Both the position numbers and the translations under genes were made by a program. Shown piece by piece: positions 1-44,194 of a DNA stretch of 44,194 nt. Numbering within the stretch: the stretch's first letter is position 1; the number at the start of each line of letters is the position of its first letter. Under the pieces are notes generated by a model. That model was not told the DNA's origin. It did not search any database and saw only the letters and a list, made by a program, of their open reading frames with translations. The DNA is from a candidate division SR1 bacterium (GTDB lineage Bacteria; Patescibacteriota; Gracilibacteria; Absconditabacterales; Absconditicoccaceae). The DNA lies in contig SKJI01000016.1 of NCBI GenBank assembly GCA_007115995.1, forward strand, positions 1 to 44,194. Reading direction: 5' to 3'.

Positions 1-30
1 AAAACTCCTTACATAGCTAAGGAGTTTTTT
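1..30 (-). terminator. Intrinsic terminator hairpin
   Basis: An 11-base perfect inverted repeat (1-11 with 18-28) has a 6-base loop. It is flanked by A and T runs, so it could work in both directions. It lies just downstream of the minus-strand SLH fragment that ends at 62 and probably terminates that transcript. Confidence 0.7.
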
Positions 31-61
31 GTGTATGGTGGAGTGGGAATAGTTCTGGTTT

Positions 62-559
62 CTACTCTACAAACGCTTCGCGATTGAGTAAGACGAAAGA
101 GTCATACTCGATAGTTTGGAGGGCAAAGAGTTGTTCTTTGTACGCTCTAAAGAGAATAAGTGCAGCATCATTTCTGAGGACTGGAGTATCACCTGTTTGC
201 TGAGTAATGATAGCAAGTGTTTGAGATACTTGGTCGTATGAGCTGTGCCATACTGCATCAGTTTCATCAAGGAAAGATTTGAGGATCATTCTGATAACAA
301 CTGCATTAAATTCAGCTCTTGAGATCGTATCAAACGGTCTAAATGTACCATCAGGTCATCATCTCATCAATCATAGTTGATATGCTTGCATGATAAATGG
401 TGTCAAGGTAGGATCAGCATTGAATGTGTCAGAATATGAGATAGTTTCTTGGTTAGGAACTCTGCATAACACATTGGTAGCAAACTCTACAAAGAACTTT
501 GCAGCTTCTTGTCTTGATAATGCTCTATATGGATCAAACTGATCGATAGCATTGATTAT
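62..559 (-). pseudogene. S-layer homology (SLH) domain protein, 5'-truncated fragment
   Basis: The open frame of 165 residues has SLH character. An incomplete first repeat (FDPYRALSRQEAAKFFVEFA) is followed by a full one containing GLMRGGPDGTFRP and ISRAEFNAVVIRMI; three of the glycines there are UGA. SLH domains normally anchor exported proteins to the cell surface. An in-frame UAA lies at 560-562 and no ATG occurs before the middle of the domain, so the signal peptide and N-terminal part are missing. It is most likely the 3' remnant of a larger surface-protein gene, although a non-AUG start or an assembly error is possible. The stop is UAG at 62-64. Confidence 0.65.
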
Positions 560-577
560 TTAGATGATGCATATTTA

Positions 578-787
578 CTAAATATATTCAACTCATCGTT
601 CGTCATCATGGTATCATTCAAACTGTTCATAGTTATGTTCTTCATTGTACAGTTCTTGAGCAAATCTCAAGATTTTACTTTCTTGTGACCTATCTATTCC
701 ATCAAGTTCACACAACATAAAGATTGCTTCTTTGCGTTTGTAAAACCAGGTAAAAAATGCTAGGTTTTTTTCGAATGGTGTTTTCAT
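578..787 (-). CDS. Small hypothetical protein (69 aa)
   Basis: ATG at 785-787, UAG at 578-580, with two in-frame UGA codons near the C-terminus read as Gly. The protein begins MKTPFEKNLAFFTWFYKRKE, has an aromatic and basic N-terminal half, and ends with an acidic stretch (HDDERGVEYI). No membrane segment or known domain was recognised. It sits immediately upstream of the truncated SLH fragment, in the same orientation. A hairpin at 812-832 lies ahead of it. The absence of stops and the plausible composition support a real gene, but I cannot assign a function. Confidence 0.5.
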
Positions 788-811
788 TGTATTTCAATAA
801 TGAATAAAAAT

Positions 812-832
812 AGACATGTATTTTACATGTCT
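812..832 (-). terminator. Perfect 9-bp inverted repeat, possible terminator
   Basis: AGACATGTA and TACATGTCT pair perfectly around a TTT loop. On the minus strand the hairpin is followed by a T-rich run, so it could terminate transcripts from the small membrane ORFs upstream. The stretch 833-980 is very AT-rich and I see no gene in it. Confidence 0.45.
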
Positions 833-980
833 CTATACTCTATCAGGTTTAGTGCTTATAACTTTACACTTTTTTAAAAATTATATACTTATTTTCGTTT
901 TTGTGTTTTTTTATTAGTGACATTTTATTAAATAATGTATTTTTTATGTACTTTGTGTTATATAACTTTTTTTGATGTTT

Positions 981-1142
981 CTAGAAGAGCATGAAAATAC
1001 TTGATAAAACACTCATGATAGCTATACTATAAAAGTATCGCAAAAAAAATATAATTGGGGAACAAAGGGTAAAAGTACCGATCGCAAACCAGTACCCTTG
1101 AACAGTAGTAGAGAGTGAGACCAAGGCAGCGACTACTACCAT
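981..1142 (-). CDS. Possible small membrane protein (53 aa)
   Basis: ATG at 1140-1142, UAG at 981-983. The product is strongly hydrophobic, with two likely membrane segments (MVVVAALVSLSTTV and FFLRYFYSIAIMSVLSSIF). The frame is open further upstream, to about 1183, without an ATG. It follows another small membrane ORF in a different frame, so the two could be pieces of one frameshifted gene. No family was recognised, and an AT-rich open frame of this size could be chance. Confidence 0.25.
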   Translation of the reverse strand: MVVVAALVSLSTTVQGYWFAIGTFTLCSPIIFFLRYFYSIAIMSVLSSIFMLF

Positions 1143-1194
1143 AGCTGTGCTTGCTGTTAGGCGATCATTTTTTCTAAATCACTCTTACAAAATT

Positions 1195-1404
1195 CTATCT
1201 TATATACTTTTTGAATCTCTTGATGAAGTAAATCTCAATCAAAACAATAATACCAACATATCGAAGTCGGTGAAGCGTAGCAAGTATTGGGAAGAGTTTT
1301 GCTAATAATACTCATACAACTATTAAGTCGATTTTGATGATAATTCGATCATTGAGTGTGAGGTGCTTAGAAACTTTGTGAACAATTTTGTGAAGTGAGA
1401 GCAT
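1195..1404 (-). CDS. Small two-segment membrane protein (69 aa)
   Basis: ATG at 1402-1404, UAG at 1195-1197. The N-terminal region is polar (MLSLHKIVHKVSKHLTLNDR). It is followed by two hydrophobic segments (IDLIVVGVLLAKLFPILATL, then YVGIIVLIEIYFI) and a basic tail (KRFKKYIR), a typical two-helix hairpin topology. It lies about 170 bases downstream of the ABC exporter gene on the same strand and may be co-transcribed. The family is unknown. A non-ATG start a few codons upstream cannot be excluded. Confidence 0.4.
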
Positions 1405-1577
1405 GAGTGTGTGATTATCAATAAATACTCAATTGTATGTTTTTTATATGATGACGCAAGAAAAGACGTTGTTTGATAGTGATAAATAATAAAATAACAG
1501 AAAGTCAACTACTGGTTTCTTACTTAGTTTGATGAGAGTTATAACCCTGTATGATCTCTATTTCTCCTATGTATACA

Positions 1578-3362
1578 CTAAAACCCAGCTTGTAGCTCAA
1601 GCATTTTTGCATAGGATCATCACTGGTTAACGAGTTCGGTGTGAGTACCACGTTCGATGATTTCGCCGCTTTCAATGACGATGATATCGTCAGCGTTTTT
1701 GACGGTTTGGAGACGGTGAGCGATGATGATGACAGTACGTCCTGCAAAGAGATTATGCATTGCTTCGCTGATTGCTTCCTCAGCAAACGAATCAAGAGCT
1801 GAGGTTGGTTCATCCAGGATGATGATGCGAGGATCTTTGAGCATAATCTTGGCGATAGCGAGTCTCTGACGTTGTCATCAGGATAGTCTGACTCATTTTT
1901 CACCGATTTCCGTATCTAATCATTGCGGGAGATCGTAGACCCATTCACACTTGGAGAGTCTGATAACGGTTTCGATAGTAGCTTCATCGGTGTTCTCGTG
2001 CATACCATACTCAAGATTTTCTCTGATCGTTCCATCAAAGACTGATGGTTCTTGGGTAAGGTATCCGATGTGTTGGTAGTACGATTTGAGCGAGACAGTA
2101 CTCAGATCTTGTCAGTCCACAAGAAGAGTACCACTATCAGGTCTGAGATATCAAGCGATAAGTTTGACGAGTGTTGATTTTCATGATCCTGACGATCACA
2201 CGAGCGCAGTTTTTTTTCATCATGGAATCGTGACTGAAAAATTAGAAAACACACTAGATTGATCATACTCAACTTCTTTGAGCGTTGTGTCGTATGCAAA
2301 CGAGACGTTCTTTATGTCGATAGTTCAGGTCTTGTAGCTAAAGTCTGTTCATGTGTCGTATCATGTGATGGTTGGTGTTTTATCAAACAGGTCTCGAAGT
2401 TTTTCTATATTGATTCGTTTATCTGCACTTTCTATATAGAGTCTTCATATATCAAAACTCATAAAATTTAGTAAATTCAATATAAATATTAGTACGACAA
2501 ATTCAGCTATCGTAATGATTCAAAACCCAAAATTTATAATAAGTAAAAAAATACTGAAAATCTTCAGACCATTAATCCAAATTGTTGTGTGAGTGTCACT
2601 TATTACTCTATATGTTTCAACTTTTTCATTACACTTTAGCCATATTTCTTGCCATTTGTCGTATTTATCGAATTCATGAGGATTATTTGATTGTAAAATC
2701 TCAAATTTAGACATAATAATTCTTACTATATCTCTAGCGATTTCTACCTGCACTATTTTTCTAACATTCCTTGTTTTATTTGCAGTTTTTTGAGTGATTA
2801 TATATATTGTTATTATCAGACATGCTAGTATTAGAAATGTGACTCAATAGATTCGGTTAATGCTAAAAATAAGTGCTAGTCAAAAAATTAATTCTGCAAT
2901 GTAACGTGGTACTTTATTTGATATGTCACTGACGATTGCTATCCAACTATATATTGCTGTTTGAATAATATGTTGCACTCTTCATGTTCATAGTGATTCA
3001 ATCACGTTATTATCAAGTAGTGTATATTTTTTCAGATAATATTTCATCAACATTATATTTCATTTTGGTCGAATTTCGCAAGGTCATCGATTTTTTGAGA
3101 GTATTTTTATAATAAGCCAAAATACGGTCAATCATATGAAATATACTCAATATTGAATAATAAGTGTGCTATTTCAGTCAGTTCATACCTCTATGATTCA
3201 TTGAATAATTTTGATTCATATAATAGTAATAAATCAGTAACAAAAAGGATATATTATTGAACGAATTAGTACTCATCAAAGTTCATTTGATTCCTTCACC
3301 GGCTCAAAGAACCTTTTTATAATCTGTCGAGTGGTCATAGATATACAAGTAGAATAAAACAT
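1578..3362 (-). CDS. ABC exporter subunit, fused membrane and ATPase domains (594 aa)
   Basis: This is half of a type IV (ABCB-like) exporter. The N-terminal two-thirds, roughly residues 20-330, carries hydrophobic segments. The C-terminal ATPase has Walker A GSSGSGKST near residue 388, a Q-loop in YLTQEPSVFDG, signature LSGGQRQRLAIAK, Walker B IIILDEPTSALD near residue 515 and H-loop IIAHRL. The catalytic glutamate is present. Two of the three Walker A glycines are UGA. The start ATG at 3360-3362 lies 22 bases after the upstream ABC gene; a second ATG at 3336-3338 is possible. The tandem gene pair suggests a heterodimeric exporter of lipid, peptide or drug. The substrate is not evident. Confidence 0.93.
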
Positions 3363-3384
3363 TAACACTTCAGTATACTGATAC

Positions 3385-5127
3385 TTACGATTTTTTTCAA
3401 ATTTGTTGCTGTCGCAGTGATGCGTAGAGAGCGTTATTGGCGATGAGGTCGTTGTGTGTTCATTGTTCGATGATCGATCATTCTGCGAGGACGTTGATCT
3501 GTGTGGCATGACGGACGCTACTCAGTCTGTGTGCGACAAGGATGGTAATCATCTCAGGGCGATGTGCGGTGATTTGGGCAATCGTATCAGTAATTTCTTG
3601 TTCAGTGAGACTGTCTAGTGCACTGGTTGCTTCGTCAAAGATGAGCAGTAAAGGATTTCTGAGCAAGGCACGTGCTATGGCAAGTCTTTGTTTTTGTCAT
3701 CATGACAGTTTGATTCATCACTCTCCGATACTTGTATCAAGTCATGCAGGAAGTGTCTGGAGGAAATCGTACAGTGCTGCTTGCTTCATCACATCAATCA
3801 TCGCTTGTTCGTCTGCATGTGGTGCAACAAACAGAAGATTTTCACGAATTGTTCCTGAGAATACTTGTGTTTCTTGGGTAACAATTCCTATGTGTTGTTT
3901 GAAATGTGTGAGGTTGATCTGATTGAGAGGTAGTCAGTTATACAAGACAGTTCATGCTTGTGGCGTGTAGAGTCATAAGATGATTTTGAGTAGTGTAGAT
4001 TTACCGCTTCCACTAGGTCAGACAAATGCAATGGTGTCTCATGCATGCATTGCCAATGATATGCCACGCAATATATGACGATCTTCCTCATAGCCAAAAT
4101 CTACTCATGAACAGCGAATATCTCTGAGCGTGGTAAGAGTTTCATGGTGTTCATCACTGTCTTCTTGTGGTAGCGAAAGAATATCGTTGAGGAGTTCATG
4201 ATTTGCTTGTGCTTCTTGGTAGCTTTTGGTGACTTGTCCAAACTGTCCGAGCTGTCCAAACAAGAAAAACGAGTAGAAATACAACGATAAGAGTTCTCAG
4301 ACAGTAATGTCTCCTTGAAAGACCAAATATCATAAAAATCAAATTAATCAGACGCGCAGTGCGTTGATGAGCGTTCATTGTAAAAATTCCATGGTACGCA
4401 CTTTTTTTACTTTTTCTAATTCGAGTGTCAGAATGTCTGTATTGATCGTATCGATACGTCTGAGTTCTTGTCCGACAAGTCAGAGCATTTTGATGAGTGA
4501 TATATTACGAATCGATTCGGTAATTGATCAAGCAAGTGCGTTGGATTGTGTCGAGATACTTGTTTGCGCTTGTTTGATGCTCTTTGAAAGTTTCATAGTA
4601 GTCCATCAGATAATGGGCAATAAGCCAAGATACACGACTCAAATTCTCCAATCTACGAGAAATGAGTATCCTACAACAATAATAATCCCTACACATGCCA
4701 AGAATACTATACTAATAAGACCTGCTATATAGGTCTGAAGTGATTCTTTTGCTTTGAGGAGTTTTTGGATGAGTTCTCATGATTGTTGTTCTTCAAAGTG
4801 CTGAAAAGGGAGCTGAAAGGTATGTGCAATAGTTTTCTGATAAATTTCAGTTCAGATATTTTGTGTCATCACATTCACAAAATAATCTTGAAAGTTTTTT
4901 GCAAGACGTGAGATCATCGCAACACTGACAAGTCAGACTAATCAGAGCAGAATCCCATTGAGATATGCTTGCGGTGTGTGGATCGATGGGTTTGTCAGAT
5001 ACTTGTCCATCAACCATCTCAATACTTGTGGATCCATCAATGAAAAAAACTGATTGACCGTGGTGAGGAACAAGGTAAGTAGAAGAATCTTCCAATGAGG
5101 ACGAATATATGAAAAAATGAAGCGCAT
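3385..5127 (-). CDS. ABC exporter subunit, fused membrane and ATPase domains (580 aa)
   Basis: This is the partner of the downstream ABC gene. It starts MRFIFSYIRPHWKILLL with ATG at 5125-5127; a TTG 36 bases upstream looks less likely. An ABC membrane domain fills the first ~330 residues. The ATPase has Walker A GPSGSGKST near residue 368, Q-loop IVTQETQVFSG, signature LSGGQKQRLAIAR, Walker B LLLIFDEATSALD near residue 494 and H-loop LVAHRL. Both subunits keep the catalytic glutamate, so neither ATP site looks degenerate, unlike many asymmetric exporters. The stop is UAA at 3385-3387. The two genes almost certainly form an operon. Confidence 0.93.
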
Positions 5128-5166
5128 AGAATAAATGAGTAAACAATAAACGGGTAGATGCAATGG

Positions 5167-5469
5167 TTAGACGATGCGGATTGTGATACAGAGCGTATCT
5201 CATTCGTTGAGTGAAAATTCCTTGCGAATTTCTTTTTTGATAAAGAGTATATATGTTCCTGCGTTCTTATCAGGAAAAATACTGGTATCTCGTTGCATAT
5301 ATCCCAACATTGCGGTTACTTTAATTGCTCATCGACCTCTACGTGGAAACTCAGCTGTGTACTTACTTATCTGCTCTGCTCATGCTTGAGGCAGCGTGAC
5401 GCACCATCGCAAAGTTTTTTTGTTTGCTGTTGGTCGGACGAATAAGGGTGCATTAAATGTGTAGTCCAT
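5167..5469 (-). CDS. DUF1905 domain protein (100 aa)
   Basis: The whole protein matches the DUF1905 pattern as I know it: an N-terminal W-C-V-TLP strand; a central FPRRGRGAIKVTAMLG in place of a nucleic-acid-like loop; SIFPDKNAGTYILFIKKEIRK; and the closing LNEGDTLCITIRIV. Proteins of this family are small beta-barrels of uncertain function, often fused to or beside YdeI-like domains. ATG at 5467-5469, UAA at 5167-5169. It lies 39 bases upstream of the ABC exporter pair on the same strand. TATATA followed by CGT and the ATG suggests a leaderless start. Glycines are a mixture of GGN and UGA codons. Confidence 0.75.
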
Positions 5470-5584
5470 ACGTATATATCTATCAAAGAGTTTGAGTATG
5501 GTTTTTTTATAACCGTTTGCAAATGGTATTTTTTTGATTGCATTATGTGCGTGATTTTCTATAGTTAGTGCAGTCTTTATTTTT

Positions 5585-5590
5585 TATATT
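5585..5590 (+). promoter_or_regulatory. Putative -10 box of the glycyl-tRNA synthetase gene
   Basis: TATATT lies 8 bases before the glyS ATG, which would give a transcript starting at or within a base or two of the start codon. The -35 region is poorly conserved. Nothing resembling a T-box leader precedes the gene. Confidence 0.4.
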
Positions 5591-5598
5591 GGTAAAAT

Positions 5599-7023
5599 AT
5601 GTTTGGATTGGAAACTATTGTGGCATGGGCCAAGAGAAGATGATTTGTCTATCCTGGTTCAGATATTTATGGATGATTAGCGAATGCCTGGGATTATGGT
5701 CCGTATGGTGTCCAATTAAAGAAAAATATTCAGGATATATGGCGAAAAACTTTTATCGAAAAAAGAGATGATATGGTCTGATTAGATGCGCAAATTTTGA
5801 TGCATCCAAAAACATGGGAAGCATCATGACATGTTGCTTGATTTAACGATCCGCTCATTGACGATAAAAACACCTGAGAGAGATTTAGAGCTGATAAACT
5901 GTTAGAGGATCTTATTCATCAAAAAAACTATACGCTTGCTGACTTGGAACAGTATTGAGTAAGTAATCTCGTTCCTGAATCACGAACGTTTGAGCAGATG
6001 AAGGCATGTATTGTTGCTGAAATACCTCATAATCCAAATACCAAAAAACCAGCAGACTGGACTGATGTCCGCAAATTTGAGTTGATGTTTTATACGTATC
6101 AAGGAGTAATTCATGATGAAGCAAATAAAATTTGGATGAGACCTGAGACTGCACAGTGAATTTTTGTCAATTTTAGGAATATTTTGGATACGACGAGAAT
6201 GAGAGTGCCGTTTGGTATTGGACAGATAGGAAAAGCGTTTAGAAATGAAATTACTCCATGAAACTTTTTGTATCGTACGAGAGAGTTTGAACAGATGGAA
6301 ATTGAGTATTTTGTTAAGGAAACTGATGCTCCTGCTTTTTTCAAACAACGACAAGAAGAAAGTATGAAATTTTGGCAAGAAGTTATGCAGTTCGATCAAG
6401 CGCATATTAGGTTTAGAGAGCATGAAGCAGATGAATTGTCACATTATAGTAAAGGTACGTTTGATGTAGAATTTTCGTATCCATGGTGATGGGGTGAACT
6501 GCAATGAATTGCACGAAGAGGAAACTTTGACTTGACGCAGCATCAAGAAGCAAGTGGTACTTCAATGCAATATAGCGATCCAGTGACTGGTGAGAGATAT
6601 CTGCCTCATGTTATTGAACCATCGTTTGGATTGAGTAGAACTGTGCTTGCAGTCTTTTTTGATAGTTATGATGAAGAGGAGTATATAGACTGAAATGGAC
6701 AACAACAAACAAGGGTTGTCGTAAGATTTCCTAAACGTTTAGCTCCTGTGAGATGTGCAATTTTGCCATTAATCAAGAAAGATGAAAAGCAGGTCGCGCT
6801 TGCAGAGTCGTTATATAGTTCATTGTCTGATCATGTAATTTGTGAGTATGATGATGGTGGAGCAATTGGAAAACGTTATAGAAGACAAGATGAGATAGGA
6901 ACGCCATATTGTATTACTATCGATCATCAATCAACTGAAGATGGTACGGTGACAGTTCGTGATAGAGACAGTATGAAACAAATAAGAATCCATTGTGATG
7001 ATCTCCTAGCATTTATTTTATAA
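5599..7023 (+). CDS. glyS: Glycyl-tRNA synthetase, alpha2 dimeric type (474 aa)
   Basis: A class II aminoacyl-tRNA synthetase that charges tRNA-Gly. The N-terminal signature [12 protein letters not shown] and [14 protein letters not shown] is clear. RPETAQGIFVNFRN lies near residue 180, motif 2 [20 protein letters not shown] near 214, motif 3 [18 protein letters not shown] near 335, and a C-terminal anticodon-binding domain follows ([20 protein letters not shown] onward). The length is normal for the bacterial/eukaryotic dimeric type. Many of its own glycines, including the one in RPETAQG, are UGA. In this lineage the enzyme must also charge the UGA-reading tRNA-Gly, so it is central to the recoding. 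The next gene starts 10 bases after its UAA stop. Confidence 0.97.
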
Positions 7024-7032
7024 CCTTCAAGA

Positions 7033-8262
7033 ATGCGCATTGACATATATAAATATTTGAAGCAGAATATTTCATCGATAACGATTTTTAAGATTTTATG
7101 TATTCTTGCTTTGATACTGCTTAAAATACTTGTGTTACGTTGAACAGTTTATGCACAATTAGGTGTCAAGCAAGCAGTGCAAGCGATTGAAATGAGGGAA
7201 AATTTGAGAGATAATAAAGCAGGAATATATCAAAATATAGTTCATCAGGAAATACTTTCATTGCTTTCTAGAGCATGTACTCAAGACTCACTCAGTAGAG
7301 CCACATCGATTGAAGGTCCACTTCTGACCTATCTTGATCAAGTAATTCGTTCTGAAACTTTGGCAGTTCAGCTTGATAAGACCTATCGTTTATATCAGAC
7401 TATTGATCGTATTGATTTTGAAAAAGTATGACAGCTTGATGAAGATGATTTTTGTGTTATGAAATATCTTCTAAATAGTGCAAAATACTGGTTGAGAAAT
7501 ACACATATTGATTTGTTACAAGAAACTGAAATTATCAATGATTTTGAATGAGTATTTTTTGATCCAATCTATTGATTTGCTATCAAAGTCGACTTATTAG
7601 AACACTATATAGAAAATACGCAGCATTTTTCTCAAAGATTATGAATTGACTTACACACAAGTGTAGCTAATCCTCAGTTTTTTCTTTGACTCAATGCCGA
7701 GCAACAGATTATCGCTGATAGAATCAAAAGACTTATGGATGCACAAATAGCTCGTTGACTAGTTAAGTTAAGAGATAGATGATTAATTAATCAACAAGAT
7801 ATTATTATGCTTGCAGATACGTTTGTATTGGAATTTCACAAAGATTGCAATAATTTTCATGGAAGATATGATATTAAATGGACTGTTGATGCTGCATGAA
7901 ATATATTAAACACAGAAACAACAAAAGTACTGTTTAGAGTAAATGTTTGTACGAATTATTTAATGTTACAGGATTTTTCAGATTTCTTTCTAAGTTTAGT
8001 TATTCATGAAATGTGACATCATTTTTACTTTTATCATGACACGTCTATAGATGATTTTGAGGCAATTTGTTGGAGTGATAAAACCGTAAGAAATAGCCGT
8101 TGTACTGATAATGACTTTGTTACTGATTATGCTCGCTCAATGGCTGAAGAAGACTATGCAGAACATTTTATGTATTGGTTTTTAGAGAAACCAGTACAAA
8201 AAACACCGATTATGCAAGAAAAATTTAGACATTTTGACCAACAACAGAGTATAAGACAGTAG
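7033..8262 (+). CDS. Membrane-anchored zinc metallopeptidase, HExxH type (409 aa)
   Basis: A single hydrophobic segment near residues 15-40 (TIFKILCILALILLKILVLRG) should anchor the protein, with the rest outside the cell. The catalytic motif is HEMGHHFYFYHD near residue 325. Downstream EEDYAEHFMYWF, about 50 residues later, has the spacing and composition of a gluzincin third-ligand helix (the Glu after a D-Y/F-A motif). I infer a zinc endopeptidase of the gluzincin group but cannot name a family. The first ~280 residues are mostly alpha-helical with no recognisable domain. It is tightly linked to glyS and to the ATP-grasp gene that follows. UAG stop. Confidence 0.75.
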
Positions 8263-8297
8263 TATTTTTTGTTTCGTTATGTAGTATATAGAAATTT

Positions 8298-9098
8298 ATG
8301 ACAAATATTTGATATATTTTACAAATTGCTCAATATCGAAATCGACCGATTACGCTTCATGATCCTGATAAGGTTTGGGTAGATATTCATCTACCAGGTT
8401 GAACCGTTTCTTGTATTCATAATGTTCTTTCAATAAATGATGCAGGATTTGTTGCATGGTGCAAAGATAAATCTTTACAATACTGTTTGTTTTGAGCATA
8501 TATGCCTAAAATGCATACATATATCGATCCTACTTATATCGAGAAGAAGAAGCATATTCATACTAATCAAGTGTTTACTTCAGTAGAACATATTATAAAT
8601 GATATAGAAACACAATATACGTTTCCATGTATAATCAAAAGATGAAAATGAACACTGTGAAGAAATGTATTTTTATGTCAGAAAAGATCTGACGTAGAGA
8701 ATGCTATTTCTACTATATTAGCTGATACGAAACTTTATGATTATTTGATTCTAGCACAAGAATATATTCATTTTGAGATTGAATATCGTTTAATTATAGT
8801 ACATAATCGTTTAGAGCTTGTCTATAAGAAACAGTATTTTTGGGATAAGAGCATAAAACACAATCGTACCATCATAGAACCTTCTGATGATATATTTATA
8901 CAGTTACAAGAATTTATTAAGAGTTTGACAAATCATCTTACTTTTACCTGGGCTGGTCTTGATGTTGTAGTTGATAATAATGGCAAGTTTTATTTGATTG
9001 AGTGTAATGCTAATCCTCAGTTCCATTCTTTTGTGAAACATAATAGTATAGAACCATTGTATAATCTTTATTATAAAGCATTCCAAGCTTATATATAG
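8298..9098 (+). CDS. ATP-grasp (RimK-like) ligase (266 aa)
   Basis: The ATP-grasp fold is recognised from the nucleotide-binding lysine and glycine-rich loop IKRGKGTLGRNVFL near residue 112, the strand and acidic pair AQEYIHFEIEYRLIIV near 150, and the metal-binding end TWAGLDVVVD then FYLIECNANPQF near 215-236. The overall order resembles RimK and related amino-acid or peptide ligases that join a carboxylate to an amine using ATP. The substrate cannot be read from the sequence. The N-terminal ~85 residues replace the usual pre-ATP-grasp domain. TATAGA sits five bases before the ATG. It is flanked by the metalloprotease and the photolyase-like gene. Confidence 0.8.
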
Positions 9099-9124
9099 TT
9101 TTATCTATCATAAGTGTTACTCAT

Positions 9125-10255
9125 ATGTTTGAAATTATATCTCATGAGGATTTAAGAAAGAAAGTAGATACTTTTGATGCGATCGCGTATTGTCGTACAC
9201 GTAACTATCTTGATGGTAATGTGTCATATTTGAGTCCGTACATAACCCACTGAATTATATCTATCAGAGATATTTGTACTATTGCGTTAGAGCGTTTTTC
9301 TGTAGCTGAAGCTGAACAACGATATAAAGAGTTGCTTTGGAAAGAGTATTTTTTGCAGGTATATTGGTGGTTATGAGATGCTATTTTTTCTGATATAGAG
9401 GAGAGTAAAACTGGAATCCCAACGTATGAGTGTCTGCCAGACGCTATTTTTCAGCATACGTTTGCATCAGAGTGAGTTAATCAAGCAATAAAACAATTAG
9501 AGGAAACCTGATATTTGCATAATCATGTAAGAATGTGGATTGCATCGTATTTGACTCATTGGCATCGTTTAGATCGAAAGAAATATGCTGATCGAAGTTA
9601 TTTTCATTTTCTAGATGGAGAGCTTGCATCCAATCATTTAAGTTGGCAGCGAGTCCAGTCAACCTTTTCTCATAAACCATATATTATGAATGAAGAAAAT
9701 TTGCAGAAATATTGAGGAATTTCCGATGCATTGTATCGTGGTAGTTATGAAGATATTGCAGAGAAACTTTTTGATTCTTCAAGAGTTCCACTCTTTGCTC
9801 ATGCAAAAGATTATTCATCACAGCTACAAGGTGATTATTCGATGATTCCTTCAATGAATCCATCTAAGTACTCGTGATATACCGTCTTAACACCTTGGGA
9901 TTTACACCCGTCTAAAATTAATGATCCAACTAAAACAGTCTGTGTTCTTGATAGTAATTTTCTTGATACACATCCTTGGAGTAAGAACAGAGTAGCGTTT
10001 GTGCAAGCATATACTGACCTTTATGGTATAGAGTGTGTTTATGGTTCAGTTCAGAAGATCGTTGAACAATCTACGAATTTGACTGTCTATGAGACGCCTA
10101 ATCCATCATATAAAGAAGCATATAAGTATATAAAAAAACACAACAATGGTCGTGTTCATCCATATGATTGGATAAATCCACATGCAACGAAACGTTTTAC
10201 GAAGAAATTTTTTCCTTATCGAAAAGAGAGTAAGCCATTCCTCCAAACAATGTAA
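9125..10255 (+). CDS. Photolyase/cryptochrome-like flavoprotein with apparently swapped domain order (376 aa)
   Basis: Residues 1-215 carry FAD-binding-domain hallmarks of the photolyase family: YLSPYITHGIISIRDI, ELLWKEYF, GYLHNHVRMWIASYL, FHFLDGELASNHLSWQ and KPYIMNEENLQKY. The canonical N-terminal alpha/beta antenna domain is absent. Instead a Rossmann-like region follows (VCVLDSNFLDTHPWSKNR, then VAFVQAYTDLYGIECVYGSV). This looks like the antenna domain placed at the C-terminus, but that assignment is my inference. The likely role is a light-dependent DNA repair enzyme or a flavin photoreceptor. ATG at 9125, UAA at 10253-10255, 26 bases after the ATP-grasp gene. Confidence 0.75.
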
Positions 10256-10403
10256 AGCAAAGCATGGAGATGAAAAGAGATAGGTTCTAAATACTCTATG
10301 CTGTCTCAAAAAAACTCTAACAATCACTGTTTCACTATTTTTTATATCTATGTATATTATTTGCTAAAAAGCAATATATAGTTTACTCAATATACAATAT
10401 AAT
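10256..10403. other. AT-rich intergenic region
   Basis: About 150 bases without an open frame of note. It contains A and T runs and leads into the promoter described next. No tRNA or obvious terminator was seen. Confidence 0.5.
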
Positions 10404-10432
10404 TTGCTTGAAATCGTTTGTTGAGATATAAT
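10404..10432 (+). promoter_or_regulatory. Sigma70-type promoter giving a leaderless start
   Basis: TTGCTT, a 17-base spacer and a perfect TATAAT. The -10 box ends five bases before the ATG at 10438, so the mRNA would begin at or near the start codon. There is no room for a Shine-Dalgarno sequence. Confidence 0.7.
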
Positions 10433-10437
10433 GAGTT

Positions 10438-11568
10438 ATGATGAAAAAGATAAAAGATTTTACAAATATTATCAGTAAACAGTGTATTGATATACTGTGC
10501 ACGTTTTTTGATAGGACATGTATGTTATATAAAAAACTCCAACAATTGTTTGTACAAAAAATTCAATGCATGAATATCAAGCAGAAGATAGATGATGGTA
10601 TTTTTTTGTTGAAAGCCAAGCTACCTGTTAGGAAACATGTGTTTGAAAATCATTCTCGTTTGATACAATGAGTAATTACATCAATAGTAATAATTTGAAT
10701 TATTGGCATATGAGTGTATTATTCACCAATTATTGCACCGTTAGATTGATTGGTTTTTTCTACACAGTCCAAACAAGTACAGGCTTGAGAACGTTTGAAC
10801 TATAATGAAATGTTACCAGATATAAAAAATATTATCTCATCGCTTCAAGGAGTAATGACAAAAAATACAGAAAGGCTACAAACTCCAGAATTTGTAGACC
10901 CTTGATCATTCTGAGAAGAACATATTCCCATCTTATTGCTGCACAGTATGGGAATCATTAGTGACTGACAGAGATATCTTGATGGATCAGCATATGGTAC
11001 TTTAAAAATAACAAGAGCCGAGGCAATTAAAATTTTAACACTGATTCATGCTCGTACCCATGGTTATAAGCTCTCTGAAGTAGTGTTTTTTGACCAGCAG
11101 TTGCCATACAATGATCTAAGACGTAATGCACGATATATGCCTTATGTACTCTATGCACATGAACACTGATTACTCTCATCAGTAATACAGTCTTGATCTG
11201 CACTTCGTCCAATGGATCTAATGACGTTGAGAGAGTTTCATACCATTCTACAATCTTTTTGATGAGATGTTGTATTTGATAGATCACAACAAAGATCTTC
11301 TGACTTTGTTTCCAAAGAATCATTTATCGACTATGTTGTGCAGAGTTTTGGGTGATTGCTCTTTGATGACTTCCGTATTTTGCGATGAAAAAATGAACAG
11401 TTTTATACGTTGTTTTTGACGGATGTTTTTGGGAAGGATCTTGTAGAACAACAAATTCTTTTGGATGAAACAAGAGAAACATTGCGTACTGCTGATGCAT
11501 GATTACTCTTAGAAGTATTTGACTATGATCTTATAGGTTTACGTAAAATATTTCTTGTATTGGATTAG
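10438..11568 (+). CDS. Membrane-anchored protein with SLH-like segments (376 aa)
   Basis: A basic N-terminal region of ~80 residues is followed by one hydrophobic segment (GVITSIVIIGIIGIGVYYSP, about 79-98), so the bulk should lie outside the membrane. After a spacer, HIPILLLHSMGIISDG, ITRAEAIKILTLIHA and YMPYVLYAHEHGLLSS follow the pattern of S-layer-homology repeats, and a further weak copy may follow. SLH modules bind cell-wall polymers, so an envelope role is reasonable. Two consecutive ATGs open the gene; the second is equally possible. UAG stop. The exact function is unknown. Confidence 0.65.
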
Positions 11569-11579
11569 TATGCTTGATA

Positions 11580-11605
11580 AATTTTTTCAAAATAAGTGAA
11601 AAATT
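11580..11605. terminator. Hairpin between convergent genes
   Basis: AATTTTTTC pairs with GAAAAATT with one bulge, in the 58-base gap between two convergent genes. It is AT-only apart from one GC pair, so it is a weak candidate for a bidirectional terminator. Confidence 0.3.
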
Positions 11606-11626
11606 ACTTTATTATACAAGTTTTTC

Positions 11627-12058
11627 TTATGAGATTTTTTTTATGTTTTCTCAAACTATAATTGTTAACGATCTTTCATCTTTATTGATTTTTTCAATAG
11701 TGATGTGTGCATACAATCCAGGCGTTGCATACTCTTCAGTTCGTTTGGGTCGTTCAACTGCAAGATACTCATAGTGATCAAGCAGTTCAAAAAATCATAA
11801 TTCAAGCAGATCTGTCTGTTTTTCAATTCTCCGCATATCAGCATGAAGTAGATTATTATCGTACATATTAAAATACGTATAAGTTGGACTCGTAAGTATG
11901 TGTGTTGATCATGTGAGGAGTGCATATCGTACTTGAATAAATGTTGTTTTTCATGCTCATAATTCACCATGTAAGAAGAGTTGTTTGATATTACTTTCTA
12001 TAAGCAATGTTGCTGGCTGTATAAAATCTTTGGGAGATTGAATATGAAATTTGTCCAT
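11627..12058 (-). CDS. tsaE: tRNA threonylcarbamoyladenosine biosynthesis ATPase TsaE (143 aa)
   Basis: The P-loop LHGELGAGKTTFIQ near residue 35 (two glycines as UGA), TSPTYTYFNMYDNNLLHADMR, LLELGFFELLD and the late LAVERP track the TsaE family end to end at the usual length. TsaE is the ATPase partner of TsaB and TsaD in making t6A at position 37 of ANN-decoding tRNAs. ATG at 12056-12058, UAA at 11627-11629. It is transcribed divergently from the exonuclease gene across a 53-base promoter region. A TsaB-like gene lies near 39 kb. The frame is split by UGA codons and is easily missed with the standard code. Confidence 0.9.
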
Positions 12059-12077
12059 CTAGTCTGAGTATTATTTG

Positions 12078-12105
12078 TTGAAAATACATTGAGATAGTAT
12101 ATACA
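12078..12105 (+). promoter_or_regulatory. Promoter of the 5'-3' exonuclease gene
   Basis: TTGAAA, a 16-base spacer and TATACA, with the -10 box ending six bases before the ATG at 12112. It has the same close spacing as other genes in the window and suggests a leaderless mRNA. Confidence 0.6.
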
Positions 12106-12111
12106 TATTGT

Positions 12112-13011
12112 ATGAGAAAGCTAGAAATACTTGATGGATCATGATATGTGTTTAGGGCATATTATTGATTCCCAGAACTAACTAACGACGCATGACAAAA
12201 TATCAATGCGGTGTATTGATTTTTTCGTATGTTATTTACTCTTTGGAAGAGAAGACCAGATGAGTTTGTAATAACATGGGATAGCCCTCAACAGACGATA
12301 AGAAAGAAAAATTTTGTAGAATATAAAGCTAATAGAGTTTCTATGCCTGACGAGTTTAAATGGCAAATGAGAACCATAAAGGATATTGTGACTGATTTAG
12401 GTATACCGTTTTTGGAAATTCCTTGATATGAAGCAGATGATATTATTGGTACTATTGTCAAAAAACAACAAGATAAAGATACATGAAAGTTTCAAAAATG
12501 AATATGTATAGTTTCGTCAGACAAGGATCTCAAACAGTTACTTGCTGATTGAGTTAGACAATTTGATGCACTGAAATGAGTAGAATCAACTGCACAGACA
12601 TTTTATGAAGAATATTGATTTCAACCAGAGCAATTAGTTGATTATTTGAGTTTATTAGGAGATAGTTCAGATAATATTCCTTGAGTGTATGGGATTTGAA
12701 AAAAAACAGCACAGCAATTGATAGCACAATATGGCACTATCGAAAATATATATGTACATATAGACACACTACAATGATCTGTACAACAAAAACTACTTGA
12801 TGGTAAAGATGCTGCATTTATGAGTAAAGAACTTGTTTCATTGTATTATATTGATGAACTGAGATGCGATGAAGACTGGTCGTGTAGATTTGATTTTGAT
12901 CGTTTTCATACTGTTTTGGTTGATAAGTATCAGTTTTATTCATTAGAATCAATACTTATTGATCTAAAAAAACAACGACAAGGATGACAACAGTTTTCCT
13001 TGTTTGGATAA
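12112..13011 (+). CDS. 5'-3' exonuclease, Pol I N-terminal / FEN-like (299 aa)
   Basis: This is the stand-alone nuclease domain of DNA polymerase I. Metal-binding acidic motifs are LDGSGYVFRAYY near residue 5, TWDSPQQTIRKKNFVEYKAN with the FEN-type basic helix, GYEADDIIGTIV near 110, and VSSDKDLKQLLADGV near 142. The helix-hairpin-helix GDSSDNIPGVYGIGKKTA lies near 184. It would remove RNA primers and flaps during replication and repair. No polymerase domain follows: UAA at 13009-13011, then an unrelated gene. The polymerase may be a separate gene elsewhere. It could be called xni- or polA-like, but I leave the symbol empty. Confidence 0.9.
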
Positions 13012-13035
13012 TTTTATATACCTTGTTTGGCGTTG

Positions 13036-13989
13036 ATGCGATTGAGACCAGTAGTGACCAGAATATTTCTATTCATCTTGTTGAGTGTGTTTTTTTTCGT
13101 GTCTTGAGTATGAGCAGTTACCATCACTGATCAACATTTTGTTTATGATGAAGCAGGGGTATTATTTCAGCAAGAAGAAAATCTTTTGGAAGATGCACTT
13201 GCATGATTATGGGAAAGAACATCTGCAGAGATAGCTATAGTTATTATCGATACAATATGAGATAGAGCACCATTTGATGTCGCAATGAATCTAGCAAGAA
13301 ATTTAGATAGCGAGATACCTTATACACAGACTGGTCCTACAGGATGAGTATGATCAGAAAAATTTAATAATTGAATTGTTATTTTAGTCGCTATTCAAGA
13401 AAGAAGTCGATATATCGTTGTATGAACGTGATTGGAATGAGCTCTTCCTGATGCACTTGTAAAACGTTACTGAGAGAGAATTCTTGTGCCTGCATTTCGT
13501 AATAATGAGTATTGAGTATGACTCTATGAGTTAATAACAACCTTTTGACGTGTTATTGAATGAGAAGCAGAACTGTGGGAAGAGTTACAGACGCAAACTA
13601 GGCAACGTGTCGGATTGATAGATCTTCTTCTTGTGTATTTTTTTGCTGTATTTTTTTTATGATGAATAGTATCAACATGACTGCACACAAAACAACAAAA
13701 AAGGACGTGAGCAGTACTATGATCAGCATTGATGAGTGGATTGGGAATTATTCTTGCATGACGAATTGCATTGCTATTGTTTGTCCCATTATATATATTA
13801 TGGAATATTGTACTCTTTCGCTCATCAAATTTGCAGAGAATGAGACCAATGAGTCGTATGAGAACATCATCAAGAAGAACAAGACCAATTGGTTGATGAT
13901 TTTCTTGAGGAGGTAGTTCGTTTGGCTGATGATTTGGTTGATTTGGTGGTTGATCGTTTGGCTGATGATGAGCGTGAGGTAGGTGGTAA
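13036..13989 (+). CDS. TPM-domain (YgcG-like) membrane protein (317 aa)
   Basis: A signal peptide (MRLRPVVTRIFLFILLSVFFFVSG) is followed by an extracytoplasmic TPM domain: VTITDQHFVYDEAGVLFQQE, SAEIAIVIIDTIG, NNGIVILVAIQERSRYIVVG and ALPDALVKRYGERILVPAFRN, which are hallmarks of this family. Two membrane segments follow (near 195-215 and 230-260). The tail is basic, then glycine- and serine-rich (SGGGSSFGGGFGGFGGGSFG), as in YgcG proteins. The tail glycines mix UGA and GGT codons. TPM proteins are often encoded beside LemA, which here lies 2.3 kb downstream. ATG at 13036, 24 bases after the exonuclease stop. UAA stop. Confidence 0.85.
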
Positions 13990-14096
13990 GTTTATGAAGT
14001 TATCTATTATATAATTGCCTATTTAGTTAACTTATATAAATTATATATATCTTGATTCTTTCTTAAAAATAATAGCTTTATTTGATACTATAATTG

Positions 14097-15251
14097 ATGG
14101 AACGCAAAAATATAGAGACCTGAAATTCTAGTAATACTGTCTGATTTTTTGCATTAGATGAATTTTTTTCTTTAGATCAGTGAGAAATCTCTGAGAGAAA
14201 CGAGTCTTTTAGATATCATCAAACTCACATCAGTGATCTCTATTTTTTATTATTGTCAAATGATGGTCATATTATCCAGCAACTCGATAATCAAACTAAA
14301 CTTCAAACTATACAAAATATAATGCATGAACTTTGATTATGTATCACTGATATATGAAAGAAATATATTGCTACAATAGATGATTGATATTTTTTTGTAA
14401 GTAAGCTTTCTACATTACAGCCAAATGATCTAAAAGATGATGCATTAAAACGTATTCTTACTAGATTACTTCATAATATTGAAGAATACTTTTTTACTTT
14501 TCCATTACAATATTCAGAGAATGATGCTGCCTATATCAAGAGGGTAAAAGAACTCTGCGAAGTGCGAGCATCCATTGAAAGTAATTATCAGAGATTATGA
14601 TTAAAAAACGTTGTAAGACATTCAAATATACCATTTGTTGTGCGTGCGTTTGAGAATAATTATATAAATACATTTATTCTCTTGTTACAGCATATAGATT
14701 GAAATACCTATAAGAATGCTCAATGATGCTATGAACAAGAAATAAGTGATAGAATTTTTATGAAGCTTGATCAAGTAAAAAATCCTCATATGCTCATAAC
14801 ACAATATACTTCAGTTCTGTGATGGATAAAAAATGAATTATTAAATATAATTGATGAAAAACTATTCAATGCTCTACAGCAAGTTATTGAAGCATATGAT
14901 AAGTATTTAAAATTCTATAATAAGGACTCCTTGTCTGACGATTTGAGAGCATCATTTTGAAAACTTGATAAAAAATTACATCTTCTTAATAAGGATATTA
15001 AATCTATCAAATATATTAATATGTTGAAAGAAATTGAAAAAGTCAAAACAATAAAACCTCACCAAACATCAGATATACAAGAGAATACACAAACGTCAGA
15101 TATGCAAGAGCATATTCAAACGTTAGAAATAGAAGAGAATACTCAAACGACAGATATACAAGAGAATACTCAAACGACAGATATACAAGAAAATACTCAA
15201 AAATCAGATATAGAAGAGAATATTCAAACGTCTGGTAAATATTCAAATTAA
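14097..15251 (+). CDS. Hypothetical protein with C-terminal 9-residue repeats (384 aa)
   Basis: The domain is unrecognised. The first ~320 residues are polar, mainly helical and rich in Asn, Ile and Lys, with no signal peptide or membrane segment. The C-terminus carries six and a half copies of a QTSDIQENT-like nonapeptide, ending GKYSN. TACTAT ends five bases before the ATG (14097-14099), suggesting a leaderless start; TATAAT also overlaps this position. UAA at 15249-15251. It stands alone between AT-rich spacers. Repeats of this kind can act as flexible, surface-exposed or binding stalks, but nothing here identifies a partner. Confidence 0.8.
15063..15236 (+). repeat. 27-bp tandem repeat in a coding region
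   Basis: Six full units of 27 bases and a partial seventh encode nine-residue repeats (QTSDIQENT, QTSDMQEHI, QTLEIEENT, QTTDIQENT twice, QKSDIEENI). The two central units are nearly identical in DNA, suggesting recent unit duplication. Confidence 0.9.
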
Positions 15252-15633
15252 AAAATATAACTTTTACTCTAAGTAGGTATAAGTGTTTGTGTAGTTTTAC
15301 TTATTTCTTCAGAAAGGTATGAAAAGCGAGCAGAGTAGATGAAATATAAGGAAAATATGAGAAAGAGATAAGATTAAATGAAATTACATTTTCTCGCATG
15401 ATAATATTCTTTAAAGATATATACTGATTTACATTTTTTTAGAAGTTTCTTGATTTTATATTTAATTCTTTTATAGTAAAGTATCATGCATTTAGTCTAT
15501 GAATAATTTATGAAATATAATTCTTAATGAGTATTTCATTGCAAAGTTTTATTATGCAAGATACTGAGTAATGAGTACTAAATAAATTTAAAATATACAC
15601 TATACTCTTACTATTTTTAAATACTTTACTGTT
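15252..15633. other. AT-rich intergenic stretch
   Basis: About 380 bases with only very short open frames (about 30 codons or fewer) on the plus strand, no tRNA and no clear repeat. Its 3' end contains TATACT and TACTTT boxes that could drive the next gene. I see nothing else in it. Confidence 0.5.
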
Positions 15634-16245
15634 ATGAATATAAAGCAAATAGTATCGTTAATCCAAAAAATACCTGAAGCACGTGCATTATACACCTACA
15701 AAATGACTCAGGAAATTTTTGTGCCAATACTTGTAGTTACAAAATCTACACAAGAGAGTATCAAACAATTAGAACAGCTTGATCTTGAAGCAGTTATTAT
15801 TGTGACTACTGATGACTTGACGCATTGACATGATGTCTATGGAATTAACTTGTTACATATGTTTTTGCATAGTACTTTGGAGTGGTGAGAACATCTCTTA
15901 GAAGAAGTTGTATTATCAAAAGAACATATGAGATTACATATTGAATGAATGATTCGTCATATGCTGATTGATTTAAGAGAGTACGCTGTGCAAGGTAAAA
16001 TGCTTTGAGATCTCATGCCGCGGCTTGAAATTCAGTCTGATCGTATATGGTTTGCTTGTTGATTTTTATTGGATGCTGATTTGGATGTATTGAGTGATAT
16101 CATTCAAACTATACAAAAAGAATGGTGAATAGATCATCAGAATGTTTATAATACTATTCATCATGGCACATGATGAGTTGGATTGTTTGATATACATGAG
16201 TCATTTATCGATCTCTTAAAAATTATTGATTGATTAGAAGTCTAA
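15634..16245 (+). CDS. Hypothetical protein (203 aa)
   Basis: This soluble-looking protein starts MNIKQIVSLIQKIPEARALY, with ATG six bases after a TACTTT box. Residues 25-60 look like a beta-alpha-beta unit (EIFVPILVVTKS, then LEAVIIVTTDD). The remainder is helical, with a His/Glu-rich middle section (HMFLHSTLEWGEHLLEE) and GIDHQNVYNTIHHGTGGVG near the C-terminus. I did not recognise the family. In-frame UGA codons read as Gly throughout, and the composition matches neighbouring real genes. UAA at 16243-16245. Confidence 0.7.
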
Positions 16246-16304
16246 TGATTTCTTTGAATGTAAAATCATGCCGTATCTTGTTTTTTATTCTTGATAGTAT
16301 AACA

Positions 16305-16883
16305 ATGAAAAAATATCTCTTACCGTTATGAATTATTCTTTTGATAGCCTTATGGATATGATGAATTTATAACTCTATGGTTTCTGCTCAAGAAACAGTA
16401 AAGAGTACGTGGTGACAAGTAGAAAATCAATATCAAAGAAGACTAGATCTCATAGACAATCTGGTAGAGACAGTGAGATGATTTGCGTGACAAGAACTTG
16501 AAGTGTTGACACAGGTTACTGAAGCCAGAGCAAGAGCAACAAGCACCACGATCAATATAGAAGATGCCCAACAGTTTGAGGCATTTCAACAGAATCAAGG
16601 TGAATTATGATCTGCACTCTCAAGACTTCTTGTAGCAGTTGAAGCATATCCAGAACTTAAGTCTGATCAGAATTTCTTGGAATTACAAGCGCAACTTGAG
16701 TGAACAGAAAATCGTATTGCGACAGCAAGAAATGACTATTTACTGAAGCTTGCATCATATAATAGAACAGTGAGAACTATGCCAAATGTTCTTATTGCTC
16801 GTCTTTTTTGATTTTTCCCAATAGAGTATTTTGAAGCAGATCAATGAGCAGAAAGAGCACCACGTGTTAATTTTGGGTCATAA
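16305..16883 (+). CDS. lemA: LemA family protein (192 aa)
   Basis: An N-terminal membrane segment (LLPLGIILLIALWIGG) is followed by the LemA signature region: YNSMVSAQETVKSTWGQVEN, YQRRLDLIDNLVETVRGF, VTEARARATS, LSRLLVAVEAYPELKSDQNF, LEGTENRIATARNDY and YNRTVRTMPNVLIARLFGF, ending FPIEYFEAD. LemA proteins are membrane-anchored helical bundles of unclear envelope function, commonly encoded with TPM-domain proteins; such a protein is encoded 2.3 kb upstream. ATG at 16305-16307, preceded by TAGTAT four bases upstream. UAA stop. Confidence 0.93.
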
Positions 16884-16971
16884 CAATATTTTTCAATAGA
16901 TAATCATATTACTTCTCTATGACTTTACTGATATATTCTTGTTACGGTGTCTATACAGAGTGAGTAATATA

Positions 16972-16999
16972 TTGTAATATTTTCTTATAATCATATTAT
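16972..16999 (+). promoter_or_regulatory. Promoter, leaderless spacing
   Basis: TTGTAA, a 16-base spacer and TATTAT, ending six bases before the ATG at 17006. It fits the close -10/ATG pattern seen at several other genes here. Confidence 0.55.
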
Positions 17000-17005
17000 A
17001 CTCAT

Positions 17006-17662
17006 ATGGATATTTCAATTGTAGTACTAATCAAAAAACTCTTTTGGCGTGTTTTGATTTATATCTTTTCTTTTTTGGCATTTTGATTATTTATCAATTG
17101 GTGATTTTTACTCTTTTTTGGAAGAAAAATTTTTACATATTGATGGCCCTGAGGTATGCAAATAGTTTTTATTTTGGTCATTACATTACTACTGTTTATA
17201 ATTTTTCCTGCGTGTTATTTTATTCTTATGAAAAAATCTTATGTAGAAACAGTAGTAACTATAGTATGGCAAGAGTATCGTTCTGACTTTATTAATACAC
17301 TTATTGTACATATTGCTGCAGCGCTTGTACAATCATATCAAGCAACGCATAAAGTCTTGCAGTGATCAGATGTTAATGCTCTTTTTGCAAAAATTTTTAA
17401 TGAAACATCTTTCTGGTCTAAGCTACTCGTGCAATATCTTACAAAAAGAGTGACACTTTTGGATCAATTAGCACATGTTGTCACTCATCTCTCAGAAGAT
17501 GATTTTCAGGATAGAAAATCTCTACAACAGAAAATTGCTCAATGAATGCAACCCTATTTTGATCGTACTGATGTTGCAAGACGATGATCATTATACTGGT
17601 TGATGAGATTGGTACTCATTAATATTCTTTTGCTTCTTGGACTTGCTCTACTTGTAATGTAG
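17006..17662 (+). CDS. Hypothetical membrane protein, three helices (218 aa)
   Basis: Hydrophobic segments lie near residues 15-42 (FWRVLIYIFSFLAFGLFINWGF), 52-73 (IVFILVITLLLFIIFPACYFIL) and at the very C-terminus (LVLINILLLLGLALLVM). The intervening ~120 residues are polar and helical (HIAAALVQSYQATHK, TLLDQLAHVVTHLSED). No known domain was recognised. It starts six bases after a TATTAT box and ends with UAG. The lemA gene lies upstream and nfo downstream, but the spacing (over 100 bases each side) argues for a separate transcript. Confidence 0.75.
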
Positions 17663-17763
17663 ATTATAACTGATTTTTTAAGAAACTTATTGATTCTATC
17701 ACGAGAATATTTACCATGTATATGCTGTTTAAGTGATAATTATTTTACCTTTTTTAGATCATA

Positions 17764-18711
17764 ATGAGAAAACTATGAGCACATATGAGTATTGCATGAT
17801 GACCAGAACGTGCATTTGAAAGGTCAGCTACCATATGATGAACATCTATGCAAGTATTTGCAAAATCACCAAGATGATGGAAGATTCCTACGTATACTGA
17901 TGAACAATATGAGCAATGAGTTCATATGAGAGAAAAATACAAGCAGGTTTGATGAATGGTTCATAGCAATTATCTTGCAAACTTATCAAAAGCATTTGAT
18001 GATTCATCAGTTGAAAAAGCTTCTATATTACATGATTTTGAGTTCGCTTATCGTTTATGATATGATTCAGTCAATGTTCATATAGGTAAAAGTAAATGAT
18101 ATACAAATAGAGATGATGCTATGCGTTGTATGATCAAAAATGTTGAAGAAATTTTGACACAAGTTGACAAAAAATGATGGTCAAAAATACAGTTTGTTTT
18201 TGAAAATACAGCTGGTCAATGAACAGAAATATGATCGACTCTTAAAGAAATTTGATATTTTTTCCGTACCTATTTATCTGATATGCCTGTTAAATTTACT
18301 ATAGATACTGCACATTGTCAGTGATGATGAGTTGATTTATCGAATTGGGATTTGTTTCTTGAAGAATTTGATGAACATATTGGTCTCAATGCATTATATG
18401 CATTCCATCTTAATGATTCAAAAGCAATTTTGTGAAGTAAATTGGATCGTCATGCAAGTTTATGAAGATGATTTATAGGATTTCCCACACTTGTTCCTCT
18501 TATCCAGCGAGCAGCAAACAATGAGAGACCAATTTATATAGAAACTCCTGAACCTTGATTACGACCTGAAGAAATTGCTTTGGTCAAAAAAATTATAGCA
18601 TGAGATCTTGCATGGGTTGAACAATTTCATGCGACGCATTTCAAGACACAATACCTTAAAAAGTTTGAATCAGAAGCAAACGGTCAAGGGCAGTCTGATT
18701 TATTTTCATAA
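17764..18711 (+). CDS. nfo: Endonuclease IV, AP endonuclease (315 aa)
   Basis: A TIM-barrel, three-metal AP endonuclease that cuts 5' to abasic sites in base-excision repair. Family motifs in order: GAHMSIAGG at the N-terminus, SMQVFAKSPRGW, VHSNYLANLS, NVHIGKSKG, FENTAGQGTEIG, IDTAHCQGGG, FHLNDSK followed by LDRHASLGRGFIG, and ETPEP. The metal-binding His, Glu and Asp residues are visible in these blocks. About 25 extra residues extend the C-terminus (KTQYLKKFESEANGQGQSDLFS). The GGG of TAHCQGGG is three consecutive UGA codons. UAA at 18709-18711; ruvC begins nine bases later, so the two are likely co-transcribed. Confidence 0.97.
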
Positions 18712-18720
18712 CATAGGTGT

Positions 18721-19200
18721 ATGATTTTATGAATTGATCCATGAATTCGCAAAATATGATATGCATTAATTCATTCAAATTTACTTATTGAAGATGCATG
18801 AATTTTGTTGCTCGATCAAAAATCACCATCTAGACTTGACCAGTTTAATAGGATGGAACAAATTTACGATTTTTTTGTTGAACTCACAGAAACATACCAG
18901 ATAGATGCTGTATGAATAGAGAAACTATATTTTACCCAGTATAATCAATCTAATGCAGAATTTGTGTATGGAATAAGATGAGCATTGGCTATGTATTTTC
19001 AAAAGCAAGCATATGAGCTTTATGAGTGGACTCCCAAAGAAATCAAAAAACGAATTACATGAAATTGAGCTGCATCAAAATTACAGATGCAACAGAGTAT
19101 ACAAAAACTCTTTTCATTAGATCATCTTCCAGATCCTCATGATGCTGCAGATGCATTATGATTATGTCGAATGATTCATAATAAAAAAAAGTTTGTATAG
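18721..19200 (+). CDS. ruvC: Crossover junction endodeoxyribonuclease RuvC (159 aa)
   Basis: The Holliday-junction resolvase of the RuvABC system. The RNase-H-like acidic residues sit in the expected places: GIDPGIRKIGYA at the N-terminus, AVGIEKLYFTQYN near residue 63, and DPHDAADALGLC near 140. YEWTPKEIKKRITGNGAASK is the conserved DNA-binding stretch. The length is normal. It starts nine bases after nfo and ends with UAG, immediately upstream of the leuS promoter. No ruvA or ruvB is in the window. Confidence 0.96.
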
Positions 19201-19202
19201 AC

Positions 19203-19230
19203 TTGTAGAAGCACTCTATTTTGTTATAGT
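19203..19230 (+). promoter_or_regulatory. Putative leuS promoter
   Basis: TTGTAG, a 16-base spacer and TATAGT, about 30 bases before the leuS ATG. Unlike many genes in the window this would give a short leader, but no Shine-Dalgarno or T-box sequence is visible in it. Confidence 0.45.
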
Positions 19231-19260
19231 GTTAAGTGTATTTTAGATATTTTTTCTCTA

Positions 19261-21645
19261 ATGAAAAATTGAAATGTTTGGCATACAAACTTGGATGATG
19301 CCCAAAAGGACGATATTTTTTATGCATTAACTATGTTTCCATATCCATCTGGTGCTTGATTACATACCTGACATGCTTCTGTATTTACTATAAATGATAT
19401 AGTTGCTAGATATATGCGTCATGCTGGAAAAACTGTTTTTAATCCGTTCTGATTTGATAGTTTTGGCTTACCAACTGAAAATTATGCAATGCAACAATGA
19501 TTACCTGCATATGAGGTAACACAACAAAACATAGAGCATTTTATTAAGCAAGTAGATGCGTTGCAGATTAGTTTTGATATGAGTAATATGTTGAGTACAT
19601 CTGATCCTTCTTATTATAAATGGACACAGCGGTTGTTTTTGAAATTATACCATGCATGATTGGTCTATCGTGATGAGTTACGAGTAAATCGATGCCCAGA
19701 CTGTCAAACAGTTTTGGCTAATGATCAAGTAGTTGACGGTAAATGTGAACGTTGTAAAGCAGAAATTTTGCAGAAAAAGATGCCGCAATGGTTTATTAAA
19801 ATCACTGCATATGCAGAAAGATTATTGGAAGATTTAGATACTATTGATCGGCCTGAAGAAACAAAAGTTGCACAAAGAAAACGAATCGGTAAAAGTGTTG
19901 GAGCAATAATCGACTTCCAATGTGGTGATCAAGCTATCACTGTATTTACCACACGTCCAGATACATTATTTGGGGTGACTGCACTGGTTCTTGCACCTGA
20001 GAACACACTACTAGATACTCAGTTATGAGAGTTTAGTGAGTCTGTGCAAACATATAGACAAACGACCTTATCAAAAACAGCAGTTGAAAGACAACAGCAT
20101 ATCAAAGATAAAACTTGAATATTTTCATGATTATATGCTACACATCCAATTACCAACGAACGTATTCCAGTTTGGTATGCTGATTATGTGCTTCCTGATT
20201 ATGCAAGTGGTGCAGTGATGTTTGTCCCTGCACATGATGAAAGAGATTATGCATTTGCAGAGAAGTTTTGATTACCTATTACACAGGTTATACTTTGAGC
20301 AAAGGATGAAAAAACATGATTAGTTTATGAGTGAGCTCTGACAAACTCATGACAATTTGATGGTATGGACAGTTCTACTGCCAAGGATGCAATTATTAAG
20401 CATATAGAAAAAATATGAGCAGGTCGTCAAACTGTTACGTATAAGTTGCGTGACTGGTCTGTTTCACGTCAAAGATATCGATGATCACCAATCCCAATCT
20501 ACTATGACGATGAATGAAATCCTCATACAGTCCCAGAATCTGAGCTTCCTGTTTTGTTGCCACTTGATGTTAAAAACTACAAACCTAAGTGAAAGTCTCC
20601 ATTGGCTGATCATCCTACTTTCCCTCTCTATAAAACATCAGATGGTATGAGCTATCAACGTGAATGTGATACGCTTGATACGTTTATGTGTTCATCGTTT
20701 TATTTTCTACGTTTTCCTGATGTGCATAATGATGAGGAGCTGATTCGTAAGGAACTAGCTGATAAGTTATTTCCTGTTGATTTATATTCATGATGAAAAG
20801 AACACACGGTTGGTCACTTGTTATATGCGCGTTTTATTCATAAATTTTTGTATGATCAGTGATACGTTTCTAGTCCTGAACCATTCAAAAAATTAATTCA
20901 TCAAGGAATGATTTTGTGACCAGATGGTCGTAAAATGTCTAAAAGACGATGAAATACTATTGATCCATTGGATGTAATCAATAAATTCTGATCAGACGCA
21001 GTGAGAACTTATTTGATGTTTATGTGACCTGTTGAACAAGATAAGATTTGGAATGATAATGCATTGAAATGAATGAAAAAATTTCTTGATAAGATAGTAG
21101 CATTAATACCTCCTCTAGGTGTATTGTTTTGGGCTAATGAGTCATACCTATGTGCAAGTGAAAAGGATCAAGAACAAGCACAGAATGAAGTAATATCACT
21201 GTATCATCAAACTATTGAATGATATCATGCTGACATGGAGCATTTGAAATTTAATACGATGGTTAGTAAGATTATGATTCTTGTCAATAAGATTACAGAG
21301 CAGTGAGTTGCTCCAAAGGAGGTATTGGAGTGATTAGTATTATTTCTCTCACCATTTGCACCAACACTTGCACAGACAATGTGGACACAGTTATGACGTT
21401 CTGAGCCACTAGAATTATATCCTCGACCTGTTGCTGATGCAAGCAAAATGATTCAGTCGACCATTCAGTTTCCTGTGCAAGTCAATTGAAAAATGAGATG
21501 AACGATTGATGTACTCCCATGACTTTCACAAGATGAGATAGTCATTCAAGCGAAGACATTGGTAAACGTCCAAAAGTATATAGAATGAAAGGATGTTAAG
21601 AAAATAATTTTTGTCCAAGATAAGATTATTAACTTTATTGTGTAG
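19261..21645 (+). CDS. leuS: Leucyl-tRNA synthetase (794 aa)
   Basis: A class I synthetase with the HIGH-like motif GLHTGHASVFT near residue 34, after FPYPSGAG, and [17 protein letters not shown] zinc-knuckle-like [12 protein letters not shown] and CERC lies near 145. The CP1 editing domain has [20 protein letters not shown] and [11 protein letters not shown]. The catalytic KMSKS equivalent [14 protein letters not shown] is near 560, followed by an anticodon domain and the C-terminal FPVQVNGKMRGTIDV block. Length is slightly short of the E. coli enzyme but complete. Dozens of UGA codons are read as Gly. UAG at 21643-21645. A structured RNA-like element lies downstream. Confidence 0.97.
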
Positions 21646-21787
21646 GGGTTTACTTAAGAGACAACTGAGAGTGTAGTTTGATATTAAACTTGTCTAATAC
21701 TATTGTGAAGATCCTTCATACCTTTTTTATATCGAATGTTTTTTTGTTCTATATTATTTTGTTCTATCTGTTTTTGCATAATTTCAT
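21646..21787. other. AT-rich spacer after leuS
   Basis: About 140 bases, strongly T-rich near its 3' end. No gene or clear terminator stem was seen. It leads into the promoter-like sequence of the RNA candidate. Confidence 0.5.
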
Positions 21788-21815
21788 TTGTACTTTTTTC
21801 CATTATTATTATTAT
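21788..21815 (+). promoter_or_regulatory. Putative promoter of structured RNA copy A
   Basis: TTGTAC, a 16-base spacer and TATTAT, with an alternative TATATT three bases further on. It ends a few bases before the first paired segment of the RNA candidate, the same arrangement as at copy B. Confidence 0.45.
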
Positions 21816-21819
21816 ATTA

Positions 21820-21987
21820 AGGAAGGTCTGAAAAAGGGAGAACATTTAATGCAGTTACATTTATTCCATATGAATACCTTCATCAAGGAACCTCTGTTCT
21901 AGTTACACTAGATACAACTGAGTAAATCCAACAGTTCATACTTATGGAAAAACTATCGTGTAACATCAATTTTCCAGAGGTTCTTTT
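21820..21987 (+). ncRNA. Candidate structured RNA, copy A
   Basis: GAAGGT (21822) pairs with ACCTTC (21876), enclosing a segment beginning CTGAAAAAGGGAGAA. Then AAGGAACCTCTG (21885-21896) pairs with CAGAGGTTC and following bases (from 21975), with one G-U, enclosing GTTACAC/GTGTAAC (21902, 21958) and AACTG/CAGTT. A second copy at 38301 keeps the same two outer stems and the GAAAAA core, but has different inner hairpins. I see no match to tmRNA, RNase P RNA, SRP RNA or riboswitches I know. It could be an independent small RNA or the leader of murF, whose ATG is 57 bases downstream. Confidence 0.5.
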
Positions 21988-22043
21988 AGCTTCATTATAA
22001 ATAAAATTTTTTTATATGCTTTATTTTATAAAGTCAATAATAT

Positions 22044-23903
22044 ATGAAACAAATAGTAGAAAAGTTTTTGCAACGAGCGGCTCGTTTGTATATAAGAAGA
22101 CATAAACCTTATATTATTGCTATTACTTGAAGCGTTTGAAAAACATCATGTAGGATGGTGCTAGCGCAATCGCTGAAGAAATTATTGCCTGATATACGTG
22201 TGAGCACATCTCCAAAAAATTTTAATAGTGAAATTTGATTATGTTTATCAATTTTGGAGATTACAGCATGGTCGACTGCACCGTTGAGTATTCTTACAAG
22301 TTGTGTTATCGCATTACTTCGTGCTTTATTTTGACCAAAAAGATATGATATTCTCGTTGCAGAGTATTGAATTGATAATGTTTGAGATATGGACCTTCTT
22401 GTAGGTATTGCACAACCAGACATGTGAGTGTTTACTGTACTTGATAAGGTCCATGCGTCACAGTTATGAACACCTGATGAGATACTTGATGAAAAAGCAA
22501 AACTTTTCCCTGCTGTGCGTGACGTTTTGTTTGTTTCTTACCAGTCTATATCGTATATTAGAGAACATGTACAGCACATTTCTGCAGATTTATTGACTTA
22601 TGCGTTGTATGATACTGATGCAAAGCTTGCAGATATTTGTCGAGAGAAAAGAACAATAAAGAGTGATGATGAATGAAATCCTTTTCTCTCAGCATATATT
22701 GAACAATGAGAAGATCGTGTATGGAATATCACAACTAATTTGCTCACTGAACCTGATGTTTGATATATCGCATTATCAATAGAAATGGCTATGATTTTGT
22801 CATTAAGATTTGATATACCGATGCTTACTCCTCAATCAGAGCAGCCAGTTGATCTTATTTTTGAACTGCAACCATGAAGAATGAGTTTTTTGTCTTGAAA
22901 ATTTGGTAGTGTACTTGTTGATTCGACATATAATAGCGCACCAAAAAGTGCTCTGTCAGTATTGTGAGCAACGTACTCACTGGTCAAAACTCTCTATACA
23001 GATTTTGATTATCTAGTCTGTTTATGAGATATGAGAGAGTTATGAGAATTTAGTGAACAAGAACATAGAAAAATTGCTTGAATTATTGCTCAAAGTGCTG
23101 ATGCTATCTATCTTGTTTGATCTGAATCAAAAAAATATATACTTGATGAACTCCATAAAATATGATACGATGCTGATGCGATATTTTGGTCTTCATCGAG
23201 TAAAGAAATATGAGAACTTTTACTGCAACATATTCCCAAAAGGGATCAGCGCTCGATGATTGTCTTTAAATGAAGTCAGAACACTATTTTTCTAGAAGAG
23301 GCAATCAAACCTTTATTAAAAAACGAAGAAGATGCCAAAAATTTACCAAGACAATCTAAGCGATGGTTACAAAAAAAACCATTGATGCTTCTTCTATTTC
23401 TTTTTTGTACTGTTTTTTTATGATGATGTAGTCTTATAAGCACGGGTGTATCACAAGAGCAACAAATGAGCGATAGTTCTATAGAATACACTAATCAAAT
23501 ACTAGAGTATCAATGAAATATCTCAGAGGTATGTATTAATAATTCTTGTTTTGCAGTGGAAATTGCTAACACACCACAAGCGAGACAGCAATGATTGATG
23601 CGAAGAGAAGACTTGGCTGACGATCAAGGTATGTTATTTGTGTTTGATGAACCATGATTATATAGATTTTGGATGAAAAATACACTTATCCCTCTTGATA
23701 TGCTTTGGCTTGATGAAGATAAAACTATTCTTTATATAGAGCACAATGCTCAGCCCTGTGAAGAAAATGAAATTCGTTGTCCGTCATATGGGCCTACAAA
23801 CGGAGATCCTTCCCTTTATGTTCTTGAAATACCATGATGAGTAGCTGATCGTTTATCTATTCATACTTGAATGTCTGCAGATTTTGTAAAGAGATTGCAA
23901 TAG
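22044..23903 (+). CDS. murF: MurF-like Mur ligase fused to a TM segment and DUF192 domain (619 aa)
   Basis: Residues 1 to ~435 are a MurF-type ligase that adds D-Ala-D-Ala to UDP-MurNAc-tripeptide: P-loop IAITGSVGKTS near residue 32, [29 protein letters not shown], and [14 protein letters not shown] near 290. The frame then continues without a stop through KRWLQKKP and a hydrophobic segment ending FLGGCS, which resembles a lipoprotein box. A DUF192 domain follows ([49 protein letters not shown]). Basic residues before the helix would place MurF inside and DUF192 outside. DUF192 is normally a separate small exported protein. An A8 run at the junction (23371-23378) could hide an indel, but the frame is consistent across it. 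UAG stop. Confidence 0.85.
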
Positions 23904-23965
23904 ATTGTTGTTTAAGTATATATAGCAATATCAAGGTGGTTTCTGTTTAATTTATTAATAAGCCT

Positions 23966-24532
23966 ATGATAATTACATTATGATGAAAGTGTTGAGCATG
24001 AAAATCAACAGTGAGTCGTATGCTTGCAGATGAGTTATGATACGAAATTATTAGTATCTGAGCAATAAAAAGAAAGTTTGCATTGGATATGTGAATAACA
24101 ATTTTAGAGTTTGATCAAATATGACGGCATGATCCTGCAAAAGCTCATGAATTTGATTTAAAATATGAGGAATATCAGCAATCATTACCGCTTTCAAGTA
24201 AAATGATTTTGGATAGTAAAATGTCATTTTATTGTCAACCAGATGCATTTAAAGTATTTTTAGATGTCTCAGAGAAGGTATGAGCTGAAAGAATATTTGC
24301 CGAAAAAAGAGTGCATGATGCAAATAGTAGTTTTGATGAGGTTCTTGCTACAAATAAAAAAAGACATCAGTGACAACAAAAAACTTATATGCGCTTGTAT
24401 GATATAGATATTTTTGATATGAAGCATTACTCATTAGTTATTGATACATCAGATAAATCTCCGCAAGAAGTTTTTGCATGTATAAGAGAGCATTTTAATA
24501 ATTTTATTGAGCAAAGATGAAACAATCAGTAG
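23966..24532 (+). CDS. Cytidylate-kinase-like P-loop kinase (188 aa)
   Basis: The N-terminus MIITLGGKCGAGKSTVSRML is a Walker A with the following helix of small nucleotide kinases. LADELGYEIISIGAIKR, then RKFALDMGITILEFDQIG, matches the archaeal-type cytidylate kinase layout. VFLDVSEKVGAERIFAEKR, with its Arg residues, corresponds to the LID region, and YSLVIDTSDKSPQEVFACI to the C-terminal strand and helix. I infer a CMP or related (d)NMP kinase; other small-molecule kinases of the AAA_33 group are possible. The stop (UAG at 24530-24532) overlaps the next gene by 16 bases, so the two are translationally linked. Confidence 0.75.
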
Positions 24533-26007
24533 TCTGGTTTATAGCATGTTGCCTTATATTTTGAGCATGAGTCTATGCATTTTTATTTTCATGATCACAA
24601 TCATTATCGTTTCCTTCGTTATTTACATGATCTCAAGGATTTGCGCTAGAAAGAGTGGTGCCTTGAAGTTATGATCAAATCTTATACTTACGTGTAGATA
24701 ACGACTTGAGAGAGGTTGCTTTACAATCAAACCAGTTAGTAGATGCGCAATCATTTGCATCGTTGATTGATACACTCGAAGAGCTAGTAGTTTTTCAAAA
24801 AGTAGATTATGATGCATTACAGTCATATTCGTTAATTTTTATGCAGTGAAATGAAGGATTTTCAATTAATCAAATTGAAGCCTTTGGTTTGTTGGCATGA
24901 GATGAGTGATTTGATAGTCGTAATTTATGAGGGAATAAATGGGTATATGGGGATCTTGCATCATTAGCATGGTATGATGCATATGTTTCTGATATTTTAC
25001 GTGATGATGCATGATGGATGTGATTTAAAAAAGCATTTAAGAAAGCAAATTATAATGCATGATTTTTATCAACATCAGTAAGCCCAGAGTCAAATAATTT
25101 ACTGCTGCATCAATTTGCTGATGCATTGCAATATACTTTTGCTGTTAGTGCACTCTCTCTCAATAGACCATTGTGAAAAGTAGTACTACAGTTTGCTGAG
25201 CAAACAGTTTCATCTTCTGTAAGTCAATTTACTTCTTCACTTGTTAGCAGATTGACTGATACTTCTTTGCTTTATGTAGAAATGCAAAATATACTTTCTA
25301 TTTTATCAATTGATCAACAAGAGCTGTCTCTCTTATTACCTGCTTTGCTATGACAATGGTGACCATCTATTGGTGTGTGATTTGAAAATGCAGATGTAGA
25401 ACGTTTGATAGATGTATTGCGTTGAAATATTTGATTTGTAGTTGTACCATCGCTCAGTAGTCCTGTCCAAGTCTGAGCATATCTTATTTTAGATAATCCT
25501 GAAGTCTATGATACTTTGCTTAAGTTTGCACCAGCGTTGACGAACTTATGATGATCTTTGTTGTTTCAACCGTGAGATCAAGTTGATATTATTTCAGAAA
25601 GTACTCATAATCGTGTACAATATGCAATTGAAATGTGATGATTATTTGATTTTGATCAAGACGATGAAGCTTGGGAGCTGTTGTGACTAACGCAAGAAGA
25701 TAGGGAGTTATTTTGATCACTTCCTACAAGATATCCATTACTTGGTATGGAACAATTGAGTGATTCAGTTGTTGTTAGTCTCTTTACTGAAGACAGTTTA
25801 CCGTTAAATTGAAATTTTACAGATCACTATCCAATTCATAATGATACAAAAGCATTGTTTTGATTTGATGCATGACTTATTAGTCAAACGTTTTGATGAG
25901 ATGTAGCAAATGCGAGTGACGTGCTTTTTGCAGATTGATCATTACAGTGATCATTGCGTGTAGATGCAGGTGCTCAGCAAGTTATTCTTGAATTTGTAGT
26001 TCAATAA
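24517..26007 (+). CDS. Large exported or membrane-anchored hypothetical protein (496 aa)
   Basis: The N-terminal hydrophobic segment (VVWFIACCLIFGAGVYAFLF) is a signal anchor or signal peptide. The rest is soluble, with alternating helices and strands (LLPALLGQWGPSIGVGFENAD, GNIGFVVVPSLSS, YAIEMGGLFDFDQDDEAWELLG). The order loosely recalls the DUF3352 group of exported proteins, but this is only an impression. The gene overlaps the upstream kinase by 16 bases. Glycines are almost all UGA. UAA at 26005-26007. Function unknown; the location suggests an envelope role. Confidence 0.8.
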
Positions 26008-26050
26008 AATATAGTTATTCTTTTACTGTTGAGTATGTTATATCCTAGTT

Positions 26051-28084
26051 ATGAGATCTATTAGAAATTTTTGTATCATTGCACATATTGATCATGGCAA
26101 ATCAACGCTAGCAGATCGTTTTTTGGAGATAACATCAAAGAATAAAGTAAAAGGAACGCAAGTATTAGATACAATGGATTTGGAACAAGAGAGATGAATT
26201 ACTATTAAGTTGACGCCTGCTAGAATGGAATGGAAAGGTATAGAGCTTAACTTAATAGACACACCATGACATGTTGATTTCCAATATGAAGTTTCAAGAT
26301 CGTTAGCTGCAGTCGAATGATGTGTGTTGTTGGTAGATGCAAGTCAGTGAATTCAGGCACAGACATTATCGACCTTATATATGGCTATGGAGCATGAATT
26401 GACGATTATTCCAGTTTTAAATAAAATTGATCTTCCAGCTGCTGATCCGGAAAGAAGAGCCCAAGAAATAGAGAACTTACTAGGAATAGATCGTGATGAA
26501 ATTATTGCTGTCTCTGCAAAAACATGAATGAATGTCGATGCAGTACTTGATGCAATTGTAGAAAGAATTAATACTCCAGATCTCTTTATTGAAAAAAATC
26601 AAGAAAAATTTTGGTCGATATCATCAGAAAGACTTTCATGAATACTTCCTAAGACAAGAGCACTGATTTTTGATAGCGTTTTTGATCCATATAAATGAGT
26701 TGTAACATATGTAAAAGTATTGCAATGATCAGTGAGTATATGAGATACACTTGTTCTTCCGTATTCACAATCTCTTATTAAACCAACTGAAGTATGACAT
26801 TTTTCACCTTGATATACCAAAGATACTACCCTTTCTGCATGACAAATTTGATATATTCTTACTTGACAAAAATCAGTGAGAGATGCGCAAGTATGAGATA
26901 CATTTGTTTCATTACAAGGTCCAGCATCCAAAGTTGATTTTTATACATATCGTGACTATTCTATACCGTGATTTAAAAAAGTAAAACCTTTTGTTTTTTC
27001 GTGAATATACCCAGTAAGTAGTGATGACTATGATAAGTTAAAAATTGCATTTGAAAAACTTGCACTCAATGATAGTGCGATCAGTGTCGAACCAGAAAGC
27101 TCGCTTGCTATGGGTCAGTGATTTAGGTGTTGATTTTTGTGAACGTTACATATGGATATTATCAAAGAGCGTTTAAGTAGAGAGTATGATATGGAAACGC
27201 TTTTTACAATGCCTACAGTAACGTTTTTAGTTGCTATGAAAAATTTTAAGCATCCCCATATTGTATCATGAATGAACGTCAAAGAGCTAATTACATCATG
27301 ACTTTATAAGAATGTATTGGAGCATATAAATCATGATATAGTGAGTGTTGAGGATATATTACAATGAAAGCCGATGGGGAAAAAAACATCTGAAGAAATT
27401 TTGACTGAGTATTACCAAGAACTCCTAAAACCTTGGTTGATAGTTTCTTCTTGATGAACAATGCCAGATCAGTGAATGGTTGATAAAGTATTGGAGCCGA
27501 TGGTTAGTGTTGAAATTGTATGACCTGATGAGTTTAGTGGCAATATTATGTGATTAGCACAAGAGTATAGATGAGTAATGAAGGGTATGGAGTATATTGA
27601 TGACAAAAGGGTAGTACGAAGGTATCAAATGCCGATGAGTGAAATTATTATCGATTTTTATGATACCTTAAAATCAACAACAAAAGGGTATGCAACCATG
27701 AATTATGAGTTTTTGTTATACCAAGAAAGTGAAATGGTTAGGGTTGATATTTTTATTAATAGTGAAAGAGTTGAAGCATTTAGCATGGTGGTTCATAACT
27801 CAAAAGCATACGAAGTAGGAAAGAAAATGGTCAGTAAACTCAAAGATTTGATACCAAAACATCTTTTTGCTATACCATTACAAGCATGAATATGAGTAAA
27901 AATGATTGCAAGAGAAACGATTCCAGCAATGAGAAAAGATGTGATTGCAAAGTGTTATGGATGAGATGTGTCCAGAAAGAAAAAACTGCTCAAGAAACAA
28001 AAAGAATGAAAGAAAAAAATGAAACAAATGTGACGTGTGTCAGTACCTTGAGATGTGTTTATAAAAATGGTATGAAATAATTAA
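26051..28084 (+). CDS. lepA: Elongation factor 4 (LepA) (677 aa)
   Basis: A translational GTPase that back-translocates ribosomes. Motifs: G1 [32 protein letters not shown]3 [22 protein letters not shown]4 NKIDLPAAD, and [15 protein letters not shown]. The LepA-specific C-terminal domain ends with [26 protein letters not shown]. coli LepA has 599 residues. Here extra sequence lies mainly between [14 protein letters not shown] and VSVEIVGPDEFSG (roughly residues 395-495), a loop of several tens of residues. ATG at 26051, preceded by TATATC six bases upstream. UAA stop, then a terminator hairpin. Confidence 0.96.
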
Positions 28085-28101
28085 GGAATAATATTGACAA
28101 T

Positions 28102-28140
28102 GTGTAAAAAATATTTAAAAATATTTTTTATACACTTTTT
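28102..28140 (+). terminator. Terminator after lepA
   Basis: A long A/T-rich hairpin (GTGTAAAAAATATTT with AAATATTTTTTATACAC, small mismatch) followed by five Ts, 18 bases after the lepA stop. Confidence 0.7.
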
Positions 28141-28146
28141 AAAGCA

Positions 28147-28584
28147 ATGAAGCTCTTAACTAGAATTAGGAATTCTCAAATAGATGGTGACTCGTTTACT
28201 GTATATAAAGCATATGAATGATATGCTCAAAAGGTTCTGTATATTTTGAATATGCAGGCAAAAAAAAATTTCTTTGAAAAATATGGTATTGAGCCAGATT
28301 TTGCAATTATATCAGATTGTATTGTAAATCATGATTAACAACAAGTATTTGTTACTGAATTAACCAAATATAAGCTGTATAAGTATTGTGTAAACTCCAA
28401 TGATAGTATTAATCTATTTGACTGAACACGAAGAAAAACATCTAATAAAAAATTTGACACACATTCATGAAAAATGATAAATTGAGAAAGATGTATATTA
28501 CTCATTTCTGAAAGTGATTTATTAAAAAACGTTTCAAAAAATGACCAAACACCATATAAGACAGCTCATCAAACAGACACATAG
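28147..28584 (+). pseudogene. Hypothetical ORF split by an in-frame UAA
   Basis: An open frame from ATG at 28147 encodes 63 residues (MKLLTRIRNSQIDGDSFTVY onward) and stops at UAA 28336-28338. The same frame then stays open for a further 81 codons (QQVFVTELTKYKLYKYCVNS onward) to UAG 28582-28584. UGA codons in both parts read as Gly. This suggests a ~145-residue gene interrupted by one nonsense mutation, or two small genes of which the second lacks an ATG. The family is not recognised. The 3' end overlaps the next gene's start by 44 bases in another frame, which favours decay. Confidence 0.45.
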
Positions 28585-29107
28585 CTTGTATACTCGTCAG
28601 TATAAGCAAGAAGCATCTGCACGTATTGTTTCATTTTTGCGTGATGTTGTTCCATTTCAGTCAGGTATGACAGTATGAGTCTATACTCCAATCTCAAACG
28701 AACCAGATATTACACCATATATTGCAGCGTGTTGGGAACAAGGGATTGAGACAGTATTTCCTTGTCATCATAAAACGGTCTGACTTTTTGTGCGCTCTCC
28801 ATCAATGGTGCCATGGAATAATCATACGCTTGAGACAGACTATCCTCATACACAGCATCACTTGGATTATATGCTTGTGCCGTGTGTTGCATGTACGCAA
28901 AATGGATGGAGAGTATGAAGATGATCGTGATGGTATGATCGTGCGATAGCTCGTCATAAAGAAACCAATCCAGCACTATCTACACTCTGCGTCTGTTATA
29001 GTCGACAGATTCTTGATAATGTTCCTGTCGATTCGCATGATAGACCAGTTGATATAATTCTTACTGAACAATGAATCTTGCAATGTCGTGATTATTTTGT
29101 AGAGTAG
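28541..29107 (+). CDS. 5-formyltetrahydrofolate cyclo-ligase family protein (188 aa)
   Basis: The enzyme converts 5-formyl-THF to methenyl-THF with ATP. Matching features are GVYTPISNEPDITPYIAACW near residue 45, GIETVFPCHH, and the folate/ATP-binding MLVPCVACTQNGWRVGRGRG followed by WYDRAIARHKE near 125. VPVDSHDRPVDIILTEQG is near the end, as in other members (the D-x-P-VD-I-TE block). Three of the glycines in RVGRGRGW are UGA. Length is usual. ATG at 28541 is preceded by an A-rich stretch without Shine-Dalgarno. UAG stop; the methyltransferase gene starts 26 bases later. Confidence 0.88.
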
Positions 29108-29133
29108 AGGTATTTATTAGATTTTAAGAAATT

Positions 29134-29949
29134 ATGTCAACTACACCACAATCTCATCAGTTGTATCATGATATGGAGTTAGCAAGATTATTTGCTACAA
29201 GAGAGGAAAATCAAAAATACCTTGCTGTCGCAGACGGCATCGATCAAGTTGCTGTCTCATTGCTAAAGACTACCGCATGACCGTATAAGATTGCAGAGTT
29301 ATGATGAGGTGCGCATTCAGACATATATGACCGTTTTTTTTGATTGTTACAAGCGTCGTGATCTAGTATAGACTGGGTTGATACTTCTGCATCTATGTTG
29401 AGGTTGGCAGAAGAGTATCTAGTCAAGAAACAGTTACATAAAAGGGCTGCATTACTCAATATGGTCGAAACTGATATGCTCTCGTATCTGCAACAGAGCG
29501 CTCCTGCCTCAGTTGATGGTGCTCTCATGAAATATACGATTAATTGCATTGATGATCTCGATGCGTTGTTTTTCTGATTAGATCGTGTTCTCAAACCATG
29601 ATGATGGTGTTGTGCGACAATATGAGAAGCATCATCAAGCATCAAAAGTTATAGCACCAATGCGAGATTTTTGTATAACGGAGAAGCATTTCCTGATGAT
29701 GAAACAAGAACGTTGCAGGATGGTGATACGTATGGTATCAAGTTTTTTGCAGAGGCGTGAAATCCAGCATGATGATACATGCGTTGATGAGTATTGACCT
29801 TATGGTATCATAGTTGGGAACGCATTCGTGCATGTGCAGAACAATACTCAATGAGCATCTTTTTATGAGACCGAAAAGAATTTTGTAGTCCTGATAATAC
29901 AAATCAACTAGATCAATGTGTGATGGTTATTCAGAAGAGTGAGGGATAA
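29134..29949 (+). CDS. SAM-dependent methyltransferase (271 aa)
   Basis: A class I Rossmann methyltransferase core: motif I region IAELGGGAHSDIYDRFFG near residue 53, motif II acidic end IDWVDTSASMLRLAEEY near 82, SVDGALMKYTINCIDDLDALFF (motif IV) near 130, and LDRVLKPGGWCCATIGEA (post-motif) near 152. Motif I has the spacing E-L-G-G-G rather than E-x-G-x-G. The C-terminal half, including FPDDETRTLQDGDTYGIKFF, is typical of small-molecule methyltransferases, but the substrate is unknown. ATG at 29134, UAA at 29947-29949. It converges on murB with only four bases between the stops. Confidence 0.85.
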
Positions 29950-29953
29950 CCAC

Positions 29954-31006
29954 CTACTCTATCAAATTCACTTCCATGTCAAGCATAATACCAAACATCT
30001 TGTAGACACGATTTTGGATTGTTTGTGCAAGAGCGAGGAGTTCAGTTCATTGTGCTCATCATCTGTGAATTAAGACAAGTGCGTGCTTGTTGTATGTTCC
30101 GACTGCTCATTGGGTGAATCATTTGCATCATGCACGATCAATCAGCTCTCATGCTGAGAATTTTACCATTGAATGAGGTGCAGGATAGGTTTTGAGAGTA
30201 GGATGCTTGGTGAGAATGCTGTGAGCTTCTTTTTCTGGGATGAGCGGGTTTTTGAAGAAACTTCATGCAGTGCCGATACGGTGTCGATCGGGGAGTTTCT
30301 CAGCACGAATTGTAGCAATGGCATCAGCGACATTGCGTGGTGTGGGTGCGTCCGTATCTGATCATTGCTGTTTGAGTGTTTCTTGGATTCCAGCATAGGT
30401 GAGTAGCGGTTTGTATGTTTTGTTGTTGTATATACCTAGGGTAAAGGTCACAGAGAGAATACAGATCTTGTGGCGAAGTGCTTGTTTGAAGAGTGACTGA
30501 CGGTATCAGAACTGGCAAGCGCTCTTATCGATTGTGTGTATTGTTCAGTATTCTAGGTCTATATAGGTCACCGCATCGATGACAGAACAGACTTCTACTC
30601 CATACGCTCAGATATTTTGCATAGGCGCTGCACCCACTGATCATGGTATTGCAATGAGGTTTTCAATCCCATAGTATCACTGGTCTATTGATCGTTCTAC
30701 AAATCAATGCCATTCTTCTCATCATCACACTTCGATGGTGACCGTTCTGTCTGTTTGTTCGATGAGTGTTTTGCCTTTGATTGCTTGTTTGATGACGAGA
30801 CCATCAAAATACTCTGTCGCAAGCAATATGTTTGATCATCATCAGAGCATAAGCTTGTTTGGTGTTGTGTTCCAAACTGGCATCTGCATCAATGCGATGA
30901 GATCGTTGCTGTTCTCTATTTCAACAAAATAACGTGCTATGCACGGAAATTTGAAGGTGTTATAGTGCAGTAAATTGACGTCCTGTTGTAGAGAGATTGG
31001 TTTCAT
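29954..31006 (-). CDS. murB: UDP-N-acetylenolpyruvoylglucosamine reductase MurB (350 aa)
   Basis: The FAD-dependent reductase that makes UDP-MurNAc for peptidoglycan. Features: HYNTFKFPCIARYFVEIE at the N-terminus, the FAD-binding LMLWGGSNILLATEYFDGLVI near residue 48, [43 protein letters not shown], RYRQS-like GYRQSLFK, and in the C-terminal domain IGTAGSFFKNP and SAGELIDRAGCKGFTQGAVG. Most glycines of the GGS and GSVGAAP loops are UGA. Start ATG at 31004-31006; -10 TATACT lies 7 bases upstream. UAG stop at 29954-29956. It is transcribed divergently from nth. Confidence 0.95.
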
Positions 31007-31013
31007 ACACGTC

Positions 31014-31041
31014 AGTATAATGATTTTATCTAGTATTGAAA
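31014..31041 (-). promoter_or_regulatory. murB promoter, leaderless spacing
   Basis: On the minus strand: TTTCAA, a 16-base spacer and TATACT, ending 7 bases before the murB ATG. The 58-base gap between the two start codons is shared with the divergent nth promoter. Confidence 0.6.
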
Positions 31042-31052
31042 TGATAAAATGC

Positions 31053-31058
31053 TATACT
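31053..31058 (+). promoter_or_regulatory. nth -10 box, leaderless spacing
   Basis: TATACT ends six bases before the nth ATG at 31065. The -35 region would overlap the murB promoter. No Shine-Dalgarno is possible in this spacing. Confidence 0.5.
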
Positions 31059-31064
31059 TGTGTC

Positions 31065-31826
31065 ATGACTACAAGAATATCGAAAAAGCAAAAAATAATC
31101 ACTGCACTGCAGGTGATGGATACGATGTTTGCAGAGTATCCGTTGACTGAGTTGGAGTATACAAATCCGTTTCAGTTGCTTGTTGCGGTAGTCTTGAGTG
31201 CGCAAACGACTGACAAACAAGTCAATAAAGTTACTGCATCGTTGTTTGCTCACGTCCAATCTCCTCGTGATATGCTCACGTTGTGAGAATCATGACTCAA
31301 GGAGTATATCAAGACTGTATGATTGCATCAAGCAAAAACAGTCAATCTTGTCAAGACTGCTCAGCTACTCGACCATAAAACTCGTGATTATTGATGATAT
31401 CGTCCTCAGTGAGCAGTATGATCGCTCCGTGATACTCAGCAGCAATATGCAGATGCACAAGCGTTATATGCGGACCGGTGAGTGTATATTCCTGATAGTA
31501 TTGATGAAATGCTCACCTTGCCGTGAGTTGGTATCAAGACTGCCAAGGTGGTATTATATCTGCTCTATGGGCAAAAACTTGTTGCAGTCGATACGCATGT
31601 TCATCGTGTGATGAATAGACTATGAATTGTTCGTACAACTAACCCAAATAAAACCTCAGAACTCCTTGAAAAACTCATACCAGATGAGTATAAAGATGTT
31701 GCGCATCGTGTTCTTATTTATTTTGGGAGATATCATTGCACTGCAAGAAATCCTCACTGTTCGACCTGTCCATTACAAGCTCAATGCCCAGCATACAAAA
31801 AGCTCTCTTTGTGATCAAAAACATAG
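31065..31826 (+). CDS. nth: Endonuclease III (253 aa)
   Basis: A DNA glycosylase/AP lyase of the HhH-GPD family that removes oxidised pyrimidines. NPFQLLVAVVLSAQTTDKQVNK is near residue 30. The helix-hairpin-helix LTLPGVGIKTAKVVLYLL with the catalytic Lys is near 152, and VDTHVHRVMNRLGI with the catalytic Asp near 175. A complete iron-sulfur set C-x6-C-x2-C-x5-C is in YHCTARNPHCSTCPLQAQC. An N-terminal extension and a ~20-residue insert make it longer than the E. coli enzyme (211). UAG stop. Contrast the MutY-like protein near 37.4 kb, which lacks the cluster. Confidence 0.95.
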
Positions 31827-31901
31827 AGACTGTCATCAAAAATATAACGTAGGTAGCATCTGCCGTTACCTATTCATCGTTTATTCATCACGTTTTGTAT
31901 A

Positions 31902-32552
31902 ATGTTTTTTGCAAATATTCGACAGATCAACGAACCGGTATGGTGAGAACGTCTCATGATTGCACTCAATGAGTTTGTTAGTACGCACAACTATCTTGTT
32001 CATATTGTGCCGTATACTGCTGATATTTTTGTGTTTACCTATCCATTGTATTTGGTTGCACTATATGTGTATGGTATTGTGCATCGTTCATTATATCATA
32101 AAGAAGCATGATTAGCTATTTTTCTTGCTGCGTGAGTTGCAGCATTAATTAACTGAGTTATCAAGCATTTTTGAGATAAAATGAGACCAGAGTCAGCGAT
32201 AGAGAATACTGACTTTTTGATACTGGAGCATCTTCCTACAAATCCATTCCCGTCAGATCATGCAGGCGTTTCTGCTGCAATTGCAATGTGCACATTGTTA
32301 CTTGCTCGCAAGCATCGTGATCCATTGTTTGTGTATAGTGCTGTGTATTTTTGGATAGCAAGTATTACTATGGCAGTCTCAAGAGTTGCTGTTGCTGTGC
32401 ACTGGCCAACAGATGTGATTGTATGAGTATGAGTTTGAATAGTTGCATGATGGCTTGTGATATGTCCATCATGTCGACAATGGCATAAGCGTGTTATTAT
32501 TACTCCATTGATTCGTTTGGAGGAGTGGATAACTCGTCGCATGTTCCCATAG
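31902..32552 (+). CDS. PAP2-family membrane phosphatase (216 aa)
   Basis: The three-part PAP2 signature is clear: KHFGDKMRPES near residue 90, NPFPSDHAGVSAA near 114, and SRVAVAVHWPTDVIVG near 160. Six hydrophobic segments flank them. Members of this shape (BcrC/YwoA-like) dephosphorylate undecaprenyl pyrophosphate or phosphatidylglycerophosphate at the membrane; here a role in lipid-carrier recycling alongside MurB and MurF is my inference. ATG at 31902 overlaps a TATAAT-like sequence. The UAG stop at 32550-32552 lies inside the tRNA-Arg gene, overlapping its first ten bases. Confidence 0.88.
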
Positions 32553-32615
32553 TTCAACTGGATAGAACAACTCCCTCCTAAGGAGTAGATCTGCGTTCGA
32601 GTCGCAGTGGGGATA
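32543..32615 (+). tRNA. tRNA-Arg (anticodon CCU)
   Basis: A full cloverleaf of 73 bases. The acceptor stem GTTCCCA pairs with TGGGGAT (G-U at the first and third pairs). The D-stem is GTTC/GAAC. The anticodon stem ACTCC/GGAGT has loop CTCCTAA, giving anticodon CCU (reads AGG). The variable loop is AGAT. The T-stem CTGCG/CGCAG has loop TTCGAGT. The discriminator is A and CCA is not encoded. Its 5' end overlaps the PAP2 stop codon region. A T-run follows. Confidence 0.92.
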
Positions 32616-32637
32616 ATTTTTTATAGCCATATACTCT

Positions 32638-33255
32638 ATGCCATTATTGTTACTCCCTCCCTCAGAATGAAAACGCTCGTGATGAGCGGAATGACCAATA
32701 CAGCTAACTATCCAGTTTGAAACATATCCAGAAGATATACTGTTTGGTGCGACACAGAACGATCTTAAATGTACATGAAAAAGGTTTGAAGCTGCAGTTG
32801 CAGCGAATCGTGCATATCGTACTGCACCGGTGCTTCCAGCACGACAAAGATATACGTGAGTGCTTTATAAAGCACTGGATTTTACAAGTTTACCACAAAC
32901 AGCGCAAGAGTATGCTATGAAAAAATGTTTTGTTCTTTCCTGACTGTTTGGATTGGTCTCATTAGCTGATACTATTCCAGATTATAAACTACCTATCAGC
33001 GTAAAAGGGTTGCGTCAATTTTGGAAACCAGTTTTGACACAAGCTATTTTTACTCGACTGAATGAGTATAATGAAGGAACAATTGTGTCGTTATTATCTT
33101 GACCATACAGTGCGTGTATTGATTGGAAATTTTTAAAGAAAGCAGGTATAGATATAGATATACCAACTCCAAATGATTGAAAAAATCATACACATATGAT
33201 AAAAAAACGAAGATGATTCTGGTTACATGATACACTTTTATCGACCTGATTATAG
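32638..33255 (+). CDS. yaaA: YaaA-family protein (205 aa)
   Basis: The N-terminal MPLLLLPPSEGKRSGG is the family signature (LL-PPSE-K). Further matches are LPARQRYTGVLYKALDF near residue 69, FVLSGLFGLVSLADTIPDYKLPI near 100, and VSLLSGPYSACIDW near 150. YaaA (formerly DUF328/UPF0246) limits intracellular iron and DNA damage under peroxide stress and binds DNA in E. coli. The protein is somewhat shorter than the E. coli one and has a divergent C-terminus (HTHMIKKRRGFWLHDTLL). ATG at 32638 is 22 bases after the tRNA. UAG stop. Confidence 0.87.
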
Positions 33256-33294
33256 CGCGTGCTAGCTTGCATTATTTATTTTTATTACAATGTT

Positions 33295-33855
33295 ATGGCT
33301 TTCTATACTCATAATCTAACAGGAGAGTCAATAAGTTATGAGCTTGTTATTTCTTCTCGTAGAAAAAAGTCAATCGCTCTAGAAATAAAGGCAGATTGAT
33401 TGCGTATAATGGTTCCTGAATCAGTCTCTGATTATCATATTGAAAAAATTATACAAAAAAAATGGTCATGGATTATCAAAAAACTTGCACAACTAGAAAA
33501 TCTAAAAGTATTATCTTTCAATAAAAATATATCGCGTCAGCAAGCAGCTCAAATTTTACACGATAGAACTTTACAGCTTGGGAAAGTAACACAACTAAGT
33601 CTAGAGAAAGTTATTATTAAACAGTATCGTAGAAAATATTGACAGTGTAAATGATCAACAGTTTATTTGGATTGGAGAATTGTTTTTTTCCCTCAGGAGA
33701 TAACTGATCATATTATTTATCATGAACTAGCACATTTACGCTATAAGCATCATCAAAAGACATTTTGGGAGTTTTTAACACAACTTGATCCAGCAACACC
33801 AAAACACAAAAAATGGCTTCGTGAGTATGGTGCATCTATTCATACAATTTCTTAA
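33295..33855 (+). CDS. YgjP-like (DUF45/WLM) metallopeptidase (186 aa)
   Basis: The protein shows the YgjP layout: an N-terminal beta region with SSRRKKSIALEIKADGLRIMVP; a helix (IEKIIQKKWSWIIKKLAQLE) containing the K-W-I-x-K pattern; VYLDWRIVFFPQEITDHI; and the catalytic YHELAHLRYKHHQKTFWEFL near residue 145 with the HExxH zinc motif. The H and W residues that follow are family hallmarks. These small cytosolic metallopeptidases are often encoded near restriction or repair genes; their substrate is unknown. ATG at 33295, about 40 bases after yaaA. UAA stop. Confidence 0.88.
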
Positions 33856-33933
33856 AATTTGCCTAATAAAAGATAAGATCAAGTGTGATAGAGTACAGTT
33901 TACTTCTTTTTTTATGCTTTTTTAAGTCATTTA

Positions 33934-35796
33934 TTAGATAGGTTCTTGTTGCTCATCTAATGCATGCATGACCATTGATCTATATGATTTTTTTTCTGAT
34001 TTACTTGTATTTTGGAGTGCATAAGCATATGATTTTACTCATTTGAGTAGTGACTTTATAATTGCTTGTATATGTCTTTCTATATTATATAAGGTACTAT
34101 AAGCAAATCATCTTGATGTGGTAATTGTATTAAGGACTGTTTCAGATCATTTCTGCAGTACTTTGAATTGTGATTTTTGTTGAGTATAGAGTTTCCAGAT
34201 AGCTTTTTCTCATACATTTTCATCGTAAATCTTATTAAGTATTGTTGTAATCATATTTATTACTATATTGGCACGTTCTTCATAATATGCTTTTACTGAT
34301 GGATGTTTTTGGTCACGAAGAGTTTCTATGTCTACATTAATAGCTTTTGCATATTTCATAGCTTCAACAATTGCTTGTAGTAGATTTTGGAGTTCTTGTA
34401 GTTTAACGTGTTCTCATTTTGAGAGTTCTTCTTGATGCAGTGCAATGAGGAGTGGGAATATTATCTCAATAGATGTTTTATTGTTATAATATAATGTGTC
34501 AGACTGTTCTTTATTGAATGGATGTTCTATAGTTGAAAGAGTATGTTGAATATGTGTTTCTTGTGTTATTTTTCCTTGTTCAGATGGAAGTGCTTGATTT
34601 GTTTGAAATAATGTTACCAAAAATTTATAAATGCTAGTATCTTGAATTGATTTCTTTTTTTCAATAAGTGTTTCTTGGTCAACTATATCATAGTTAAATA
34701 ATTGTGTAATATAACGTCAGCTCATATAAAAGAGATGTTTACAATCTAAAAGGATTGTATACAAAGTGATACTTGGAAACTCTTTGATAAATTTTTCATG
34801 TTGATGAGAGAGTTTAACAACTTCTAATGTAGCACGATCGGGTTTATGATGCATACTAAATTTCTTGATATATCAAATAAATTCATCAAGAAATGGCAAT
34901 AAGACTATTGCAGTTATGGTATTGAGAATAAGATTAAAAATAGCTATAATAATCATAGGATTATCACTTATCCTGAGCATATCTGTTATGAAATATGTAA
35001 TATAAGGATAGTAGAGTAATCAGATTATAGAAAGTACTAAGTTAAATCATAAATGTCCAAGCGCTACTTTTCGTTTGTCAGAAGATCATCATAATGATGC
35101 AAGTACAATCGTTATCGTTGTACCAATATTTGATCAAATAGCGATTCATAAGGCCATCGGAAAGGTTATGATTCATCAATGTAGAGCAGCTAAGGTCATG
35201 ATTACCACTGTATGACTTGATTGAATAATTCAAGTCAGAATCATTCAGATAAAGAAAAATCATAAGATTCACAAGTGTGCATACTGAGAAAAATCAATAA
35301 TAGTTCTCAATGATTCGACACTATCTTTGATGAGATCTATACCAAAAAATATTAGTCATAAACTTAAAAGAAGTTGTAGATAGTATTTATATTTAGGATT
35401 GCTGACGAATAACAATGAAACTCATCATATTGCGATTAATGGAAATGCAAATGCAGTAATAGAAAAACTTCAAAATCATAATACTGCAATAATAAGGGAT
35501 GAAAATGTTGTTCAGATATTTGCTCATGCAATGACTCACATCGCACTCGTAAGTCATATTATTCCTGCGCCAACAAATACGAGAACAAGCACTCAAACAA
35601 GACTACTACTTTGTGTTAGTCACGTAGCTCATACTCAAACCAAAAATGCGTTTCGCTTGTTTTTAGTATAGCGTTCTAACTTTTCTTGAATTGATGATTT
35701 TACCAGCTTTTTGATGATATGTTCCATCAAATAGATTCAATAAATCATGAGTCATAGCCCACCAAGTGTTAACCAAATATTATATGTCTGTTCCAT
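33934..35796 (-). CDS. Na/Pi-cotransporter family protein with PhoU-like C-terminus (620 aa)
   Basis: Two inverted QSS repeats identify the Na/Pi cotransporter (PF02690) family: LTQSSSLVGVLVLVFVGAGIIG near residue 60, with MGVIAGANIGTTFSSLIIA, and GIIQSSHTVVIMTLAALHGGI near 195, with ALGIAIGSNIGTTITIVLA. About ten hydrophobic segments fill residues 1-330. The remainder is helical and polar (HQHEKFIKEFPSITLYTILL to the end), matching the PhoU-like regulatory tail of long family members. It probably imports phosphate with sodium. ATG at 35794-35796, preceded by TATACT. UAA at 33934-33936. A small membrane protein gene lies 39 bases upstream. Confidence 0.9.
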
Positions 35797-35835
35797 GTGT
35801 AGATGAGTATATAAGGGAATAAAATGTATGTGATC

Positions 35836-36114
35836 TTATTGTTGATGTTCGTCTCGTTCTTGTTTTTTACCAAGATAGTTAAAGATTACTAAAAGTAGAG
35901 AGAGTACTAAGATACCAAGTAGTAAAATAATAATGCCTTTTTTAAAGAGAGGAGTAAATGCTTGTCTCATTTGCATCATTCTATTGCTAACATGTATCAT
36001 CGCTAGCCGTGCTACGATCAAAAATATGAATATTCATGCACCTATTAACAGCCAATATCAACGGTTTTTTTTAGTTTGGTCATCATATTCTTCAGCTTGT
36101 TTTTTGGAAAGCAT
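35836..36114 (-). CDS. Small membrane protein (92 aa)
   Basis: Two hydrophobic segments (YWLLIGAGIFIFLIVARLA near residue 20, and KGIIILLLGILVLSLLLVIFNYLG near 58) are separated by a polar loop with several Met residues (HVSNRMMQMRQ). The N-terminus is acidic and Lys-rich (MLSKKQAEEYDDQTKKN); the C-terminus is charged (KKQERDEHQQ). ATG at 36112-36114, UAA at 35836-35838. The gene precedes the Na/Pi transporter by 39 bases on the same strand and is probably co-transcribed. The family is not recognised. Confidence 0.65.
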
Positions 36115-36346
36115 CTCTTAGACAGAGTCAAATAATATAAATATCTTCTTATGAGTATATTCAAAAGTACTGTAAAATGCAATTTTTAAGAGAGAAAATT
36201 GACATTTTTCTATAATTTTTTTCTTTTAGATACTTGTAGATAATATTCGACTCTTTATAGTGTTTGTATACTTTGTTATGTATAAGGAATTTAATAATGT
36301 ATGAGAAAAATGGAGTATATATTTTAATATTAATATTGAGAATATT
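36115..36346. other. AT-rich divergent intergenic region
   Basis: About 230 bases between the small membrane protein gene (minus) and the PLD gene (plus). No gene of convincing length, tRNA or terminator was seen. Several TATATT/TAATAT boxes near both ends could serve as -10 elements. Confidence 0.5.
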
Positions 36347-37396
36347 ATGCGTATCGTAGGTAACATACAATGATGTAGTAAGATTGTTCTCTATACTTTC
36401 TTTGTTTTATTGAGTATTACTCTATGAGTATGAGGAGTTTTATGATGGGGAGAAAAATTTAGTAGACATATATCTGTCTCGAGAGTGCCTTTGAGTCAAC
36501 AAGATAGAACTTATGCAATTCCATGAAAAATTTTAGTTAGTCCATTTGGTGTAGAAGAGGAGGTATATGCTTTACTTACTCAAACCGTATTTAGACTCTA
36601 TATGTGGCAGTATAGTATAACCAAACATGAATCAATACAATTATTTAGGAATATTGCGTATCGTGGTGCAGAAGTGCTTGTTATTCTTGAAAATGAAATG
36701 TTTGGGTGAAATACTAAAGCATGGAGAGATTTTTTGCATAAAGTATCATCATCACCAATACAAGTACAATCAGATGAACATCTCGGTCTTGTATATCAGC
36801 ATGCAAAGACATTTATTACTGATAATCATGTGATTATAACTACAGCAAATATTTGATTTCAATGATTTAGAAGAAATAGAGAATATCGATTTGTTACTGA
36901 CTATAAACCAATTGTTGATAATCTCACCGATTTATTTCAAAAAGATTGGCAATGAAAGCATATTGCTTCAGAAGATATTCATCATGCGCTTTTATTTTGC
37001 CCTTTAAATTGTAGAGAGAAACTTCATGATTTTATTGAGAGTGCTGAACATACAATCTTTATTCAAGCACAATATTTACAAGATCCAGTATTTCTTGCGC
37101 AACTCAAAGAAAAACAAGATCTATGAGTATCAGTACAAATAATAGCTTGAAGATTTCAGGATGAGGATCTACTGACCTGATTTGAAAATCGATATATCAT
37201 GGATACGCCATATTTGCATACTAAAAATATTCTCATTGATCATAATGTATTGTTGATTGGTAGTATGAATTTTTCAACAAATGCTATAGAAAATAATAGA
37301 GAGATAAGTATAATTACCACGGATCAAGAGAGTGTTGATGTTTTTAGAAGGCAATTTTATGTTGATTGGAATCGTTTGCATGAAGAAGAATTATAA
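36347..37396 (+). CDS. Phospholipase D superfamily protein, membrane-anchored (349 aa)
   Basis: One N-terminal hydrophobic segment (IVLYTFFVLLSITLGVGGVLG) is followed by two HKD motifs: HAKTFITDNHVIITTANIGF near residue 153, and HTKNILIDHNVLLIGSMNFS near 290. Each is completed by a downstream N-R-E (RRNREYRF and NNREISI). Together they form one active site that transfers phosphatidyl groups or cleaves phosphodiesters. In bacteria such anchored two-domain proteins are cardiolipin-synthase-like enzymes or nucleases; I favour the former only loosely. ATG at 36347, UAA at 37394-37396. mutY follows 27 bases later. Confidence 0.88.
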
Positions 37397-37423
37397 TTTA
37401 GTGTATTATCGTTTTGTTCTCAT

Positions 37424-38254
37424 ATGAAAAATTTTAAAAACCATATACAAAATCTGTTGACACCTGCACGTATCATCGCATTTCAAAATAAAATTTTGCA
37501 ACGGTATGATGAAAATAAAAGAGAATGATTGCCGCGAAGAGATTCATTTGATCAGTATAAGGTGCTTGTTTCAGAAACGATGTTGCAACAAACGCAAGTG
37601 GATAGAGTAATACCAAAGTTTCAAGATTTTATTGAACAGTTACCTTCATTGCAAGATCTTGCACAAACTGATAAAACAACACTGCTTCGTTTATGGTCGT
37701 GACTTTGATTTAATAGTAGAGCTATTCGTTTACAGCAAAGTGCACAAATAATTATTGATACATATCATGGTGTGTTGCCCAAGGAACGTGAAATACTACG
37801 CAGACTACCATGAATATGATCATATTGTTCTGCTTCTTTACTTGCTTTTGTATACAACATTGATGCTCCAGTTGTTGATACAAATATTAGAAGAGTATTT
37901 ATTGCAGAGTTAGGTATTGAACAAACAATGCCTTTAAAATGATTAGAAACGGTTGCTTTACTGGTTTCTCCATCATGAAAAGCAAATGATCGAAATAATG
38001 CTTTGATGGATTATGGTGCGTGTGTTGCAACTGTAGCAGCAACATGAATTAAACCGCGTTCTAAACAGTCACCATTTGCATGATCAAATAGACAAATAAG
38101 ATGACGTATCATGAAATATCTCATTGAACACAATAATGCTACATATAAGCAATTATCAATGCTTTTTATGCATAAGAATTTTGATACTATAGTCCAGCAA
38201 CTTCTTGTAGAGTGATTAATAGTCAAAAAATGAAATCATCTATCAATAGAATAA
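37424..38254 (+). CDS. mutY: MutY-like A/G-specific adenine glycosylase without iron-sulfur cysteines (276 aa)
   Basis: MutY features: LPRRDSFDQYKVLVSETMLQ, with QTQVDRVIPKF carrying the catalytic Glu and the adenine-pocket Gln residues near residue 48; LWSGLGFNSRAIRLQ; the helix-hairpin-helix RRLPGIGSYCSASLLAF near 125; VVDTNIRRVF with the catalytic Asp near 147; and NALMDYGACV near 193. After that point other MutY proteins have a four-cysteine cluster. Here the corresponding stretch (ATVAATGIKPRSKQSP) has no further cysteine. Clusterless MutY proteins are known in some bacteria and protists. The usual C-terminal NUDIX-like domain is missing; a short winged-helix-like tail remains. UAA at 38252-38254. 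Confidence 0.88.
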
Positions 38255-38270
38255 AATCCTTGTATAAAAT

Positions 38271-38299
38271 TTGCAAAATTTTTATTTTTTTCTTATACT
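38271..38299 (+). promoter_or_regulatory. Promoter of structured RNA copy B
   Basis: TTGCAA, a 17-base spacer and TATACT, ending five bases before the first paired segment of the RNA candidate. The transcript start would fall within the 5' stem region, so the element can be transcribed on its own. Confidence 0.65.
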
Positions 38300-38300
38300 T

Positions 38301-38463
38301 AAGCAAGGTTTGAAAAAAAGAGAGAAAGTTTTATGTAATAAAACTTTTCCTAAATATGAGGACCTTTCTCAAGGAACAGCTATTTACTTATAATTAAGTA
38401 AATATAACGATACATACGTGTCGTATATAATCATTTACAAATAATTTTTTAGGGGTTCCTTCA
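38301..38463 (+). ncRNA. Candidate structured RNA, copy B
   Basis: The element matches copy A (21820): AAGGT (38305) pairs with ACCTT (38362), enclosing TTGAAAAAAAGAGAGAAA and a hairpin AAAGTTTTA/TAAAACTTT. AAGGAAC (38371) pairs with GTTCCTT (38455), enclosing hairpins ATTTACTT/AAGTAAAT and ACGATAC/GTGTCGT. In both copies the outer stems and the GAAAAA core persist while the inner hairpins differ in sequence. It lies after mutY and directly before a pilin-like gene, so it could be a small RNA or a 5' regulatory leader. No known RNA family was recognised. Confidence 0.55.
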
Positions 38464-38465
38464 AA

Positions 38466-38508
38466 AAGATGTTAAAAAGATAGCTTTCATCTTGGGATCA
38501 CCTCCTTT
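38466..38508 (+). other. Hairpin plus 16S-rRNA-like anti-Shine-Dalgarno tail
   Basis: AAGATG/CATCTT with inner AAAG/CTTT and an ATAG tetraloop is followed at 38495-38508 by GGATCACCTCCTTT, exactly the 3' tail of bacterial 16S rRNA after helix 45. No other 16S sequence surrounds it. On the opposite strand the same bases are a near-perfect Shine-Dalgarno followed four bases later by an ATG with only 13 codons. Confidence 0.5.
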
Positions 38509-38923
38509 ATATGATAGAGTATCGTATGGTAATCCTGTACTTTTTATCTCACTGATTGATCCTATAATGTGATATGTGTATGCAGATGATGCATGAATTA
38601 CTATCAACAGTTCTTGTATGAGAAATTGAACATGTTCTTTGAACTTATATAGAACTATTTTAGTAAGAGAAGATACCCAGTGACAAAATACTGCTGAGCT
38701 CTTTGTACAAGACTTGTTTTTATGAGCGACTTTTTTTGTATGAACATTGGCAACATTTTGATTGATGGTTTCAGGTTTAATTATGGTCTTCGGTTGAGCT
38801 AATGAGTCTGCTTATGAAAAATGAAAAAGATGAATGAAATATTCTTTGCTCTGACTTTTTCTTGTAATTATAAGTTATACAGCTATAAGAATGATACAAT
38901 TTATTGCGCAGTGACAAAGGTAA
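38492..38923 (+). CDS. Pilin-like (TrbC/VirB2-type) two-helix membrane protein (about 143 aa)
   Basis: A signal-like segment ending MGYVYA is followed by a short extracytoplasmic part with two Cys (TINSSCMRNGTCSLN). Two hydrophobic helices follow (LFLGATFFVGTLATFGLMVSG and KYSLLGLFLVIISYTAIRMI) around GGANESAYEKGKRG. This layout is common in pilin/VirB2-like small membrane proteins of CPR bacteria; that comparison is from memory. The start is uncertain. The frame is open from 38453 but has no ATG before the end of the signal segment; I use a TTG at 38492, inside the anti-Shine-Dalgarno-like region. UAA at 38921-38923. It lies directly downstream of RNA copy B. Confidence 0.6.
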
Positions 38924-38949
38924 TTATATTTTACTTCATTGAAACGAAT

Positions 38950-39567
38950 ATGAGTACACCAGTTGTAGTGAATTTTTCTAGTGATGCCGTGTATTGTTAT
39001 GCTCAGAGTGCATCGTTAAAAATACCATATAATAATTTGGAAATGATATTGCCTCAACAATTAGATACGTTTATAAAGAAGCATTCTCCTTCAGCGCTGC
39101 TTCTCTTAAACTGACCATGATGATTTACACTTTTGAGAATTGGTGCACTGGTAGTATCTCTGCTGGCACAACATTACAAGATAGAATTATATGATCGAAG
39201 TAAGCCAGATTTCTTTAGTGTATGGTATCAGTATTGATACATAGCAAGATATGTTCGAATGACACTTGGACAAAAAAATACTGTTCGATTATATGATGCA
39301 GCAAAAAAAACTCATAAGGTAGTTACTTTGGATCAAATTCCTCACTATCTTTGATGACTAAGTAATCCAAAAAATTATAGTATTGATCTGATATATACTC
39401 ACCGTATCTTTAATTATCTTGAGAAGAGTAAGAGAGTAGTATTGGAAATTACTCACGATTGATTACAGCTTGATTGAAAAGTTTTGTGATGGTCTCATCG
39501 ATTAGTTTCAATCAAGAAAGTAACAACAGTTCAACCAAACTACATGATAGAGCCTACACTCTGATAG
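38950..39567 (+). CDS. TsaB-like protein (205 aa)
   Basis: LLLLNGPGGFTLLRIGALVV near residue 55 corresponds to the GPGSFTGLRIG block of TsaB, the scaffold partner of TsaD in t6A synthesis; the C-terminal VQPNYMIEPTL matches the family's P-x-Y-x-x-P end. The rest is poorly conserved and the N-terminal strand (MSTPVVVNFSSDAVYCY) is degenerate, so the call is tentative. TsaE is encoded elsewhere in the window; TsaD is not seen. An alternative in-frame ATG at 38821 would add 43 residues, but the ATG at 38950 gives a better fit to the family. The stop UAG at 39565-39567 overlaps the convergent glycosyltransferase by 28 bases. Confidence 0.6.
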
Positions 39568-40679
39568 TAGTCCAAAAATGTTTCTTTGATATGAGCTTTG
39601 TTGTACTGAGTTTTTTCTAGTTGTTTCCACCCATCCATAATAGTGTGATGGTCTTTGTTATCTAGGAGTATTCAAAGATGTGAATCAGTGATGAGTTCTT
39701 TGGTTCATCATGCATTATATCATAATACTGGTACTCACAATGCAAGAGCTTCCATTGTCGCTATTCCACAACTTTCTTTTGCGAGATTGATGAGTCATTT
39801 TGCCTGCTTGATAATGGTAATCTTTTCCTCAACGTTTGTGATATGTCATAAGAATGTGATTGTAGGTCATGCACGGAGCATTAATTCATCCTTGTCAGGT
39901 CATCATCACATAATCAATAATGGCACTGCAAGGTCATTGCATACATCTATGATACGATCAAGTTCTCTGACGTATTTTACTACTCTTCACACAAAAAGAT
40001 AATACGAAAAAGGTTTCTTGAGTGGAGGTGTATCGATAAAGCGTTGATCAAGAGATGGATACTGGACGATAATATTTTTATATGAATAGAGTTTTTGAGC
40101 ATATCATGCAGTATAAAAACTATTAGCATAGATACTCGTATATGACCTTTCTATAAGGTCTCGTTTTCTGAGTAATGGACTACAAAGCATAAAGAGTATT
40201 TTTTTGATTCAAGTAAGCTTCTTGCTATACTCTTCATAATTTGCCCATATATATTGCATCGGTGAATGGAGATAGAGTATAGACTCTTCAAGATGATGAG
40301 AAAGAGAGCTATTAAGAATGTTTTTCATACAAGCAAACGATGAAACAATCAGGTCACACGATGCTGGTTGTTGTTTGATATGAGTGCGCATTTTTCGCCT
40401 TAGTATTCGAATAAGGAGAGGATAAAAGAGCATACTATTACGATAATCAAACAAGAACTGTATAATTTTCCAACGAGACTGTTTACTCTTCACAAACAGT
40501 TTATTGATTCGTTTAGGAAAGACGGTGATAACTGGATATCAGTTCAATGAATATTCTATAGAAAATAATGTAAAAATTACTGTTCAAGGTCTGCCATATT
40601 TTTTGAGTAGGTCTTTCAATACTGCTTCTCATCATCCTTCATGAATTAATCGATCATGTGCAAAGATACTGTTTTTCAT
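39540..40679 (-). CDS. Glycosyltransferase family 4 (GT-B) protein (379 aa)
   Basis: The GT-B C-terminal nucleotide-sugar domain is clear: FSYYLFVGRVVKYVRELDRII near residue 227, PLLIMGGGPDKDELM, ITFLGHITNVEEKITIIKQAKGLINLAKESCGIATMEALALGVPVLGYNAGG (E-x7-E region) near 285-335, and TKELITDSHLGILL. The N-terminal domain begins FAHDRLIHEGGGEAVLKDLL, typical of the acceptor-binding half, and includes YLHSPMQYIW. It probably adds a hexose (mannosyltransferase-like) to a surface glycan. ATG at 40677-40679, UAG at 39540-39542. It diverges from the large protein gene and its strong promoter. Confidence 0.9.
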
Positions 40680-40682
40680 AAT

Positions 40683-40710
40683 TTGACAAAAAACATATTA
40701 AAACTATAAT
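40683..40710 (+). promoter_or_regulatory. Strong consensus promoter
   Basis: Perfect TTGACA, a 16-base spacer and perfect TATAAT. It is the best promoter match in the window. It drives the large gene starting at 40837 through a ~120-base leader that holds a stem-loop (GAATATATT/AATATATTC, 40718-40760). An ATG 4 bases after the -10 opens only 12 codons. Confidence 0.75.
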
Positions 40711-40836
40711 TAGTATGAATATATTGTACACAAATGAAGTATATTCTTTGTAAATATATTCAATTATTGTTACAACTTATTGGCTTTTTGAGATTCAGAA
40801 ATTTAAGATGATTGATTTAAAAAAGAGTCATAAGGT

Positions 40837-43800
40837 ATGTATGCTTACTTTACTGGATATTATCTTACTTGCAAGACTATGGTAGAAAATCATCAAAAAT
40901 GATACAAGAAATATCAAGAAGGTTTCAAAGCTCAATTTAAACACTGATTGAAAAGCTTACTTTTGGAGTTGAAAATACTTCAAGAATGAAATATATCAGC
41001 TAATAAAATTATGTGAATTTTAGAAAAATCGACTGACTCATTTTTACAGACATCTTGACTCACTAAACAGTCGTTATTTGAAATTATACAATCAATTGAT
41101 CGAGAAAGAGTATCTATACAAGATTTTGATGAAATATTGATAGATCGATCTGCTTTAGGGTCACAGCCAACACAACTTGAGTACTTCAAAGATAATGACC
41201 AGCAACAGATGCTTACGCTGTATGCATTTTTATGAGATAGTGCTGTAAGCAATCTACAATGATATATTTCAAGAGACAAACGAATGACATTACTCGCTGA
41301 GAGTGCCTTACCATATTTTGATAGCAATACCCGTCAGCGAAAACAATCAGGAGATCTTCTACAAGCACCTCCCCGTATCAAGCAAAGCGATATGAAGAAT
41401 TTTTTTCGCGAATTTAATACTATTGTTTCATCCTTAGATCTCCAAGAAAAAGAGGCAAGGAAGATATTTGATATGCGTACTTCACTTGCAGATGTACTTC
41501 GTTTTGGGAAGCAGTATGATTTGCTGTCTGATGATATATCTTACTATCTTTCTTGAGATGTCCATGCATGATATGAATCATCATCATGAATTACAGGTAG
41601 TAGTTTACTTCTTTATTTACACCAACTAACACCAGATATATATAAACAACTCCAAGATGAAGAGAAAGAAATGCGTGATTTTTTTACTGTATCGTGATGA
41701 TCTGTTTCAGCATATCTCTTAAAAAAATACCCGTTGTATCAGTTTGAAGAGTTCTTAAAGAAAACCAATACAACCTCAACATTTTCAAAGAAAAAAGAGC
41801 GTTGACTTATCCAAAAAGACTATGCAGCACAGTATTATGCTTGGGTTATTAGACAAGCTACACAGTCCAATGATAAGCAATATGTACAAGTTGCTCGTGC
41901 ATCAAAAAAACTTCTTATCGATAAACAAGCACTCAAACCAACTGAGGTCAATAAGTTGGGAGAGTCGATAATGCAGCTACTTCTCGATCAGAAGCAAGCA
42001 ACATTTTCATCAACTATGGAGGTGTATTTTAGACAAACGTTTGAAGCAATACGTCCAAAACCATCACCAGAAACAATCACCGCAATAATACACTCATATC
42101 AAGATTTTTTTTCGTCACTATTCCGTTGGGATACAACTGAGCATGTGCTCAACAATGCTTCGTGAGAGCTGTTATTTACACTTCAAAGCACCAAGTCGTT
42201 GGAATTTTTGCCTCATAAGTTGGACGATGCAACATCGATCGAAGAGTTGTTTGCGCTGCAGATTGCTATGCGTGCAACTCCTGAATCATATCCTGCACTT
42301 GCTGCATGTAATCCTACTCAGCTTCGAAGTCCGCACCCTATTCAATCGAAGAGTCCACTATCACACGAATTATATTTACAAAAAAATCAACGCTATCATA
42401 TTTATGATGAAACTGGGAAGAAATACACGTGATATGTACGTTTGGAAGTAGTGGGTGAGTATGATGAAAATAATCCTGCAAAGAATACACCCAAATATAC
42501 TCTTGTTTGTAGAGATTCAAACAATCCTCAAAACGTTTCATATCCATCTGGACAAGATTGATATATGACCTTTCAAGAACTTGTTAGCGGTTTGAAATTT
42601 GATCCAATAGATGATACGTGAGTTGTCGGAACACCGTGATTTCAACAAAGATTATTGATGAATGATACAAACGGATTTTCGAGCTACTTTGCTCATATGG
42701 ATCATGTGGCTTTGTGAGTCTATTATTCGTATCTTGAAGATCAAGCATTATCATCTCAGGCAACTGTTACGCAAAAAAACTATGAGTGCAATTTTCTTAC
42801 TCACATCGATGAGAGTCGTTATTTGCAAGAATCAGCTGAGCGTATACATAAACGCTATACTGCTATGAAAATCGCAACGAGTAAGGATATTCCATGAGCA
42901 CTTCGCAAGAAGTCTTCACAAGATATTGATGCCTGGATTGACCAATGAGCAATCATGCTTAATAACGATTTTTTTATGAAGAAATATGGTATCAATTTCT
43001 TTGATCCGTCATTATGATTGATAGATACTGATTGATATCTTGATATGGTAGCTGTAACTGAATGGGTCAATGAACTGTGTTTACTACCAGGCTGATTGGA
43101 TAGTCCTGAAGCGCAAAAAGAAGACAAAAAAAGAAGAGCGATTTTGTTGGAAATTAGACAGCTACAAGCTCATGAAAAAGCACACAGGATTTTGCATGTG
43201 TATGGTCTTGTTGATAGAAATATTGATGGTACTTTTTGATCACTTGTTGTTCATCCACTCAATGATGCATGAGAAGAGAATACCGATGTTTCGTTGGTGT
43301 TGACCAATGAGATGCTTTGTGAAATAGCAGAATGATGGTTGTATCTCACAGAACAAAATCCAGATATAAGCGATCAAGTAAGATTTCTCTATCCTTATAA
43401 AACGATTGAAAAAAATGGTCAGTTGATCAATGTGATTACTCTTGAGCATCAAGGCAAAACATATACGGTCGCAGTTCAGCATATTGAAGAACGTATTCTA
43501 GAACGTATTCAAGCATTTCATCCTGATTTGCAATCGTTTCAATTTAAGCATATCGATACATTTGACCACGAAATGATCCATAAACTCCATAAAGCTGGTA
43601 GTTTGGACGCGAAAATGGAATGATTGTTGGAAACAAGTTTTTCACGTGAGGATGCTGCACAAATTACCAGAGCATACGCCCAAGATCCTGCCAATAGTAA
43701 TAAAGTCTTTCTTTTCCCTGACAACCTTGCTGATGCATCACAACCTGCGTGATCAAGATCTGCGCAATGAAATCAATGATTGGCTGGAATACTTGCACGT

Positions 43801-44194
43801 ATCGCCCAAAAAGCGCGTGCTGTGTGAATTCCGTTATGAACGGATGCGACGACGCCATTTGCTCATCCACTCAATCAGCAAGCAACGATAGCTCTCAATT
43901 CAGCGATTCAGCAAATTGAACAACTTGAGCAAGCATGACGTGAGATTGTTATGCCAGTTGATGCTCAATGAAATGCAGTATTGGGTAATAGTCTTTGAAA
44001 TACTCATCAAGATCTTATTAATCATCTGAATGGATTACTTACTTGACTATCCCCAACCTTGGCGTTGCAGGCTCCAAACAATCCAAATAACCCAAACAAT
44101 CCAAATAACCCAAACAATCCAAATAACCCAAACAATCCAAATAACCCAAACAATCCAAATAACCCAAACAATCCAAATAACCCAAACAATCCAA
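40837..44194 (+). CDS. Very large hypothetical protein, 3' end beyond the window (at least 1119 aa)
   Basis: ATG at 40837 follows an in-frame UAA. The frame then stays open, with UGA as Gly, to the window edge. There is no signal peptide or membrane segment. The middle has a beta-rich part (YHIYDETGKKYTGYVRLEVV, YTLVCRDSNNPQNVSYPS). Two HExxH-like motifs occur, AHEKAHRILHVYG near residue 775 and DHEMIHKLHKAG near 911; neither has an obvious third zinc ligand, so catalysis is unproven. The C-terminal part becomes Gln/Asn/Ala-rich and then a pure NNP repeat. The family was not recognised. A large surface or effector-like protein is possible but unproven. Confidence 0.8.
44074..44194 (+). repeat. 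18-bp tandem repeat encoding NNP
   Basis: Nearly seven identical units of 18 bases run to the window edge. Each encodes Asn-Asn-Pro twice with alternating codons (AAC AAT CCA, then AAT AAC CCA). The perfect DNA identity and the position at the end suggest the sequence ends because of the repeat. The true copy number is unknown. Confidence 0.95.

Follow-up and report, generated by a model that had tools for sequence, protein, structure and literature searches.

Does a photolyase-like gene of a candidate division SR1 bacterium carry the two domains of its superfamily in inverted order? The gene lies in a window of 44,194 nt, the whole stretch of DNA analysed here (contig SKJI01000016.1, positions 1 to 44,194; assembly GCA_007115995.1). 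An earlier note had read its product as a photolyase-like protein with the FAD domain first and an antenna-like domain last, departing from an alpha/beta domain held to be N-terminal in all canonical photolyases and cryptochromes. The first part of this reading is borne out by PF03441, VIA structure comparison, AlphaFold2 modelling and orthologues. The second needs revision: the N-terminal position is no longer the sole order, as inverted photolyases (Phr4/Phr5/Phr6 and NewPHL) were described in 2020–2022. The inverted order is already in print under several names, and the window protein is not unprecedented.

At least 590 relatives were found, and the best 80 loci were studied; because these are the best matches to the window protein, they do not sample inverted photolyases at random. 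Among the best 80, 28 loci encode an FAD domain only and 52 are others, from which L083, L094 and L131 (contig ends) and L104 (masked letters) were excluded. This gives 48 complete fused proteins, or 47 after leaving out L069 (A3, A6), which has a table 11 stop. The same domain order as in the window protein is found in these 47 other complete aligned relatives (from the best 80 of at least 590).

The gene is a single frame of 376 aa under table 25 (9125–10255, + strand), running from an ATG at 9125 to a TAA at 10253–10255, with six in-frame TGA codons read as Gly (Table 1). Under table 11, one frame of at least 80 aa is listed within the gene. Five of its codons are CGA (residues 66, 151, 157, 176 and 366), and four of these fall in columns that hold Trp in the relatives; in the column of residue 66, 2 of 47 relatives carry it. 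The columns of the CGT and AGA codons have Trp in 0 of 47, and CGC and AGG codons do not occur in the gene. Two of the four CGA codons of the neighbouring glycyl-tRNA synthetase (49 and 251) align with Trp in its best PDB relative in an alignment read by eye; codon 306 corresponds to Asn, and codon 129 lies outside the aligned stretches. The genome (1.0 Mb, 50 contigs, 94.5% complete) contains tRNAs with anticodons UCG and CCG (L054:301-374, − strand; L063:100-172, + strand). These two tRNAs and tRNA-Trp(CCA), their sequences read by eye, all have A1:U72 and G73, which are used as signs of Trp identity in PMC8629427, a source that also reports CGA and CGG as Trp for Absconditabacteria. Because of the Trp columns, the tRNA features and this published recoding, we adopted the code '25,CGA=W,CGG=W'; in the source genome CGA and CGG are most likely read as Trp besides TGA as Gly. 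Table 11 and plain table 25 were rejected, as they leave stops or place Arg at nearly invariant Trp positions. Across 20 frames of the window there are 55 CGA and 3 CGG codons. In a genome recoded in this way (TGA=Gly, CGA=Trp), a standard translation misses active-site tryptophans that are in fact intact.

Table 1. Positions in the window of the photolyase gene, its predicted parts, its recoded tryptophan codons and the gene upstream.
Feature	Position	Strand	Basis or remark
Inverted-domain photolyase gene, 376 aa	9125..10255	+	TGA=Gly, CGA/CGG=Trp; orthologues
N-terminal FAD-binding (catalytic) photolyase domain, residues 1-221	9125..9787	+	PF03441, VIA, family profile
Linker, residues 222-245	9788..9859	+	AlphaFold2 confidence
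C-terminal alpha/beta domain, residues 246-376, shortened Phr5/antenna-like, conserved FFxYW end helix	9860..10252	+	hhalign, lone fold
CGA codon, Trp151	9575..9577	+	position of A. nidulans W367; Trp in 46/47 relatives
CGA codon, Trp157	9593..9595	+	Trp in 46/47 relatives
CGA codon, Trp176	9650..9652	+	position of A. nidulans W392; Trp in 47/47 relatives
CGA codon, Trp366, terminal helix motif	10220..10222	+	Trp in 44/47 relatives
RimK-like ATP-grasp gene	8298..9098	+	26 bases upstream of photolyase gene, same strand

The FAD domain, whose motifs the earlier note had placed in residues 1–215, comprises residues 1–221 by VIA, and its N-terminal position is followed by a C-terminal alpha/beta domain, as in other inverted photolyases. 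With the corrected code, PF03441 matches residues 66–182 at E 6.4e-15, its score rising from 41.1 to 55.5 bits (cut-off 27), so that the FAD_binding_7 domain of the photolyase/cryptochrome superfamily is found by profile as well as by structure. The AlphaFold2 model, built from an alignment of 48 sequences, has a mean pLDDT of 94.0 and a pTM of 0.92, with the lowest confidence in the linker region (mean pLDDT 75 at residues 221–230). In VIA, residues 1–221 of the model align with photolyase FAD domains from Thermus, E. coli and others (best row 1iqr, Z 15.6, 215 residues aligned, rmsd 3.0), and the family profile finds 1owl among PDB sequences at E 4.4e-34. The whole-model fold search also returned a trypanosome mitoribosome assembly chain, 7pub_Ff, which resembles the FAD domain at VIA Z 14.7.

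Active-site residues were mapped to the A. nidulans photolyase by eye from the family-profile/1owl alignment. Kept in the window protein, in A. nidulans numbering, are Y228, S241, L243, S244, W280, E283, W286, N349, R352, M353, W367, D380, N386, W390 and W392. They include the residues that we take to be the CPD pocket of that enzyme, E283, W286, N349, M353 and W392, which correspond to E69, W72, N133, M137 and W176 of the window protein. The electron-chain residues W151 and W174 are likewise kept, and the third, outer position of the chain holds no Trp in the window protein in this alignment. T240, R350 and A385 of A. nidulans are replaced by Val, His and Ser in nearly all of the family. The missing outer Trp agrees with the Trp dyad that PMC8948257 reports for the Dinoroseobacter NewPHL. 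Judged by these residues, the window protein is likely a CPD photolyase with a Trp dyad. Lys73 and Glu166, which depart from all 47 aligned relatives, and the three family-wide replacements count against this. Blue or UV-A light would excite reduced FAD in the FAD domain; a pyrimidine dimer that has flipped into the pocket would receive an electron from the excited FAD and be split, and FAD could be re-reduced via Trp174 and Trp151. The predicted substrate is single-stranded DNA, the one on which NewPHL in the strict sense repairs CPD, and the degenerate Phr5-like antenna domain would pack on the FAD domain and thereby close it.

The same fold might instead have lost repair and serve as a cryptochrome-like light sensor, which we regard as unlikely. 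Such a sensor would fit the deviation of Lys73 and Glu166, two positions at which 47 of 47 relatives have Arg and Asp, respectively. The source genome also carries, on other contigs, a canonical-order photolyase frame (class I-like in our own reading) and an FeS-BCP-type match, so repair could be covered without this gene. These points are set against a CPD pocket and an electron chain that prove intact when CGA stands for Trp, and against a protein without any extra tail beyond its two domains. Adjacent photolyase genes also speak against a sensor: in the best 80 of at least 590 relatives, 34 of 80 have another photolyase gene no more than 3 kb away, and 29 of 80 have one of FeS-BCP type, with 11 'other' matches. 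Both same-family orthologues have a second photolyase within about 1 kb; the tested flanking genes of the window include no photolyase.

The FAD-only relatives help to trace the alpha/beta domain. A separate alpha/beta gene is present in all 28 FAD-only carriers among the best 80 of at least 590 relatives. In 21 of these 28, an antenna-like frame ('Phr5') lies within 1.5 kb downstream, and the remaining seven have Phr5 elsewhere in each genome at E 1.1e-61 or better, two of these distant matches having one stop codon within the matched stretch. In four control genomes that carry fused forms, no match to the Phr5 profile was comparably strong. Two of the four gave weak matches (E 2.6e-9 and 4.6e-6), in frames 549 and 651 aa long; these frames also hold FAD-domain matches and are photolyases of canonical size. 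Gene pairs of Phr4 (FAD-only) and Phr5 (L068–L147) occur beyond cyanobacteria, also in Acidobacteria, Chloroflexi, Alpha- and Gammaproteobacteria.

Several lines of evidence connect the C-terminal half of the window protein to this domain. First, the tail is ordered alpha/beta in the model, with ten-residue pLDDT means of 90–98 from residue 231 on. Second, the profile comparison that the earlier note had proposed for the C-terminal half reaches canonical antenna domains through Phr5, in two steps within which the alpha/beta domain of the same protein is identified as antenna-type. Fused tails (A6) match the Phr5 profile with an hhalign probability of 98.5% (E 1.7e-15), and Phr5 matches canonical antenna domains at 98.1% (E 7.4e-14) in an alignment of 136 columns that begins with the first strand. 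The direct step from fused tails to canonical antenna domains is weak (56.7%, E 1.1e-4, 53 columns); FAD, reversed and six column-shuffled controls stay at or below 2.3%. Of the 52 loci outside the FAD-only group (from the best 80 of at least 590), 8 have a tail that the Phr5 HMM detects at E 1e-3. CotJB, at E about 0.06 the sole Pfam match on the tail, was treated as noise.

Third, the tail was folded separately for structure search, because the FAD domain fills the fold-search list of the whole model. The lone fold (pLDDT 85.5, pTM 0.75) has as its top Foldseek row 4dja, the FeS-type (6-4) photolyase PhrB (E 0.0095, probability 0.99), with unrelated rows already from E 0.025. In VIA the nine top rows are FeS-type photolyases or cryptochrome B, with Z from 7.7 to 7.0; the matches begin near the N terminus of each chain, one stopping at residue 128 and eight extending to 272–298. 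As a VIA Z under 8 may reflect a common arrangement only, the Z of 7.7 supports an antenna relation and does not prove it. The comparison of each half with photolyase domains thus turned out strong for the FAD domain and moderate for the tail. By profile and by this moderate fold match, the C-terminal half resembles antenna domains, not an unrelated fold, and the aligned FAD-first homologues have tails of this kind too, none of them seen with a different assigned function. These sequence and fold comparisons make a shortened antenna domain the most likely identity of the tail.

If the tail were an unrelated, recruited small alpha/beta domain, for example one like universal stress proteins, the domain order would be no inversion. 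The weak direct match of fused tails to canonical antenna domains would fit such a recruitment, and Usp (PF00582) is touched by 9 of 19 Phr5 proteins at E≤1, but PF00875 matches all 19 at that threshold and does so better (best E 3.8e-5 versus 0.0023). These PF00875 matches are themselves weak, the one displayed in full lying below the curated cut-off; among fused tails PF00875 touches 1 of 48, and it has no match in the tail of the window protein. Universal stress protein chains do appear in the VIA list, at Z 6.4 and less, below the nine photolyase and cryptochrome B rows. With the Phr5–antenna alignment extending over 136 columns from the first strand, recruitment of an unrelated domain appears very unlikely. 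Hardly any credence attaches to a decaying copy under weak selection: the four conserved Trp positions that show as Arg under table 25 alone are CGA codons most likely read as Trp, and the two same-family orthologues have open frames across both domains. The whole architecture is retained in these orthologues, one of them 50% identical to the window protein across 377 aligned columns and the other 39% across 385. Identical residues number 125 of 221 aligned in one orthologue and 109 of 220 in the other for the FAD part; for the remainder the counts are 70 of 153 and 46 of 155.

The phylogenetic tree holds 69 FAD domains: 48 inverted rows (23 of the 47 complete fused relatives, L069 read with table 11, 12 of the 28 FAD-only proteins, 4 NewPHL-like rows and 8 further ones, including the window protein) and 21 outside rows, of which 15 are class I/DASH-like and 6 FeS-BCP. 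The NewPHL-like label on the four alphaproteobacterial rows is our own, the published NewPHL and Phr4–6 sequences being absent from the tree, and its midpoint root serves for drawing only. All 48 inverted rows, the window protein with them, group together (97/83), a grouping to be read with the tree program's warning of long FeS-BCP and class I branches that come together. The other 44 inverted rows (96/96) form the sister group of the four NewPHL-like rows. Together with its two same-family orthologues (100/100), the window protein falls into a clade (100/85) made up of 26 fused rows that lack the FeS motif; a CxxC..C motif is found nowhere in the window protein and is absent in 42 of 48 complete fused relatives. 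Split genes require four changes on this tree, two of them forced by well-supported branches, and therefore fusion or fission probably occurred more than once. The earlier note had suggested a circular permutation. The inverted domain order stands, and the permutation event does not follow from it, as the relatives include both fused and split genes, and fission and fusion account for the order just as well. Among 11 papers listed on this combination, none names circular permutation or photolyase in its title or abstract.

How does the window protein relate to the inverted photolyases already named? PMC9426592 describes Phr7 (NewPHL) as an FAD domain with a Z-domain, places Phr4/Phr5 and Phr6 in reversed order in picocyanobacteria, finds Phr7 nearest to Phr4 and Phr6 in an FAD-domain tree, gives FeS cysteines for Phr4 and Phr6, and reports the same gene set in Nostoc punctiforme. 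NewPHL itself (Emmerich et al. 2020) is described in PMC13274461, PMC9426592 and PMC8948257. Like Phr6 and the Phr4+Phr5 pair, the window protein has the FAD domain first, the antenna domain coming last or in the next gene; its tail matches the profile of the Phr5-like proteins collected here, and its FAD domain lies in the part of the tree that holds Phr4-like rows. It differs from Phr6 and Phr4, with their FeS cysteines, in having no CxxC motif, and from Phr5 and Phr6 in a shorter, diverged tail. With NewPHL it shares the inverted order, the absence of FeS cysteines (as reported for Phr7) and the Trp dyad, whereas in the tree it falls outside the four rows that we labelled NewPHL-like. Compared with canonical class I CPD photolyases (1owl, 1dnp), the FAD fold and most active-site residues are alike, and the difference lies in their antenna domain, which is N-terminal, longer and furnished with a WxRRDLR strand. 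The window protein very probably belongs to this set of inverted-domain photolyases (NewPHL, Phr4+Phr5, Phr6), with the FAD domain catalytic and the tail a degenerate antenna domain.

The same comparison bears on the short photolyase-like proteins (SPL; Xu et al. 2021). In PMC9649867 and PMC9178010, these FAD-only photolyases are reported without an alpha/beta domain and proposed as ancestors of the whole family. We infer that SPL is Phr4; no paper linking 'phr5' with 'short photolyase-like' was found among 5.39 million open papers. The window protein differs from SPL in its C-terminally fused alpha/beta domain, and the FAD-only carriers have theirs as a separate gene. Z-type tails from 12 NewPHL-like proteins match fused tails at 0.7%, Phr5 at 29.8% and canonical antenna domains at 16.1%. 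Against a combined fused+Phr5 profile they reach 56.5% (E 1.1e-4), with controls at or below 1.9%. This set of 12 supersedes two smaller ones, of four sequences (Phr5 27.2%, fused+Phr5 7.9%, fused tails 0.1%) and of six (20.3%, 2.2% and 0.5%, respectively). We tentatively suggest, at somewhat less than an even chance, that 'short' photolyases keep their alpha/beta domain, as a second subunit or fused C-terminally, in inverted order, with a tail that degrades stepwise from Phr5 through fused FeS forms to window-type tails and perhaps to the Z-domain. If this is true, short photolyases are a rearranged lineage and not an ancestral single-domain stage. The branch found here, which joins an FeS-free FAD domain to a recognizable Phr5-type tail, shares traits with both Phr6 and NewPHL. 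It offers a way to test whether short photolyases, proposed as 'ancestral', really are single-domain enzymes. Its worth lies mostly in linking separately named inverted groups and in questioning short photolyases as single-domain ancestors.

The gene is sparse in the sampled genomes. Close matches (E<1e-30) were found with the uncorrected protein in 4 of 286 genomes of the phylum and, in another search of 59 genomes that include 36 members of the family, in 3 of these 36, the source genome being counted each time. The RimK-like gene directly upstream is a possible operon partner. As a conserved partner it was rejected, with no match at E≤1 in the relatives' loci (standard-code translation) and no E value below 0.48 in the loci of the two same-family orthologues. 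A phage origin was likewise set aside: nine phage records match, in the FAD part only and over 40–47% of the query, two of the nine annotated phrB. Repeats around the gene comprise one 18-base direct pair and one 15-base inverted pair, which we took as chance. Elsewhere in the window, a frame of at least 1119 aa (40837–44193, + strand), cut by the window end, has no Pfam match at E 1e-4, and a 619-aa frame (22044–23903, + strand) joins Mur ligase middle and C-terminal domains to DUF192, a combination that looks unusual.
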